Positions 1-64,000 of a stretch of DNA of 64,000 nt are shown here, piece after piece. The DNA comes from Kutzneria chonburiensis (GTDB taxonomy: Bacteria > Actinomycetota > Actinomycetes > Mycobacteriales > Pseudonocardiaceae): the NCBI RefSeq assembly GCF_028622115.1, contig NZ_CP097263.1, positions 930,001-994,000 on the forward strand. The letters are read 5' to 3'. The notes under the pieces were generated by a model, which was given only the letters and a program-made list of their open reading frames with translations, did no database searches and was not told the origin of the DNA. Each line of letters opens with the position of its first letter. Within the stretch, counting starts at the first letter, position 1. Position numbers and translations under genes: made by a program.

Positions 1-1614
1 GCAGCCGATCTCGTCCCCGAGCGTGCCGCGGTGATCTGCGGCCAACGCCGGGTGACCTACGCCGAACTGGACGAGCGAGCCAACCGGCTGGCCAACCACC
101 TGGCCGCCGCCGGCGTGCGGCCGGGCGACCACGTCGGCGTCCACTCGCGGAATTCCATTGAGATGGTGGAAAGCATGCTCGCGGCCTACAAGCTGCGGGC
201 GGTCGCCATCAACGTCAACTACCGGTACACCAGCGCCGAGCTGCGCTACGTGTTCGACAACTCCGACCTCGTCGCGCTGGTGCACGAACGCCGTTACGCA
301 CCGTTGGTGGCCGAGGTGCTGCCGGACGTGCCGCGCCTGCGCCACGTGATCTACACCGACGACGGCTCGAACGAGAACGTGTCCTATTCCGCCGTCGAGT
401 ACGAGGCGGCGCTGGCCGGCGCGAGCCCGGCCCGGGATTTCCCCGAACGCAGCCCGGACGACATCTACATCCTCTACACCGGCGGCACGACCGGCTACCC
501 CAAGGGCGTGCTGTGGCGGCAGGAGGACGTGTGGCGCGTGCTCGGCGGCGGCATCGACTTCATCACCGGCGTGCCGGTCGAGGACGAGTGGCAGCAGGCC
601 CGGCAGGGCCAGGCCTACGGGCTGGTCCGGCTGTGCGCCCCGCCCATGATCCACGGCGCCGCGCAGTGGGGCGTGTTCGGTGCGCTGTTCACCGGCAGCA
701 CCGTCGTGCTGCTGCCGCAGTTCGACGCCGACGAAATCTGGCGGGCAGTGCAGCAGCACAAGGTCCAGGTGATGATGATCGTCGGCGACGCCATGGCTCG
801 GCCGCTGATCGAGTCCTATCGGGACGGTTCGTACGACGCGTCCTCGCTGGCCGCGATCTCCAGCAGTGCGGCGCTGTTCTCCAAGGCCGTCAAGGAGGAG
901 TACGTCGCCGCCTTCCCCAATGTCGTTATCACGGACGCGATCGGCGCGTCCGAGACCGGCTTCACGGGCATCGGTGTCGTGCAGAGCGGGGCGCCGCAGA
1001 ACGGTGGCCCACGGGTGAAGGCCGACCCGGCCAGCGTCGTACTCGGCGACGACGGCCGACCGGCCCCGCCCGGCGTGATCGGGAAACTGGCCCGTGGCGG
1101 GCACATTCCGCTCGGCTACTACAAGGATGAGGCAAAGACCGCGGCGCTGTTCACCGAGGTGGACGGCAAACGCTATGCCGTGCCAGGGGATTTCGCGCGT
1201 CTCGAGGAGGACGGCACCGTGACCCTGTTGGGGCGCGGCAACATGTGCGTCAACACCGCGGGGGAGAAGGTGTTCCCCGAGGAGGTCGAGGGCGTCCTCA
1301 AGTCGCATCCCGACGTCTTCGACGCGCTGGTGCTCGGCATCCCGGACGAGCGGCTCGGTCAGCGCGTCGCCGCCGTCGTGCAGACGAGGTCGGGGCGGAC
1401 ACTGTCCTTCGACGAGCTCGATGCCCATGCACGCCAACAGATCGCTGGTTACAAGGTGCCGCGTAGCATCTGGCTGGTCGACGAGATCAGCCGGCTCCCC
1501 AGCGGCAAACCCGACTACCGGTGGGCGCGGGAGCTCGTCGCCGAACGCGCGCCATCGGTCGAGGTCCAGACCACCGCCGGGCTGGGAGGCTCTCGTGCGC
1601 ACGGCACTGTGTGA
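1..1614 (+). CDS. fadD17: acyl-CoA ligase, FadD17-like, 5'-truncated by window edge
   Basis: Class I adenylate-forming enzyme that would activate a fatty or steroid side-chain acid to its CoA thioester. The frame is open from base 1, so the true start lies outside the window; the GTG at 31 is internal. The AMP-binding loop YTGGTTGYPKG is near codon 159 of the fragment, and the C-terminal lysine region ends in SGKPDYRW. It lies next to a FadE26/FadE27-type pair and an mce4-type operon, as fadD17 does in Mycobacterium tuberculosis, which supports a cholesterol side-chain substrate; that specificity is an inference. Its end overlaps the next gene by 20 bases, suggesting translational coupling. 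Confidence 0.85.
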   Translation, partial: AADLVPERAAVICGQRRVTYAELDERANRLANHLAAAGVRPGDHVGVHSRNSIEMVESMLAAYKLRAVAINVNYRYTSAELRYVFDNSDLVALVHERRYAPLVAEVLPDVPRLRHVIYTDDGSNENVSYSAVEYEAALAGASPARDFPERSPDDIYILYTGGTTGYPKGVLWRQEDVWRVLGGGIDFITGVPVEDEWQQARQGQAYGLVRLCAPPMIHGAAQWGVFGALFTGSTVVLLPQFDADEIWRAVQQHKVQVMMIVGDAMARPLIESYRDGSYDASSLAAISSSAALFSKAVKEEYVAAFPNVVITDAIGASETGFTGIGVVQSGAPQNGGPRVKADPASVVLGDDGRPAPPGVIGKLARGGHIPLGYYKDEAKTAALFTEVDGKRYAVPGDFARLEEDGTVTLLGRGNMCVNTAGEKVFPEEVEGVLKSHPDVFDALVLGIPDERLGQRVAAVVQTRSGRTLSFDELDAHARQQIAGYKVPRSIWLVDEISRLPSGKPDYRWARELVAERAPSVEVQTTAGLGGSRAHGTV

Positions 1615-2689
1615 CCGGTTCGGCATCGAACACCCGATCTTCGGCTTCACGCCGTCCGAGCACGTCGCCGCGGCGATCAGCCGCGCCGGCGGGCTGGGTG
1701 TGCTGGGCTGCGTCCGCTTCAACGACCCGGCCGAGCTGGACGCCGCGCTGACCTGGATGGACGAGAACACCGACGGCCGGCCGTACGGTGTCGACGTGGT
1801 GATGCCGGCGAAGATCCCCACCGAGGGCACCGCGGTCGATCTCGACGCCCTGATTCCGCCCGGGCACAGGGATTTCGTCGATCGGACCTTGATCGAGCTC
1901 GGCGTGCCGCCGCTGGATTCCCACGGCGCCGGCGTGTTGGGCTGGCTGCACTCCGTTGCACGGTCCCATGTGGACGTTGCCCTGCAACATCCGATCCGCC
2001 TGATCGCCAACGCCCTCGGCTCGCCGCCGGTCGACGTCATCGAACAGGCGCACCGCCATGACGTGCCCGTCGCCGCGCTCGCCGGCAAGGCCGAGCACGC
2101 CCGTCGGCACGTCGACAACGGCGTGGACATCGTTGTGGCGCAAGGCTACGAGGCCGGCGGGCACACCGGCGAGATCGCCAGCATGGTGCTCGTGCCCGAG
2201 ATCGTCGACGCCGTCGGGGCCGACGTGCCCGTGCTCGCGGCCGGCGGCATCGGCAGCGGCCGCCAACTCGCCGCCGCCCTCGCCCTGGGCGCGTCCGGCG
2301 GTTGGCTCGGCTCGTGCTGGCTGACCACCGCCGAATACTCCGTCGGCCTGCCCGTCTCCGCCACCCAGCAGGCGTTGCTCGCCGCCGGCTCCAGCGACAC
2401 CGTGCGGACCCGGATCTACACCGGCAAACCGGCACGGCTGCTCAAGACCCGGTGGACCGAGGCGTGGGCCCGGCCCGACGCCCCCGAGCCGCTGCCCATG
2501 CCGCTGCAGAACCTGCTCGTCGCCGACGCCCACCAGCGGATCGCCAGTTCCGGCGATCCCAGCGTCGTGTCCATGCCCGTCGGCCAGATCGTCGGGCGGA
2601 TGAACGAGATCCGTCCCGTCGCCGCTGTCATGGCCGACCTGCTGCGGGAGTTCGACGAGACCCTCACCCGGCTGGACAAGCTTCGTTAG
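1595..2689 (+). CDS. nitronate monooxygenase / 2-nitropropane dioxygenase family protein
   Basis: FMN-dependent TIM-barrel oxidoreductase, 364 aa. The start chosen is GTG 1595, preceded by a GGGAGG-type ribosome binding site; a longer frame from 1421 would read backwards into the ligase gene. Visible family features are the N-terminal FGIEHPIFGF, the central AQGYEAGGHTG and the phosphate-binding VLAAGGIGSGRQLAAAL. It may oxidise nitronates or act on an enoyl or flavin-dependent step in the steroid locus; the substrate cannot be read from sequence. It overlaps the upstream ligase and ends four bases into the convergent membrane protein gene. Confidence 0.8.
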   Translation: MRTALCDRFGIEHPIFGFTPSEHVAAAISRAGGLGVLGCVRFNDPAELDAALTWMDENTDGRPYGVDVVMPAKIPTEGTAVDLDALIPPGHRDFVDRTLIELGVPPLDSHGAGVLGWLHSVARSHVDVALQHPIRLIANALGSPPVDVIEQAHRHDVPVAALAGKAEHARRHVDNGVDIVVAQGYEAGGHTGEIASMVLVPEIVDAVGADVPVLAAGGIGSGRQLAAALALGASGGWLGSCWLTTAEYSVGLPVSATQQALLAAGSSDTVRTRIYTGKPARLLKTRWTEAWARPDAPEPLPMPLQNLLVADAHQRIASSGDPSVVSMPVGQIVGRMNEIRPVAAVMADLLREFDETLTRLDKLR

Positions 2690-3096
2690 CGGCTGGCCAC
2701 CCAGTCCGCCAGCCGCTCGAGCGACTCCCGGCTGTGCGGGTCGATGCCGCGACGCGAGCGGCCGAACGCGTACACCCTCGTGCGGCGCTCCTCGTCCCCG
2801 TCCCGCCAGAGCAGCGCGCTGCCTTCCTGATCCACGCCCGTCACCGCGTGCGTCGGGATCGACACCGTCCTCACCCATCCGCGCACCCTGACCGTGTCGG
2901 CCGTGCAGTCGACGCCACACTCCGTGCCGCGCACGCTCAGCGTGATCGCTACCAGCAACGCCACCACCAGCAGCGGAATCCGCAGGCCGCCGCCGACCAC
3001 CGGCCCCGCCAGGATGAACACGCCGAACGGCAGTAACCAGCTGAGCACGATCGTCGCCACCTGCGACAGGGCGGTCATCCGAAGTCTCAGCGGCAC
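2686..3096 (-). CDS. small membrane protein with PH-like domain
   Basis: 136 aa. Two hydrophobic helices (about residues 10-32 and 38-55) are followed by a short beta-rich, PH-like C-terminal region of about 75 residues containing a GWVRTVSIPTHAVTGV stretch. An in-frame ATG at residue 7 (3078) is an alternative start. It faces the nitronate monooxygenase gene convergently with a four-base overlap. Many actinobacteria carry such two-helix PH-domain proteins of unknown role. I cannot assign a function beyond membrane location. Confidence 0.6.
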   Translation of the reverse strand: MPLRLRMTALSQVATIVLSWLLPFGVFILAGPVVGGGLRIPLLVVALLVAITLSVRGTECGVDCTADTVRVRGWVRTVSIPTHAVTGVDQEGSALLWRDGDEERRTRVYAFGRSRRGIDPHSRESLERLADWVASR

Positions 3097-3132
3097 GGGA
3101 CCTGATGGTATCCGGAGGGGGAACCCGCTGGT

Positions 3133-4155
3133 CTAGACGGGGGTGGCGGCCAGGGCGGAGCCGATGTGGCGGAGCTGGGTGGTGGCGCCGCCGAGGGCGA
3201 ACTCATGGCGTTTGGCGGCGGTGAAATACCTGTGCAAAGAGTGGCTGAGGTCGATGCCCATGCCGCCATGGACGTGCACGGCGGTGTGGGCGACGTAGTG
3301 GCCGCCCTCGGCGGCCCAGAACTTGGCGGTGGCGAGCTCGGTGTCGCACGGCAGCCCCTCGGACAGGCGCCAGGCGGCCTGCCACAAGGTGAGCCGGATG
3401 GCCTCGACCTGGATGTACGCGTCGGCAAGCCGCTGGGTGACGGCTTGGAAGCTGCCGATGGGGCGGTCGAACTGCTGCCGGGTACGGGCGTACTCGGTGG
3501 TCAGCTCCAAAGCCCGTTCGACGACGCCGAGTTGAAGGGCGCAAAGGCCGACGATGCCGCGCTGGAGGGCGTAGGAAACGGCGGCGCCGGGCAGGACGCG
3601 GTCGGGACCGAGGTGCACGTCGGAGAGGTCGAGCAGGCAGGAGTCGCCGTCGACAACGGACTGCGGCAGCACGGCGGCCTCGTCGGCCTGCACGATGAAC
3701 AGGCGCAAGCCGTCGGAAGTGCTGGCGGGCACCAGGAAGACGTCGGCGGGGGAGACCAGGGACTTGGACCCGGTCAGCCGCCAGCCGGAGGAAACCTCCG
3801 ACGCCCGCGTAACCGGGGCCAGGGGATCGTCGTTGTTCTCCTCGGACAAGGCGACCGAAAGCACGATCGACCCGGTCAGCGCCGGCCGCACCCAGCGGTC
3901 GACGTGCTCGGCCGTGCCGAACCGGGCCACCGTCGACGCACCCTGCACGATGGACGGCAGGTATGGCGCCGACGACACGGCACGGCCGAGTTCGACCAGC
4001 ACGCTGCACTGCTCCAACAGCCCGAAACCGTTGCCACCGGCCGATTCCGGCAAGGCGGCGGCCAGCACTCCGGACGCCGCCAGGTCCGTCCACTGTGGAT
4101 GCTCACGGACCATGGCGGCCAGATCCCGCTGCGCTTCCGACAACTCGAAGTCCAC
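3133..4155 (-). CDS. fadE27: acyl-CoA dehydrogenase, FadE27-like subunit
   Basis: 340 aa, shorter than a canonical 380-400 aa acyl-CoA dehydrogenase, with an abbreviated N-terminal helical domain. GTG start, 12 bases after the stop of the partner gene, in the same transcript. The beta domain and C-terminal helices (YARTRQQFDRPIGSFQA, VHVHGGMGID) are intact. In M. tuberculosis FadE26 and FadE27 form an alpha2beta2 dehydrogenase acting on the first cholesterol side-chain cycle; this gene and its neighbour are arranged the same way. That they form one heteromeric enzyme here is an inference from gene order. Confidence 0.82.
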   Translation of the reverse strand: MDFELSEAQRDLAAMVREHPQWTDLAASGVLAAALPESAGGNGFGLLEQCSVLVELGRAVSSAPYLPSIVQGASTVARFGTAEHVDRWVRPALTGSIVLSVALSEENNDDPLAPVTRASEVSSGWRLTGSKSLVSPADVFLVPASTSDGLRLFIVQADEAAVLPQSVVDGDSCLLDLSDVHLGPDRVLPGAAVSYALQRGIVGLCALQLGVVERALELTTEYARTRQQFDRPIGSFQAVTQRLADAYIQVEAIRLTLWQAAWRLSEGLPCDTELATAKFWAAEGGHYVAHTAVHVHGGMGIDLSHSLHRYFTAAKRHEFALGGATTQLRHIGSALAATPV

Positions 4156-4167
4156 CGGAGGTTCCTT

Positions 4168-5349
<1,182 letters not shown>

Positions 5350-5373
5350 CCGCGGCCTCCCGGCTCGGCGAGG

Positions 5374-5387
5374 TGGAACGTGTTCTA
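5374..5387. promoter_or_regulatory. KstR-type operator
   Basis: TGGAACGTGTTCTA matches the mycobacterial KstR motif TnnAACnnGTTnnA at every fixed position. It lies between divergent fadE26-like and ferredoxin genes, so it could control both directions. KstR is the TetR-family repressor of cholesterol catabolism; no kstR gene is in this window. Confidence 0.75.
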
Positions 5388-5445
5388 GTAACCGTAGCAC
5401 GGTGTTACCGTGAATCGCGCCCAGCTGATGCGACGGGAGGCGGTC

Positions 5446-5637
5446 ATGGTGATCGAGGTCGACCGGACCATGTGTGAGGCCAACGGCCGGTGCGTTGCGG
5501 CCGCGCCGGACGTGTTCGAGCTGGACAACGACGAGGAACTGGTGATCACCGAGCCGTCGGCCGGCGACGAGGTGGCGCGCCGGGTCGCGGTCGCGGTGGC
5601 CAGCTGCCCGCGCAACGCGCTGCGCGTGACCGGCTGA
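5446..5637 (+). CDS. fdxD: [3Fe-4S]-type ferredoxin, FdxD-like
   Basis: 63 aa from ATG 5446, with GGGAGG ten bases upstream; the longer frame from 5410 lacks a site. Small acidic electron carrier with Cys10, Cys16 and Cys54-Pro. The usual second cluster position (CxxC/HxxC) is Asn13, giving CxxNxxC...CP, as in P450-associated ferredoxins with a variant ligand position. The order fadE26-fdxD-SDR-yrbE matches the mycobacterial mce4 region. Its redox partner (a P450 or a dehydrogenase) is not identifiable here. Confidence 0.8.
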   Translation: MVIEVDRTMCEANGRCVAAAPDVFELDNDEELVITEPSAGDEVARRVAVAVASCPRNALRVTG

Positions 5638-5654
5638 ACGGTCTTGCCCAGAAC

Positions 5655-5668
5655 GAGAACAGATTCTA
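5655..5668. promoter_or_regulatory. possible degenerate KstR-type operator
   Basis: GAGAACAGATTCTA keeps AAC and the terminal A of TnnAACnnGTTnnA but has ATT for GTT and G for the first T. It sits 40 bases before the SDR start in the short gap after the ferredoxin. Plausible weak site only. Confidence 0.3.
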
Positions 5669-5708
5669 GTGTGGCCCGAGTAACACTGGCGGCAACGAGG
5701 AGCGGCGA

Positions 5709-6569
5709 GTGGACTTGGCGGGCAAGGTCGCGATCGTCACCGGTGCGGCGGCCGGACTCGGCCGGGCCGAAGCGCTGGCGCTGGCCGCGGCCGGCGCGTC
5801 GGTGGTGCTGGGCGACGTGGCCGACGCATCCGGTGTGCTGGACGAGATCGAGGCGCTGGGCGGCAAGGCCGAGATCGTCCCGGGTGACGTGGCCGAGCGG
5901 TCCACGGCCGACGCGCTCGTGCAAGCGGCGGTGGAAGGCTTGGGCGGCCTGCACATCGTGGTGAACAACGCGGGCGTGCTGCGTGACCGGATGTTGTTCA
6001 ACATGTCCGACGAAGAGTGGGACACGGTGATCCGCGTGCACCTGCGCGGCCATTTCCTGCTGTCCCGCAACGCCTCGGCCTACTGGCGGCAGCAGTCCAA
6101 ACAGGAGGGCCAGCCGGTGTACGGCCGGCTGGTCAACACCTCGTCGGAGGCGTTCCTGCTCGGCTCCGAAGGCCAGCCCAACTACGCCGCCGCGAAGGCC
6201 GGCATCGTCGCGCTCACGGTCGCGACGTCACGCGGCATGGCCCGCTATGGCGTGAAGGCCAACGCGATCTGCCCGCGCGCCCGCACGGCGATGACCGCGG
6301 GCGTCTTCGGCGACGCGCCGGAGGGCGAGGATCCCCTTTCCCCGCAACACGTCGCGCCGTTCGTCGCCTATCTCGCGTCGCCGGCCGCCGACCACATCAG
6401 CGGGCAGCTCTTCGTCGTGCACGGCGGCATGGTGGCGCTGATCGCCGCCCCGTCGGTCGAGCAGACCTTCCACGCGGCCGACGGCGACTGGGCCGCGGTC
6501 GGCGGCTACTTCGCCGACCGGGATCCGGCGCGAACCTTTGCCTGCACCGAAGTTATGACCCTCGGTTAG
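5709..6569 (+). CDS. hsd4A: SDR oxidoreductase, Hsd4A-like
   Basis: 286 aa, GTG start after GAGGAGCGGCGA. NAD(P)-binding motif TGAAAGLG at residues 11-18, NNAG, and catalytic Tyr159-x3-Lys163. The chain continues about 40 residues beyond a minimal SDR, ending in a region like that of multifunctional-enzyme-type 3-hydroxyacyl-CoA dehydrogenases. Position between ferredoxin and yrbE genes corresponds to Rv3502c, a hydroxyacyl-CoA dehydrogenase of the cholesterol side chain; function by analogy. Ten bases separate it from the next SDR. Confidence 0.8.
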   Translation: MDLAGKVAIVTGAAAGLGRAEALALAAAGASVVLGDVADASGVLDEIEALGGKAEIVPGDVAERSTADALVQAAVEGLGGLHIVVNNAGVLRDRMLFNMSDEEWDTVIRVHLRGHFLLSRNASAYWRQQSKQEGQPVYGRLVNTSSEAFLLGSEGQPNYAAAKAGIVALTVATSRGMARYGVKANAICPRARTAMTAGVFGDAPEGEDPLSPQHVAPFVAYLASPAADHISGQLFVVHGGMVALIAAPSVEQTFHAADGDWAAVGGYFADRDPARTFACTEVMTLG

Positions 6570-6578
6570 GAGACGGCC

Positions 6579-7331
6579 ATGACGGGGCGACTCGACGGCA
6601 AGATCACGCTGATCACCGGCGCGGCCCGGGGACAGGGCGCGGCCGCGGCGCGGCGGTTCGTCGCCGAGGGCGCGCGCGTGATCATCGCCGACGTCAACGA
6701 CGACGCCGGCAAGGCGCTGGCCGACGAGCTCGGCGACGCCGCCGACTACCGGCACCTCGACGTCGGCTCGGAAGCGGAATGGGCCGAGCTGGCGAACTCG
6801 TTGGAACGGCTGGACGTGCTGGTGAACAACGCCGGCGTGCTGCACTTCTCGCCGCTGCCGCAGACCACGCTGGCCGACTACGAGCGCGTGATCCGGATCA
6901 ACCAGGTCGGCACCTTCCTCGGCATGCGCACGGCAGTGCCCCTGATGAAGGAGCACGGCGGCTCCATCGTCAACGTGTCCTCTGTGGAGGGTCTGGCCGC
7001 GATGCCACTCCTGGTGGCCTACACCGCGTCCAAGTTCGCCATCCGCGGCATGACCAAGGTGGCGGCCGTAGAGCTTGGCCGCCACGACATCCGCGTCAAC
7101 TCCGTGCATCCCGGCGCGATCGCCACCGACATGGTCAAGGACGCCCTCGGCGGCCACGACGTCGACATGACGCCCATGTTGAAGAAGCTGGCCATCCGCC
7201 GCGCCGGGAAGCCGGAAGAGGTCGCGAACCTGGTGCTGTTCCTGGCCAGCGACGAGAGTTCCTACTGCACCGGCGGCGAGTTCTCCATCGACGGCGGCGC
7301 GGCCGCCACCCACGCCCTGGCCCCCTCGTGA
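6579..7331 (+). CDS. SDR oxidoreductase (3-ketoacyl/hydroxysteroid dehydrogenase type)
   Basis: 250 aa classical SDR. TGAARGQG cofactor loop, NNAGVL, YTASK with Tyr148 and Lys152, and C-terminal GGEFSIDGG. Close in type to 3-alpha/20-beta-hydroxysteroid dehydrogenases and FabG-like enzymes. An AGGAG site precedes ATG 6579. Its stop overlaps the GTG start of the first YrbE permease by four bases (GTGA), so it is part of the same operon. The exact steroid or acyl substrate is not decidable. Confidence 0.8.
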   Translation: MTGRLDGKITLITGAARGQGAAAARRFVAEGARVIIADVNDDAGKALADELGDAADYRHLDVGSEAEWAELANSLERLDVLVNNAGVLHFSPLPQTTLADYERVIRINQVGTFLGMRTAVPLMKEHGGSIVNVSSVEGLAAMPLLVAYTASKFAIRGMTKVAAVELGRHDIRVNSVHPGAIATDMVKDALGGHDVDMTPMLKKLAIRRAGKPEEVANLVLFLASDESSYCTGGEFSIDGGAAATHALAPS

Positions 7332-8089
7332 TCGTCGCGTTCCGTCAGGTCGGGCGGATCTCGCTGCTGGGTTGGGACGTCGTGCGGGCGGTGCCGCAGC
7401 GGCCCTTCCAGTGGCGCGAGCTGATCCGCCAGTCCTGGTTCTTCGCCAGCGTCACCATCCTGCCGACGGCGATGGTGGCAATCCCGTTCGGCGCGGTCAT
7501 CTCGCTGCACCTGGGCTCGCTGACCAAGCAGATCGGCGCGCAGTCGTTCACCGGCGCGGCCAGCGCGCTGGCGATCATCCAGCAGGCCAGCCCGCTGATC
7601 ACGGCGCTGCTGGTGGCCGGCGCGGGCGGCTCGGCGATGTGCGCGGACGTCGGCGCCCGCACCATCCGCGAGGAGATCGACGCCATGCGGGTGCTGGGCG
7701 TGCCGCCGGTGCAGCGGCTGATCGTGCCCAGGGTGCTGGCCGCGATGTTCGTGTCCATCCTGCTCAACGGCCTGGTCAGCGTGGTCGGCGTGCTGGGCGG
7801 CTACTTCTTCAACGTGATCATGCAGGGCGGCACGCCCGGCGCGTACCTGGCCAGCTTCAACGCCTTGGCCCAGCTGCCGGACCTGATGATCAGTGAGCTC
7901 AAGGCGGTGATCTACGGCTTCATCGCCGGCGTGGTCGCGGCCTACCGCGGGCTCAACCCGTCGGCCGGCCCGAAGGGCGTCGGCGACGCCGTGAACCAGG
8001 CCGTTGTCATCACCTTCCTGCTGCTGTTCCTGGTGAACGTGGTGCTGACCGGCATCTATCTCCAGCTGGTCCCGCCGAAGGGCATGTGA
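7328..8089 (+). CDS. yrbE4A: MlaE-family permease YrbE4A
   Basis: 253 aa integral membrane permease subunit of an Mce lipid importer. The GTG at 7328 overlaps the SDR stop (GTGA); the apparent longer frame from 6017 is a shadow of the SDR genes. Several hydrophobic helices and the conserved EEIDAMRVLGVPPVQRLIVPRVLA segment, which resembles the coupling region contacting the MceG ATPase. No ATPase gene is in the window; in mycobacteria one unlinked MceG serves all mce operons. Followed directly by its paralogue. Confidence 0.87.
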   Translation: MIVAFRQVGRISLLGWDVVRAVPQRPFQWRELIRQSWFFASVTILPTAMVAIPFGAVISLHLGSLTKQIGAQSFTGAASALAIIQQASPLITALLVAGAGGSAMCADVGARTIREEIDAMRVLGVPPVQRLIVPRVLAAMFVSILLNGLVSVVGVLGGYFFNVIMQGGTPGAYLASFNALAQLPDLMISELKAVIYGFIAGVVAAYRGLNPSAGPKGVGDAVNQAVVITFLLLFLVNVVLTGIYLQLVPPKGM

Positions 8090-8895
8090 TGACGACCCCT
8101 GCCGTTCAGCTGGAGAACCTCGGCCGCCAGATGGCGTTCTACGGCCGGGCCATCGCCTGGGCCCCACAGACCCTGCGCCGCTACCCGCGCGAGGTGCTGC
8201 GGCTGCTGGGCGAGGTCAGCTTCGGCAGCGGGGCGCTGGCGGTGATCGGCGGCACGCTCGGCGTGATGATCGGCATGACCCTGTTCACCGGCACGATCGT
8301 CGGCCTCCAGGGCTACTCGGCGCTGAACCAGCTCGGCACCTCGGCGCTGACCGGCTTCATCTCGGCCTACTTCGACACGCGCGAGGTTGCCCCGCTGTCC
8401 GCCGGCCTGGCGTTGTCGGCCACCGTGGGCTGCGGCTTCACCGCCCAGCTCGGGGCGATGCGGATCTCCGAGGAGGTCGACGCCCTCGAAGTGATGGGCG
8501 TGCCCAGCCTGCCGTATCTGGTCACCACGCGTGTACTGGCCGGTGTTGCCGCTGTCATCCCGTTGTATGTCATTGGTCTGCTCTGCTCCTATCTGGCCTC
8601 CCGTGAGATCACCGTGCTGTTCTACGGCCAGTCCGCCGGCACCTACGACCATTACTTCGCGCTGTTCCTGCCACCGGAAGACGTGCTGTGGTCGTTCGGC
8701 AAGGTCATGGTGTTCAGCGTCGTGGTGATCCTCGTGCACTGCTACTACGGCTACACCGCGACCGGCGGCCCGGCCGGGGTCGGCGTGGCCGTCGGCCGCG
8801 CGGTGCGGGCCGCGCTGGTGTCGCAGACCGTCCTGGACTTCTTCCTCAGCCTGGCGATCTGGGGTTCGTCGACCACGGTGCGGATAGCCGGATGA
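8086..8895 (+). CDS. yrbE4B: MlaE-family permease YrbE4B
   Basis: 269 aa if GTG 8086 (overlapping the previous stop as GTGA) is used; the adjacent ATG 8089 is equally possible. Contains the second coupling-type segment SEEVDALEVMGVPSLPYLVTTRVLAG and multiple helices. It would form the membrane channel heterodimer with YrbE4A. The N-terminal RRYPREVLRLLGEVSFGSGALAVIGG is typical of the YrbE B subunit. The stop overlaps the mce4A start as ATGA. Confidence 0.87.
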   Translation: MMTTPAVQLENLGRQMAFYGRAIAWAPQTLRRYPREVLRLLGEVSFGSGALAVIGGTLGVMIGMTLFTGTIVGLQGYSALNQLGTSALTGFISAYFDTREVAPLSAGLALSATVGCGFTAQLGAMRISEEVDALEVMGVPSLPYLVTTRVLAGVAAVIPLYVIGLLCSYLASREITVLFYGQSAGTYDHYFALFLPPEDVLWSFGKVMVFSVVVILVHCYYGYTATGGPAGVGVAVGRAVRAALVSQTVLDFFLSLAIWGSSTTVRIAG

Positions 8896-10148
8896 ACCGG
8901 TATCACGTGCTCGGCGCGGCCTTCCTGGTGGTCATCGTGGCCTTCCTGACCTTCACGGTCGCGGTCTACGAGAAGGCGTTCACACCGGCCGTGCACGTGA
9001 CCCTCAAGACCGACTCGATCGGCAACCAGCTCACCCCGGGCGCGGACGTGAAGGTGCGGGGCGTGGTGGTGGGGGAGGTGCGGTCCGTCGGCACCGACGG
9101 CGGCGTCGCGTCGCTCGACCTTGCGCTGCAACCGGATCTGGTCGACCAGGTGCCGGCCAACGTGACGGCGCGGCTGCTGCCGAAAACGCTGTTCGGCGAA
9201 CGCTATGTGGCGCTTCAGATTCCCGCTGCCCCGGCCGCGCCGATCGCCGCAGGCGCGGTGATCGGGCAGGACCGGAGCAGCTCGGCCATCGAGATCAGCA
9301 AGGTGCTGGACGACCTGATGCCGGTGTTGCAGGCCGTGCAGCCGCAGAAGCTGGCCGGCACGCTGACCGCGTTGTCGCAGGCCCTGGACGGCCGGGGCAA
9401 GCAGCTCGGGGAAGTCCTGACGCAGGCCGATTCGTACCTCCGGCAGCTCGCGCCGTCGCTGCCGGACCTCAACGCCGACCTGGCCGCGCTGTCGCAGGTC
9501 GCCGACACGTATTCGACGGCCGCGCCGGACTTCCTGACCGCCCTGTCCGAGCTGACCACGACCAGCCGCACCCTGGTCGACCAGCGCAACCAGCTCGACA
9601 CGTTGTATTCCGTGGTCACCACCACGGCAGTCGACCTGAACACCTTCCTCCGGGTCAACCAGAGCAACGTGATCGGGCTCGCCGCCTCGGCCGCGCCGAC
9701 GCTGGCCGTGCTGGCCAAGTACGCGCCGGAGTACCCGTGTGTGCTGGGGCAGTTGGCCGACCAGGTGGCCAATGCCGACTTCACCTTCGGCAAGGGCACC
9801 GACCACCCCGAGATGGGCAAGTTCACGCTGTCGATCACCGCCAGCCGCGGCGCCTACCAGCCGGGCGTGGACACGCCGAAGTACCTGGACACCCGTGGCC
9901 CGCAGTGCTACCAGAAAGCCGGTCCCGGCCACCTGTTCCCGCAGTACCCGCCCGGCGGGCCCATTCAGGACGGGTCCACGCATCCCGGCGCCGGCACCAC
10001 GGTCCAAGCCGCCGGGTCTCCGGCCGAGCAGCAACTGCTCAACCTGCTCGAAGCGCCTCAGCTCGGCGTGATGCCCAAGGACGCCCCCGGCTGGAGCGCG
10101 TTGCTGGTCGGTCCGCTGCTGCGCGGCTCGGAGGTGACGCTGAAGTGA
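8892..10148 (+). CDS. mce4A: Mce4A-like MCE-domain protein
   Basis: 418 aa. N-terminal membrane anchor (about residues 4-26), then the MCE fold (VTLKTDSIGNQLTPGADVKVRG, about 36-110), then a long helical region and a C-terminal part rich in Pro/Gly (QYPPGGPIQDGS). One of six subunits expected to build the periplasm-spanning substrate tunnel. The start is ATG 8892, overlapping yrbE4B by four bases; the frame from 8688 is an upstream extension through yrbE4B. Position in the operon gives the A assignment. Confidence 0.85.
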   Translation: MNRYHVLGAAFLVVIVAFLTFTVAVYEKAFTPAVHVTLKTDSIGNQLTPGADVKVRGVVVGEVRSVGTDGGVASLDLALQPDLVDQVPANVTARLLPKTLFGERYVALQIPAAPAAPIAAGAVIGQDRSSSAIEISKVLDDLMPVLQAVQPQKLAGTLTALSQALDGRGKQLGEVLTQADSYLRQLAPSLPDLNADLAALSQVADTYSTAAPDFLTALSELTTTSRTLVDQRNQLDTLYSVVTTTAVDLNTFLRVNQSNVIGLAASAAPTLAVLAKYAPEYPCVLGQLADQVANADFTFGKGTDHPEMGKFTLSITASRGAYQPGVDTPKYLDTRGPQCYQKAGPGHLFPQYPPGGPIQDGSTHPGAGTTVQAAGSPAEQQLLNLLEAPQLGVMPKDAPGWSALLVGPLLRGSEVTLK

Positions 10149-11179
10149 GATCCACCCTCGGCGCCGGCGTGAAGATCACCATCTTCACGGTGGTCACCGT
10201 GCTGCTCACCGGCATGCTGGCGGCCACGATCGTCAATGCCAGCCTGGGCAACACGGCGACGTACCACGCGATCTTCACCGACGTCAGCGGCCTGAACAAA
10301 GGCGACGACGTCCGGGTGGCCGGTGTCCGAATAGGACAGGTCGACGACATCGCCCTGGTGGACAACAAGAATGCCGACGTGACCTTCGAACTGGCGGCCG
10401 ACCGCAAGCTGCCGGGCGCGACGGCCGCCACCATCAAGTACCGGAACCTGGTGGGGCAGCGGTACATCTCGCTCGGTACCGACGTCGGCGACCCCAATGC
10501 GATCCTTGAGCCTGGCACCACCATCCCGCTCAGCCGCACTCAGCCGGCGCTGAACCTGACCGCCCTGTTCAACGGGTTCAAGCCGCTGTTCCAGGCCCTG
10601 TCGCCCAAGGACGTCAACCAGCTGTCGTACGAGATCATTCAAGTGCTGCAAGGAGAAGGCGGCACGGTCAGCGACCTGCTCGCGCACACTGCGTCCATCA
10701 CCTCGGCCATTGCCGGACGGGACAAGGTGATCGGTCAGGTGATCGACAACCTGACCGCCGTGCTGGCCACGATCAACGGGCGCGGCAGCGAGCTGTCGAG
10801 CCTGATCTCGACCGTGCAGCAGCTGGTCAGCGGTCTGGCCGAGGACCGGCAGCCGATCGCCGACGCGATCACCGCGCTGGACGGCCTGACCGCGACGACC
10901 TCTGATCTGTTGTCGCAGGCCCGACCGTCGTTGAAGGGCGACATCGACGGACTCGGCCAAGTGTCCACTTTGCTCAATCGCGCCGACCCGACGCTGGACG
11001 CGTTCCTCAAGAAGCTGCCCGGCGACCTCCAGGCGTTCACCCGGACCGCCAGCTACGGCGGCTGGTTCAACTACTACCTGTGCCGACTGTCCGGCACGGT
11101 CAGCATCGGCTCGCTGGGCGTGTCGGTGCCGATCGTGCCGTTCCCGGTGTCCCAGATGCCGTCGAGGTGTGGCCCATGA
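10145..11179 (+). CDS. mce4B: Mce4B-like MCE-domain protein
   Basis: 344 aa from GTG 10145 (GTGA overlap with mce4A). Hydrophobic anchor ITIFTVVTVLLTGMLAATIV, then MCE domain YHAIFTDVSGLNKGDDVRVAG with the usual GxxVGQ-type strand (GVRIGQV), then coiled helices with repeated heptad-like Leu/Ile. The C-terminus has two Cys (YYLCRLSG, MPSRCGP) that could form a disulfide. Second Mce subunit of the set. Confidence 0.85.
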   Translation: MRSTLGAGVKITIFTVVTVLLTGMLAATIVNASLGNTATYHAIFTDVSGLNKGDDVRVAGVRIGQVDDIALVDNKNADVTFELAADRKLPGATAATIKYRNLVGQRYISLGTDVGDPNAILEPGTTIPLSRTQPALNLTALFNGFKPLFQALSPKDVNQLSYEIIQVLQGEGGTVSDLLAHTASITSAIAGRDKVIGQVIDNLTAVLATINGRGSELSSLISTVQQLVSGLAEDRQPIADAITALDGLTATTSDLLSQARPSLKGDIDGLGQVSTLLNRADPTLDAFLKKLPGDLQAFTRTASYGGWFNYYLCRLSGTVSIGSLGVSVPIVPFPVSQMPSRCGP

Positions 11180-12186
11180 GGCGGGAAGCGCTGGTCGGAT
11201 TGGTCACGGTGGTGGTGTTGGCGCTCGGCGTGCTGGCCGCGTTCAACGCCGACGACCTGCCGATCATCGGCGGTGGTACGACGTACTCCGCCTACTTCAG
11301 CGAGTCGGCCGGGCTGGTTTCCGGCAACGAGGTCAGCGTGGCCGGGGTGAAGGTCGGCCAGGTGCGGCGGGTCTCGTTGGCCGGCAACAAGGTGCTGGTC
11401 GAGTTCCGGGTCAGCGATGTGTTCGTCGGCGACAAGACGAGCGCGTCGATCCAGATCCGGACCGTGCTGGGCGACAAGTACCTTGCCCTGCAACCGGACG
11501 GGACGCAGGCGCAGGATCCGCGGCAGACCATTCCCAAGTCCCGCACCCTGTCGCCGTTCGACGTTACGGACGCGATCGACCAGCTCGGCAGCACCGTCGG
11601 CCAGATCGACCCGACCCAGCTCGCCGCCAGCTTCCAGGTGATCTCCGATGCGCTCAAGGACACCCCGGAGCCGTTGAAACAGGCGGCGGCCGGCCTGTCG
11701 TCACTGTCCACGACGATCGCCTCCCGTGACAGTCAGATTGCTGGAATGTTGGCCGGCACCAATCAACTGAGCTCGACCGTGGCCTCCCGGGACAGCGAGA
11801 TCGGCAAGCTGCTCGACGACGGCAATCTGCTGCTCAGCGTGGTGCAGCAACGCAAACAGGCCATCGCGCGGCTGCTCACCGGCACCCAGGAGCTGGCCAA
11901 GCAGCTCAGCGGCCTGGTCACCGACAACCAGAACCAGCTGAAGCCGGCGCTGGACCAGCTGGACGAGGTGACCGCGGTGTTGGCCCGCAACCAGGACAAC
12001 CTGAGTCAGGCGCTGGCCTCGCTGGCCCCGTTCGTCCGGGTCTTCAACAACACCATCGGCACCGGCCGCTGGTTCGACGGCTACATCTGCGGCCTGCTGC
12101 CGCCGGCGCAGACCACCGCGGGACTGGAGTTCAATCCCGGCGGCTGCTCGACGCCGCTGGCCGATCCCAGCCTGGGGTCGAAATGA
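11176..12186 (+). CDS. mce4C: Mce4C-like MCE-domain protein
   Basis: 336 aa from ATG 11176, overlapping mce4B as ATGA; the frame from 11080 is a false extension. Anchor helix ALVGLVTVVVLALGVLAAF, MCE domain YSAYFSESAGLVSGNEVSVAG followed by VKVGQVRRV, then a helical region with the near-repeat ASRDSQIAGMLAGTNQLSSTVASRDSEI split over about 30 residues. C-terminal CGLLPPAQ and GGCSTP carry paired Cys. Confidence 0.85.
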   Translation: MRREALVGLVTVVVLALGVLAAFNADDLPIIGGGTTYSAYFSESAGLVSGNEVSVAGVKVGQVRRVSLAGNKVLVEFRVSDVFVGDKTSASIQIRTVLGDKYLALQPDGTQAQDPRQTIPKSRTLSPFDVTDAIDQLGSTVGQIDPTQLAASFQVISDALKDTPEPLKQAAAGLSSLSTTIASRDSQIAGMLAGTNQLSSTVASRDSEIGKLLDDGNLLLSVVQQRKQAIARLLTGTQELAKQLSGLVTDNQNQLKPALDQLDEVTAVLARNQDNLSQALASLAPFVRVFNNTIGTGRWFDGYICGLLPPAQTTAGLEFNPGGCSTPLADPSLGSK

Positions 12187-13412
12187 GGCGCCTCCTGGTC
12201 ATCGGCTGCGTGGCCGCCCTGCTGCTGGCCAGCGCGTTCATCTGGCTGGCCCCGGCTTCCGGCACGATCGTCACCGCCTACTTCGACAAGACCATCGGTC
12301 TCTACGCCGGCTCGGCCGTGCGGGTGCTCGGCGTCAAGGTCGGCACCATCGATTCCGTTACGCCCGAGGGCGGCCAGGTCCGGGTTCAGTTCACTGTGGA
12401 CAGTGATGTGCAGATCCCGGCCGACGTGCACGCCGTGGTCATCGCGCCCAGCTTGGTCAGCGACCGTTACGTGCAGCTCACCCCGGCTTACGATGGCGGC
12501 CCCGAGCTGCCGGCCCATTCCACGTTGACCCGTGACCGCACCGCCAGCCCGGTCGAGCTCGACCAGTTGTTCACCAGTGTCGACCAGCTCAGCCAGGCCC
12601 TCGGCCCGTCCGGTGCCAACAAGAACGGCGCACTGTCCAACGTGGTCGGTGCGGCCGCCGCGAACCTGTCCGGCACCGGCGATTCCCTCAACAACACCCT
12701 CAAGCAGCTGTCGTCCGCCGCCAGCACCCTTGACCATTCCAAGGGCGACCTCTTCGGCACCGTCGACAACCTCAGCAAGATCACGTCCACGTTGGCGTCC
12801 AGCGATCAGCAGGTGCATGACCTCACCGGCCGCCTGGCCGACACCACCGGTTTTCTCGCCGACAACCGGCAGCAACTGGCCGCCGCCGTGTCCTCGCTGG
12901 CGTCCGCGCTGACCAAGGTGCAGGGCTTCGTCACCGACAACAAGGGACTCATCCAGACCAACGTCGACAACCTGGCCGCCATCACCAAGACCCTGGTCGA
13001 CCAGCGCGCCGCCCTCGCCGAGGTGCTCGACGTCGCGCCCACCGCCGCCACCAACTTCGTCAACGCCTACGACGCCAAGTCCGGCTCCATCGCCGTGCGC
13101 GGCAACATCAACGAGCTCACCTATCCGCCCGTGATGATGGTCTGCCAGCTGCTCCAGCGCAGCACCCCCACGCAGATCCCCGCAACCCTGGCCAACCTCT
13201 GCACCCAGATCGCGCCGCTGCTGGACGGCACCCTGCACCTCCCCTCCGCCGCCGAGGCCTTGGCCGCGTTGCAGCAGGGCAAGCTGCCGCCGCTGCCCTT
13301 GCCGCTGTTGGGAGGGGGAAATGAAGCGTTTGTGGGCTGTTGTGCCGGTCATGTTGTTGGCGGGGTGCAGCCTTTACGACACGCCGCTGCCCGGTGGAGC
13401 GGATCTCGGTGA
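12183..13412 (+). CDS. mce4D: Mce4D-like MCE-domain protein with anomalous 3' end
   Basis: 409 aa as read. Signal anchor LLVIGCVAALLLASAFIWLA, MCE domain VTAYFDKTIGLYAGSAVRVLG, then alpha-helical body. Unlike every other junction in the operon, the frame runs 92 bases into mce4E and its last 30 residues are just the out-of-frame reading of the mce4E signal peptide. One additional G in the G-run at 13311-13318 would put TGA 13322-13324 in frame and restore the standard ATGA overlap. So the real product probably ends near codon 380 (sequence error or recent indel). Confidence 0.82.
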   Translation: MRRLLVIGCVAALLLASAFIWLAPASGTIVTAYFDKTIGLYAGSAVRVLGVKVGTIDSVTPEGGQVRVQFTVDSDVQIPADVHAVVIAPSLVSDRYVQLTPAYDGGPELPAHSTLTRDRTASPVELDQLFTSVDQLSQALGPSGANKNGALSNVVGAAAANLSGTGDSLNNTLKQLSSAASTLDHSKGDLFGTVDNLSKITSTLASSDQQVHDLTGRLADTTGFLADNRQQLAAAVSSLASALTKVQGFVTDNKGLIQTNVDNLAAITKTLVDQRAALAEVLDVAPTAATNFVNAYDAKSGSIAVRGNINELTYPPVMMVCQLLQRSTPTQIPATLANLCTQIAPLLDGTLHLPSAAEALAALQQGKLPPLPLPLLGGGNEAFVGCCAGHVVGGVQPLRHAAARWSGSR

Positions 13413-14313
13413 TCACCCCTATCACGTGACCGTGCAGTTCGCGGACGTGCTGGATCTGGTGCCGCAGTCGAGCGTGAAGGTCGACGACGTGCCGGTGGGA
13501 CGGGTGGATCGCATCGACCTGGCGCCGGACAACAAGACGGCGCTGGTGTTCGTTCTCATCAACGGATCCGTGCGGCTGCCGGCCAATTCCGGTGCGCGGG
13601 TGGGGCAGTCGAGCCTGCTGGGCGAGAAGTACGTGGAGCTCACGGCGCCTGCGCAGGCCACCGGTTCGCTCAAGGAAGGCTCTGTGATCACGAAGGACCG
13701 CACGGGGCGCAGTCCAGAGATCGAAGAGGTGCTGGGGGCGCTGTCGTTGCTGCTCAACGGCGGCGACATCGGTCAGGTGCAGAACATCGTGCGAGAGCTG
13801 AACGCGGCCATGACCGGCAACGAGCCGCAGATCCGATCCTTCCTGTCCCAAGTGGACAATCTGGTGCGGGACCTGGACGGGCAGAAGGACAGCATCGTCA
13901 AGGCGATCGACGCGATGAACCGCCTCACCACGAGCTTGGCGGCGCAGCGAGACAACATCGCGACGGCGCTCGACGGGCTCGGGCCGGGGCTGAAGGTCGT
14001 CACGGAGCAGCGGGACGAGCTCACGGGCATGCTCAATGCGCTGGACCACCTGTCGTCGGTGGCGGTCGACACGGTCGACCGGAGTCGGGACGATCTGGTG
14101 GGTGATCTCCAGAAGTTGCAGCCGGTGCTGCAAAAGCTGGCCGAGACGGGCTCGAAGCTGCCGACGGCGCTGGAGTACCTGGCGACGTATCCGTTCAGCG
14201 ACTATGCCGCCGGTGACGTGAAGGGCGACTACTTCAATTCCGACATCCGGTTCAACCTGGACCTGAGCGCGCTGCTGGGACCCCAGTCACCGATCATCGG
14301 GGGTGGGGGATGA
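13321..14313 (+). CDS. mce4E: Mce4E-like MCE-domain lipoprotein
   Basis: 330 aa. ATG 13321 has a strong GGGAGGGGG site. N-terminal lipoprotein signal with lipobox LLAGC (Cys at residue 16), the usual feature of the E subunit (LprN type). MCE domain VTVQFADVLDLVPQSSVKVDD and VPVGRVDRI follow directly. It would be lipid-anchored in the outer leaflet of the plasma membrane. Stop overlaps mce4F as ATGA. Confidence 0.86.
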   Translation: MKRLWAVVPVMLLAGCSLYDTPLPGGADLGDHPYHVTVQFADVLDLVPQSSVKVDDVPVGRVDRIDLAPDNKTALVFVLINGSVRLPANSGARVGQSSLLGEKYVELTAPAQATGSLKEGSVITKDRTGRSPEIEEVLGALSLLLNGGDIGQVQNIVRELNAAMTGNEPQIRSFLSQVDNLVRDLDGQKDSIVKAIDAMNRLTTSLAAQRDNIATALDGLGPGLKVVTEQRDELTGMLNALDHLSSVAVDTVDRSRDDLVGDLQKLQPVLQKLAETGSKLPTALEYLATYPFSDYAAGDVKGDYFNSDIRFNLDLSALLGPQSPIIGGGG

Positions 14314-15470
14314 GGCTGCGCGTGCAACTCGTGATCTTCCTGGTCGTCGCCCTGGTCGGCATCGTCGGGCTCTACCGGTTCCTGCAAACGCCCGGCTACC
14401 AGATCTCCGTGCAGCTGAGCGATTCCGGTGGTGTGTTCCCGAACGCCGAGGTGTCGTACCGGGGCGTGACAGTGGGTCGGGTGAACCAGCTGAAACTGTC
14501 CAGCGCCGGAGTGCAGGCCCTGCTCACGATCGACGCCTCGGCGCCGCGCATTCCGGCCAGTGCCAAGGCAGTGGTGGCGAACCGGTCGGCGGTGGGGGAG
14601 CAGTACATCGACCTGGAGCCGGCGGACGACCAAGGTCCTTACCTGGCCCAGGGATCGGTCATACCGCAGGATCGGACGGCGCTGCCGCCGAGCCCGGACC
14701 AGGTTCTGTCCAATCTGGACGCACTGGTGCGCAGTGTGCCGGCGGACAAGCTCAAGGTCGTGGTGGACGAGCTCGACAAGGCGTTCACCGGCACCGGGCC
14801 CGACCTGCAAAAGCTGTTGGACGCCAGTCACAGCCTGACCGAGGAAGCGGCGAGGAACCTGCCGCAGACCAAATCCCTGCTGAGCGATGGCAAGACGGTG
14901 CTGGGCACGCAGAACCGGGATGCCAACGAGATCACGTCGTTCGCAAAGTCGCTGAACCAGGTGGCGGCGCAGCTCAAGGGCTCGGACGGGGACATCCGGG
15001 CGCTGATCTCCGCCGCGCCGGCGGCGGCCCAGCCGGTGGACGACGTGCTCCGCACATCGGGTCGGAATCTCAGCGTCGTGCTGGCGAACCTGTACACCAC
15101 AACGGCAATCACGTCGAACCGGACGGCCGGTATCGAAGAGCTGCTGGTGGCGTACCCGGTGATCACGGCGTTCACGCCGGGCCTGTCGCCGGACGGCACC
15201 GGACATCTGGGCCTGGTGCTGAACTTCTTCAACCCGTTCCCCTGCACCAAGGGCTACGAGACGACCCAGCAGCGGCCGGCCAACAGCACCGCGCCCAAGG
15301 CGGCGAACGCCCAGGCCTACTGTGCGGAGCCGCCGAACAGCCCGATCGACGTCCGAGGCTCGCAGAATGTGCCGCGCGGCAACGCAACCCGGCTGCCGGG
15401 CGCGCTCGGCACGACCACGACGACGCCGTCGCCGACGAACATGGCCCAGCTGCTGGGACTGCCGGGATGA
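14310..15470 (+). CDS. mce4F: Mce4F-like MCE-domain protein
   Basis: 386 aa. Membrane anchor LVIFLVVALVGIVGLYRFL, MCE domain ISVQLSDSGGVFPNAEVSYRG with VTVGRVNQL, then long helical body. The C-terminal tail from about residue 315 is low in structure, with Thr/Pro-rich GTTTTTPSPTNMAQ; this resembles the disordered tails of mycobacterial MceF proteins. Last of six Mce subunits. Confidence 0.85.
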   Translation: MRLRVQLVIFLVVALVGIVGLYRFLQTPGYQISVQLSDSGGVFPNAEVSYRGVTVGRVNQLKLSSAGVQALLTIDASAPRIPASAKAVVANRSAVGEQYIDLEPADDQGPYLAQGSVIPQDRTALPPSPDQVLSNLDALVRSVPADKLKVVVDELDKAFTGTGPDLQKLLDASHSLTEEAARNLPQTKSLLSDGKTVLGTQNRDANEITSFAKSLNQVAAQLKGSDGDIRALISAAPAAAQPVDDVLRTSGRNLSVVLANLYTTTAITSNRTAGIEELLVAYPVITAFTPGLSPDGTGHLGLVLNFFNPFPCTKGYETTQQRPANSTAPKAANAQAYCAEPPNSPIDVRGSQNVPRGNATRLPGALGTTTTTPSPTNMAQLLGLPG

Positions 15471-15949
15471 GCCGCGTGCTGGCGGTGCTCGCGCTGCTCG
15501 CGGTGTTGGGCACCGGCTGGGCCGGCTGGACCTGCTGGCAGTCCGCGCATTCCGACGACGTGACCTACGGCCAGACCCGCGATCTGGTGCTGACCACGGC
15601 CTCGGACCAGATCAAGACGTTGAACACGGTCGACTACCGCAAGGCCGAGGAAGACCTCACGCGGTGGCAGCGGGTCACGACCGGCAACCTGCTGACCCAG
15701 CTCACCAATCAGCACGACAGCGACGTGAATTCGACCAAGGCGCAGAAAACCGTGTCCACGGCCAAGGTCGTCGACGCGGCAGTGGACACAGTGGACACTC
15801 GCGCCGGCACGGCGACCGTGCTCGTGGCGATTGAGGTGACGATCACCCAGGCCGATGGGCCGCCGTCGGTGCGGAAGAGCCGGGTCGACGCGGTGCTGTC
15901 ACGCACCGAGGACGGCTGGAAGACCGGCACCGTGCAGGTGATCGAATGA
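15467..15949 (+). CDS. mas4A: Mce-associated membrane protein A
   Basis: 160 aa from ATG 15467 (ATGA overlap with mce4F); the frame from 14303 is a false extension. One N-terminal helix (VLAVLALLAVLGTGWAGWTCW) and an exported NTF2-like domain (residues 40-160) of the Mce-associated-protein (Mas/Mam) type. In mycobacteria two such genes close the mce4 operon (Rv3493c, Rv3492c) and are needed for stability of the importer. Same position here. Confidence 0.78.
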   Translation: MSRVLAVLALLAVLGTGWAGWTCWQSAHSDDVTYGQTRDLVLTTASDQIKTLNTVDYRKAEEDLTRWQRVTTGNLLTQLTNQHDSDVNSTKAQKTVSTAKVVDAAVDTVDTRAGTATVLVAIEVTITQADGPPSVRKSRVDAVLSRTEDGWKTGTVQVIE

Positions 15950-16419
15950 GGGCGTCGATCCTGGTCATCGTGCTTGCCCTCGCGGCGACGGTCTGGTTCC
16001 TGGTCGACCGGCAACCGACGGCGGCCAACACCGCGCTGGTCGACACCGGCACCACGAATCAGGTGAAGGCGCAGGTCCGGACGGCGATCGAGAACTCGTT
16101 CTCCTACGACTACACCGACACCGCCCGCACCGAGAAGGCCGCCAGAAACGTGCTGGTCGGGGACGCGATGCGGCAGTACGAGCAGCTGTTCGAGCAGGTC
16201 CGCACCCAGGCCGCCGCGCAGAAGCTGGTGCTGGTCAGCACCGTCCGGGCGATCGCGGTCCGGGAGCTCCACGACGACGACGCGACGCTGCTGGTGTTCG
16301 TGGACCAGCAGGCCGTACGAACCGGAGACAACGGCAACACCTCCACATCGGCCCAGCTCAGAGTGGTCGCGCACCGCTCGGGCGACACCTGGCGGGTCAC
16401 CGGCCTCACCGTGCTCTGA
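15946..16419 (+). CDS. mas4B: Mce-associated membrane protein B
   Basis: 157 aa, ATGA overlap with the preceding gene. N-terminal helix (residues 3-19) and an exported alpha+beta domain of the same general Mas fold as its neighbour (SFSYDYTDTARTEKAARNVL, ending SGDTWRVTGLTVL). Last gene of the mce operon; the next gene begins 53 bases later with its own promoter region. Confidence 0.76.
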   Translation: MRASILVIVLALAATVWFLVDRQPTAANTALVDTGTTNQVKAQVRTAIENSFSYDYTDTARTEKAARNVLVGDAMRQYEQLFEQVRTQAAAQKLVLVSTVRAIAVRELHDDDATLLVFVDQQAVRTGDNGNTSTSAQLRVVAHRSGDTWRVTGLTVL

Positions 16420-16435
16420 GGTTGACAGCACTCCT

Positions 16436-16463
16436 ATAGTCGGATCCGAATAGTCGGATCCGA
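16436..16463. promoter_or_regulatory. tandem palindromic operator of the PadR gene
   Basis: Two exact adjacent copies of the 14-mer ATAGTCGGATCCGA, each holding the perfect palindrome TCGGATCCGA. A TATAGT -10-like hexamer (16435-16440) overlaps the first copy, and the PadR ribosome binding site begins at the end of the second. This layout suggests autorepression. Confidence 0.65.
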
Positions 16464-16472
16464 GGAGTGAAC

Positions 16473-17042
16473 GTGGCCAGGAGAAGCCGCAACACGCTGG
16501 CGCTGGCGGTGCTGGGCCTGCTCATGGAGCAGCCGTCCCACCCGTACGAGATGGCCCAGCGCCTGCGGGAACGCAACAAGGGGACCAGCTTCAAGGTCAC
16601 CACGGGCTCGCTGTACGACGTGGTCGAGGGCCTCGAGCGGGACGGGTGGATCCGCGCGGTGGAGATCGTCCGCGACGGCAACCGGCCCGAGCGCACCGTC
16701 TACGAGCACACCGAGCTGGGGCTGACCGGGTTCCAGCAGTGGATCGACGAGCTGATCCGGGTGCCGGTCAACGAGTTCCCGAAGTTCGTCGCCGCGGTCA
16801 GCTACGTCGGCGTGCTCGGCCAGGACGGCGCGGTCGAAGCGCTGACCGAGCGGGCCGACCGGCTGACCGAGTCGATCGAGCAGACGGATCAGCTGCTGGC
16901 CGCGGTGGCCGCGCCGCGGCTGTTCATGATCGAGGTCGAGTACGCGCAGGCGATGCGGCACGCGGAAGTGAACTGGTTGCGGCACACCGCGGCCGAGATG
17001 ACCGCCGGCGCGATCACGTGGCCGAAACCGGGGGAGTACTGA
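16473..17042 (+). CDS. PadR-family transcriptional regulator
   Basis: 189 aa from GTG 16473, five bases after GAGGAG; an in-frame GTG at 16467 lies inside that site. N-terminal winged helix (LALAVLGLLMEQPSHPYEMAQRL, GSLYDVVEGLERDGWI) and a C-terminal dimerisation helix region typical of PadR-s1 proteins. Co-transcribed with the monooxygenase: stop and start overlap as TGATG. It probably represses itself and the enzyme until an aromatic or antibiotic ligand appears; the ligand is unknown. Confidence 0.83.
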   Translation: MARRSRNTLALAVLGLLMEQPSHPYEMAQRLRERNKGTSFKVTTGSLYDVVEGLERDGWIRAVEIVRDGNRPERTVYEHTELGLTGFQQWIDELIRVPVNEFPKFVAAVSYVGVLGQDGAVEALTERADRLTESIEQTDQLLAAVAAPRLFMIEVEYAQAMRHAEVNWLRHTAAEMTAGAITWPKPGEY

Positions 17043-18442
17043 TGGACACCGATGTGGTGATCGCCGGCGCCGGCCCGGCCGGCCTGACGCTGGCGTGCGA
17101 GCTGGCGATCGCCGGCGTGCGCACGATCCTGCTCGAACGCGAGGAACGCCGGCCGGCGTTCTGCCGTGGCTACAACCTGAACGCCCGCAGCCTGGACGCC
17201 TTCGACCGGCGCGGCATCGCCGACCGCTTCATCGCCGAGGGCGTCAAGGTCCCGGCGGCCCACTTCGGCGGCCTGCCCGGGCCGCTGGACATCGGCGGCC
17301 TGGGTTGGGACCACCCGTACACGCTCGGCATCGCGCAGACCCGGGTCGAGGAGATCCTGGAGGACCGGGCCGTCGAACTCGGCGTCGACCTCCGCCGCGG
17401 TCAGGCCGTCACGGCCTTCGACCAGGACAGTAACGGTGTGACCGTTAGCAATGAGATCCGCGCGCAGTACCTGGTCGGCTGTGACGGCAGCCGCAGCGCC
17501 GTGCGCAAGCTCGCCGGCATCGACTTCCCGGGCACGCCGAACACCCGGTACGCCATGATCGGCGACGTCGAAACCGACCTTACGCCCGGCAGGCACGGCG
17601 GCGTGTTCGTGATCCCGCGGCCGGGATACGTCCGCGTCGTGGTGGCCGATCCGATGGTCGACCGCGCCGAGCCGATCACGCTGGCCCTGCTCAATTCCAC
17701 TGTGGACGAGGCGCTCGGCCGGCACGTCGAGCTGGCCAATCCGCGCTGGCTCACCCGGTTCGGCAACGCCGCCCGACAGGCCGCCGACTACCGCAGCGGC
17801 CGAGTGCTGCTCGCCGGCGATGCCGCGCACATCCACCCGCCGGCCGGCGCCCAGGGCGTCAACGTCGCCATCGCCGACGCGATGAACCTGGGCTGGAAGC
17901 TGGCCGCCGCCGTGCACGGCTGGGCGTCCGGAGCACTGCTCGACTCGTACCACCGGGAGCGGCATGCGGCCGGTGCGCGCGTCCTGCTGCACACGCAGGC
18001 ACAGGGGTTGCTCGGCGGCGATGATCTTGGCCCCTTGCGGGACCTGTTCGCGGAGCTGAGCCGGCTCGACGGCGTCGGTCGCTTTCTGGCCGAACTGACC
18101 ACCGGTGTGGAAACCCGTTACGAGATGGGCGAAATCGTCGGACATCCGTGGTTGGGGCGAATGGCGCCGGATATTCCACTCGTGATCGACGGGAGGGCGG
18201 CCGGTGTCGCCGAACTGCTGCACGGCGGCCGCGGTGTGCTGCTCGACTTCGGCGTACTGGATCATCCGCCGCTGGAAAGGGTCGACATGGTGCGGGCCGA
18301 ACCGCTGCGCGAAGTGCCGGTCGGCGCGATGCTGATCAGGCCGGACGGGCACATCGCCTGGCTGGCCACGACGGACGGGCGGGCCGAGCCGGGGCCGCTG
18401 GCCGCGGCGCTGGAACGCTGGTTCGGGCTGGTGCCGGTGTGA
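17042..18442 (+). CDS. FAD-dependent aromatic monooxygenase
   Basis: 466 aa from ATG 17042. Rossmann motif GAGPAGL at residues 9-15, the DG motif GCDGSRSAVRKLAGIDFPG, and GDAAHIHPPAGAQGVN, marking the p-hydroxybenzoate-hydroxylase/OxyS/Rox family. A short C-terminal thioredoxin-like part (from about residue 385) is present. Such enzymes hydroxylate phenols or inactivate antibiotics such as rifamycins or tetracyclines. The PadR partner suggests an induced detoxification role; the substrate cannot be stated. Confidence 0.83.
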   Translation: MDTDVVIAGAGPAGLTLACELAIAGVRTILLEREERRPAFCRGYNLNARSLDAFDRRGIADRFIAEGVKVPAAHFGGLPGPLDIGGLGWDHPYTLGIAQTRVEEILEDRAVELGVDLRRGQAVTAFDQDSNGVTVSNEIRAQYLVGCDGSRSAVRKLAGIDFPGTPNTRYAMIGDVETDLTPGRHGGVFVIPRPGYVRVVVADPMVDRAEPITLALLNSTVDEALGRHVELANPRWLTRFGNAARQAADYRSGRVLLAGDAAHIHPPAGAQGVNVAIADAMNLGWKLAAAVHGWASGALLDSYHRERHAAGARVLLHTQAQGLLGGDDLGPLRDLFAELSRLDGVGRFLAELTTGVETRYEMGEIVGHPWLGRMAPDIPLVIDGRAAGVAELLHGGRGVLLDFGVLDHPPLERVDMVRAEPLREVPVGAMLIRPDGHIAWLATTDGRAEPGPLAAALERWFGLVPV

Positions 18443-18555
18443 CAACGCGCCGGAGCGCCCGGTTCGGCGGCTGGAACCGGGACTCGGCGTGCCGGGCGGC
18501 GCTGCGGGCGCCGCGTGCGAGGGGCGCCCGCAAGGCCGGGGGAACCGTCAGGTGG

Positions 18556-18582
18556 TCGGTGGCGCCGGGGGGACGCCACCGA
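18556..18582. terminator. hairpin between convergent genes
   Basis: Perfect 9-bp stem TCGGTGGCG / CGCCACCGA with a 9-base loop, midway between the stops of the monooxygenase and the first DUF4360 gene. No T-tract; likely a bidirectional terminator. Confidence 0.5.
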
Positions 18583-18606
18583 TCCGGGTGATCGCGATTA
18601 CCGAGA

Positions 18607-19233
18607 TCAACATTCCTTCCACGCGAAGCGATAAGTGGTGCGAATGCTTCCGTCCGTGGAGTCCATCGTCATGAAACTGGTGCTCGACGGGTCCGAGCTG
18701 CCGGCGGCCACACGCAGCTCGGTGTTGACATTGAGGTTACGGTCGACGCCGCAGGGAGCGAAGACCAATGCCGCTACGTCGGTCCTGTCGTTCGTCTCCC
18801 AGTCGTCCGAGAACGGGCCGGAGAACCGGTGGGCGACCCGCGCTGTCGGTGCGGTGCCCTGGAAATAATAGTTGGCCTGTTCCATGCCCGTCGCGCCCGA
18901 TTGCAGGTTCGCGAAGCCGCGGTAATCGCCCTCGGCGATCGCGTACGTGAACCCCTGGGGCACGTGCACACGCAAGGAGAGCTGGCAGTTCTTGCGTATG
19001 TCGGTCGGCGCCGACTGCGGGCCGACCTGGGCCAGGTAGTCGCTGTAGGTGACGGTGAAAGCGGTGTTGTCCGAGGCGACGGCCACCGCCGTCGTACCGG
19101 CAGGGCACCCGGATCCGTTGACCGTGACGACGCTGACGGTGACCGGACCAGAAGGCGGAGCTGAAGCGGGAGCGGAAACCGGGGCAGTGATCATCGATAA
19201 TGCCAGACCGGTGGCCGCCATCGTAGTAAGCAT
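18607..19233 (-). CDS. secreted DUF4360 protein (paralogue 1)
   Basis: 208 aa from ATG 19233, with GGGAAGGA upstream; a TTG 15 bases earlier is less likely. Signal peptide MLTTMAATGLALSMITAPVSA, then the DUF4360 core with GSGCP, FTVTYSDY, KNCQLSLRVHVPQGFTYAI and YRGFA. Ends in WKEC; four or more Cys suggest disulfides. Exported protein of unknown function. Two paralogues lie at 29015 and 36554 in this window. The body of the protein is beta-rich and would be a small extracellular beta-sandwich by appearance. Confidence 0.8.
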   Translation of the reverse strand: MLTTMAATGLALSMITAPVSAPASAPPSGPVTVSVVTVNGSGCPAGTTAVAVASDNTAFTVTYSDYLAQVGPQSAPTDIRKNCQLSLRVHVPQGFTYAIAEGDYRGFANLQSGATGMEQANYYFQGTAPTARVAHRFSGPFSDDWETNDRTDVAALVFAPCGVDRNLNVNTELRVAAGSSDPSSTSFMTMDSTDGSIRTTYRFAWKEC

Positions 19234-19552
19234 GGGTTTCCTTCCCAATACTTTTCACGACAGGATCGCACGCGTGGCTCACGGTAGCGCAGTCGTAACA
19301 ACGGGGGACCCACTGAACGGTGGAACATGAAAACGGCCCGTTGTCCGATGGTGGGATGAATTGACCTCGGTTGCTTTACGTGTCGGAAACGCCTTTCCTT
19401 GTCTTTGCTGCGTACGGGCTATCGGTAAACGCTCACGCCGATGCTGCGACTGCGCAAACGCGACGGCTCCGTTCGGCCGACGCGTTTGACTCGCCGCGTA
19501 TCGGGTACCCGCTGCCAACGGGCCGGACGGCCCCCAGTGGAGGTGAACGGCC
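19234..19552. other. intergenic region, divergent promoters presumed
   Basis: 319 bases between the DUF4360 gene (leftward) and the small membrane protein gene (rightward). It must hold both promoters, but I see no clear -35/-10 pair, operator or RNA gene. Short frames inside it have no ribosome binding site or recognisable product. Confidence 0.4.
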
Positions 19553-19930
19553 ATGATCGTCGGACTCGTGCTGATCGTGCTGTCGGTCGCCGCGGCGGTG
19601 GCGGCGGTGGCGTTCAACGGCGCCGGATCAGGACACGAGATCACCGCGTTCGGTCAGCACGTGACCAACGCCAACGATATGCAGATCTTCCTGGGCGGCA
19701 TCGTGGTCGCCCTGGTCTTCTGCCTCGGCCTGTGGATGGTGGCCGTCGCCGGCCGCCGTCGCCGGGCCGCGCGGGCCGACTACCGGACGGCTCGACGGGA
19801 GGCGGCCGACGCGTCCCGTGAGCGCGACCGGCTGGCGGAGCAGCTCAGCACGCAGCAGGAGATCACCCAGCGGGAGCAGCAGGACACCACCGTCATCGGT
19901 CGCCACCACGACCGCGAGGTCAGGTCCTGA
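19553..19930 (+). CDS. small two-helix membrane protein with coiled-coil tail
   Basis: 125 aa. ATG 19553 follows GGAGGTGAACGGCC. Two transmembrane helices (about residues 3-22 and 45-66) are followed by a charged RRRRRAARADYRTARREA helix and Gln/Glu-rich coiled coil. The topology puts the coiled coil in the cytoplasm. No family recognised. Its end overlaps the convergent DUF3052 gene by 11 bases. Confidence 0.65.
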   Translation: MIVGLVLIVLSVAAAVAAVAFNGAGSGHEITAFGQHVTNANDMQIFLGGIVVALVFCLGLWMVAVAGRRRRAARADYRTARREAADASRERDRLAEQLSTQQEITQREQQDTTVIGRHHDREVRS

Positions 19931-20315
19931 GCGCTCGCAGTTCCTTGCGCCACACGAATTTCAGGGCCGACCAGTCGTTCGACAGCATGGCGACCTTGAC
20001 GTCGACCAGCCCGGTCGGCAGCAGCAGTTCACGGAGCACGTTGTCCGTGATGTCGCTGCGGTGGCCGCCGGCCCGACGAGGCCAGCAGATCCACAGCGAC
20101 GACGACGCCGCCAGGTCCGACTCGAAGGCGGCGACGTCGTCGTCGAGGTCGGCCTGGCTGCGGTAGAAGGCGAGGACGACATCCGCCCCGGCGATGTCGT
20201 CCTCGACCATTTCTACATCCGGGAACGTGAACCCGGACGGGGCGTGCCGCAGCGTCACCTGGTGGCCCGGCTTGATGCCGAGCTTGCGATCGAGCGGCGT
20301 CGTTCCCTCGGCCAT
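19920..20315 (-). CDS. DUF3052-family protein
   Basis: 131 aa soluble protein. DRKLGIKPGHQVTLRHAP at the N-terminus, the LWICWPRRAGG strand and ITDNVLRELLLPTGLVDVKVAMLSNDWSALKFVWRKE at the C-terminus are the recurring features of DUF3052, a small alpha/beta family common in actinobacteria with no established biochemical role. Stands alone, 9 bases after the stop of the GH5 gene on the same strand, so it could be read from that transcript. Confidence 0.75.
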   Translation of the reverse strand: MAEGTTPLDRKLGIKPGHQVTLRHAPSGFTFPDVEMVEDDIAGADVVLAFYRSQADLDDDVAAFESDLAASSSLWICWPRRAGGHRSDITDNVLRELLLPTGLVDVKVAMLSNDWSALKFVWRKELRALRT

Positions 20316-20324
20316 CCGGCGATT

Positions 20325-22055
20325 CTAGGCGGCCCCGGCGGCGGACGGCGCCCAGCGGGCGAGTTCGGCGCGGGCGGCGGCCAGCTGGCTGTCCGACGGT
20401 GACCCCTCGGTCACCAGCAGGTAGTGCAGGCCGGCCGTGGCCGGCACGAGCAGGCGATCGCCGCTGCGGGACGTGGCCAGGTCCGACACCGCGACGGCGT
20501 TCATGTCCGCCGGCACGTGCAGCTCCGTCGGGGCGTCGCCGGCGGATCCCTGCCACACCAACACACCGTACCGTCCGCTGCCGACGACCGCCGCGGTGGC
20601 GGGCATGCTGCTGGGCACGGGATTCCAGGTCAGCACCTGGCTTCCGTCACGGGAGTGGTCCTCGTAGGTGAACGCCAGCGTGTGGCCGGCCACCGCCGCC
20701 GGGTACAGGCGGTCCAGCAGGCGCGGGTCCTGGCGGAGCTGATTTCCTTGCAGCGCCGAGTAGTCCTCGCCGTTCCAGGCGTCGGCCGTGGTCTGAACCT
20801 TGCTCGGGTTGTCGTTCATCAGCTCGTGGTGCTGTCCACTGTAGACGTCCCAGTGCCACTGCGTGCCCGACAGCACCGGGCCGGACTGCGCCGGGTGGCT
20901 CCACCAGTTCGCGCCGGACAGCCGGGAGTCGAGGGCCTGGTACATCGCCTTGTCCACGGTCGGCGTCTTGTCCGAGGTGTTGCCGGTCTCCGGATGCCCG
21001 AACTCGGTGACGATCGCCGCCGTGCCCAGTGCCGTCGCGCGGTCCCGGATCGTGCCGAAGTCGTTCGAATACTGGCCGTCGCCGGCCTTGCCCGGCATGA
21101 ACACGCCGGACTGCGCCAGTTCGTCGTAGAAGTGCGTGTTGAAGACGTAGCGGGTGCCCATCGCGCCCGTGTCCAGGAAACCGCCGACCTGCTTCTGGAA
21201 CGAGATGTTGGCGTTCCAGAACATGTTCGGCTCGACGAAGGCCGGCTTGTCCTGCCAGCCGGCGGTGTCCATGGCCTGCCGGAAGCGCTGGAAGAACGGC
21301 CACAGCATGCTCTGCTCCCAGGACCGGCTGTTCTGGTTGCTGTCGTAGCGGCCGGCGAACGGCTCGTTCCACGGGTCCATGCCGGCGATCCCGGCGAACT
21401 CGTCGGCGTTCAGGTGGTCGTGCAGGTACTGCATGGTCTGCGTGGCCTGGTTGACGAACTCGTCCTGCACGCCGTTGGCGTTGTGCCAGAAGTCGCTGGT
21501 GGCCGCCGTGACCGCGCCGTTGTTCGTGACGTTCTGTCCCCAGTGGACACAGATGCCGCAGCTCTCCTGCGGGTAGTGGCCCTGGTCCACCACCCACTTC
21601 GGCGCGCCGTCGCCGCTGTACCAGCTGCCGGTGTTGAACAGGTAGCGGGAGTAGAGGTCCTGGTGGTAGTCCGGCAGCACCACGAAGCCGGCGTCGAGGA
21701 AGGCCCTCATCTGGTCGGTCAGCTTGGCCAGGTACGTCGTGTCGAGCTGGCCCTTCACCGGTTCCGTGCCGGCCCACGATACGAGGAACCGCACCGCGTT
21801 CGCGCCCGTCAGCCGGCGCATCGCCGCCGCCGAGGACTGCGCGTCGGCCGTGCTGGCGAACGGGAGGAAACCGTTTTCCGCCAGCTTCACCTCGCCCGCG
21901 ACATTGAAGCCGCGCAACACGACCTCACGGCCGTGACCGTCCACAAAGGTCCCGTTGCGGACGGTCAGACCGTGCGCCTGTTCGGTCGCCACCGCCGCGG
22001 GGGCCGTGCTCAGCACTGCCGTCGCCGCCGCGAGCACCGCGATCAGTGCCCTCAT
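20325..22055 (-). CDS. secreted GH5 glycoside hydrolase, endoglycoceramidase-like
   Basis: 576 aa from ATG 22055 (GGGAG nearby; the adjacent GTG 22058 is too close to it). Signal peptide MRALIAVLAAATAVLSTAPAAVA. The GH5 barrel begins VLRGFNV; acid/base Glu about 231 lies in DPWNEPF and nucleophile Glu about 351 in TEFGHPE. A C-terminal beta domain (from about 470) follows, as in endoglycoceramidases. It probably releases glycans from glycolipids or related beta-glycosides outside the cell; the exact substrate is not evident. Confidence 0.82.
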   Translation of the reverse strand: MRALIAVLAAATAVLSTAPAAVATEQAHGLTVRNGTFVDGHGREVVLRGFNVAGEVKLAENGFLPFASTADAQSSAAAMRRLTGANAVRFLVSWAGTEPVKGQLDTTYLAKLTDQMRAFLDAGFVVLPDYHQDLYSRYLFNTGSWYSGDGAPKWVVDQGHYPQESCGICVHWGQNVTNNGAVTAATSDFWHNANGVQDEFVNQATQTMQYLHDHLNADEFAGIAGMDPWNEPFAGRYDSNQNSRSWEQSMLWPFFQRFRQAMDTAGWQDKPAFVEPNMFWNANISFQKQVGGFLDTGAMGTRYVFNTHFYDELAQSGVFMPGKAGDGQYSNDFGTIRDRATALGTAAIVTEFGHPETGNTSDKTPTVDKAMYQALDSRLSGANWWSHPAQSGPVLSGTQWHWDVYSGQHHELMNDNPSKVQTTADAWNGEDYSALQGNQLRQDPRLLDRLYPAAVAGHTLAFTYEDHSRDGSQVLTWNPVPSSMPATAAVVGSGRYGVLVWQGSAGDAPTELHVPADMNAVAVSDLATSRSGDRLLVPATAGLHYLLVTEGSPSDSQLAAARAELARWAPSAAGAA

Positions 22056-22156
22056 CACCGCTCCCTGGAAAACGTGAAAAAATTCGCGCTTGACGGTAGT
22101 GAGGGGCGTGACGAGGGGTCAATGGGCCGTTCGGTGCCTTTCCGACGGCGTGGACG

Positions 22157-22205
22157 CACCTGAGTGGCTCATTTGGCCGCTGGAGCCAAATGAGCCACTC
22201 AGGTG
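22157..22205. terminator. perfect 21-bp hairpin after the protease gene
   Basis: Inverted repeat with arms 22157-22177 and 22185-22205 (CACCTGAGTGGCTC... / ...GAGCCACTCAGGTG), no mismatch, 7-base loop. It starts 30 bases past the stop of the leftward protease gene, so it likely ends that transcript. No T-tract. Confidence 0.6.
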
Positions 22206-22234
22206 GAGCGGGGGGAGTGAGGGGTGGTGGGCGG

Positions 22235-23218
22235 TTAGGCGTGCTGGGCTCGTTCGTACAGCGGCTTGGTGATGGTGCTGCTGAATTGCGGCCCGACCAG
22301 ATGGCGCGTGCATCCGGTGTGGTCTGGCGTGGTACAGACTTTGTCTGTTCCGGTCATGAAATAGCCGCCCTGGGTATTGTCGCCGACCACGGTCCCGATG
22401 CCGTGGTGGAAGTCGGCGATGCGTGGACCGCCGCTGGAGCCGCCGCCCATGGTGCAAGCCGGGCCCCACAGGTCGGGACCGGCGGGAAAGTCCGGTGTGC
22501 CGGGATACTCGGCGGCGATGCCGTGGCAGAAGGCGAGGCGCTCGCCGGTGTACTCGGGAAGGTTCTCCCGGGCGGGATCGGTGCTGGCCCGCGGATAGCC
22601 GAACTGGAACTGGTCGCTGCTGCCGGGACGGTCGAAGCCGATGTGCTGGGCGGCATCCACGGCGTCCTGGACGCGACGGCCCTGGGCGTTCGGGTTGAGC
22701 ACGTCGAAGGCCTGGTCGTAAGGGTCGTACTTGACGGCGTTCTGCTGGTCATTCTGGAGCCAGGTCGCGTCGGCCACGCCGAGCCGGCCGACGAACCTGC
22801 CGTACGGGGCCTGGCCATCGTGGTAGCCGGGGATGAACAGCACGTTGGCGTTCCAGGCGTTGTTGTCCCCCAACAGGTCCGTGTTGTTGACGCAGTGCCC
22901 GGCGGTGACGACGGTGCTGCGGTTGGCGCTGTCCACAACGGTCGCCGTGCAGCTGGCGTCCTCGCCGTGGTCGGTGAAGAACAGCCGGCCGACGGTCGGG
23001 TTCGAGCCGGTCCACGGCGCGCCGTCGGGACCGGCCTTGGGCGGATTGTCCACAGTGGACGGAACGATCAGCGCCTTGATCCGCTCGGGCGTCCAGTAGG
23101 CCAGCACCGCCTGCTGATCGGCCGCGCTGACCGCCTGCTCGTGTACGACCACATGGCCGGTCGCCGGCACCAGCGCCGTGCCGGCGAGCAGAATTCCGAT
23201 ACCCAGTGTGCTCAGCAT
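22235..23218 (-). CDS. secreted trypsin-like serine protease
   Basis: About 327 aa from ATG 23218; a GTG nine bases earlier is also in frame and neither has a clear ribosome binding site. Signal peptide followed by a propeptide-like stretch (SAADQQAVLAYWTPERIKALIVPS). Catalytic His in VVTAGHC and Ser in TMGGGSSGGP mark family S1; the Asp is probably in YDQAFDVL. Several Cys (DASC, AGHC, AFCHG, GPACT, KVCTTPDHTGC) could pair. Extracellular peptidase, substrate unknown. Confidence 0.82.
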   Translation of the reverse strand: MLSTLGIGILLAGTALVPATGHVVVHEQAVSAADQQAVLAYWTPERIKALIVPSTVDNPPKAGPDGAPWTGSNPTVGRLFFTDHGEDASCTATVVDSANRSTVVTAGHCVNNTDLLGDNNAWNANVLFIPGYHDGQAPYGRFVGRLGVADATWLQNDQQNAVKYDPYDQAFDVLNPNAQGRRVQDAVDAAQHIGFDRPGSSDQFQFGYPRASTDPARENLPEYTGERLAFCHGIAAEYPGTPDFPAGPDLWGPACTMGGGSSGGPRIADFHHGIGTVVGDNTQGGYFMTGTDKVCTTPDHTGCTRHLVGPQFSSTITKPLYERAQHA

Positions 23219-23309
23219 GACGCGCACGGTAGGACCGCGATGTCAGGAACCTGTTGCGGTCTAATTCGGCTGCGGTAGTGGACCTTGAATCGCTACGCTG
23301 CCGGCCATC

Positions 23310-24044
23310 ATGACGACGAAGCTGAACCAGATCATCGCGGTGGAGAAGGGCGTCAAGAGCGGCGCGCTCCGCGACCTCACCGACGCGCACCACCAGCTCC
23401 AGAAGCCGGCGCTGCTGGCCGGCATCTCGCGCACGTACCAGCCCAAGGACGAGGACGGCGAGGTGCTGCCGCCGGAGTCCACCCGCGTCCAGGTCAAGAC
23501 CGAGGACGTGCTGCGGCACACCGCGACCGTGCTGACCAGGCTGTTCGACGTCACCGCGACCAAGGACTGGGCCAACTGCGTGGCCCGGGCCGACGTGGTC
23601 GTGGACGGCCGCACGCTGCTGTCCGACGTGCCCGTGTCCTACCTGCTCTTCCTCGAGAAGCAGCTGGTCGACCTGCACACGTTCGTGAAGAAGCTGCCGC
23701 TGCTGGACGCCGCCGAGTCCTGGAGCTTCGAGGAATCCGCCGACTACTGGCGCACCGAGCAGGTGCGGACCATCCGCACCAAGAAGGTGCCCCGCAACCA
23801 CGTCAAGGCCGAGGCCACCGAGAAGCACCCGGCGCAGGTCGAGGTGTACTACGAGGACGTGCCGGTGGGCTACTGGACCACCGTCAAGTTCTCCGGTGCG
23901 CTGCCGGCCCGCCGGGTCAACGAGCTGGTCGACCGGGTCGAGAAGCTCCAGCAGGCGGTCAAGTTCGCCCGCGAGGAGGCCAACGCCCTCGAGGTCACCG
24001 ACCAGCGGATCGGCGACGCCGTGTTCGGCTACCTGTTCGGGTAG
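23310..24044 (+). CDS. conserved protein of unknown function beside permuted tRNA-like genes
   Basis: 244 aa, soluble, no signal peptide. Starts MTTKLNQIIAVEKGVKSG. Features seen: an N-terminal helix with HHQLQKPALLAGISRTY, a central ATKDWANCVARADVVVDGR, a hydrophobic VSYLLFLEKQLVDLHTFVKKLP helix, DYWRTEQVRTIRTKKVPRNHVKAEATEKHPAQVEV, and a C-terminal coiled coil (RRVNELVDRVEKLQQAVKFAREEAN). I cannot name a family. It lies 50 bases before the permuted tRNA-like genes, in the same direction, so a role in binding, processing or using those RNAs is possible; this is inference from proximity only. Confidence 0.7.
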   Translation: MTTKLNQIIAVEKGVKSGALRDLTDAHHQLQKPALLAGISRTYQPKDEDGEVLPPESTRVQVKTEDVLRHTATVLTRLFDVTATKDWANCVARADVVVDGRTLLSDVPVSYLLFLEKQLVDLHTFVKKLPLLDAAESWSFEESADYWRTEQVRTIRTKKVPRNHVKAEATEKHPAQVEVYYEDVPVGYWTTVKFSGALPARRVNELVDRVEKLQQAVKFAREEANALEVTDQRIGDAVFGYLFG

Positions 24045-24055
24045 CCTCCCTGATT

Positions 24056-24094
24056 CCCCGCTGGAGCGCGGGGTGCGCCCCGGACTCGGGGCGC
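24056..24094 (+). other. two consecutive GC-rich hairpins
   Basis: CCCCGC/GCGGGG (24056-24061 with 24068-24073) and GCGCCCCG/CGGGGCGC (24075-24082 with 24087-24094, loop GACT). They lie between the stop of the unknown protein and the first permuted tRNA-like gene: either a terminator or attenuator for the protein gene, or a 5' processing element. No T-tract follows. Confidence 0.5.
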
Positions 24095-24231
24095 GAAGCT
24101 GAAACTGAGTCGTCAGCCTGACAAACCCAGGCCCCAGTGGAGGTTCGAGTCCTCCTCCCGGCACTCGCGCCGGGATGGCCCAACTGGCAGAGGCAGCCCG
24201 GGCATCAACCTCAGACTCTCGCTCCAGCTTC
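24095..24231 (+). tRNA. circularly permuted tRNA-like gene P1 (Leu CAG candidate)
   Basis: The 3' half comes first: T-stem GGAGG/CCTCC around loop TTCGAGT (24139-24155), acceptor strand TCCCGGC (24156-24162) and discriminator A 24163. After a 5-base linker comes the 5' half: acceptor GCCGGGA (24169-24175, seven perfect pairs with the upstream strand), T8, G9, D-arm GCC...GGC with A14 and G18G19. The open ends pair too: GAAGCTG (24095-24101) with CAGCTTC (24225-24231) and GAGTC (24107-24111) with GACTC (24214-24218). CTCAGAC (24210-24216) resembles a CAG anticodon loop; an 18-base variable region would fit leucine. CCA is not encoded. The exact anticodon stem is uncertain (CGGGC 24199-24203 with GCCTG 24116-24120 is the best fit). 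Confidence 0.65.
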
Positions 24232-24258
24232 AGCATTCCGCCGAACACCGGATCGCCC

Positions 24259-24367
24259 GGGGACGGGCGACGATCGCCGAGGTGCGGGTTCAAATCCCGC
24301 TGGCCGCGCCAACCATGCGGCCGTAGCTCAACGGAAGAGCGCGGCGACCTCATACTGACCCGTCCCC
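24259..24367 (+). tRNA. circularly permuted tRNA-like gene P2 (Met CAT candidate)
   Basis: 3' half first: anticodon-stem strand TCGCCG (24274-24279), AGGT, T-stem GCGGG/CCCGC with loop TTCAAAT (24284-24300), acceptor TGGCCGC (24301-24307), discriminator G 24308, encoded CCA 24309-24311. After five bases comes the 5' half: acceptor GCGGCCG (24317-24323; seven pairs, the last G.T), T8, A9, D-arm GCTC...GAGC with GG in the loop (24326-24340), G26, and CGGCGA (24342-24347), which pairs with TCGCCG. Beyond this an outer 9-bp helix joins GGGGACGGG (24259-24267) to CCCGTCCCC (24359-24367). CTCATAC (24349-24355) resembles a CAT anticodon loop. How the two halves are joined at the loop cannot be read. 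Confidence 0.7.
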
Positions 24368-24402
24368 TTAAACGTGCCGGTGTGCGAATTGGGCGGCCAA
24401 GC

Positions 24403-24444
24403 GAGGCCCCGGACTGGCTATGTCCGGGGCCTCACCCTGTTTTT
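24403..24444 (+). terminator. intrinsic terminator after the permuted tRNA-like genes
   Basis: Perfect 11-bp stem GAGGCCCCGGA (24403-24413) / TCCGGGGCCTC (24423-24433), 9-base loop, then TTTTT at 24440-24444. A classic rightward terminator 36 bases past P2, indicating that P1-P2 is transcribed as a unit. Confidence 0.75.
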
Positions 24445-24462
24445 GCCGCGCGTTCCGCGCGG

Positions 24463-24695
24463 GGCTCGGCCCCTGTGGGGCCGATGCCTCGCCCTTGCCG
24501 GATTTCGACCGCCGCGTCGGCGTCGGTGGTGGGGCGCTTCGGTGGCGGCGGCCGAAATCCGGCAACCGGGCGAAGCATCGGCGGGGCCGAGCCGATTTTC
24601 GGTGTGGCAACCGGGCGAAGCATCGGCGGGGCCGAGCCGGTCTTCGGTGTGGCAACCGGGCGAAGCATCGGCGGGGCCGAGCCGATTTTCGGTGT
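24463..24695. repeat. REP-like inverted repeat, copy 1, with 3 x 45-bp tandem repeat
   Basis: Outer arms GGCTCGGCCCC (24463-24473) and GGGGCCGAGCC (24583-24593); inner arms TTGCCGGATTTCG (24495-24507) and CGAAATCCGGCAA (24553-24565), all perfect. The right part is triplicated as 45-bp units at 24561, 24606 and 24651, near-identical. It shares architecture with the elements at 38926 and 41534. No coding use seen; long frames through it are GC artefacts. Confidence 0.7.
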
Positions 24696-24703
24696 GGCGG
24701 ACT

Positions 24704-25912
24704 TCAACCAGCTTGGCGGTCCTCCTCCTGGGCTGCGGGGGGCTCGGTCAGGGAGGCGGCGCGCAGGGCCACTTCCAGCTCGAAACGGGCGTCGGGGCAG
24801 CGGAGCTGGTCGCCGAACAGGCGTTCCACCTGCCGCATCCGGTAGCGCACGGTCTGCGGGTGCACCCGCAGCCGGGCGGCGATCTCGGGGGCGCCGCCGC
24901 GGGTTTCGAGCCAGGCCAACAGGGTCTCGCCGAGCCGCTTGTGCTGCTTGTCGGTCAGCGGGGCCAGCGGGGCCAGGCGCTTGCGGATGAGCTGCTCGAC
25001 CAGGAACTCGTCGGTCAGCAGCCACAGCGTGGACAGGTGGTCGGCGCAGCGCACCGGGGACTCGTCCTCGATGGTGTTGCGCCGCACCAGCTCCCGGGCC
25101 AGCTGCGCGTGCCGGAACGACTTGGCGGCGTCGGCCAGCGCGGTGGTCGGCCCGATCACCACGCGCCAGTCGGCCAGCGCGTCGGCGCAACGCGACCACC
25201 AGTCGGTGGCGTCGGGATCGGGCACCACCAGACAGGCCTGCGCGCCCTGGAAGTCGGCCAGCACGTGGTCCGGCAGCTCGGGGACGGCATCGGCCGGCCC
25301 GCTGACACGATCCAGCATCACCACGCACAGCTGCGCCGGCAGCGGCCACCGCGCCGCCCCGGCCAGCTCGGCCGCCTCGGCACGGTCCTTGTCCTCGTCA
25401 CTGATCAGCAGGCGCACCAGGCGCTTGCGCCGTCGCAGCAGGCCCTGCGCGCTGCGCGCCTGCATGTCGGCGTAGCCCTCGACGGACAGCGCGATGAGCT
25501 CGTCGGCGTAGGCCAGCGTGGCCTCGCCCAGCGTGAACATCATCGCGGTGGGCAGGCCGCTGCGCTGCCGGAACCGGATCAGGTGGCGCCAGGCCACTCT
25601 GGTGCCCAGCCGGTAGGCCTTCTGCAGCGAGTCGAGGCTGCGGCCCTCGCTCGCCTCCAGCCGGCCGAGCTGGCGGTAGACCTCGGCGAATTCGGTACGT
25701 GGCCGGTCCGGGTCGGCGATGCGGTCCACGAACTGCGTCAGCGCCTGGTTGACGCCCAGCCGGATGGCCTGCCCGTAGCAGCCGTCCAGCGGCTTCGCGT
25801 ACTCCGGGATCGTGGCCCGGATGGTGTGGACGATGTCCTCGGCCAGCGGTGCCAGCTGAGGTCTGATCAGTGTCGCCAATTCCCTGGGCAGCCGTTCGGC
25901 GGTCGTTCTCAT
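24704..25912 (-). CDS. PucR/CdaR-family transcriptional regulator
   Basis: 402 aa from ATG 25912; a GTG 42 bases upstream would add MAESPNTDSSGDEA and cannot be excluded. N-terminal helical sensor region, central GGDEF-like fold remnant, and C-terminal HTH_30 (LLAWLETRGGAPEIAARLRVHPQTVRYRMRQVERLFG, about residues 350-385), the DNA-binding part of PucR-type activators. No obvious target operon adjacent; the divergent region holds a frameshifted methyltransferase. Regulated pathway unknown. Confidence 0.8.
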   Translation of the reverse strand: MRTTAERLPRELATLIRPQLAPLAEDIVHTIRATIPEYAKPLDGCYGQAIRLGVNQALTQFVDRIADPDRPRTEFAEVYRQLGRLEASEGRSLDSLQKAYRLGTRVAWRHLIRFRQRSGLPTAMMFTLGEATLAYADELIALSVEGYADMQARSAQGLLRRRKRLVRLLISDEDKDRAEAAELAGAARWPLPAQLCVVMLDRVSGPADAVPELPDHVLADFQGAQACLVVPDPDATDWWSRCADALADWRVVIGPTTALADAAKSFRHAQLARELVRRNTIEDESPVRCADHLSTLWLLTDEFLVEQLIRKRLAPLAPLTDKQHKRLGETLLAWLETRGGAPEIAARLRVHPQTVRYRMRQVERLFGDQLRCPDARFELEVALRAASLTEPPAAQEEDRQAG

Positions 25913-26122
25913 GGCTTCATCCCCAGAACTGTCGGTGTTCGGCGATTCTGCCACACGGAGACCGGTTTTGACTCCGGTCAGTAATCGTCACAACAGTGAC
26001 AGTGAACTACTCACGATCATGATAAAAACCGCAGAAAAGCCTTTCGGGGCAGGCCACTTTGTTGGCGTCGGAAAGGAACGGCGCCGGCCCGGTCGTGGCG
26101 GAGGGTGACCTGCGAGGAATCC

Positions 26123-26780
26123 TCAGGCCCGCACGGCCACGAGCGACTTGGTCAGGCCGGCGGCGCGCTCGCGCCAGATGTCGGAACCGGGGAACAGCAG
26201 GCGCATCTCGGTCAGTGACAACAACTCCGTGGCCAGCACGGCGTCGGTGGACTCGGCCCGGCCGGGAATGGCGGCGTGCCCGAGGGGCCAGCGGCGTACG
26301 GCGGCGGCCCGGGCCGGCAGCGGCAGGAACTGGAGCCCGGGAAAAGCCCAGTGCGGCTCGATCGGGAAATACCGGTAGGGGGTTTGCACCCAGTGTCGCG
26401 GCGCGTGCTGGTGGATGACGTCGGCCAGCTGCCGGCGCCGGGCGTAACCGCCGACGTGCTCAAGCAGGGAATTGGACACGACGAGGTCGAAATCCTTGCC
26501 GGACAAGCCTTCCGGCGCGCAGGCGTCGCCGACGACGTGGTCGAGCCACTGCTCGTCGGGCCGGCGCGGCCACCAGGTTGACGGTGGTGACGTGGGCCGG
26601 CCGCGACAGGGACTTGCGCCAGAAGTCGGGCAGCCCACCGAGATCGAGCACCCGCATGGACCGCAGCGCCGGGAACCGCCGCATCAGCTCGGCCCACCGT
26701 CTGGCCCGCGCCCGCGCGGACAGCGATCGGTGGTTGTTCGGGTCGGTCAGCACTCGTTGGATCGTTCGGCTCACGGACAT
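26123..26780 (-). pseudogene. SAM-dependent methyltransferase, frameshifted
   Basis: ATG 26780 with GAGGAG begins MSVSRTIQRVL and reads through the SAM-binding strand MRVLDLGGLPDFW; near 26560-26575 the frame changes and continues as RRPDEQWLDHVVGDACAPEGLSGKDFDLVVSNSLLEHVGG to the stop at 26123. Both parts belong to one class I methyltransferase of the type found near glycosyltransferases. The break falls in GGTGGCCGCGCCGGCCC, a GC-rich run, so a sequencing error is possible as well as a real lesion. Substrate unknown. Confidence 0.7.
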
Positions 26781-26903
26781 GGCCGGCTCCTCTCCCCGTA
26801 CCGGAACCATCGGCCCGACGGCGGGGCTGATTACGCCGGTACGAAAGGACGCCACCTTCGGGCCAGGAGCCTGTCCACCGCGCGACTACGTAGACTCCGC
26901 CGG

Positions 26904-28121
26904 GTGAGCGAAACGGCCGGGATCCCTGTCCGCCAACAGGGGATGCGCGACCACAACCTGGGTGTGGTGCTGCGCGCCGTCGCCGACGGCGAGGGCGTGT
27001 CCCGGGCGGAGGTGGCGGCGGCCACCGGACTGACCAAGGCGACGGTCTCCAGCCTCGTGGACGAGCTGGCCCGCAACGGGCTGATCGTCGAGGCCGGCCC
27101 GGCCGGCAACAGCGTCGGCCGGCCGGGGCAGGCGCTGCGGCTCAACCCGGACGGCCCGGTCGGTGTCGGCGTCGAGATCAACGTGGACTACCTGGCCTGC
27201 TGCGTGCTGGACCTGTCCGGACGGCCGCGGCACCAGGCGGTGTCGCTGGCCGACAACCGGGATCGCCCGGTGGCCGAGGTGCTGGCCGAGGCGGCGGGCC
27301 TGGTGGAGTCGGCACTGGACGGCGCGAAGGCGGCGAACCTGCCGGCGGCCGGCGTGGTCGCGGCGGTGCCGGGCCTGGTCCGCACGGCCGAAGGGCTGCT
27401 GGCCTCGGCCCCGAACCTGGGCTGGACGCAGGTGCGGGTCGTGGACGGGCTGGCCCGGCCGGGTTGGCCGCGGGTGAGCGTGGAGAACGAGGCGAACCTG
27501 GCGGCGCTGGGGGAGTTGTGGTTCGGGGAGCCGGCCCGCGCCGACTTCATCCACGTCTCCGGCGAGATCGGCATCGGCGCCGGCGTGGTCGTCGGCGGCG
27601 AGCTGTTCCGTGGCCGCAACGGTTTTGCCGGCGAGCTCGGTCACGTGACGGTACGGCCGGACGGACCTGTCTGTGGTTGCGGGGCTCGCGGCTGCCTGGA
27701 GGCGATCGCCGGCCAGGAGGCGATTCTGCGCGCGGCCGGCCTGCCGCCCAGCACCGGCACGACCCTGGCCACACCGGCCGGTCCGTTGGCCCGCCTGGTG
27801 GAACGGGCCGAGGCCGGCGACGAACGGGCGGTCGACGCCGTGCGCACGGCCGGCGAGGCCTTGGGCGTGGCCTTGGCCGGCATGGTCAACCTGCTCGACC
27901 TGGACGCCGTGCTGCTGGGCGGCATGTTCGCGCTGCTCGCCCCGTGGCTCCGCGAGCCGGTGCAAACCGAGTTGGCCGAGCGCGTGCTGGGCGCGCCGTG
28001 GACCGAGCCGCGGGTCGAGGTGTCCAGGCTGGGCTGGGAGGCCGCCGTGCGCGGCGCGGCCGGCTCGGTGGTCAACCGCATCGTGCAGAACCCGGCCGAC
28101 CACATGCGCCGCAGCGCCTGA
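26904..28121 (+). CDS. ROK-family transcriptional regulator / sugar kinase homologue
   Basis: 405 aa from GTG 26904; the longer frame from 26472 overlaps the methyltransferase. N-terminal winged helix (GVSRAEVAAATGLTKATVSSLVDEL) fused to a ROK domain with GVGVEINVDY and the zinc motif CGCGARGCLE (about residues 257-266). This is the NagC/XylR architecture: a sugar- or phosphosugar-responsive repressor. Divergent from the methyltransferase; no sugar operon beside it, so targets are unknown. Confidence 0.83.
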   Translation: MSETAGIPVRQQGMRDHNLGVVLRAVADGEGVSRAEVAAATGLTKATVSSLVDELARNGLIVEAGPAGNSVGRPGQALRLNPDGPVGVGVEINVDYLACCVLDLSGRPRHQAVSLADNRDRPVAEVLAEAAGLVESALDGAKAANLPAAGVVAAVPGLVRTAEGLLASAPNLGWTQVRVVDGLARPGWPRVSVENEANLAALGELWFGEPARADFIHVSGEIGIGAGVVVGGELFRGRNGFAGELGHVTVRPDGPVCGCGARGCLEAIAGQEAILRAAGLPPSTGTTLATPAGPLARLVERAEAGDERAVDAVRTAGEALGVALAGMVNLLDLDAVLLGGMFALLAPWLREPVQTELAERVLGAPWTEPRVEVSRLGWEAAVRGAAGSVVNRIVQNPADHMRRSA

Positions 28122-28275
28122 CCGAAGATCCACACCACCCCTCTGTCTGCTCTTGGACCGAGTCCGGGAACAACGTCCCGAACTGGGACATTTTCGCGCC
28201 CCGTGACCGTTCCCGGAGATAAGGTTGTATGAGCAAACTTTCGGCTACAGTGAGGCCGCGGGGGAGGTGGGGATC

Positions 28276-28911
28276 TTGAACATCCGGCGGGCCTACCACC
28301 AGTACTGCGGCCTCGCGGCCGCGCTCGACGTGCTGGGGGAGCGGTGGACGCTGCTGATCGTGCGCGAGCTGCTGCTGGGGCCGCGCCGCTACAGCGACCT
28401 GCTGGCCGACCTGCCCGGCCTCGGCACCAACCTGCTGGCCGACCGGCTGAAGTTCCTGGTCGACAAGGGCGTCATCCGGCAGGGTCCGAGCCGCCCGGCC
28501 TACGAGCTGACCGAGGCCGGCGCGCTGCTGCGGCCGATGGTCCTCGACCTGACCCGCTGGGGCTTCGGCTTCACCCCGGACAAGTCCACTGTGGACGCCG
28601 TACGTCCGCGCTGGGGCTTTCTCGCCGCCGAGACACGGCTGCGGGCGGAGCGGGCCGGCGATGTCGACGAGGACTACGAGTTCCATGTGGACGACGAGGT
28701 GTTCCGCATCGAGGTTCGGGCCGGCCAGGTGCGGGCGGCCGCCGGCCGGGCCGGGGAGGCCTCGGTGGTGGTCAAGGTCGACGCCGTGACGCTGGTGCGC
28801 TTGGGTGCGGGCCAGCTGACGGCTGACGACGCGCTGGCCGCGGGTGAGCTGACGATCAGCGGTCCCGACGACGCCGTGCGGCGCTGCCGCCGCCTGCTCG
28901 ATCTGGCCTGA
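28276..28911 (+). CDS. HxlR-type winged-helix regulator with C-terminal SCP2-like domain
   Basis: 211 aa from TTG 28276, eight bases after GGGAGG; the open frame reaches back to 28225 but lacks a convincing start. N-terminal HxlR winged helix (YCGLAAALDVLGERWTLLIVRELLLGPRRYSDLLADLPG) and a C-terminal SCP2-like lipid-binding fold (residues 110-210). A dyad GTTG(N6)CAAAC at 28223-28237 overlaps the presumed promoter and may be its operator. Target genes are not evident. Confidence 0.78.
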   Translation: MNIRRAYHQYCGLAAALDVLGERWTLLIVRELLLGPRRYSDLLADLPGLGTNLLADRLKFLVDKGVIRQGPSRPAYELTEAGALLRPMVLDLTRWGFGFTPDKSTVDAVRPRWGFLAAETRLRAERAGDVDEDYEFHVDDEVFRIEVRAGQVRAAAGRAGEASVVVKVDAVTLVRLGAGQLTADDALAAGELTISGPDDAVRRCRRLLDLA

Positions 28912-28917
28912 AACCCC

Positions 28918-28990
28918 GCGAGTCACGCTCCGGGGCAGTGTGAATTACGGCCTCGAAACCGCATTCGACATGCCGGAGAGCGTGACTCGC
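28918..28990. terminator. inverted repeat between convergent genes
   Basis: Arms GCGAGTCACGCT (28918-28929) and AGCGTGACTCGC (28979-28990), 12 perfect pairs, with an inner CCGG/CCGG pairing and a 49-base loop. It lies between the HxlR gene and the second DUF4360 gene; probable bidirectional terminator. Confidence 0.5.
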
Positions 28991-29014
28991 AGAGGTTCGA
29001 ATGGCCCGTCCGGG

Positions 29015-29650
29015 TTAGGGGCAGGTCTTCCAGGCGAAGTGGTAAGTGGTCTGAATGCCGAGGTCGGTGGAGTCCATGCTCAGGAAGCTGGTCGTCGTCT
29101 TCGGGTTGGACGTGCCGGCCCCGACCCGCAGTTCGGTGTTAATGTTGAAGTTGCGCTCCTGGCCGCAGGGCTCCCACACCAGAGACGCGATATCGGTGGT
29201 GTCGGTGTTCTGCCAGTCGTCGTCGAACGGGCCGTTGAGGTTGTGTGAGATAAATGCCGTCGGCGCGTTGCCCTGGAAGTAGTAGTTGGCACGCTCCTGT
29301 CCGGTGGCACCCTTCTCCAGATGGCCGAACCCGCGGTAATCGGCCTCGGCGATCGCGTACGTGAATCCTGACGGCACGTGCACCCGCAGGTTCAGCTGGC
29401 AGTTCTTGCGCAGGTCGGTCGGCTGCGCGCCCACCCCGACCTGTGCGGTGTAGCTGCTGTAGGTCACGGTGAACGCCGTGTTGTCCGGGGCGACGGCGAC
29501 CGCGGCCGTGCCGGCCGGGCACCCGGAACCGTTGACCGTCGCGACGTCGATGACAATCTTGTCCGGCGGCGGCGGGGTGGTCCACGCAAACGGTTGGGCG
29601 GTTTGCAACAGGGAGAAAACCACACCAGTTGCGGCCAGCGTTTTCAGCAT
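29015..29650 (-). CDS. secreted DUF4360 protein (paralogue 2)
   Basis: 211 aa from ATG 29650, preceded by the same GGGAAGGA(N)4-5 spacing as paralogue 1. Signal peptide MLKTLAATGVVFSLLQTAQPFA. Core: GSGCPAGTAAVAVAPDNTAFTV (in two pieces), KNCQLNLRVHVPSGFTYAI, YRGFGHL, ending HFAWKTCP. Clearly a paralogue of 18607-19233: many identical blocks including YYFQG and DDW. Exported, unknown function. Confidence 0.8.
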   Translation of the reverse strand: MLKTLAATGVVFSLLQTAQPFAWTTPPPPDKIVIDVATVNGSGCPAGTAAVAVAPDNTAFTVTYSSYTAQVGVGAQPTDLRKNCQLNLRVHVPSGFTYAIAEADYRGFGHLEKGATGQERANYYFQGNAPTAFISHNLNGPFDDDWQNTDTTDIASLVWEPCGQERNFNINTELRVGAGTSNPKTTTSFLSMDSTDLGIQTTYHFAWKTCP

Positions 29651-29810
29651 GGGTGTCCTTCCCGATACTCCACGACTGGGGGCGGGTGCGACCCACGGTA
29701 GCCGCAAATGCGAAAAATGTGGCCCACTGAACGGAGTAACAAGCTGAGTCGTATTCAGCTTCGTCCTGACAGGGCACGATGGGATCGTCCCATGAGCGGC
29801 TTTTATTGTG

Positions 29811-30545
29811 TCAGCCGCGCCCGATGAATGGCATCGCCGTTGCCATCACGGTCATGAACTGCACATTGGCGCTCAACGGCAGCCCGGCCATGTAGAGCAC
29901 CGCGTCGGACACCGCGGAGACGTCCATCCGCGGTTCCGCGCGAATGGAGCCGTCGGCCTGCGGCACACCGTCGGCCATTCGGGCGGTCATCGCCGTCTCG
30001 GCGTTGCCGATGTCGATCTGGCCGCACGCGATGTCGTGCCGGCGGCCCTCGAGCGACAGCACCCGGGTCAGCCCGGTCACCGCGTGCTTGCTGGCGGTGT
30101 AGGCCACCGAGTTGGGCCGCGGCACGTGCGCGGACAGCGAGCCGTTGTTGATGATCCGGCCGCCGCGGGGCTGCTGGCGCTTCATCACCCGAAAGGCGGC
30201 ACGGGCGCACAGGAACGACCCGGTCAGATTGGTGCCGATCACCTTCGACCACATCTCGGCCGACATGTCCTCGACCGGCGCCGCCCGGCCGTTCGTGCCG
30301 GCATTGTTGACCAGCAGGTCGAGCCGGCCCCAGGCCTGCTCCACGGTGTCGAACAGGGTGTCCACCTGGGCCTCGACCGCCACGTCACACGGCACGACCA
30401 GGGCGTTGTCCCGGTCGCCGGCCCTCTCGCGCAGGGTCTGCTCACGTCGCCCGGCCAGCGCCACGTGGTAGCCGGCGTCCAGCAGGGCGACCGCGACGGC
30501 CGCCCCGATACCGGCGCCCGCGCCGGTCACAATCGCAGTCCTCAT
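29811..30545 (-). CDS. SDR-family oxidoreductase
   Basis: 244 aa from ATG 30545; the frame to 30599 adds an unlikely leader. TGAGAGIG cofactor loop, NNAG, YTASK catalytic pair. Between 30085 and 30130 the substrate loop reads [14 protein letters not shown]. The C-terminal [19 protein letters not shown] is typical of a broad actinobacterial SDR group often annotated as 3-oxoacyl-ACP reductase-like. Monocistronic; substrate unknown. Confidence 0.78.
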
Positions 30546-30687
30546 GCTGGTCAAGCTACCGGCGGACGTCCATAGTGGACCCGGGTCGGGTGTGGCCAAG
30601 ACCTACTGCCCGTAGTAATACATGGTCGCTATTGTGTGACCCATCGAGGGACGTGCGGGTAAGGGTGTTCACGAGGAGTAATCGGTC

Positions 30688-32277
30688 ATCGACACGGGGC
30701 AGCTGATCGGCGGGCACTACCGGCTGGTCGAACGGGTGGGCAGCGGCGCCATGGGCGTCGTCTGGCAGGCCAGGGACGAGCGTCTCGAGCGCATGGTCGC
30801 GATCAAGCAGCTCGTGCTCCAGCCCGGCCTGTCCGAACAGGAGACGGACGAGGCGCGGCGGCGCGCCATGCGCGAGGCCCGGATCGCCGCCCGGTTGCAG
30901 CACCCCAACGCGATCACCGTGTTCGACGTCGCCGAGAACGACGGCGAGCCGTGCCTGGTGATGGAGTTCCTGCCGTCCCGCAGCCTGTCCTCGGTGCTGG
31001 CCGAGCGGGGCACGCTCTCGCCCGAGGAAGCGGCCAAGATCTGCGCGCAGGTCGCGTCGGCGCTGACCGCGGCCCACGCCGCCGGCATCGTGCACCGCGA
31101 TGTGAAGCCGGCCAACATCCTGCTCACCGAGAACGGCACCGCCAAGATCACCGACTTCGGCATCTCCCGCGCGGTCGGCGACGTCACCGTCACACAGACC
31201 GGCATCTCCGCCGGCACCCCGGCCTACCTGGCCCCCGAGGTGGCCCGCGGGCACGACCCGAGCCCGGCGGCCGACGTGTTCTCGCTCGGCGCGACTCTGT
31301 TCAACGCCGTCGAGGGCCGGCCACCGTTCGGCACCAGCCAGAACCCGCTGGCGCTGCTGCACGCCGTCGCCACCGGCAAGGTCCCGCCGCCCAAGCAGGC
31401 CGGCGTCGCCACCGACCTGCTGATGGGCATGCTGGATGCCGAGCCGGAGGCGCGGCCGACCATGCGCGAGGCTGCCGACGCGCTGACCGAGATCGGCGCG
31501 GGCCGCCCGATGACGTGGACGCCGACCGCCCGGACCGCGGTGCTGGAGGCCGAAGGCGGCGCCCCGGAGCCGCCGGCGTTATTCCTGGCTACGGCGGTCA
31601 TGCCGCCGGAATCGACCACCAAGCGGGACGTTCGGCAGGCGCCGGACCTGGACAAGCCGGCGTCGCGGCGGGCCATCATCATCGGCCTGGTCGTGGCGGT
31701 CGTCGTGATCGCCACCGGCCTGATCGTGATCGCCACCCTGAACGGCGGCGGCAACAACGGCGGCACCCCGCCGACCACGTCGACCCGGACGACCACGGCC
31801 GGGCAGCAGCCGCCGCCCGCCACGTCCACCACCTCGGCGTCGACGGCCCCGTCGACCACGACGTCCGGCAGCACCACCACGTCGTCCAGCACGACGACGA
31901 CCACCACGACGACCAACCAGACCAGCGTCACCAACGACCCGACCGGCGGCCCGATCGACTTCGGCCAGGCCGGCCAACTGGTGATCAACTACTACGATCA
32001 GGGCAACGGGCCGGCCGGGAACTGGGCCCTGCTGTCGCCGAACGCGCAGGCCCAGTTCGGCAGCCAGGACGCCTTCTCCGCCTACTGGGCGCAGTACAGC
32101 AATGTCGTGGGCAACAACGCCCAGGGCGTGACCGCGAATCCCGACGGCTCGGACAATGTGCCGGTCGACGTCAGGTACACGAAGAACGGGCAGCCGCCGG
32201 TCACCGAGCACAAGATCATCAAGGTGATCCGGCACAACGGACAACTGCTGATCGACGGCGACACGCGTCAGAGCTGA
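30688..32277 (+). CDS. transmembrane Ser/Thr protein kinase, non-canonical start
   Basis: Hanks-type kinase: glycine loop GSGAMG, Lys about 40, HRDVKPAN with Asp about 138, DFG about 156, one membrane helix (about 330-352), a Thr/Ser-rich linker, then an extracellular NTF2-like domain (QLVINYYDQGNGPAGNWALL). The family N-terminus DTGQLIGGHYRLVERV is encoded from 30691, but no ATG/GTG/TTG lies between the in-frame stop 30679-30681 and GTG 30736. AGGAG (30674-30678) is placed for GTC 30685 or ATC 30688. I use ATC 30688; GTG 30736 would delete the first strand of the kinase. Confidence 0.8.
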   Translation: MDTGQLIGGHYRLVERVGSGAMGVVWQARDERLERMVAIKQLVLQPGLSEQETDEARRRAMREARIAARLQHPNAITVFDVAENDGEPCLVMEFLPSRSLSSVLAERGTLSPEEAAKICAQVASALTAAHAAGIVHRDVKPANILLTENGTAKITDFGISRAVGDVTVTQTGISAGTPAYLAPEVARGHDPSPAADVFSLGATLFNAVEGRPPFGTSQNPLALLHAVATGKVPPPKQAGVATDLLMGMLDAEPEARPTMREAADALTEIGAGRPMTWTPTARTAVLEAEGGAPEPPALFLATAVMPPESTTKRDVRQAPDLDKPASRRAIIIGLVVAVVVIATGLIVIATLNGGGNNGGTPPTTSTRTTTAGQQPPPATSTTSASTAPSTTTSGSTTTSSSTTTTTTTTNQTSVTNDPTGGPIDFGQAGQLVINYYDQGNGPAGNWALLSPNAQAQFGSQDAFSAYWAQYSNVVGNNAQGVTANPDGSDNVPVDVRYTKNGQPPVTEHKIIKVIRHNGQLLIDGDTRQS

Positions 32278-32279
32278 TC

Positions 32280-32309
32280 CGGGTCGGGGTCGCACAGGAC
32301 CCCGACCCG
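32280..32309. terminator. bidirectional hairpin between kinase and chitinase
   Basis: Perfect 12-bp stem CGGGTCGGGGTC / GACCCCGACCCG with loop GCACAG, three bases after the kinase stop and seven before the end of the convergent chitinase gene. Confidence 0.7.
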
Positions 32310-32315
32310 AACACC

Positions 32316-33881
32316 TCAACCGGTGAACGCCTCGAAACGCTTGCTGAAGTCGTACGGCTGCTGCGTGACGTTGGTGCAGTTGGTCAGGCTGCCGTTGCAC
32401 GCGTTCCGGTCGCGGGTGACCTCCCAGAACGCCAGCTCGCCCAGGTGCTTGCCGTTCGCGTAGGTGGCCAGCGACGAGGCGTTGGCCAGCGAGAACGTGC
32501 TGGAGTCGTCGTTCACGCCGAGCATCGGCGTCACACCGACCATGCCCCAGAGCTGGGCGTCGGTCTTGCTCGGGTAGATGACCTTGAGCTGGTCGTGGGT
32601 GGCCTGCGCCGCCTGCTGCGCCTTCACGCCCATGTCGATTCCGTCGTGCTGGCCGTAATCCATGGCCATCACGTTGACCAGGCTCACGTTCACGCCGTGA
32701 CTGGCCGCCGACTGCACGATGTACGTGCCGTCAGAAGTCAATCCGTCCGGCATCACCGGCAGCGTGTACGAGATCTGCAGACCCGGATTGGCCGCCTGCA
32801 ACTTGGCCAGCACGGCATTGCGCCGGTCGACCGAGGTGTGGTCGACGACCGCCGCGCCCTCGATGTCGAAATCGAGCCGGCTGGTCGCGTAGGCCGTGAT
32901 GATGGCCTGGTACTGCTGCTGGATCTGGGTCTGGTCGGTGCACGAGCCGGACAGCTCGGTGCCGGCCTCGCCGCCGAAGGAGATCGTCACGTCGCCGCCC
33001 TGGGCCCGCAGTGCGTCGATGTCGGTCCGGTCCCAGCCGGTCGTCGGGTCGTAGGCGTTGAACCACGATGCCTTGCAGCCGTTGCCGGTGACGAAGGCCA
33101 GCGTGAAGTTCTGGAGCCCGGAGGCGTTGGCCGTGTCGGTCAGCACCGGCGTCGGCCACGAGCCCATGTCCACGTACGGCGCGACCTTCAGCGGCCAGGT
33201 GCTGCCGCTGCCGGAGCCGGCCGCCGTGGTAACGGTGATGGCGTTACTTGCCGCCGACTGGTTGCCGGCCAGGTCGTGCGCCTTGACCGTGAACGTGTAC
33301 GGAGTGGACGGTGCCAGCCCGGTGACCGTCGCCGAGGTGCCGGTGATGGTCAGCGCCTTGGTCGTGCCCCGGTAGACGTCGTAGCCGGTGACGCCGATGT
33401 TGTCGGTCGACCCGGTCCAGCTCAGCGCGACGCCGGTGGTCGTCACCGTGCCGGCCTTGAGGTTGCTCGGCGCGGACGGCGGCGTGGTGTCCACGACGCC
33501 GGCGCAGGTCGCCCCGTTCAGCAGGCAGTTGGCCGGCAGCGCCGATCCGCCGGCCACGAAGCCGAAGGCGGCCGTGGCCCCGGCCGCGACGGCGCCGTTG
33601 TAGCTCTTGTTGGTGAACGTGTAGTGGTTGCCGCTGACCGTTTCCGTGGCGTCCCAGGACGACGACACGGTGGTGCCGGCCGGCAGGTCGAACTCGACCT
33701 TCCAGCTGCTGATGGCGTGGTTGCTCTGGTTGGTGACGGTGTACTGCCCCTGATATCCACCGCCCCAGACCGAGGTCTGGGCGAAGTCGGCGCTGACGGC
33801 GCCGGGAGTGGCCGCGATGGCCGGCGTGCCGATCAAGGCGAGCGCGGCGGCGGACACCAGCAGGGTGAGGCGTCGTGACAT
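32316..33881 (-). CDS. secreted GH18 chitinase with CBM2 and FnIII modules
   Basis: 521 aa. Signal peptide (1-23), family 2 carbohydrate-binding module (about 28-125, with Trp-rich SSWKVEFDLPAG), fibronectin type III domain (133-218), Gly/Ser linker and GH18 barrel (228-521). The catalytic DxDxE reads LDFDIEG with Glu about 341. Extracellular endo-chitinase type, similar in layout to Streptomyces ChiC/ChiD-like enzymes. Divergent from the ABC1 kinase gene, separated by about 90 bases. Confidence 0.85.
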   Translation of the reverse strand: MSRRLTLLVSAAALALIGTPAIAATPGAVSADFAQTSVWGGGYQGQYTVTNQSNHAISSWKVEFDLPAGTTVSSSWDATETVSGNHYTFTNKSYNGAVAAGATAAFGFVAGGSALPANCLLNGATCAGVVDTTPPSAPSNLKAGTVTTTGVALSWTGSTDNIGVTGYDVYRGTTKALTITGTSATVTGLAPSTPYTFTVKAHDLAGNQSAASNAITVTTAAGSGSGSTWPLKVAPYVDMGSWPTPVLTDTANASGLQNFTLAFVTGNGCKASWFNAYDPTTGWDRTDIDALRAQGGDVTISFGGEAGTELSGSCTDQTQIQQQYQAIITAYATSRLDFDIEGAAVVDHTSVDRRNAVLAKLQAANPGLQISYTLPVMPDGLTSDGTYIVQSAASHGVNVSLVNVMAMDYGQHDGIDMGVKAQQAAQATHDQLKVIYPSKTDAQLWGMVGVTPMLGVNDDSSTFSLANASSLATYANGKHLGELAFWEVTRDRNACNGSLTNCTNVTQQPYDFSKRFEAFTG

Positions 33882-33974
33882 AGGGCTGCTCCAGTGAGGT
33901 GGTGGCAGCCGTTGCAGATCATGCGCGACCGTTCGGCCATCGCGCTAGCGCCGTTCGCCGTAGCCTGCACCCTC

Positions 33975-35906
33975 ATGGGGAACGTGCTGGACTTCGTCCT
34001 GTTGGCCGGGTTCACGGTAGTGACCGGGCTGCTGTTCGCGGGCCTGATGTCGCGGCTGATGGGGATGAACTTCGGCCTGGTCCGCCGGCTGCTGGCCGGG
34101 CTGGTCGCGATCGCGCTGTTCGAGCCGGTGCTCAACGGGATGCGGAGCACGATCCTCGGCGCCGGTGGCGTTTCCCAGCTGTACCTGACCCTGCTCGGCC
34201 TCGCCGCCGCGGTGTTGGGCGCGATGATCTGCCTGGTGCTGGCCGAGGTGCTGGTGCCGACCGGGTCGCTGCCGCGGCCGACGGACCTGGTCCGTGGCCT
34301 GCGCGGCCGGCTGGCCCGGGCCCGTCGCTACTCCCGGATTCTGCGCATCGCCGTCCGGCACGGCCTCGGCCCGTACCTGTCGGGCCGTCGCCGGGCCGAC
34401 TTCGAGCAGGCCGGCGGCCGGTCCCGGATGGCCGACTCGCTGGCCACCGCGCTGGACGAGGCCGGCGTGACGTTCGTGAAGCTGGGGCAGATCCTGTCCA
34501 CCCGCCGCGACCTGCTGCCGCCCGAGTTCGTGGACTCGTTGAGCCGGCTGCGTGATCAGGTGTCGCCGGCGCCGTGGGAACAGGTCGCGGCCGTGCTGGC
34601 GGCCGACCTGGGCCCGGTCGACGAGGTGTTCAGCGCTATCGACCGCGAGCCGCTGGCCGCCGCGTCGATCGCCCAGGTGTACGCCGCGACGCTGCGGTCG
34701 GGGGAACGGGTGGTGGTGAAGGTGCAGCGGCCGGGCATCGGCCCGGTGGTGCAACGAGACCTGGACATAGTGGCGCGTCTGGCCACGACCTTGCACTCTC
34801 GTACCCGGTGGGGCCGGACGATCGGCGTGCGCGAGCTGGCCGCCGGGTTCGCCGACGCCATGCGGGAAGAGCTGGATTTTCGGGTCGAGACGGCGAACAT
34901 GGTCGCCGTGGCGGCCGGGAGCCGTACCGGGGTTCGGTATCCGCGCCCGTACGAGGCGTTGAGCGGCAAGCGGGTGCTCGTGATGGAGCGGCTGGACGGC
35001 GTCGCGCTGAGCGCGGCCGGGCCGGACACCCCGGATCGCGAGGCCCTGGCCCGCACGCTGCTGGACACCATGCTGCGCCAGGTGATGACGGACGGCGTCT
35101 TCCACGCCGATCCCCATCCCGGCAACGTGCTGCTGCTCAGCGGCGGTGGACTCGGCATGATCGACTTCGGCTCGGTCGGCCGGCTGGACAACGCGCTGCG
35201 GGAGGCGTTGCAGCGGCTGCTGCTGGCCATGGACAGGGCCGACGTGCTCGGCGTGGCCGACGCGCTGCTCGAAGTGGTGCGCCGGCCCGACGAGATCGAC
35301 CAGGTGCGGCTGGAGCGGGCGATCGGCCAGTTCCTGGCCCGGCACATGGCCCCCGGCGCGTCGGCCGGCGTGCGCATGTTCGCCGACCTGTTCCGTATCG
35401 TCGCCGACTTCGGGCTGTCCGTGCCGCCCGAGGTGGCGGCGGTGTTCCGGGCGCTGGCCACGCTGGAGGGCGGCCTCACCCAGCTCTCGCCCGGCTTCGA
35501 CATGGTCGCCGAGGCCCGCGCCGTCGCCGCCGGCTACGTGCACCACCAGGACCCGGACACCTTGCGCCGCACCGCGATGGACGAGCTCATGACACTCGTG
35601 CCGATGCTGCGGCGGCTGCCGCGACGGGTCGACCGGATCGCCGGCGCGCTGGAGAACGGGCGGCTCTCGGTGAACATCCGGCTGCTGGCCGACCAGCGCG
35701 ACCGCCAGTACGTCATGGCGCTGCTGCACCAGGTGCTGCTGACCGTGCTCGGTGCGACGGCCGGCGTGATGGCCGTCATCCTGCTCGTCGGCGACAGCAG
35801 CCAGCCGCAGGTCACGCTGTTGCAGACGGTCGGCTACAGCCTGCTGATCATCAGCGCCGTGCTCGTGCTCCGCGTGCTGGCGCTGATCTTCCGGCGCGAC
35901 CGGTAA
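33975..35906 (+). CDS. ABC1/AarF/UbiB-type atypical kinase, membrane-anchored
   Basis: 643 aa from ATG 33975 (possibly leaderless: TAGCCT eight bases upstream, no ribosome binding site); the frame also opens at 33894. Three N-terminal and two C-terminal hydrophobic helices flank the kinase-like core: KLGQILSTRRDLLP (KxGQ motif), VVVKVQRPG, HADPHPGNVLLL and MIDFGSVG. UbiB-type proteins support isoprenoid-quinone or lipid metabolism; here the quinone would be menaquinone, so the precise role is open. Confidence 0.8.
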   Translation: MGNVLDFVLLAGFTVVTGLLFAGLMSRLMGMNFGLVRRLLAGLVAIALFEPVLNGMRSTILGAGGVSQLYLTLLGLAAAVLGAMICLVLAEVLVPTGSLPRPTDLVRGLRGRLARARRYSRILRIAVRHGLGPYLSGRRRADFEQAGGRSRMADSLATALDEAGVTFVKLGQILSTRRDLLPPEFVDSLSRLRDQVSPAPWEQVAAVLAADLGPVDEVFSAIDREPLAAASIAQVYAATLRSGERVVVKVQRPGIGPVVQRDLDIVARLATTLHSRTRWGRTIGVRELAAGFADAMREELDFRVETANMVAVAAGSRTGVRYPRPYEALSGKRVLVMERLDGVALSAAGPDTPDREALARTLLDTMLRQVMTDGVFHADPHPGNVLLLSGGGLGMIDFGSVGRLDNALREALQRLLLAMDRADVLGVADALLEVVRRPDEIDQVRLERAIGQFLARHMAPGASAGVRMFADLFRIVADFGLSVPPEVAAVFRALATLEGGLTQLSPGFDMVAEARAVAAGYVHHQDPDTLRRTAMDELMTLVPMLRRLPRRVDRIAGALENGRLSVNIRLLADQRDRQYVMALLHQVLLTVLGATAGVMAVILLVGDSSQPQVTLLQTVGYSLLIISAVLVLRVLALIFRRDR

Positions 35907-35916
35907 CGTCGCCACC

Positions 35917-36564
35917 GTGATCGAGGACCTGCTGCCCGCCGAGGTCGTGTCGGCCGACGTGCTCGGCGACGACCCGGACGCCCGGCTGCTGCCCGAGGAG
36001 GAGCCCGAGGTGGCCAAGGCCGTCGAGAAGCGGGTGCGGGAGTTCACCATCGCCCGCGCCTGCGCGCGGCGGGCGCTGGGCAAGCTCGGCCTGCCCGAGA
36101 CGCCGATCCTGCGCGGCGCCAAGCGGCAACCGCTGTGGCCGGCCGGGATCGTCGGCAGCATCACGCACACTCGTGGGTACTACGCGGCAGCGGTGGCGCG
36201 GGCCGAAGAGGTGCTGACCGTCGGCATCGACGCCGAGACCCATGCCGAGCTGCCGGACGGCGTGCTGGGCGTCGTGACGTTGCCCGAGGAGCGGGAGATG
36301 CTGTCCCGGCTGCCTTCCGGGACGTTCTGGGGACGAATCCTGTTCAGTGCCAAGGAGAGCGTGTACAAGTCGTGGTTCCCGCTGACCGAGAAGTGGCTCG
36401 GCTTCAACGACGCCCGGGTGACCATCGATCCTTTTGAGAACACGTTCTCGGTCTCGCTGCTGGTCGAGCCGCCGCTGGTGCGCGGGGAGGCGCTGACCGG
36501 ATTCGAGGGGCGCTATCTGGTGCGGGACGGGTTCGTGGTGACGGCCATCGCCGTCAGCATTTGA
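35917..36564 (+). CDS. pptT: 4'-phosphopantetheinyl transferase (Sfp/PptT type)
   Basis: 215 aa, GTG start with no ribosome binding site; TAACGT at 35905-35910 could serve a leaderless transcript. Transfers phosphopantetheine from CoA to Ser of carrier proteins. Motifs: GSITHTRGYY, GIDAE (Mg-binding), and FSAKESVYKSW. About 10 kb before an NRPS with at least four carrier domains, which it could activate together with other carrier proteins. Its stop overlaps the convergent DUF4360 gene by 11 bases. Confidence 0.85.
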   Translation: MIEDLLPAEVVSADVLGDDPDARLLPEEEPEVAKAVEKRVREFTIARACARRALGKLGLPETPILRGAKRQPLWPAGIVGSITHTRGYYAAAVARAEEVLTVGIDAETHAELPDGVLGVVTLPEEREMLSRLPSGTFWGRILFSAKESVYKSWFPLTEKWLGFNDARVTIDPFENTFSVSLLVEPPLVRGEALTGFEGRYLVRDGFVVTAIAVSI

Positions 36565-37123
36565 GCCAGGACAGGTGGAAGCGGGAGCTCACCGCGCCGT
36601 CGGTCGAGTCCATCGTCATGAAGCTGTTCGTGGACTGGCCGTCCAGCTTGAGGTCGGCCGTGATCGTCAGCGGCTTGCGGTCGGTGCACGGCCCGTGCAC
36701 GACTTCGTTCGCGTCCGGACGATCGGTGACCTGCCAGTCGTCGTCCTTGGGGCCGGCGAAGGTCTGGGTGCTGTGCCTGGTCGGCAGGCCGGCGAAGCGG
36801 TAGGTCGCCGTCTCCACGCCGCGGGCCTTGTCGTCCAGGTGGGCGAAGCCGCGGTAGTCCGTCTCGTCGATGCCGTAGGTGTAGCCCGCCGGCGGGTTCA
36901 CGCGGACCGTCAGCGTGCAGTCCTGGTGTGCCGCCTGGCCGTGCCCCTGCACCGTGAAGGCGCTGTAGGTCACCGTGAACGCCTGGTTGTCCGGGGAGAT
37001 CGCGACAGCCGTCGTCGATGGCTGGCAGCCCGTGCCGCTCGCCGTGAGCAGGTCGATCGTCGCCGGCTGGGTCGGTGGCGTGACGGTGGCCAGCAGGAGG
37101 GCCGCCGCGATGGCTGCGTGCAT
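36554..37123 (-). CDS. secreted DUF4360 protein (paralogue 3)
   Basis: 189 aa from ATG 37123; a GTG at 37159 is in frame but neither has a good site. Signal peptide MHAAIAAALLLATVTPPTQPA. Core SGTGCQPSTTAVAISPDNQA, FTVTYSAF, CTLTVRVNPPAGYTYGI, YRGFAHL, ends FHLSWLKC. More divergent from the other two copies than they are from each other. Exported, unknown function. Confidence 0.77.
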   Translation of the reverse strand: MHAAIAAALLLATVTPPTQPATIDLLTASGTGCQPSTTAVAISPDNQAFTVTYSAFTVQGHGQAAHQDCTLTVRVNPPAGYTYGIDETDYRGFAHLDDKARGVETATYRFAGLPTRHSTQTFAGPKDDDWQVTDRPDANEVVHGPCTDRKPLTITADLKLDGQSTNSFMTMDSTDGAVSSRFHLSWLKC

Positions 37124-37210
37124 GCCGTGGAAGGTAGCGGTGGACCTGGGCGTCGGCACTCCGCCGTCCGGCCGCTGTGGTCAGCGGGCCGGTCGTCGGG
37201 CTATCGTTTC

Positions 37211-37224
37211 TAGAACACGTTCTA
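37211..37224. promoter_or_regulatory. KstR-type operator
   Basis: TAGAACACGTTCTA, within a CTAG...CTAG dyad 37210-37225, matches TnnAACnnGTTnnA completely. It is 15 bases upstream of the F420-type oxidoreductase start, in position for repression. Confidence 0.78.
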
Positions 37225-37239
37225 GTTTGCGAGGTGGGC

Positions 37240-38076
37240 ATGAGGTTCGGAGTCGTGCTGTTCAGCAGCGACCGGGGCATCCGCCCGGCGACGTGCGCCC
37301 GGGCCGCCGAGGACGCCGGCTTCTTCTCGTTCTATGTGCCCGAGCACACCCACATCCCGGTTCGCCGCGACGCCGCCCATCCCCGTACCGGCGGCGCCGA
37401 GCTGCCCGACGACCGCTATCTGCGCACCTTGGATCCGTGGGTGTCGCTCGGCGCTGCCGCCGCCGTGACGTCCCGGATTCGCCTCGCCACCGCCGTCGCC
37501 CTGCCCGTGGAGTCCGATCCGATCACCTTGGCCAAGACCATCGCCACCCTGGACTACCTGTCTGATGGTCGGGTCACCCTCGGGGCCGGTTTCGGTTGGA
37601 ACACCGACGAACTGGCCGATCACGGTGTGCCGGGCAAGTTCCGCTACACGGCGCTGCGGGAGTACATCGAGGCCATGCGCGCCTTGTGGACGTCTGATGT
37701 CGCGTCGTACCAGGGTCGGTTCGTGTCCTTCGGCGACAGCTGGGCGTATCCCAAGCCCGTGCAGTCCCATCTGCCGCTGTTGATCGGTGCCGGCGGCACC
37801 GAGCGCACCTTCGACTGGATCTCCGCCCATGCCGACGGCTGGATCACCACGCCGGGCGAGGGGGATGTCGACGGCAGCGTCCGGTTGTTGCTGGAGCGCT
37901 GGGCCAAGGCCGGCCGTGCCGGCAAGCCGTACATCGTGGCCCTGGATCGCGCCACGCCCGACCGGATTTCGCACCTGGCCGGGCTGGGCGTCGACGAGAT
38001 CGTGATCGGCGTGCCTGACCAGGACGAGGAGACCGCGCTGGCCTTCATCGCCAAGATGGGGACCCGCCTGTTCTGA
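37240..38076 (+). CDS. F420-dependent LLM-class oxidoreductase
   Basis: 278 aa from ATG 37240 with GAGGTG upstream; the earlier ORF start is within the promoter. Luciferase-like TIM barrel: RFGVVLFSSDRG, DPWVSLGAAAAVTSRIRLATAV, VTLGAGFGWN. The TIGR03619-like group uses F420. KstR-type operator upstream and the presence of a similar KstR-regulated gene (Rv3520c) in mycobacteria suggest a role in steroid catabolism; the reaction is unknown. Confidence 0.82.
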   Translation: MRFGVVLFSSDRGIRPATCARAAEDAGFFSFYVPEHTHIPVRRDAAHPRTGGAELPDDRYLRTLDPWVSLGAAAAVTSRIRLATAVALPVESDPITLAKTIATLDYLSDGRVTLGAGFGWNTDELADHGVPGKFRYTALREYIEAMRALWTSDVASYQGRFVSFGDSWAYPKPVQSHLPLLIGAGGTERTFDWISAHADGWITTPGEGDVDGSVRLLLERWAKAGRAGKPYIVALDRATPDRISHLAGLGVDEIVIGVPDQDEETALAFIAKMGTRLF

Positions 38077-38128
38077 ACCGTCGCGCCCGGGCATCTCTCC
38101 CGGTTCGGCCGGGACTAATGTTGGTGCC

Positions 38129-38920
38129 ATGAGCAGCCGAGCCGCCCAGACCATCGCCGCGCTGCGCCGCGGCCACGACGAGTTCGTCGGCCGGTTGGCC
38201 GCGCTGGGGCCGGACGACATCGTGCGCACCTCCGGGGGCGCCCAGGACTGGACCGTCGCGCAGGTCGTCAGCCACCTCGGCAGCGGCGCCGTGATCAGCA
38301 AGGCTTCGCTGGACGCCGCCATCGCCGGCGACGACAACCCGGGCATGGAGTTCAACAAGGAGGTGTGGGCCCGCTGGGACGGCATGACACCGGCCGAGCA
38401 GGTCGCCGCCTTCCCGGCGGTGAACGAGGAACTGGTCGCCGCCTACGAGGCGTTGGACGGCCAGGCCCTCGAGCAGCTGCGGATCGACGTGGGCTTCATG
38501 CCGCAGCCGCTGGACGTCGCCGGGCACGCCGGCATGCGGCTCACCGAGTTCGCCCTGCACGGCTGGGACGTCGCCGTCACCTTCGACCCGACCGCCGCCG
38601 TCCCCCGCGACGCCGCCGTGCTGCTCGTCGACACCATCGGCCCGCTGCTGCGCTTCGCCGGCAAGGCCGACCAGATCGACGGGGCCGTCACCGTGGCCGT
38701 GCGGGCGACCGTGCCGGACCGCGACCTCGGCCTGGTCATCGACGACGTGGTCGAGCTGACCGACGTGCCCCCCGCCGCCGAAGCGAAGATCATCGCACCG
38801 ACCGAGTACCTGGTCCGGCTGTTCTCCGGCCGGCACGGCGCCGAGCACACCCCGGAATCCGTCAAGGTCACCGGCTCGCTCACCCTGGACGACCTGCGCC
38901 GCGTCTTTCCCGGCTACTGA
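38129..38920 (+). CDS. maleylpyruvate-isomerase-like (mycothiol-dependent) protein
   Basis: 263 aa DinB/MDMPI-fold protein. Metal-binding histidines in VVSHLGSG and EFALHGWDVA, plus a C-terminal SCP2-like region (VKVTGSLTLDDLRRVFPGY). Family members are mycothiol-linked isomerases or transferases in actinobacteria. Same direction as the oxidoreductase 52 bases before it, so possibly co-transcribed. Ends just before REP-like copy 2. Confidence 0.78.
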   Translation: MSSRAAQTIAALRRGHDEFVGRLAALGPDDIVRTSGGAQDWTVAQVVSHLGSGAVISKASLDAAIAGDDNPGMEFNKEVWARWDGMTPAEQVAAFPAVNEELVAAYEALDGQALEQLRIDVGFMPQPLDVAGHAGMRLTEFALHGWDVAVTFDPTAAVPRDAAVLLVDTIGPLLRFAGKADQIDGAVTVAVRATVPDRDLGLVIDDVVELTDVPPAAEAKIIAPTEYLVRLFSGRHGAEHTPESVKVTGSLTLDDLRRVFPGY

Positions 38921-38925
38921 GCCGT

Positions 38926-39102
38926 TGGCGCCGCCTTCGGCGTCGCGGCTCGGCCCCGCCACTGCTTCGCACGGTTGCTGGATTTTTCGAGGTCCGCCAC
39001 CTGACGCGCCCCACCGCGCAAAGCGATGCGGGCCTCGAAAAATCCAGCAAGGGCGAGGCAGTGGCTTAGAGGGGCCGAGCTGCGCTGCCGAAGGCAGCGC
39101 CA
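38926..39102. repeat. REP-like inverted repeat, copy 2
   Basis: Long interrupted palindrome: outer GGCGCCGCCTTCGG / CCGAAGGCAGCGCC, middle GGCTCGGCCCC / GGGGCCGAGC, inner 18-bp perfect arms TTGCTGGATTTTTCGAGG (38975-38992) and CCTCGAAAAATCCAGCAA (39033-39050). It separates convergent genes and its right end supplies the last codons of the LysR gene (LNGAAFGSAARPL). Confidence 0.72.
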
Positions 39103-39899
39103 TTAAGCACAGTGTCCAGCACCGCCATCACGGCTGGACGGTTGCGGGATCCGGCCCGGATCACCGCGTCGATGCGGCGGGAGCGGCCGGTGGGCGTGGT
39201 CGGGACGTCGACGTGGCGCAGCGCGAGCTGGGGGAGCACCGCCGCGCCGACGCCGGCCGCGACGAGGCTGGCGATGGTGGACAGGCCCATGAACTCCCAG
39301 CGGGTGTCGGGCCGTACGCCGCGTTCGGCCATGATCGTCTCGACGATGCCGCGTGACGGCTGGTCCGGCGGGGCGACCAGCCAGGTCGGGTGGTCCGCCG
39401 GGCCGGCGATGACCAGCGGGTCGACCATCAACTCGGTGCGGATGAGGTCGGGTTCGGGGTCGACGGGCCGCCACGCGTCGACCACCGCGATGTCGATCTC
39501 GCGGCTGCGCAGGCGGTTCAGCGCCTCGTCGTCGATGTATTGGCGGAGCACGATCTGCGGGCCTTGCAGCGTGACGAGCCGGGGCGCGACGACCACGGCC
39601 ACCGAGGGGATCGTGCTGATCGTGATCCGGCCCGTGGTGTCGGCGGTGGCCAGGTCGGCCTCGGCCGCCTCGACGGCGTCCAGCACGGTGGCGGCGTGCT
39701 TGGCCAGCCGCTGGCCGGCTTCGGTGAGGACGGCGCTGCGGGGCGTGCGCTCCAGCAGCGCAACGCCGGCTTCCTTCTCCAGCACGGCCAGCTGCTGCGA
39801 CACCGCCGACGGGGAGTAGCCCGTGGCCGCGGCGACCGCGGCGATGCTGCCCATGGCCGCGAAGTGGTGCAGGAGGGCCAGCCGGCGCAGTTCGAGCAT
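39066..39899 (-). CDS. LysR-family transcriptional regulator
   Basis: 277 aa, slightly short for the family. HTH at the N-terminus (LALLHHFAAMGSIAAVAAATGYSPSAVSQQLAVLEKEAG) and a periplasmic-binding-like effector domain. Divergent from the aminotransferase, 70 bases between starts, the classic layout for LysR control of the neighbour. Its last ~12 residues are encoded inside the REP-like repeat, so the native end may have been replaced. Confidence 0.82.
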   Translation of the reverse strand: MLELRRLALLHHFAAMGSIAAVAAATGYSPSAVSQQLAVLEKEAGVALLERTPRSAVLTEAGQRLAKHAATVLDAVEAAEADLATADTTGRITISTIPSVAVVVAPRLVTLQGPQIVLRQYIDDEALNRLRSREIDIAVVDAWRPVDPEPDLIRTELMVDPLVIAGPADHPTWLVAPPDQPSRGIVETIMAERGVRPDTRWEFMGLSTIASLVAAGVGAAVLPQLALRHVDVPTTPTGRSRRIDAVIRAGSRNRPAVMAVLDTVLNGAAFGSAARPL

Positions 39900-39969
39900 C
39901 GGATTACCTTACGCTGGCCCCTGGCTTTTCGCGCTTTACCCGATGCTCGGCGTCGGAGAGGGTGGGGTC

Positions 39970-41118
39970 ATGCCCGTCTCCGCCACCCTCGCCGCCAACG
40001 ACACCATCGCCCGCCGCCGCGCCGCCGGCCTGCCCGTGGTGCCGCTCGGTTTCGGCGAGGCCGGCCTTCCCGTGCATCCCCTGCTCGCCGCCGCTTTGGC
40101 TGACGCCGCCGGCCACGGCTCGTACGGTCCCGTCGCCGGTATCCCGGCGCTGTTGGACGCCGCCGCCGGCTACTGGTCACGGCGTGGACTGCCCACGGAG
40201 CCGTCTCAGGTTGTCGCCGGTCCTGGCAGCAAACCGTTGCTGTGGGCCATTCTCGGCACGTGTCGTGGCGGCGTCGTGCTGCCCAAGCCCAGTTGGGTCA
40301 GCTACGCCGCCCAGGCCGCGATGCACGGCCGCGACATCGTGCGGATCCGCAGCATCGGCGGCGTGCCCGATCCGGCCGAGCTCGACGCCGTCGCGTCCGG
40401 GCTCCGTCTCTCCACCGTGATCGTCACCCTGCCCGACAACCCCACCGGGCTCCTGGCCCCGCCCTCGGTGATCCGGGATCTGTGTGCCGTGGCCGAACGG
40501 CACGACCTGCTGATCATCTCCGACGAGATCTACCGTGACCTGACCGTTGGCGATTTCCTCAGCCCCGCAAGCGTTTCCCCCGACCGCGTGGTCGTGACGT
40601 CCGGGCTCAGCAAGTCCCTGGCCCTCGGCGGCTGGCGGCTCGGCATCGCCCGCTTCCCCGACGCCTCCCTTCGCTCCCAGGTCATCGACCTGGCCAGCGA
40701 GGTGTGGTCGGCCCCGGCTCATCCCGTTCAGGTGGCGGCGTCACTGGCCCTGTCCGAGCCGCCGGCCCTGGTCGAACACGTTGCGCGGAGCCGTCTTCTG
40801 CACCATCGCGTCGCCTCCGCCGTCGCCTCGGCGTTCGGCTGCCCGCCGCCGGACGGCGCTTTCTACCTCTACCCGCGGGTCGCCGGCTTTTCCGACGATC
40901 AGGCGGTTGCCGACCATCTCTTGTCCCGCAACGGTGTCGTCGTGCTTCCAGGCTCGTCGTTCGGCGACGACCCCGAGGCCTGCCGCATCCGCGTCGCCAC
41001 CAGTCAGCTCTACGGCAGCACGGACGTGCAGCGCGAGCAGGCCCTCGACAGCGACGATCCCGTTGCCCTGCCGTGGATCGCCGAGCAGCTGGACCTCATC
41101 CGCGAGGCGCTACGGTAG
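39970..41118 (+). CDS. PLP-dependent class I/II aminotransferase
   Basis: 382 aa from ATG 39970 with GGAGAGGGTGGGGTC; an ATG at 39940 is in frame. Fold type I features: YGPVAGIPALLDAAAGYW, NPTG (DNPTGLL), SDEIYRDL and the PLP lysine in SGLSKSLALGGWRLG. Substrate amino acid not evident. Divergent from a LysR regulator. Its 3' end overlaps the S66 pseudogene on the other strand by about 20 bases. Confidence 0.82.
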   Translation: MPVSATLAANDTIARRRAAGLPVVPLGFGEAGLPVHPLLAAALADAAGHGSYGPVAGIPALLDAAAGYWSRRGLPTEPSQVVAGPGSKPLLWAILGTCRGGVVLPKPSWVSYAAQAAMHGRDIVRIRSIGGVPDPAELDAVASGLRLSTVIVTLPDNPTGLLAPPSVIRDLCAVAERHDLLIISDEIYRDLTVGDFLSPASVSPDRVVVTSGLSKSLALGGWRLGIARFPDASLRSQVIDLASEVWSAPAHPVQVAASLALSEPPALVEHVARSRLLHHRVASAVASAFGCPPPDGAFYLYPRVAGFSDDQAVADHLLSRNGVVVLPGSSFGDDPEACRIRVATSQLYGSTDVQREQALDSDDPVALPWIAEQLDLIREALR

Positions 41119-41531
41119 ATTCGAGCAGCTCCAGCCTCCGCTGTTCGGCGTCCAGCGCGACGCGGACACCCACCGGCATCGGCAGATTCGCGCCGGCATG
41201 TCCGAATTCGACGTTGCCCAACACCGGAATGTCCCGGTCGCCCACGACGTCCAGCACGATCTCCGCCAACGGAACGTCGTCGAGCCCGGCGATCTCGTGC
41301 GGGATGCCCATGGTTGATCACCCCGCCGATCAGCCGGCCCTCGGCCCGTCCCGGACGCCAGCATTCCCACGACGGCGTCGACGGCAGCGCGCCGATCGGT
41401 TCTGGATCGGTCAGCAGCCTCGAATACAACTCGGCGAGTTCCGCTTGGCGCGCCGGTGTGCGCGTAGAGCAGCAGATGCAGCAGGGAGATGTCGGTGAGG
41501 CCGAGGATCATGGCCGTCGAGCCGAAGATCG
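41096..41531 (-). pseudogene. S66 LD-carboxypeptidase (MccF/LdcA-like) remnant
   Basis: Pieces of one family S66 peptidase appear in different frames: IFGSTAMILGLTDISLLHLLLYAHTG, then YSRLLTDPEPIGALPSTPSWECWRPGRAEGRLIGGVIN, then GIPHEIAGLDDVPLAEIVLDV...PVLGNVEFGHAGANLPMPVGV, which holds the catalytic-type GHxxxN. The 5' half with the nucleophile Ser is missing and the break coincides with REP-like copy 3. At least two frameshifts separate the pieces. A decayed cell-wall or microcin-resistance type peptidase gene. Confidence 0.72.
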
Positions 41532-41533
41532 CT

Positions 41534-41598
41534 AGGCCCCGCCCCTGCTTCGCACTGGGCGACGCAGGGGGCCGAGCCGCGACGCCGGAGGCGGCGCC
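41534..41598. repeat. REP-like element, copy 3 (partial)
   Basis: On the minus strand it reads GGCGCCGCCTCCGGCGTCGC followed by GGCTCGGCCCC, nearly the same as the left end of copy 2. It is fused to the truncated 5' end of the S66 pseudogene, giving NGAASGVAARPP in frame. Confidence 0.65.
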
Positions 41599-41642
41599 AT
41601 TCAACACAGTCTTCGTGACTCCGGCGATCACACGCTACGGAG

Positions 41643-42137
41643 TTACCATTCCCAGCGGATGCCGTGCACGCCGGGCTGCGCGTCCAAAGTGACCGTGTGC
41701 ACCGATTCCCCGCCGGTCAGCGGCAACGCCGACACGACGGCCCCTCGGTATCCCCAACACCGCGCCGGCACGGCCGCCGGGTGGAAACGCACCTGGAGCA
41801 CCAGATCCCAGGCGGGCGAGACCAGCACCTGTTCCCAGCGGTCGGCCAGGCCCCGGCTGACCTCGTACTCGACGATGCAGGTCTCGCCGTTGGCCAAGGG
41901 ATGGTCCAGCAACAGCACCCCGTCGCCGCCAACGCGGCAGTTGCGGGTGTCGAGAAACCGGGCGCCCGTCTCGACGCCGGGCCAGAACCGGTCCACGTCG
42001 TCCCGGCAGGCGCGGAGCACGGCGCGGGTGCGGGCGGTCTGCCGCGGGGCGTGGACGACGGTGTGCAGCGAAACGATGAAGGTGTCGGTGGTGAGCAGGG
42101 GGTCGCGGGTGGATCTCGGGGCGGGAATCGTCGGCAC
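41643..42137 (-). CDS. protein resembling C-terminal domain of actinomycete XRE regulators
   Basis: 164 aa from GTG 42137, which has GGGAG at good spacing; the frame extends to 42260 but the added residues are low-complexity and would cover the iron-box promoter. Beta-rich sequence with CRDDVDRFWPGVETG, DHPLANGETCIVEYEVSRGL and VRFHPAAVPARCWGYRG. This looks like the effector domain found C-terminal to an XRE helix-turn-helix, but no HTH is present. Function unknown. It is divergent from the siderophore monooxygenase and could share its iron-regulated promoter region. Confidence 0.5.
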   Translation of the reverse strand: MPTIPAPRSTRDPLLTTDTFIVSLHTVVHAPRQTARTRAVLRACRDDVDRFWPGVETGARFLDTRNCRVGGDGVLLLDHPLANGETCIVEYEVSRGLADRWEQVLVSPAWDLVLQVRFHPAAVPARCWGYRGAVVSALPLTGGESVHTVTLDAQPGVHGIRWEW

Positions 42138-42264
42138 GGTACTCCCAAGAGCGGCGGTCGTCCGGTGTCGATTGTCCGCCGTGGCACCGGCCGACGCCGT
42201 CGTTAACTCTTGCGCCGCCGCATTGACTGTTGACGAGGGAGGGACCAACATCACCTCCAACGTA

Positions 42265-42283
42265 CTAGGATAGGCTCGCCTAA
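42265..42283. promoter_or_regulatory. DtxR/IdeR-type iron box
   Basis: CTAGGATAGGCTCGCCTAA agrees with the 19-base consensus TTAGGTTAGGCTAACCTAA at 15 positions. 45 bases before the ornithine monooxygenase start. Confidence 0.75.
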
Positions 42284-42284
42284 G

Positions 42285-42303
42285 TTAGGTTAGGGTTCCC
42301 TGA
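42285..42303. promoter_or_regulatory. second DtxR/IdeR-type iron box
   Basis: TTAGGTTAGGGTTCCCTGA, 15 of 19 consensus positions, one base after the first box. Tandem boxes suggest two repressor dimers. Confidence 0.7.
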
Positions 42304-42328
42304 ACTGAGGGCGGACTGAGGGAGCGAC

Positions 42329-43630
42329 ATGAGTGCTGAGGCCGGCGAGCAGATCCCGATCTACGACGTCGTAGGAGTGGGCTTCGGACCGTCGAACCTG
42401 GCGCTGGCGATCGCGCTCGCGGAGCACAACGCGGGCGCGGCCGAGCCGGTCACCGCGCACTTCCTCGAACGCCAGCCGCGTTTCGGCTGGCACCGGGGCA
42501 TGCTGATCGACACCGCCACCATGCAGGTGTCCTTCCTCAAGGACCTGGTCACGATGCGCAACCCGACCAGCGACTTCACCTTCGTCAACTACCTGCACTC
42601 GGCCGGCCGGCTGGTCGACTTCATCAACCACAAGAACCTGTTCCCGCTGCGCGTGGAGTTCCACGACTACTTCGAGTGGGCGGCGGCCAAGGTCGACGAC
42701 GTGGTTTCGTACGGCGTCGAGGTGGTGGCCGTCGAGCCGGTGGCGGACAACGGGGAAATCGCTTTCTTCGACGTGCTGACCTCGGACGGCTCCACGCTGC
42801 GGGCCCGGAACCTGGTGATGGGCACGGGTCTTCGGCCGCAGCTGCCGGCCGGCGTCGAGACCGGGCCCCGGATCTGGCACAACAGCGAGCTGCTGCACCG
42901 GATCCCGGCGATCAAGGACGCCGATCCTCGACGGTTCGTGGTCGTCGGCGCGGGGCAGAGCGCGGCCGAGGTCGCTGCCCTGCTGCACGACGAGTTCCCT
43001 CGGGCCGAGATCTGTGCCGTGTTCGCCCGGTACGGCTACAGCCCGGCCGACGACAGCTCCTTCGCCAACCGGATCTTCGACCCCGAGGCGGTCGACCAGT
43101 TCTACCGCGCCGGCGAGCCGGTCAAGGACCGGCTGATGCGCTACCACGGCTCCACCAACTACTCGGCGGTGGACGTCGACCTGATCGACGAACTGTACCG
43201 GCGGGTTTACCGCGAGAAGGTCCTCGGCACGCAGCGCCTGCGCCTGTTCAACGTGTCCCGGCCGGTCGAGGTCCTCGACACCGGCACGGTCGTGGTGGAA
43301 TCCCTGACCACGGGCGAGCGCACGATCCTCGACGCCGACGCGGTCATCTACGCCACCGGCTACCGGCCGGCCGACCCGACGCCGCTGCTGGGCACGCTGT
43401 GCGCCCGCGATGTGGAGGGCCGGCTGCTGGTCGAGCGCGACTACCGCGTCACCACGGAATCCGTTGTGCGTGGCGGCATCTACCTCCAGGGCGGCACCGA
43501 GCACTCGCACGGCATCACGTCGTCGCTGCTGTCCAACACCGCGGTGCGGGTCGGCGAGATCCTTGCGTCCATTGTGGACCGCCGTGCGGCGTTGACGCCG
43601 GCCGGGGAGTACGCGGTCAGCGTCAGCTGA
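42329..43630 (+). CDS. L-ornithine N5-monooxygenase (siderophore hydroxamate)
   Basis: 433 aa FAD/NADPH enzyme that hydroxylates the side-chain amine of ornithine (less likely lysine). GVGFGPSNLALA at the N-terminus binds FAD; FLKDLVTMRNPTSDFTFVNYL is the substrate/FAD segment of the SidA/PvdA/KtzI family; VVVGAGQSAAEVA binds NADPH; C-terminal ATGYRPADP. Iron boxes lie directly upstream. It would supply N5-hydroxyornithine to the NRPS at 46628. No formyl or acyl transferase is seen in the window. Confidence 0.88.
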   Translation: MSAEAGEQIPIYDVVGVGFGPSNLALAIALAEHNAGAAEPVTAHFLERQPRFGWHRGMLIDTATMQVSFLKDLVTMRNPTSDFTFVNYLHSAGRLVDFINHKNLFPLRVEFHDYFEWAAAKVDDVVSYGVEVVAVEPVADNGEIAFFDVLTSDGSTLRARNLVMGTGLRPQLPAGVETGPRIWHNSELLHRIPAIKDADPRRFVVVGAGQSAAEVAALLHDEFPRAEICAVFARYGYSPADDSSFANRIFDPEAVDQFYRAGEPVKDRLMRYHGSTNYSAVDVDLIDELYRRVYREKVLGTQRLRLFNVSRPVEVLDTGTVVVESLTTGERTILDADAVIYATGYRPADPTPLLGTLCARDVEGRLLVERDYRVTTESVVRGGIYLQGGTEHSHGITSSLLSNTAVRVGEILASIVDRRAALTPAGEYAVSVS

Positions 43631-44432
43631 CGCCCTGGTGGTGCCGGCTGATCGGGATCACCATCGGCGTGCCGCTGACCGGGTCCGGCGTGACCTGGCA
43701 GCGCACGCCGAACACGGTGTCCACCAGCTCCTCGGTGATCACCTCGGACGGACGGCCGGACGCCACGATGCGGCCGGCCTTCATGGCGATCAGCTGGTCG
43801 GCGTACCGGCAGGCCTGCGGGAGGTCGTGCAGCACCATCACGACGGTCCGGCCCTCGGTGCGGTTCAGGTCGACGACCAGATCCAGCACGTCGATCTGGT
43901 GGGCCAGATCCAGGTACGTCGTCGGCTCGTCCAGCAGCAGCACCGGGGTGCCCTGGGCGACGGCCATGGCGATCCACGCCCGCTGCCGCTGCCCGCCGGA
44001 CAGCTCGTCCACCCGCCGGTCGGCCAGCTCGGTCATCGCCGTGGCGGCCAACGCATCCCGCACGGCGGTTTCGTCCGAAGTGGACCATTGCCGCCACCAC
44101 GCCTGGTGCGGCGCCCGGCCCCGGCCGACCAAATCCGACACCGTCATGCCCTCGGGGCTGACCGGGGACTGCGGCAGAATTCCCAGCCGCTGCGCCACCT
44201 GCCTGGTCGGCAGTTCGTGGATCGACCGGCCGTCCAGGTACACCGTGCCGGCCTTCGGGGCCAACAGCCGGGCCATGGTCCGCAGCAGCGTCGACTTGCC
44301 GCACGCGTTCGGGCCGACGACGGCGGTGATCTGCCCGGGCGGGATGTCCAGGTCGAGGCCGTCGATGACGATCCGGTCGTCGTAGGCGACGCGCAGGCCC
44401 TGCACCCGCAGCGAGGGCGTGTCGGAAGTCAT
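43623..44432 (-). CDS. fepC: iron-siderophore ABC transporter ATPase (FepC type)
   Basis: 269 aa. Walker A GPNACGKST, Q-loop in LGILPQSP, signature LSGGQRQRAWIAMAVAQ, Walker B VLLLDEPTTYLD and H-loop VLHDLPQ. Last gene of the leftward importer operon after two FecCD permeases; overlaps the monooxygenase end by eight bases. Drives uptake of the ferric siderophore. No substrate-binding lipoprotein is in this window. Confidence 0.87.
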   Translation of the reverse strand: MTSDTPSLRVQGLRVAYDDRIVIDGLDLDIPPGQITAVVGPNACGKSTLLRTMARLLAPKAGTVYLDGRSIHELPTRQVAQRLGILPQSPVSPEGMTVSDLVGRGRAPHQAWWRQWSTSDETAVRDALAATAMTELADRRVDELSGGQRQRAWIAMAVAQGTPVLLLDEPTTYLDLAHQIDVLDLVVDLNRTEGRTVVMVLHDLPQACRYADQLIAMKAGRIVASGRPSEVITEELVDTVFGVRCQVTPDPVSGTPMVIPISRHHQGVS

Positions 44433-44435
44433 CGG

Positions 44436-45470
44436 TCAGCCTCCAGAGCCGGAACGATTGGCCCTGACCAGCAGCCAGAGCAGGACGGGTGCGCCGAGCG
44501 CGCCGGTCACGATGCCGACCGGCAGCCCCGTCGGGGTGAGCACGCGGGCCAGGATGTCGCTGCCCAGCACCAGAACCCCGCCGCCCAACGCGGACGTCAC
44601 GACCGGCGGCGAGGACACGCGAGCCAGCCGTTGCGCGATCTGCGGTGCCGTCAAGGCAACGAAGGCGATGGGGCCGGCCGATGCCGTGGCGAAGGCAACG
44701 AGGCCTGCGCCGGCGAGGAGCAGCCCGAGACGGACGGGTTGCACCGGCGTGCCGAGCCCGGCGGCCACCTCGTCGCCGAGCGCGAGCGTGCCCATCCAGC
44801 GGGAAAGCCCCAGCACCAACGGAAAGAGCACAACGGACGCCACGAACAGCGGAATCACGTTCTCCCAGCCGCGATTGGCCAGGTTGCCGACGAGCCAGCC
44901 CATGGACGACTGCGCCTCGGTGATCTGCGCCTTGCTGAGCAGATAGTCGGTCAGACTCGTGCACATCGCCGAGATCCCGATGCCTACCAACAGGATCCGG
45001 TAGCCGGTGGTGCCGCGCCGCCACGCCAGCAGGTACACGACGAGCCCGGACACCAGGCCGCCGAGCAGGCCCAACGTGGTCGTGCCGAGTCCGTCGCCGA
45101 AACCGAACGCGATGCCGGCGACCACGGCGGTCGCCGCGCCCGCGTTGATGCCGATCATGTCCGGACTGGCCAGCGGGTTGCGGGTGATGGTCTGGAACAC
45201 CGCCCCGGACGCGCCGAACGCCAGCCCGGCCAGCAGCCCGGTCAGCGCCCGCGGCAGCCGCAGTTCCCGCACGATATAGGCGTTTCCGGCGTCGCCGCTG
45301 GTGAACAGGCCGGTGAGCACGTCGGACAGCCCCATCGGCACGTCGCCGATGGTCATCCCCAGGCACAGCAGCAGAAACGCCGCCGCCAGCAGTATTGCGC
45401 CCACGGTGACGACCCGCGGTGTCACTCGTACCGACATCGTGCTGAGCCGGATGGTCACGGGCAGGCTCAT
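44436..45470 (-). CDS. fepG: FecCD-family iron-siderophore permease (FepG type)
   Basis: 344 aa with about nine to ten hydrophobic helices. ELRLPRALTGLLAGLAFGASGAVFQTITRNPLASPDMIGINAGA is the FecCD signature region, and GPIAFVALTAPQIAQRLAR the coupling region. Second permease of the pair; three bases before the ATPase gene and one base after the first permease, so tightly coupled. Confidence 0.85.
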   Translation of the reverse strand: MSLPVTIRLSTMSVRVTPRVVTVGAILLAAAFLLLCLGMTIGDVPMGLSDVLTGLFTSGDAGNAYIVRELRLPRALTGLLAGLAFGASGAVFQTITRNPLASPDMIGINAGAATAVVAGIAFGFGDGLGTTTLGLLGGLVSGLVVYLLAWRRGTTGYRILLVGIGISAMCTSLTDYLLSKAQITEAQSSMGWLVGNLANRGWENVIPLFVASVVLFPLVLGLSRWMGTLALGDEVAAGLGTPVQPVRLGLLLAGAGLVAFATASAGPIAFVALTAPQIAQRLARVSSPPVVTSALGGGVLVLGSDILARVLTPTGLPVGIVTGALGAPVLLWLLVRANRSGSGG

Positions 45471-45471
45471 G

Positions 45472-46497
45472 TCACGACTCCAGCTGCTTGCGCCTGCGGA
45501 CCAGGTAGATGAACGCCGGTGCGCCGAGGAACGCGACGATCACGCCGGCCCGGATCTCGGCGGGCCGGGCCATGATCCGGCCGAGGATGTCGGCCGCCAG
45601 CAGCAGACCCGGGGCCAGCACAGCGGAGTACGGCAGCAGCCAGCGCTGGTCGGGGCCGATGACGAAGCGCACGGCGTGCGGGATGATCAGGCCCAGGAAC
45701 ACGATCGGCCCGGCGACGGCGACGGCCGCGCCGGTGAGCAGCGTGATGGCCAGCGCGCCGCGCAGCCGTAGCGGCCCGAGCTTCCGGCCGAGCGCCACGG
45801 CCACGTCGTCGCCGAGGGCCAGGCTGTTCAGCGCGGGGCCGCTCGTGACCGCCAGCACCGCGCCGACCAGCATGAACGGCAGGATCTGGAGCAGTTGGCC
45901 GCTGTCCGCGCCGCCGAGCGAACCGGCCGACCAGAACCGGAAACGGTTGAGCGCGACCGGGTCCTGCAACACCATCGCGCTGGTGAACGAGCCCAGCAGC
46001 GCGGTGACCGCGGCCCCGGCCAGCGTCAGTTTCACCGGGCTGGACCCGGCATTGCCGCGCGTGCCGAGGAAGTACACGACCGCGGTGGCGGCGAGCGCGC
46101 CGGCGAAAGCGAACCAGATGTAGCCGTACAGCGAGCTCACGCCGAGCACGGTGATCGAGAACACGATGGCGAACGCCGCACCGGCGCTCACGCCCAGCAG
46201 CCCCGGGTCGGCCAGCGGGTTGCGGGTCAGCGCCTGCATCACGGTGCCGGCCAGGCCGAGCCCGGCGCCGACCAGCACGGCCAGCGCGGTCCGCGGCATC
46301 CGGACACTGTGGATGATCACGGCATCGGCCGAGCCGTCGTTGTGCAGCAGCACGCGCCAGACGTCGGCGACCGAGATCTCCTTGGATCCCAGCCAGATGC
46401 TCAGCAGGCACAGCAGGGCCAACACGCCGACGGCGGCCAGCAGGCCGAGCGCCCGGGCCGCGTGCCGTGGCTGACGCGTGAGGGTGTCTGGCCGCAC
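45472..46497 (-). CDS. fepD: FecCD-family iron-siderophore permease (FepD type)
   Basis: 341 aa from GTG 46497 with GGAGG upstream; the frame to 46536 would extend into the iron box. SVRMPRTALAVLVGAGLGLAGTVMQALTRNPLADPGLLGVSAGA and GPIVFLGLIIPHAVRFVIG are family hallmarks. First gene of the importer operon, with an iron box 23 bases upstream, divergent from the NRPS. Confidence 0.85.
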   Translation of the reverse strand: MRPDTLTRQPRHAARALGLLAAVGVLALLCLLSIWLGSKEISVADVWRVLLHNDGSADAVIIHSVRMPRTALAVLVGAGLGLAGTVMQALTRNPLADPGLLGVSAGAAFAIVFSITVLGVSSLYGYIWFAFAGALAATAVVYFLGTRGNAGSSPVKLTLAGAAVTALLGSFTSAMVLQDPVALNRFRFWSAGSLGGADSGQLLQILPFMLVGAVLAVTSGPALNSLALGDDVAVALGRKLGPLRLRGALAITLLTGAAVAVAGPIVFLGLIIPHAVRFVIGPDQRWLLPYSAVLAPGLLLAADILGRIMARPAEIRAGVIVAFLGAPAFIYLVRRRKQLES

Positions 46498-46519
46498 CAC
46501 GCCTCCGTTGAGTACGAAT

Positions 46520-46538
46520 TTAGGCAAGGCTAACACTA
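46520..46538. promoter_or_regulatory. iron box for importer operon
   Basis: TTAGGCAAGGCTAACACTA, 14 of 19 positions of the DtxR/IdeR consensus, immediately upstream of the first permease gene (leftward). Confidence 0.68.
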
Positions 46539-46560
46539 CAGGAGTGCATCCTAACCTTCC

Positions 46561-46579
46561 TTTTGTTAGGGTCGCCTAA
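46561..46579. promoter_or_regulatory. iron box for NRPS gene
   Basis: TTTTGTTAGGGTCGCCTAA, 14 of 19 consensus positions, 48 bases before the NRPS start. An additional CCTAAC...GTTAGG pair spans 46550-46570. Confidence 0.65.
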
Positions 46580-46627
46580 GTTTGTGCCCGGCTGGGGGCA
46601 CCCTGAGCAGCGGAGGCTGGTCTACCG

Positions 46628-49600
46628 GTGAGCAACGGTGACGCTGTGCGGCAGGTGGCGGACCTCGGGTTCTGGCTCGATCGCCTGGGCACCGCGCCGA
46701 AGGAGCTGCTGCTGCCGGTGGACCGGCCGCACCCGGCCGAGCCCGCAGCGCCCCGTGGCCTCGTGACCCGTCCGCTGTCGGGCTTCGACCGGGCGACCGT
46801 CATGGCCGGTTTCGTCGTGCTGCTGCACCGATACGCCGGCACGGCCGACATTGTGTTCGGCACGGGTTCCCTGGTGCCGGTGCGGGTCGACCTCGGCGGT
46901 TCGCCGGTGTTCGCCGACGTCGTCGCCCGGGTCAGGGCCGCCCATGCGGAGGCCTTGGCACACGAGGTTCCGTTCGACGAGCTGGTCGGCGAGCTCCAGC
47001 CTGAGCGTGGGCGCGGCGGGTCCGTGCTGGTCAACGTGGGTTTCGACGCCTCGACCGACCTGCCCCTTGACCTCGTCGTGTCGTACGACGGCTCCGAGTT
47101 GTCCGCCCGCTATCGCGAGGACGTACTTGACCGGTCCACTGTGGAGCGCATGGTGGGGCACCTTTCGTGCCTTCTGGCCGACGCCCGTCCGGACTGCCCG
47201 ATCGGGGCGTTGGATCTGTTGTCGGAGCAGGAACTCCACCAGATTCTGGTGGAGTGGAACGACACCGACCTCAGCTCCGACCTGTCGACCTTGCCAACGT
47301 TGTTCGCCGCCCGCGTTCAGGCCACACCCGATGCGATCGCCTTGGTGTTCAAGGACATTCAGGTCACCTACGCCGAACTGGACGCCTGGGCCAACCGTCT
47401 TGCCCACGTCCTGATCTCCCACGGTGCCGGCCCGGAGCGCGTTGTCGCGCTGGCCGTACCCCGCTCGGCCGAGATGATCGTCGCCGAGCTCGCCGTGCTC
47501 AAGGCCGGCGCCGCGTATCTGCCGCTGGACCAGGACTATCCGGCCGAGCGCATTGCCTTCATGGTGTCCGACGCGCGGCCGGTGTGCGTGCTCACCACCC
47601 GCGACCTCGCTGACCGCTTCGACGGCGACATCGTCCTCCTGGACGACCTTGACCTCAACTCCGTCCCCGCCACCGATCCCGCCGCGGACATCGTGCCGGC
47701 CAACGCCGCCTACGTGATCTACACCTCCGGCTCCACCGGTCGTCCCAAGGGCGTCGTCGTGTCCCACGGCGGCGTCGCCAAGCTGGTCGCTACCCAGGTC
47801 GACCGCTTCGGCGTCGGCCCGCACAGTGTGGTGTTGCAGTTCGCCTCGCCGAGTTTCGACGTTGCGTTCTGGGACCTGTGCCTGGGCTTGCTCTCCGGCG
47901 GCCGCCTCGTCGTCGTCCCGCCCGAGCTCCGCTTCCCCGGTGCCGCCCTGGTCGACTACGCCTTCGCCAACAACGTGAACTTCATGATTCTCCCGCCGGC
48001 GCTGTTGGCCGAAATGCCCGAGGATCTGGACCTCCCGCGCGACAGCGTGCTTCTCGCCGGCACCGAACGCGTGTCGCCGGAGCTGGTCCGCCGCTGGGCT
48101 CCCGGTCGTCGCATGTTCAACGCCTACGGTCCAACCGAGGCCACCACCAACTCCACCCTGGGCCTGTGCGATCCCGACAGCCTGATCGTGCCGATCGGGT
48201 TCCCCGACCCGGGCACCCGTGCCTATGTCCTGGACGCGTCCCTGCGTCCGGTGCCGCCCGGCGTGGTCGGTGAGCTCTACCTCGCCGGTTCCGGCCTGGC
48301 CCGTGGTTACCTCGGCCGTGCCGCGCTGACCTCCGAGCGTTTCGTGGCGAATCCTTTCGGTATCGGTGATCGCTTGTACCGCACGGGTGATTTGGTCCGT
48401 TGGCTGCCTGACGGGCGCCTGGTCTTCTTGGGCCGGGCCGACGACCAGGTCAAGATCCGTGGCTACCGTATCGAGCTCGGCGAGATCGAATCGGTCCTGA
48501 CGGAACACCCGCGCGTCGCGCAGTCGGTTGTCATCGCCCAGGACAACCGCCTCATCGCCTACGCCGTCGCCGCCACCGGCCGCGAATCGGAGTTGGAGCA
48601 TGTCAGCGAGTGGCACGAGCTGCACGAGGACGTCTTCACCGGCGCCGCCGCCGGCGGCATGGAGGAGAACTTCGCCGGCTGGAACTCCAGCTACGACGGC
48701 ACCCCCATTCCGCTGGACGAGATGCGTGAATGGCACGCGGCGACCATTGAGCGCATCCGGTCGCTCCACCCGCGCAAGGTGTTGGAGATCGGCGTCGGCA
48801 GCGGCCTCATCGTCTCCCGCATCGCGCCGGCCGCCGACGAGTACTGGGGCGTCGACCTCTCCGAGCAGGCCATCGCCAACCTCCACGCCGAACTCCCGCC
48901 CGAGTGGGCCCACAAGGTCCACCTCGCCGCGCGCCCCGCCCACGACCTCGGCGAACTCCCGGCGGATTTCGACACCGTGATCATCAATTCCGTCGCCCAG
49001 TACTTCCCCAGCGCCGACTACCTCACCGACGTGATCACCACCGTCGCCGCCAAGCTGGCCCCCGGCGGCGTGATCTTCCTGGGCGACATCCGCAACCTCC
49101 GCTCCCTCAAGGCTTTCCGCACCGCCACCGAGCTCAACCACGGCCGCCACACTGTCGCCGCCGTCGAGCAGGCCATCGCCCGCGAGGGCGAACTCGTCCT
49201 CGACCCGGATTTCTTCACCGGCTTCGCCGACGTCGCCGACGTCGACGTCCTGGTCAAGTGCGGCGTGGCCCACAACGAGCTCACCCGCCACCGCTACGAC
49301 GTCATCATGCGCAAGGCCCCGCGCCGAACTGTGGCCGAGCAAGTCATCGAGTTCGGCGATCTCGGCGCTCTGGAACGACTTCTGGCCACCGAGCGGCCGG
49401 CGCGGCTGCGCGTGGTCGGGGTGCCGGACGCGCGGTTGTCGGGCGAGCTGGCGGCGGTCCGCGCGATGTACGACCCAAACCCGGGTTTGGGTCTTACATC
49501 GCTCGAAGGTAAGGCCGGGATCGACCCGGAGGACCTGCACCGGCTCGGAGAGCGGGTGGGTGTCTGGGTGGCCGTCACGGTGTCGGCCGAGGTCGGTTGG

Positions 49601-52600
49601 TTGGAGGCCGTCTTCACGACGGGGGAGGACGGCCCCGCCTACCGGCCGACTCAGGCCACCACGCTGGCCAACAACCCGGCGGCCCGGCGCGGGACCGTCG
49701 GGCTGGTGTCGGCGCTGCGGGCGCACGTGCGGGATCGGCTGCCGCAGTACATGGTGCCGTCGGCGTTCGTGGTGCTCGACCACCTGCCTGTGCTGGCTTC
49801 GGGCAAGCTCGACCGCAACGCCTTGCCCCGGCCGGAGCTGCCGGCAGCCGCCCAGGGCCGCGCGGCCCGCAACCCCGTCGAGCAGCTCCTGTGCGAGCTG
49901 TTCGCCGACGTGCTCGACGTGCCGCGAGTCGGCCCGGATGACGACTTCTTCGAGCTGGGCGGGCATTCGCTGACCGCGACCCGGCTGATCCAGCGCATCC
50001 GCGCCACGGTCGGGGCCGAGCTGTCGGTACGCGCCGTGTTCGACGCGCCGACCCCCGCCGCGCTGTCCGATCAGGTCGCCGGGGCGGTTTCCGGCACCGT
50101 TCGTCCGGCGCTGGTGCGGACCGAGCGGCCCGCGCGGAGCCTGTTGTCCTTCGCCCAACAGCGACTGTGGTTCCTGCACCGCCTCGAAGGCGGGTCGGCG
50201 ACCTACAACGTGCCATTCGTGCTGCACCTGACCGGGGCGCTGGATGTCGACGCGCTGCGGGCGGCGCTGGCTGACGTGCTCGACCGGCACGAGACGCTGC
50301 GCACGGTGTTCCCGACCGGTCCGGATGGCCTGCCGTACCAGCATGTGCTGGACTCGGCCCCGGTCTCGCTGGCTGTTCGGGACGTCACGGAGTCCGAAGT
50401 GGACTCCGCCGTGGACGACGTCGTGCGCACGGTGTTCGACCTGGAGGCCGGGCCGATCGTGCGGGCCGAACTGCTGGCCGTCGACCAGCACCGGCACGTG
50501 TTCGTGCTGGTGGTGCACCACATCGCCGCCGACGGGTGGTCCATTGCCCCGCTGTGGCGGGACATTGCTGCGGCTTACGCGGCCCGCCGGCGCGGCGAAG
50601 TTCCACAGTGGACTGAGCTGCCGGTGCAGTACGTGGATTACACGCTGTGGCAGCGGGAACTGTTGGCCAGCACGGAAGTTGGCCAGCTGGCGTATTGGCG
50701 CAAGGCCTTGGACGGCCTGCCGGAGCGTATCGCGCTGCCGCTGGACCGCCCGCACCCGGCGGTGTCGTCCTATCGGGGCGGGCACTTCACCTTCCGCTGG
50801 GACGAGGACCTGCGGACCGGCCTGGCCGATCTCGGCCGAGCCTGTGGCGCAAGCGTTTTCATGGTGGTGCATGCGGGGTTGACGGCTCTGTTGTCGCGGT
50901 TGGGTGGTGGGACGGACATTCCGATCGGTACGCCGATCGCTGGTCGGACCGATCAGGCGTTGGATGATCTGGTCGGGTTCTTCGTGAACACGGTGGTGCT
51001 GCGGGTAAGTACGGGTGGTGATCCGTCGTTCCGTGATTTGGTGGCGAGGGTTCGTGAGCGGAGTTTGGATGCGTACGCGCATCAGGATGTGCCGTTCGAG
51101 CGGCTGGTGGAAGCGCTGAATCCGGCGCGGTCGCTGGCTTATCATCCGTTGTTCCAAACCATGCTGGCCTGGCAGAACTCGCCGGCCGCGGCCGTGGCAC
51201 TGCCGGGGTTGAGCGCCGAAGAGCAGCATGTCGGTACCGGCACAGCCAAGTTCGACCTGTGGATCTCGCTGACCGAGCTGGCCGACGGCATCCACGGCGA
51301 AACCGAGTTCAACGCCGAGGTATTCGACCGGGCCACGGTGGACGCGCTGTTGAGCCGGCTCGTGGTGCTGCTGCGGCAGGCCGTCGAGAACCCGGATCGC
51401 CGGCTGAGCGTGCTGGATGTGTTGACCGGCAACGAGCGGGACCGGCTGGAGATGGTGTGGTCGGGGGACACCGTCGAGGTGCCGGCCGCGACCGTGCCGG
51501 AGTTGTTCGCGGCGCAGGTGGCGCGGACACCCGATCATCCGGCGCTGTGGTTCGAGGGGGAGGAGCTCAGCTACGCCGAGCTCGACGCCGCGTCCGATCG
51601 GCTGGCCCATGCGCTGATCGCGCGGGGTGTCGGGCCGGAGGGTGTGGTGGCGCTGGCGTTGCCGCGGTCGGTGCACCTCGTGGTGTCGATCCTGGCCGTG
51701 CTCAAGGCCGGGGCGGCGTATCTGCCGGTGGACCCGGGATATCCGGCCGAGCGTATCGAGTTCATGCTGGCCGACGCCGCGCCGACGCCCGTCCTGACAA
51801 CATCTGTTGTCAAGCTGCCGGGCGCGCTGGTGCTGGACGACCCGGCCGTGATCGACGAACTCGCCGGGCTGCCGGCCACGCCGGTCTCAGTTCCGGTCGA
51901 GCCGGAGAATCCGGCGTACGTGATCTACACGTCCGGGTCGACGGGCCGGCCCAAGGGCGTTGTCGTGCCGCACGCCGGCATCGTCAACCGGCTGCTGTGG
52001 ATGCAGGGCGAGTACGGGTTGCGGGCCGACGACAAGGTGCTACAGAAGACGCCGTCCAGTTTTGACGTGTCGGTGTGGGAATTCCTATGGCCGCTGATCG
52101 TCGGCGCGACCGAGGTCGTGGCCCGGCCGGACGGGCACAAGGATCCGGCTTACCTCGCCCGGTTGATCCGCGAGCAGCAGGTGACGACTGTCCACTTCGT
52201 ACCGTCGATGTTGCAGGTGTTCTTGCAGGAGCCGGCAGTCGCTGAGTGCGTGTCGCTGCGGCGGGTGCTGTGCTCCGGCGAGGCCTTGCCGCCGGAGGCT
52301 GTGGCGCTGTTCCATCGCACGCTCACCGCCGAGCTGCACAACCTATACGGCCCAACCGAAGCCTCGGTCGACGTGACCTCCTGGCACCTCGCCGCCGCGG
52401 AGCCGACCGTCCCGATTGGACAGCCGGTGTGGAACACCCGTACCTACGTTCTGGATGCGGTGCTGCGGCCGGTGCCGCCGGGCACACCCGGCGAGCTGTA
52501 CCTGGCCGGCGTGCAGCTGGCCCGTGGATACCTGGGCCGGGCGGCGTTGACGTCCGAGCGGTTCGTGGCAGATCCCTATGGCACACCGGGATCTCGCATG

Positions 52601-55600
52601 TATCGCACCGGTGACGTGGCTCGGTTCCGTACCGACGGTGTGCTGGAGTTCCTCGGCCGGGGCGACGAGCAGGTCAAGGTCCGTGGCTTCCGCATCGAGC
52701 CCGGCGAGATCGCCGCTACGCTGGCCGGTCACTCCGGCGTTGCCCATGCGGTGGTCGTGCCGCGCGAGGACCGTCCCGGCGATGTGCGCCTCGTCGGCTA
52801 TGTCGTGCCGACGGCCGAGGACGTCGAGCCGACCGAGCAGGTTGACGAGTGGCGCGAGCTGTACGACGCCATGTACGCCGGCGAAGGCAACGAGTTCGTC
52901 GGCTGGAATTCCAGCTACACCGGCAAACCGATCCCGTTGGCCGACATGCGCGAGTGGCGTGACGCCATCGTGGCCCGGATCGCCGAGCTCGAACCGCGAC
53001 GGGTCCTTGAGCTCGGCGTCGGCACCGGTTTGCTGCTCACCGAGCTCGCCCCGCACTGCGAAAGTTATTGGGGCACAGACTTCTCGGCCTCGGTCATTGA
53101 CTCGCTGAGCCGTCGCGTCGCCGCCGACCCGGCGCTGGCCGGCAAGGTCGAACTCCGCACGGCCGACGCTGCCGACCTCTCCGCCCTGCCCACCGGCTAC
53201 TTCGACACCATCGTGCTGAACTCCGTGGTTCAGTACTTCCCCAGCGGCACTTACCTGCTCGACGTGCTGCGCAAGGCGTTGTCCCTGCTGGCCCCTGGCG
53301 GTGCCGTCGTCATCGGTGACGTCCGCGACCTGCGGCAGGTGCGCGCCTTCCACGCCGCCGTCGCCGAGGCCCGTGGCGAGTCCGACCGCGTCGACCAGCG
53401 TCTCCTGCGCGAGAAGGAACTCCTCGTCGCCCCCGAGTTCTTCGCCCGCCTGGACGGCATCGCCGGCGCCGACATCCGCGTCAAGCGCGGCCGGGCCGTG
53501 AACGAGCTCACCCAGTACCGCTACGACGTCGTCCTGCACACCGATCCGACGCGTGTGCACCCCGTCACCGCCGCCGCAGTGTCCTGGGGCACTGACGTTT
53601 CAACGATTGACCAGGTCGTAGGCCTGCTTCGCGATGGGGGAGAGCTCCGCATCGATGGCGTGCCCAACGCCCGCACCGGCGACGGTATCGACCCCGAGGA
53701 CTGGTACCGGCTCGGCGCTCGGCTGGGCTGCCGGACCGTCGTCACGTGGTCGGCGACCGGCGACGGCTCGGTGGACGTCGTCTTCACAGCCGATGACCGG
53801 TTCCCGGTCGGCGCTTTCCGGCCTGGTGCCGAACAATTGCTGTCTTACACCGGAAATCCCGGTCGGTTCCGGCGCGTGACGGCACTGACGGCCGAGCTCA
53901 AGGCGTTGGCGGAGGAGCGGTTGCCGGAGCACATGGTGCCCTCGGCGATCGTGGTGCTGGACGCGCTGCCGGTGACGGCGAATGGCAAGCTCGACCGCCG
54001 CGCGCTGCCGTCGCCGGACCCGGTCGTGGCGACCTCGGAGCGTGAGCCGGCAACGCCGGCCGAGCGGCAGTTGTGCGAGTTGTTCGCCGAGATCCTGGGC
54101 CTGCCCAAGGTGGGCCCGGACGACAGCTTCTTTGCGCTGGGCGGGCATTCGCTGCTGGCCACGCGGCTCATCGCGCGGGTAAGGGCCGAGTTCGGCGCGG
54201 AGTTGGAGGTGCGGTCGGTGTTCGAGACACCGACCGCGGCCGGGCTGGCCGGCCTGCTCGACTCCGTAGCCTCGGCCTCGCGTCCATCGCCGACCCGCCG
54301 GGAACGGCCGGCGCTGGTGCCGCTGTCCGGAGCACAGCGGCGGCTGTGGTTCCTCGACCAGTTCGAAGGCCCGTCGGCCACGTACAACGTGCCGCTGATC
54401 ATGCGCCTCGAAGGCGACGTCGATGTCGACGCGCTGGCCCTCGCACTGTCCGATGTGGTCGGTCGACACGAGTCGCTGCGTACGCGCTTCCCGCAGCGCG
54501 ATGGGGTGCCGTGCCAGGACATTCTCGACGACGCCAGCGTGACATTAGGTCTGCGTGACGTTGCAACCGAGGACTTCGACGCTGTGCTGACCGGACTGGT
54601 GCGAGCGCCGTTCGACCTGGAACGTCGCGTGCCGATGCGGGCCGAACTGCTGCGCCTGAGCGACCGGGAACACGTGCTGGCCTTGGTGTTCCACCACATC
54701 GCCTCCGACGGCTGGTCGATGGCCCCACTGTGGCGCGACATTGCCACGGCCTACACCGCCCGTCTCCGCAACGAAGCGCCACAGTGGACCAATCTGCCGG
54801 TTCAGTACGCGGATTACACGCTGTGGCAGCAGGAACTGCTGGGCAGTGAGGACGACCGGGCCAGCGTGCTGTCGGCGCAGCTGGACTACTGGCGCGAGAC
54901 GTTGGACGGCCTGCCGGAGCGGATCGAGCTGCCGCTTGACCGGCCGCACCCGGCAACCGCGACATTCAAGGGGGAACTGCACACCTTCAAGTGGGACAAC
55001 GAGCTGCACGCCCGACTGTCCACAGTGGCCAATGAGTGTGGTGCCAGTGTGTTCATGGTCGTGCACGCGGCGTTGGCTGCGTTGCTGACGCGGCTCGGCG
55101 CGGGCACGGACGTGCCGATCGGCTCGCCGATCGCCGGCCGGACCGACCAGGCACTGGACGACCTGGTCGGGTTCTTCGTCAACACGTTGGTGCTGCGCGT
55201 CGACACCGCCGGCGAGCCCTCGTTCCGCGAGCTCGTCGGACGGGTTCGTGAGCGCAACCTCGACGCGTACGCGCATCAGGACGTGCCGTTCGAGCGGTTG
55301 GTCGAGCTGCTCAACCCGACCCGTTCGCTGTCGTACCACCCGCTGTTCCAGGTGATGATCGCCGGCCAGAACAACGCCCGCGCCGATGTGGTGCTGCCCG
55401 GCCTGACGGTCACCGAGATCGGCGTGACCACCGGCACGTCCAAGTTCGACCTGGCGATCTCGCTCACCGAGCGGGAGGCCGGCATCGACGGCGTGCTGGA
55501 GTTCAACACCGACGTCTTCGACCACGCCGGGGCCGACGCCGTCCTGCGCCGGCTGGAGGTGTTGCTGCGGGCCGCTCTGGCCGCCCCGGACCGCCCGCTC

Positions 55601-58600
55601 GGCGAGCTGGACCTGCTGGCCGGCGACGAGCGCGACCGGGTGCTCACGGAGTGGGCCGGCAGCCTGGAGCCGGCCGGCACCGAGACGTTCCCCGGCTTGT
55701 TCCACCAGCGCGTCCAGGAGACACCCGACAAGATCGCGCTGGTCTTCGACGACGTCAAGCTGACCTACGCGGAACTCAACGCGCGGGCAAACCAGCTGGC
55801 CCACCTACTCATCGGGCGCGGCGCCGGCCCCGAGCGGGTGGTCGGCCTGGCCGTCCCCCGCTCGGCCGAGATGATCATCGCCGAGCTCGCCGTGCTGAAG
55901 TCGGGGGCGGCCTACCTGCCGCTGGACACCGACTACCCGGCCGACCGGATCGCGTTCATGGTCGAGGACTCGGCCCCGGTCTGCATCGTCACGACCGCCG
56001 AGATCGCGGCCAAGCTACCGGCCGACGTCCCGCAGGTGCTGGTCACCGTGGCCGCCGCGATGTCCACAGTGGACCCTGATGTCGTGGTCCGCCCGGAGAA
56101 CGCGGCCTACGTGATCTACACGTCGGGCTCCTCCGGCCGCCCCAAGGGTGTTGTGCTGCAACACTCCGGCGTCGCCAAGTTGGTCGCCACCCAGGTCGAC
56201 CGTTTCGGCGTCGGCCCGCACAGTGTGGTGTTGCAGTTTGCCTCGCCGAGTTTCGATGTTGCGTTCTGGGACCTGTGCCTGGGCTTGTTGTCCGGCGGCC
56301 GTCTTGTCGTGGTCCCGTCCGAGCTGCGCTTTCCCGGTGCCGCCCTGGTCGACTACGCCTTCGCCAACGACGTGAACTTCATGATCCTCCCGCCGGCCCT
56401 CTTGGCTGAGCTGCCCGAGGATCTGGACCTCCCGCGCGACAGCGTGCTTCTCGCCGGCACCGAACGCGTGTCGCCGGAGCTGGTCCGCCGCTGGGCTCCG
56501 GGCCGGCGGATGTTCAACGCCTACGGCCCAACCGAGGCGACCACGAACTCCACCTTGGGCTTATGCGATCCGGCGAGCTCGATCGTGCCGATTGGCATCC
56601 CCGACCCCGGCACCCGTGCCTACGTTCTGGACGCTTACCTGCGCCCGGTGCCGCCCGGCGTGGTCGGTGAGCTCTACCTCGCCGGTTCCGGCCTGGCCCG
56701 TGGCTATCTCGGCCGTGCCGCCCTGACCTCCGAGCGTTTCGTGGCGAATCCTTTCGGTATCGGTGATCGCTTGTACCGCACGGGTGATCTGGTCCGTTGG
56801 CTGCCGGACGGCCGCCTGGTCTTCTTGGGCCGGGCTGACGACCAGGTCAAGATCCGTGGCTACCGCATCGAGCTCGGCGAGATCGAATCGGTGCTGGTCG
56901 AACACGAGCAGATCGGCCAGTCGGTGGTGATCGCCAAGGACGGCCGGCTGCTGGCCTACGTCGTCCCGGCGGCATCCCGCGACCACACCGCGGAACTCAG
57001 CCACGTCAGCGAGTGGCACGACCTGCACGAGGACGTCTTCACCGATGCCGAGGCCGGCGGCATGGAGGAGAACTTCGCCGGCTGGAACTCCAGCTACGAC
57101 GGCACCCCCATCCCGTTGGACGAGATGCGGGAATGGCACGCGGCCACCATTGAGCGCATCTCGGCGCTGCGTCCGAAGCGCGTGTTGGAGATCGGCGTCG
57201 GCAGCGGCTTGATCGTCTCCCGGATCGCGCCGATCGCCGACGAGTACTGGGGCGTCGACCTCTCCGAGCAGGCCATCGCCAACTTGCAACGCGCTCTGCC
57301 GCCCAACCTCGCCGCCAAGGTCCACCTCGCCGCGCGCCCCGCCCACGACCTCGGCGAGCTGCCCGCCGATGTCGACACCGTGATCATCAACTCCGTCGCC
57401 CAGTACTTCCCGAGCACCGAGTACCTGGCCGAGGTGATCCAGACGGCCGGCGGGCACCTGCGCCCCGGCGGCGTGATCTTCCTCGGCGACATCCGGAACC
57501 TGCGTTCGCTCAAGGCGTTCCGCGCCGCGACCGAGCTCAACCACGGCCGCCGCACCATCGCCGCCGTCGAGCAGGCCATCGCCCGCGAGGGCGAGCTCGT
57601 CCTCGACCCGGATTTCTTCCTCGGCTTCGAGGGCTTCGACGACATCGACGTCTGGGCGAAGCGCGGCCGGGCCCACAACGAGCTCACCCGGCACCGCTAC
57701 GACGTGATCATGCGCAAGGCCCCGGCTCCGGCCGCCGTCGAGGAGCAGGTCGTCGGCTTTACCACCATCGAGGACATCACCCGTCAGCTGGCCCAACGCC
57801 CGTCCCGCCTGCGCGTCACCGCCCTCCCCGACGCCCGCCTGTCCGGCGAGCTGGCGGCCCTCCGCGCGATGTACGACCCAAACCCGGTTTTGGGTCTTAC
57901 ATCGCTCGAAGACAGGTCCGGGATCGAGTCCGAGGACCTGCAAGCGCTTGCGGCCGAGCAGGGGTACCAGGCCCACGCCACCGTCATGGCCGAGCCCGGC
58001 CTGCTGGAAGTGGTGTTCACCACCGGCACGCCGACCAGCATCTACCGGCCGACCCGTTCCGCCAGCAGCGCCAGCCACACCCGCGCCGCCCGCGACACCG
58101 GCACCGTCCGCACCGGCACCGCCCGCGACGGTCGTGCCGCTCGGGCTGCGCTGGGGAACAATCCGGCCGGCCAACGTGATCACAGTGCGCTGATCGCGTC
58201 GCTGCGGGAGCATGTGCGGGATCGGTTGCCGCAGTACATGATGCCGTCGGCCTACGCGGTGCTGGACCGGCTGCCGGTGCTGGCGTCGGGCAAGCTGGAT
58301 CGGCGGGCGCTGCCCAGCGTGGAGGTGCGGGAGACGACTGGCGGGCGGGCGCCGCGCACGCCGGTGGAAGAGGTGCTCTGCGGGCTGTTCGCCGAGGTGC
58401 TGGACGTTGCCGCGGTGGGGGTCGACGACGACTTCTTTGCCCTCGGTGGGCATTCGCTGATGGCTACGCGGCTGGTCGCGAGGCTGCGGGCGGTGCTGGG
58501 GGTGGAGCTTCAGCTGCGGTCGGTGTTCGAGGCACCGACTGTCGCGGGGTTGGCGGCGCTGGTGTCCACAACGGACTCGCCGGTGGCGCGGCCGGCGCTG

Positions 58601-61600
58601 GTCCGGGTTGAGCCGCGGCCAGAGGTGCTGCCGCTGTCGTTTGCGCAACAGCGGCTGTGGTTCCTGCATCGGCTTGAGGGGCCGTCGGCGACCTACAACA
58701 TGCCGAATGCGGTGCGTCTGACCGGTGTTCTGGACGTGGAGGCGCTGCGGCTGGCCGTCAACGATGTCGTTGCCAGGCATGAGGCGTTGCGGACGGTGTT
58801 CCCGGAGATCGACGGGGAGGCCCGGCAGCTCATCCTCGATGACGTCGAGGTCCCGCTGCCCGTCCGAGCCGTTACCGAGGAGTCGTTGGCGGCCGAGGTG
58901 TCCGAGGCGGCGAACACGGTGTTCCAACTGGAAACCGAGCTGCCGATCCGGGTTACGCTGCTGCGGCTGGACGAGCGGCGGCACGTGCTGGTGCTGGTGT
59001 TCCACCACATCGCCTCCGACGGCTGGTCGACGGCACCGCTGTGGCGCGACCTGGCCACGGCTTACACGGCTCGTCGCGGCGGCGAAGGTCCACAGTGGAG
59101 CGAGCTGCCGGTGCAGTATGCGGACTACACGCTGTGGCAGCGGGAAGCGCTGGGCGAAGCGGTGATCGAGCCGCAACTGGCGTACTGGCGGAAGGCACTG
59201 GCCGACCTGCCGGAACGGATCGAACTGCCGACTCGGCGGCCACATCCGGCCGAGGCCAGCTATCGGGGGGAGCAGTTCGGGTTCGTCTGGGATGCCGAGT
59301 TGCACAGTGGCATCGTGGAGCTGGCACGGGCCTGTGGCGCAAGCGTTTTCATGGTGGTGCAAGCGGGGTTGACGGCGTTGCTGTCGCGGTTGGGCGGTGG
59401 GACGGACATCCCGATCGGCACCTCGATCGCCGGGCGGACCGATCAGGCGTTGGATGATCTGGTCGGGTTCTTTGTGAACACGCTGGTGCTCAGGGTGAAT
59501 ACGGGTGGCGATCCGTCGTTCCGTGACTTGGTGGCGAGGGTTCGTGAGCGGAGTTTGGATGCGTATGCGCATCAGGATGTGCCGTTCGAGCGGCTGGTGG
59601 AAGCGCTGAATCCGGCGCGGTCGCTGGCTTATCATCCGTTGTTCCAGACCATGCTGGCCTGGCAGAACAACGCCGTCGCCGAGGTCACGCTGCCGGGTCT
59701 GACCATCGACGAAGAGCCGTTTGACACCGGTACCTCCCGGGCTGACCTGGTGCTCTTCGTCGGCGAGCAGGCGGGGATCCGTGGCACCGCCGAGTACAAC
59801 AGCGACGTCTTCGACCGGGCCGATGTGGAGGCGATCCTGGCCCGGCTGCGGGAACTGCTGCGCGCGGCGGTGGGCGACCCGGACGTCCGCATCGGGGACA
59901 TCGACCTGCTGACGGAGACGGAGCGGGCGCAGCTGGTCGACGAGACCGCGACGGCGCTGCCGGCGAAGACCGCGGCGGAGCTGTTCGCTGCGCAGGTGGC
60001 CCGCACGCCCGACGCCACTGCATTGGTATTCGGCGGCGAGAGCCTGACGTACGCCGAACTCGATGCTCGCGCGACGAAACTGGCCCAGGGGCTGATCGCC
60101 CGCGGTGCCGGTCCGGAACGTGTGGTGGCGATCGCGCTGCCGCGGTCGGTCGAGCTCGTCACGGCGATCCTGGCGGTGCTCAAGACCGGCGCGGCCTACC
60201 TGCCGCTGGACCTGAACCACCCGGCCGCCCGTATCGACCTCATGTTGGCTGACGCCAAGCCGCACCTGGTCATCGCGACGGAAGGCTTCGGTGACAAGCT
60301 CGTCCGACCGGATGCGAGCGGGCCTGAGCTGGCCACCTGGCCGGCGATCCACCCGGGCCACCCGTCGTACGTGATCTTCACGTCCGGCTCGACCGGCCGG
60401 CCCAAGGCGGTCGCCGGCACGCAGCGGGCGTTGGCCAACCGATTGCACTGGGGTCGAAGCCAGCTGGCCGGGTCGCGGATTGCCAAGAGCGCCTTGACGT
60501 TCATCGACGGCTCCACCGAACTGCTCGGCGGCCTCGTCGCCGGCGACCCGGTGATCCTGGCCGACGACGCCACCGCGACGGATCCGCTGGCGCTGGCCGA
60601 GCTGGTCAGCCGCAGCGGGGCCCAGGTGCTGACCGTCGTGCCGAGCCTGCTGGCCAGCTTCGCCGACGACGCGCCGGCCGGCGCGTTCGACTCGGTGACC
60701 ACGTGGATCACCAGCGGTGAGGCGCTGTCCTCGACGCTGGCCGAGCGGGTGGCGAGCCGCTGGCCCACCGCGCGGCTGGTCAACCTGTACGGCTGCTCGG
60801 AAGTGGCCGGCGACAGCCTGATCCACACCTGCGGGACCGAAGTCGGGCTCGTGCCGATCGGCCGCCCGATCGCCAACACGCGCGCGTATGTGCTGGACGA
60901 GCGGCTGCGCCCGGTGCCGCCGGGCGTTCGGGGCGAGCTCTACCTGGCCGGCGCCGGCCTGGCCCGTGGCTACCTCGGCCGGCCGGCCCGCACCGCGGAA
61001 CGGTTCCTGCCGGATCCGTTCGGCCCGTCCGGCACGCGCATGTATCGCACCGGCGACGTGGTTCGCCGCCGGACCGATGGCGCGCTGGAGTTCCTCGGCC
61101 GCGCCGACCAGCAGATCAAGATCCGGGGTTTCCGGGTCGAACCGGGCGAGATCGAGGCCGTGCTGACGGAAGACTCGGCGGTCACCCGGTCGGTCGTGAT
61201 CGCCCGTGACGACAGCTTGATCGCCTACGTGGAGCCGGCCGGTGACCCGGCCGCGCTGCGCAAACGGTTGGCGTCCAGGCTGCCCGACCACCTGGTGCCG
61301 GCGGCCATCATCGTGCTGCCGGAGTTCCCGTTCAACGCCAACGGAAAGCTCGACCGCAAGGCACTACCCGCACCCGAGACCCACACCACCGAGCGCGTCG
61401 CGCGGACGCCGATCGAGCAGGCGCTGTGCGACCTGTTCGCCGACGTGCTCGGCGTGCCGGCGGTCGGCCCGGACGACGGATTCTTCGCGCTGGGCGGGCA
61501 TTCCCTGCTCGCCACCCGGCTGGTCAGCCGGATCAGGGCCATGCTCGGCGTCGAGACGCCGATCCGGGCCGTCTTCGACGCCCAGACCCCGTCTCGACTG

Positions 61601-64000
61601 GCCGAGCTCCTCGATGCCGGCCGTACCCGCCGTCCCGCACTCACCCGGGCCGAGCGGCCGACCGCGCTTCCGTTGTCTTATGCGCAGCAACGGCTCTGGT
61701 TCCTCGACCGCCTCGACGGCCAGACCCCGACCTACAACATCCCGTGGGCGTGGGAGCTCACCGGCCCGATCGACACCGTCGCCTTGGCCGCAGCCCTGGC
61801 CGACGTCGTGGCCCGCCACGAGATCCTGCGCACGGTCATCATCGAGCAGGACGGAACGCCGCACCAGGTCGTGCTGCCTGAGGTCCAACCGGCGCTAACG
61901 CACATTGAGTCCGCTGAAGAAGATCTCGCCGACCGGGTTGGCGAAGCGGCTGGATACTGCTTCGCGCTGGATCGGGAGATTCCGGTACGGGGGACGCTGA
62001 TCTCGACCAGTCCGGAGCGGCACGTGTTCGTGTTGCTGGTGCACCACATTGCCGGGGACGGCTGGTCGCTGCCGCCGCTGAAGCGGGATCTGGACACGGC
62101 CTATGCCGCTCGCCTCCGCAACGAAGCTCCACAGTGGACTCCACTGCCGGTGCAGTACGTGGACTACACGCTGTGGCAGCGGGAGGTGTTCGGGCGTGCC
62201 GACGACCCGGACAGCCTGCTCGGCCAGCAGGCGGCGTTCTGGCGGGATGCCCTCGCCGGCATTCCGGACGAGCTGACATTGCCGGTCGACCGGCAACGGC
62301 CGGCGAGGTCGACCAACAGCGGCGGCGTCGTTGCGTTCACGGTGCCGGTTGAGGTCCATCGCGGGCTGCGCAAGCTGGCGAACGGCAACGACACCAGCAC
62401 GTTCATGGTGTTGCAAGCGGCGCTGGCGGCGCTGCTGACTCGGCTCGGGGCGGGCACGGACATCCCGTTGGGCACGCCGATCGCCGGGCGGACGGATCAT
62501 GCGCTGGAGGAACTCGCCGGCTTCTTCGTGAACACGTTGGTGCTGCGCACGGACACCGGCGGCGACCCGACGTTCCGCGGGCTGCTGGACCGGGTTCGAG
62601 AGGCTGATCTGGCGGCGTACGCGCACCAAGATCTGCCGTTCGAACACCTGGTGGAGCTGCTGAATCCGCCACGGTCGCTGGCCCGGCACCCGCTGTTCCA
62701 GGTGATGCTGGCGGTGTATCACTCGACGGCCGGCAGCGAGGAACTGCTGGGGCTGCCGGCGTCCTATCGGGACACCGGGTTGCGGCCGGCCAAGTTCGAT
62801 CTGTCCTTCGACCTGGTCGAAACCCCGGACGGAATTGATGGCGAACTGGAGTTCAGCCGAGACCTGTTCGACGAGGCCACCGCCCGCACCCTGACCGAGC
62901 GCCTGGTGCGGCTGATGACGGCCGTGGTGGCCGATCCGGACCGGCCGCTGAGCCGTATCGATGTGCTGGAAAGCAAGGAGCGGCAAAGGATCCTGCACGA
63001 GTGGGGCACCGGAGAGCCGCTCACGATGACCGCGCCGACAGTGGTGGACCGGCTGGCCGCGCAGACAGCGGCCACACCAACCGCCATCGCGCTCAGCGAC
63101 GCCCGCCGCAGCCTGACGTTCGCGGAGTTCGCCGCCAGCACCGACCGGCTGGCCCGCTGGCTGACCACCCACGGCGCCGGCCCGGAAACCGTGGTGGCGC
63201 TGGTGTTGCCACGCTCGGCCGCGGTCATCGAAGCGATCTTCGGCGTGTTCAAGTCGGGCGCGGCCTACCTGCCGGTCGACCCGGACCAGCCGGCGGAACG
63301 CATCACCGCCGTGCTCGAAGGCGCGGATCTCGTGCTGACCACCCGGGAAATCCCCAAGCCGCAAGACAATGTCCTGTACGTCGAGGACATTGTGGACACT
63401 GATGCCACGCTGACCCCGCCCGCACCGGCCAACCCGGCCTATGTGCTCTACACGTCCGGCTCGACCGGCCGGCCGAAGGGCGTGGTGATCCCGCATTCCG
63501 GTCTGATCAACCTGTTCCACAGCCACCGCGAGACGCTGTACCGCCCGGCGGTCGAAGCCGCCGGCCGGCAACTGAAAGTCGGCCACGCGTGGGCGTTCTT
63601 CTTCGACGCCTCATGGCAGCCGCAGCTGTGGATGCTGGACGGCCATGAAGTGCACGTGGTGGACGACGACACCCGCCGAGACCCCGACCTGTTGGCGGCC
63701 GTGGTCCACGACCGGAAACTGGACTTCATCGAGCTCACGCCGTCCCACTTCGCACAGCTGGCCGCGGCCGGCGTGATCAAGGACGGCCGGTGCGCGCTCG
63801 GCGTCGTCGGCGTCGGCGGCGAAGCCGTGCCCCAGCAGCTGTGGGAGACGCTGCGCGAGCTGCCCGGCACCGAGGCGTACAACCTTTACGGTCCAACGGA
63901 AACCACGGTCGACGCGCTGGTCGGCCGGGTCCGCGACGGCGACCGCCCGGCGGTCGGCCGACCCGTCGCCAACGCCAACGCGTACGTGTTGGACGACGGC
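46628..64000 (+). CDS. siderophore non-ribosomal peptide synthetase, 3'-truncated by window edge
   Basis: One open frame of 5,791 codons with no stop before the window end. GTG start, 11 bases after GGAGG. Domains by residue: C-terminal lobe of a condensation domain lacking HHxxxDG (about 10-205); A1 (core 362, YGPTE 500) with methyltransferase inserted (MT motif 718); PCP Ser 1114; C2 (HHIAADG 1297); A2 (1764) with MT (2126); PCP 2508; C3 (2689); A3 (3161) with MT (3519); PCP 3943; C4 (4126); A4 (4581), no MT; PCP 4959; C5 (5139); A5 (5605), cut off. A2 specificity residues read D-V-W-H-L-S-L-V-D, the serine code, so an N-methyl-serine is predicted. A1 and A3 share D-V-W-I-L-A-A-T-N, not recognised. 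No epimerase or thioesterase is in the visible part. Probable product: an N-methylated hydroxamate peptide siderophore. Confidence 0.9.
49465..49500. repeat. palindromic element inside NRPS, copy 1
   Basis: 36-base inverted repeat centred on ACCCAAACCCGGGTTTGGGT (20-base perfect palindrome) with outer GATGTA/TACATC. It lies between MT1 and the A10 motif and is translated in frame as [12 protein letters not shown]. Module 2 has no equivalent. Confidence 0.7.
57868..57903. repeat. palindromic element inside NRPS, copy 2
   Basis: Same element as at 49465 with one changed base at the centre (translated [12 protein letters not shown]), at the same place in module 3. Shows that modules 1 and 3 arose by duplication or gene conversion after the element was present. 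Confidence 0.7.

Follow-up and report, generated by a model that had tools for sequence, protein, structure and literature searches.

The window analyzed here, the whole 64,000-nt stretch of Kutzneria chonburiensis DNA, encodes a protein of the DUF7873 family and, 3′ of its gene, a structured RNA of ~380 nt that extends from about bp 24056 to 24433. The RNA includes two tRNA-like units, at 24139–24194 (unit 1) and 24284–24340 (unit 2), in which the parts of a tRNA follow each other in the order T-arm, 3′ acceptor strand, linker, 5′ acceptor strand, D-arm. The preliminary description had seen these two tandem units in permuted order and had taken them for circularly permuted tRNA genes. The units are present, and the scan controls given below place them far from chance. 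Both are arms of one larger RNA with covarying stalks, and the stalks of both heads lead into a common conserved sequence. ARAGORN finds zero tRNAs in the window, and Rfam at curated cut-offs finds no match in it. The features are collected in Table 1.

Table 1. The DUF7873 gene and the parts of the adjacent RNA, in window coordinates.
Feature	Coordinates	Strand	Evidence or remark
DUF7873 protein gene, 244 aa	23310-24044	+	Pfam PF25283, 402.7 bits, E 8.4e-121, cut-off 27
5′ hairpin CCCC-GCTGGAGCGC-GGGG	24056-24073	+	hairpin kept across the actinomycete alignment
Second 5′ hairpin GCGCCCC/GGGGCGC	24075-24094	+	3′ strand 24088-24093 doubles as candidate core-helix strand
Conserved AAGCTGAAACTGAG	24096-24109	+	sequence conservation
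Unit 1 stalk, 5′ strand	24126-24132	+	pairs with 24196-24202, 6/7
Unit 1 T-arm GGAGG-TTCGAGT-CCTCC	24139-24155	+	window sequence
Unit 1 3′ acceptor TCCCGGC	24156-24162	+	window sequence; T-arm and 3′ acceptor strand covary
Unit 1 linker	24163-24168	+	length 4-62 nt, ends conserved (107 loci)
Unit 1 5′ acceptor GCCGGGA	24169-24175	+	pairs 7/7
Unit 1 5′ acceptor strand and D-arm	24169-24194	+	window sequence; alignment covariation
Conserved core TCAACCTCAGACTCTCGCTCCAGCTTCAGCATT	24205-24237	+	conservation; core helix
Unit 2 outermost helix, 5′ strand	24246-24251	+	pairs with 24377-24382; double changes in 6/6 pairs
Unit 2 9-bp outer helix, 5′ strand	24259-24267	+	pairs with 24359-24367; double changes in 9/9 pairs
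Unit 2 inner stem (anticodon-stem position), 5′ strand	24274-24279	+	pairs with 24342-24347
Unit 2 T-arm GCGGG-TTCAAAT-CCCGC	24284-24300	+	window sequence; alignment covariation
Unit 2 3′ acceptor TGGCCGC	24301-24307	+	window sequence; alignment covariation
Unit 2 linker GCCAACCAT	24308-24316	+	length 6-76 nt (107 loci)
Unit 2 5′ acceptor GCGGCCG	24317-24323	+	pairs 7/7, one G.T
Unit 2 D-arm	24326-24340	+	5′ acceptor strand and D-arm together 24317-24340; alignment covariation
Unit 2 stalk, 3′ strands	24342-24382	+	include conserved CTTAAACG at 24367-24374
3′ hairpin, 12-bp stem, GGNTAY loop (here GGCTAT)	24403-24433	+	T-run follows at 24440-24444

Much of what had been read in the window holds. 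The acceptor strands pair fully in both units, with a single G.T in unit 2, and closure on the anticodon side by outer helices is borne out by compensatory changes across relatives. Of the outer helices themselves, the 9-bp helix of unit 2 is present and covaries; in the 7-nt helix of unit 1, read by eye in the window, one position is an A-C mismatch, and the support for this stalk comes from relatives. The claim that the linear order does not fold as a normal tRNA also stands, as the number of loci in which the 5′ acceptor strand of unit 1 matches the 3′ acceptor strand of unit 2 at 6 or more of the 7 positions (7 of 107) equals the between-locus background (~7/107).

Relatives were drawn from species genomes (the best 80 of 545) and viral contigs (the best 80 of 260), with eight phage records, one Nonomuraea locus, and the window added. 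A scan whose rules were tuned on these same loci found at least one permuted unit in all 82 actinomycete loci (the best 80 of 545 relatives plus two), of which 58 have two units and 24 have one, and in 77 of the 88 phage or viral loci (the best 80 of 260 plus the eight records), 49 with two units and 28 with one. In the control set, hits came from 9 of 469 further 700-nt stretches of these loci and from none of 170 antisense stretches. A covariance model of unit 2 with its stalk gave full-span matches of 32 to 126 bits in 8 of the 11 loci missed by the scan, and one of 46 bits in a Rhizobium phage (L223). Matches to the head only were obtained in L224 (37.7 bits) and in Vibrio phages L097 (19.1 bits) and L225 (17.1 bits). 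The weakest relatives, L095, L097, L224, and L225, have a partial model match or 17–38 bits, and three loci with DUF7873 (L109, L110, and L153) show no convincing RNA match within the fetched stretch. Overall, the gene and the permuted units recur in actinomycetes and in phages of Actinobacteria, cyanobacteria, Rhizobium, Klebsiella, and Vibrio.

The two heads are not equally constant. In L019 and L081 a plain hairpin takes the place of the unit 1 head, and the core and unit 2 are kept; among the 24 one-unit actinomycete loci, true loss of unit 1 is confirmed for these two only. Judged by eye, the Rhizobium and Vibrio phages follow the same pattern, with the unit 1 head replaced and core and unit 2 retained.

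The fold was derived from alignments. Unit 2 and its stalk were aligned for 34 of the 35 loci having a unit 2 linker of ≤14 nt (L094 was omitted). On this alignment alone, RNAalifold predicts the T-arm, the acceptor stem across the linker, the D-arm, and the 9-bp and 6-bp helices. Changes on both sides are found in 29 of the 31 predicted pairs, and 95.4% of the cells pair, versus 41.6–45.7% when the partners are slid by 1 to 3 columns. For unit 1, 40 of the 46 loci with a linker of ≤14 nt were aligned (L075, L094, L096, L148, L164, and L177 were omitted); 16 pairs are predicted, 13 of which undergo a double change at least once. Compensatory changes, which the preliminary description had proposed to look for, occur in the acceptor, T, D, and stalk helices of unit 2 and in most predicted pairs of unit 1. 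Ranking by mutual information, for which 103 of the 107 two-unit loci were used after identical ones were dropped, puts the same head pairs and the unit 2 stalk at the top; the acceptor, T, and D pairs had served in locus selection, and the stalk pairs had not.

Covariation of the stalk helices is found both by that ranking and by pairing tests on matched versus mismatched loci, made with 57 of the 107 two-unit loci. The unit 1 stalk has a mean of 4.81 in matched versus 3.89 in mismatched loci, and the inner stem of unit 2 has 5.16 versus 4.03; 0 of 5000 permutations reach the matched value in either case. The same holds for a candidate core helix of 24088–24093 with 24220–24225 (5.19 versus 4.36; 0 of 5000), for which the loop of the first hairpin (24061–24068) offers an equally good partner of 24220–24225 in the window. 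A candidate pseudoknot of 24098–24103 with 24229–24234 (PK) gives a weak signal (p 0.011), and a third core pairing (PB) gives none (p 0.51) in these 57 loci. The 3′ hairpin with its GGNTAY loop is found in 39 of the 57 diverse loci versus 1 of 57 control stretches. Shortly 3′ of the RNA, a GC-rich unit of 45 bases (ggcaaccgggcgaagcatcggcggggccgagcc...) occurs in the window in three tandem, nearly identical copies at 24560–24705.

DUF7873 is encoded by 7 of 396 genomes of the phylum, 8 of 200 genomes of the order, and 73 of 50,697 phage records. Among the matches listed, the nearest relative of the window's protein is 98% identical and comes from Kutzneria buriramensis; the protein alignment comprised 44 proteins. 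The structure of DUF7873 is modeled with a pLDDT of 92.2, and the predicted fold has no useful structural match and gives no clue to function. PADLOC has no model that matches the protein. None of the papers searched mentions DUF7873, and those listed for permuted tRNAs, Y RNAs, phage tRNAs, and large RNAs showed nothing on this RNA.

Gene and RNA keep constant company. The preliminary description had suggested a covariance-model search of related genomes, and in such a search the RNA does recur: across the 396 genomes the unit 2 model has seven matches above 70 bits (72.4–155.7), in exactly the seven genomes with DUF7873, each on the 3′ side of the gene and 194–283 nt downstream. The next best match is partial and has 55.1 bits. 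Some match at E ≤ 0.001 is found in 168 of the 396 genomes; those listed are mostly short, covering the T-arm, acceptor, and D-arm stretch, and since tRNAs, tandem tRNAs, and Y RNAs give the same, the head by itself is not specific. The RNA comes before the DUF7873 gene in L152 and is encoded on the other strand in L163, which marks it as a partner of DUF7873 rather than its 3′ UTR. At the level of sequence, comparison establishes the fold of both heads, the stalks, the 3′ hairpin, and the constant association with DUF7873.

The block common to the window, Lentzea, and Actinophytocola ends at 23315 and 24436, with unrelated flanks; with Actinoallomurus and two Streptomyces the block is 23317–24397, and no other flank similarity is seen. 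The two Kutzneria loci also retain the neighboring genes. In Arthrobacter, Rhodococcus, Gordonia, and Rhizobium phages, DUF7873 sits amid tRNA genes, with an unannotated gap at the site of the RNA.

The linkers vary in length, from 4 to 76 nt over the two units taken together in the 107 two-unit loci, and their ends are conserved. C occupies the second linker base (position 74) in 98 of the 107 loci in unit 1 and in 102 in unit 2; at the third-last base (−3), C is found in 100 and 89 of the 107 loci, respectively. At position 73, unit 1 has A in 91 of 107 loci, and unit 2 has T or G in 105. Of the two units, unit 1 is the one that often encodes ACCA (39/107). Of the 57 linear tRNA genes of this genome, 52 were parsed, and all of these have C74; C at −3 is present in 13 of the 20 examined. 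After the discriminator and C74, positions 75–76 vary in the 52 parsed genes, which indicates that CCA is mostly not encoded.

The first sign of a bacterial precedent for the permuted order came from weak matches to the Rfam YrlA model: with permissive settings, 801 bases gave 30.8 bits (E 1.4e-4) for unit 2 and 17 bits (E 1.4) for unit 1, the gathering score being 69. A permuted tRNA-like topology is indeed already known in bacterial Y RNAs. The statement that no established bacterial example is known fits permuted tRNA genes, for which the sections of a review that bear on the matter name only algae and one archaeon, and does not fit permuted tRNA-like domains. YrlA (RF02553), the RNA that goes with Rsr/Ro60, likewise has a head in which T-arm, acceptor, and D-arm follow one another, and this head sits on a stem made by the ends of the RNA. 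In contrast, the RNA described here has two heads, is ~380 nt long, has DUF7873 rather than Rsr as its partner, and possesses an additional conserved core and a 3′ hairpin; YrlA and bacterial Y RNAs have a single head and, according to passages of PMC8394870, a size of about 90–150 nt. The permuted head is thus common to Y RNAs, while gene partner, size, head number, and core differ.

Other known RNAs are more distant. Permuted, two-piece tmRNA genes, in the portions of the literature consulted, are likewise bacterial and place the 3′ acceptor strand before the 5′ acceptor strand with a linker between them, which according to parts of a review is opened by RNase P and RNase Z; the present RNA differs in its full D-arm with a covarying stem and in its two heads. 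At gathering level the Rfam tmRNA models hit neither the window nor the RNA of 20 related loci; what they do match in those loci lies elsewhere. Ordinary tmRNA matches are found in L146 and L092, and a viral contig with DUF7873 and its RNA carries a permuted tmRNA (L168:5537–5834; Rfam tmRNA_permuted, 59.8 bits). The circularly permuted tRNA genes known from algae and one archaeon agree in the order of halves and in matching acceptor, T, and D stems; here, however, there is no junction anticodon loop, the heads lie inside a larger RNA, and a protein gene accompanies them. GOLLD and ROOL, as presented in sections of PMC12286853, are large structured RNAs that can lie in phage and actinobacterial tRNA arrays; unlike them, the present RNA has built-in tRNA-like heads and a linked protein gene, and their Rfam models found no match in the window or the 20 related loci. 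By the tests made, the RNA is set apart from known permuted tRNA genes, tmRNA (by Rfam match), GOLLD, and ROOL.

Taken together, the locus looks like an undescribed RNA–protein system rather than two odd tRNA genes. We propose, with reasonable confidence, that window ~23310–24436 is a mobile two-part cassette, consisting of the DUF7873 gene and a separate structured RNA of ~380 nt, and that it acts by tRNA mimicry. The RNA would consist of the core and two arms ending in tRNA-like heads, each with a T-loop, a D-loop with G18G19, U8, and a 7-bp acceptor. Each head would join the core at the position of the tRNA's anticodon arm, so that the acceptor end would be a loop or linker. That the RNA is transcribed and stable is very likely. 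It probably forms a complex with the DUF7873 protein, and the heads are likely to mimic tRNA towards factors that grip its elbow and acceptor (RNase P, RNase Z, EF-Tu, a synthetase, or a tRNA nuclease, for instance). We favor a phage origin for the complex. More tentatively, the pair may be of phage use, e.g., in protection or take-over of the tRNA pool in infection, with actinomycetes having acquired it.

The elements most probably form no decoding tRNAs. True circularly permuted tRNA genes, whose transcripts would be circularized at the anticodon and opened at the acceptor, would account for the order of halves and for the intact elbow and acceptor, and are nevertheless extremely unlikely. 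The sequence at the would-be anticodon of unit 2 is not conserved between genera (CTCATAC in the window, CCTAAGG in Lentzea, and CCTGATG in Streptomyces), the inner and outer stalk helices run on into the core, unit 1 is lost in L019 and L081, and the genome already has a complete linear set of 57 tRNA genes, whose 43 anticodons serve all 20 amino acids. The ligation at an anticodon loop that had been envisaged accordingly finds no support. None of the 57 linear genes closely copies either unit. Tandem tRNAs are able to imitate such an order, and the model does give short matches of this kind, but the covariation and the scan controls leave a negligible chance for accident or for decaying tandem tRNA genes, a candidate ruled out by the compensatory changes. 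A cis-regulatory 3′ UTR of DUF7873 is very improbable too: the RNA is usually directly 3′ of the gene on the same strand, yet it has its own 3′ hairpin besides the upstream and opposite-strand placements of L152 and L163. A Y RNA in the strict sense, a tether for the Rsr (Ro60) protein, is improbable despite the shared head order, the weak YrlA matches, and a TROVE gene elsewhere in the genome. That Rsr gene, at 9620180, is the genome's sole TROVE match, lies 8.7 Mb in record coordinates from the two-headed RNA (~954056–954433), and has its own YrlA-like RNA upstream with 52.6 bits, itself below the Rfam cut-off of 69. The tested reading frames near the DUF7873 gene encode a PucR-type regulator, a ROK family protein, an HxlR-type regulator, and a dehydrogenase, none of them TROVE, and two of the seven DUF7873 genomes checked (G171 and G369) have no TROVE match. 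The RNA resembles a Y RNA in its head and departs from Y RNAs in two features, the single head with its size and the linked rsr.

Two further proposals concern how a tRNA-mimicking cassette might work. The heads could be decoys or baits against tRNA-cutting defenses that capture tRNA-attacking nucleases, the DUF7873 protein serving as carrier. The phage distribution, the position in phage tRNA arrays, the preserved elbow features, and a similar role suggested for the YrlA tRNA-like domain in passages of PMC7790460 favor this idea. We regard it as rather unlikely, since there is no conserved anticodon loop, so that the heads would offer no bait to anticodon nucleases reading that loop, and DUF7873 matches no PADLOC model. 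Alternatively, the model could be two-piece tmRNA, which is made from permuted genes: both linkers may be removed by RNase P and RNase Z (or by exonucleases) and CCA added, leaving two or three base-paired pieces with tRNA-like, perhaps aminoacylated acceptor ends. We consider this possible but less likely than not. C74 and C at −3 resemble tRNA processing junctions, as expected if these enzymes open the linker; the ends stay conserved while the length ranges so widely; and position 73 has its own preference in each unit. On the other side, ACCA is often encoded in unit 1 only, the unit 1 linker is as short as 4 nt in L102 and L103, and two of five Rsr-linked Y RNA heads, inspected by eye, carry the same linker ends on 7-nt linkers (the remaining three have tight caps, in one case TTCG), so that the ends may be a loop motif. 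Carried to its end, the tmRNA analogy would make DUF7873 and its RNA a machine spread by phages, with both linkers opened by the host's tRNA processing enzymes. One scaffold would then carry several RNA pieces and two acceptor ends, each with CCA and possibly aminoacylated, and would in principle be a two-headed counterpart of two-piece tmRNA; this whole picture we consider doubtful.

If the proposed mimicry cassette is real, phages and actinomycetes would have in common an RNA–protein system in which tRNA mimicry is doubled and permuted, and the uncharacterized DUF7873 family would gain an RNA partner. Whether tRNA-like domains in permuted order are substrates of bacterial RNase P and RNase Z would become directly testable, and unannotated gaps in phage tRNA arrays would be explained.

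A few minor observations were made on related RNAs. The YrlA-like RNA 5′ of this genome's Rsr gene is at L217:1295–1390. Four Streptomyces genomes (G023, G161, G193, and G334; loci L218–L222) have tandem pairs of YrlA-like heads upstream of TROVE, and all YrlA-like RNAs in the scanned TROVE loci score below the Rfam cut-off. In L172 and L173, at ~3960–4270, a long insert rather than a short linker seems to part the unit 1 acceptor strands. In a Microcoleus phage (L095:5240–5410) the unit 2 linker, judged by eye, seems to contain further nested tRNA-like pieces.
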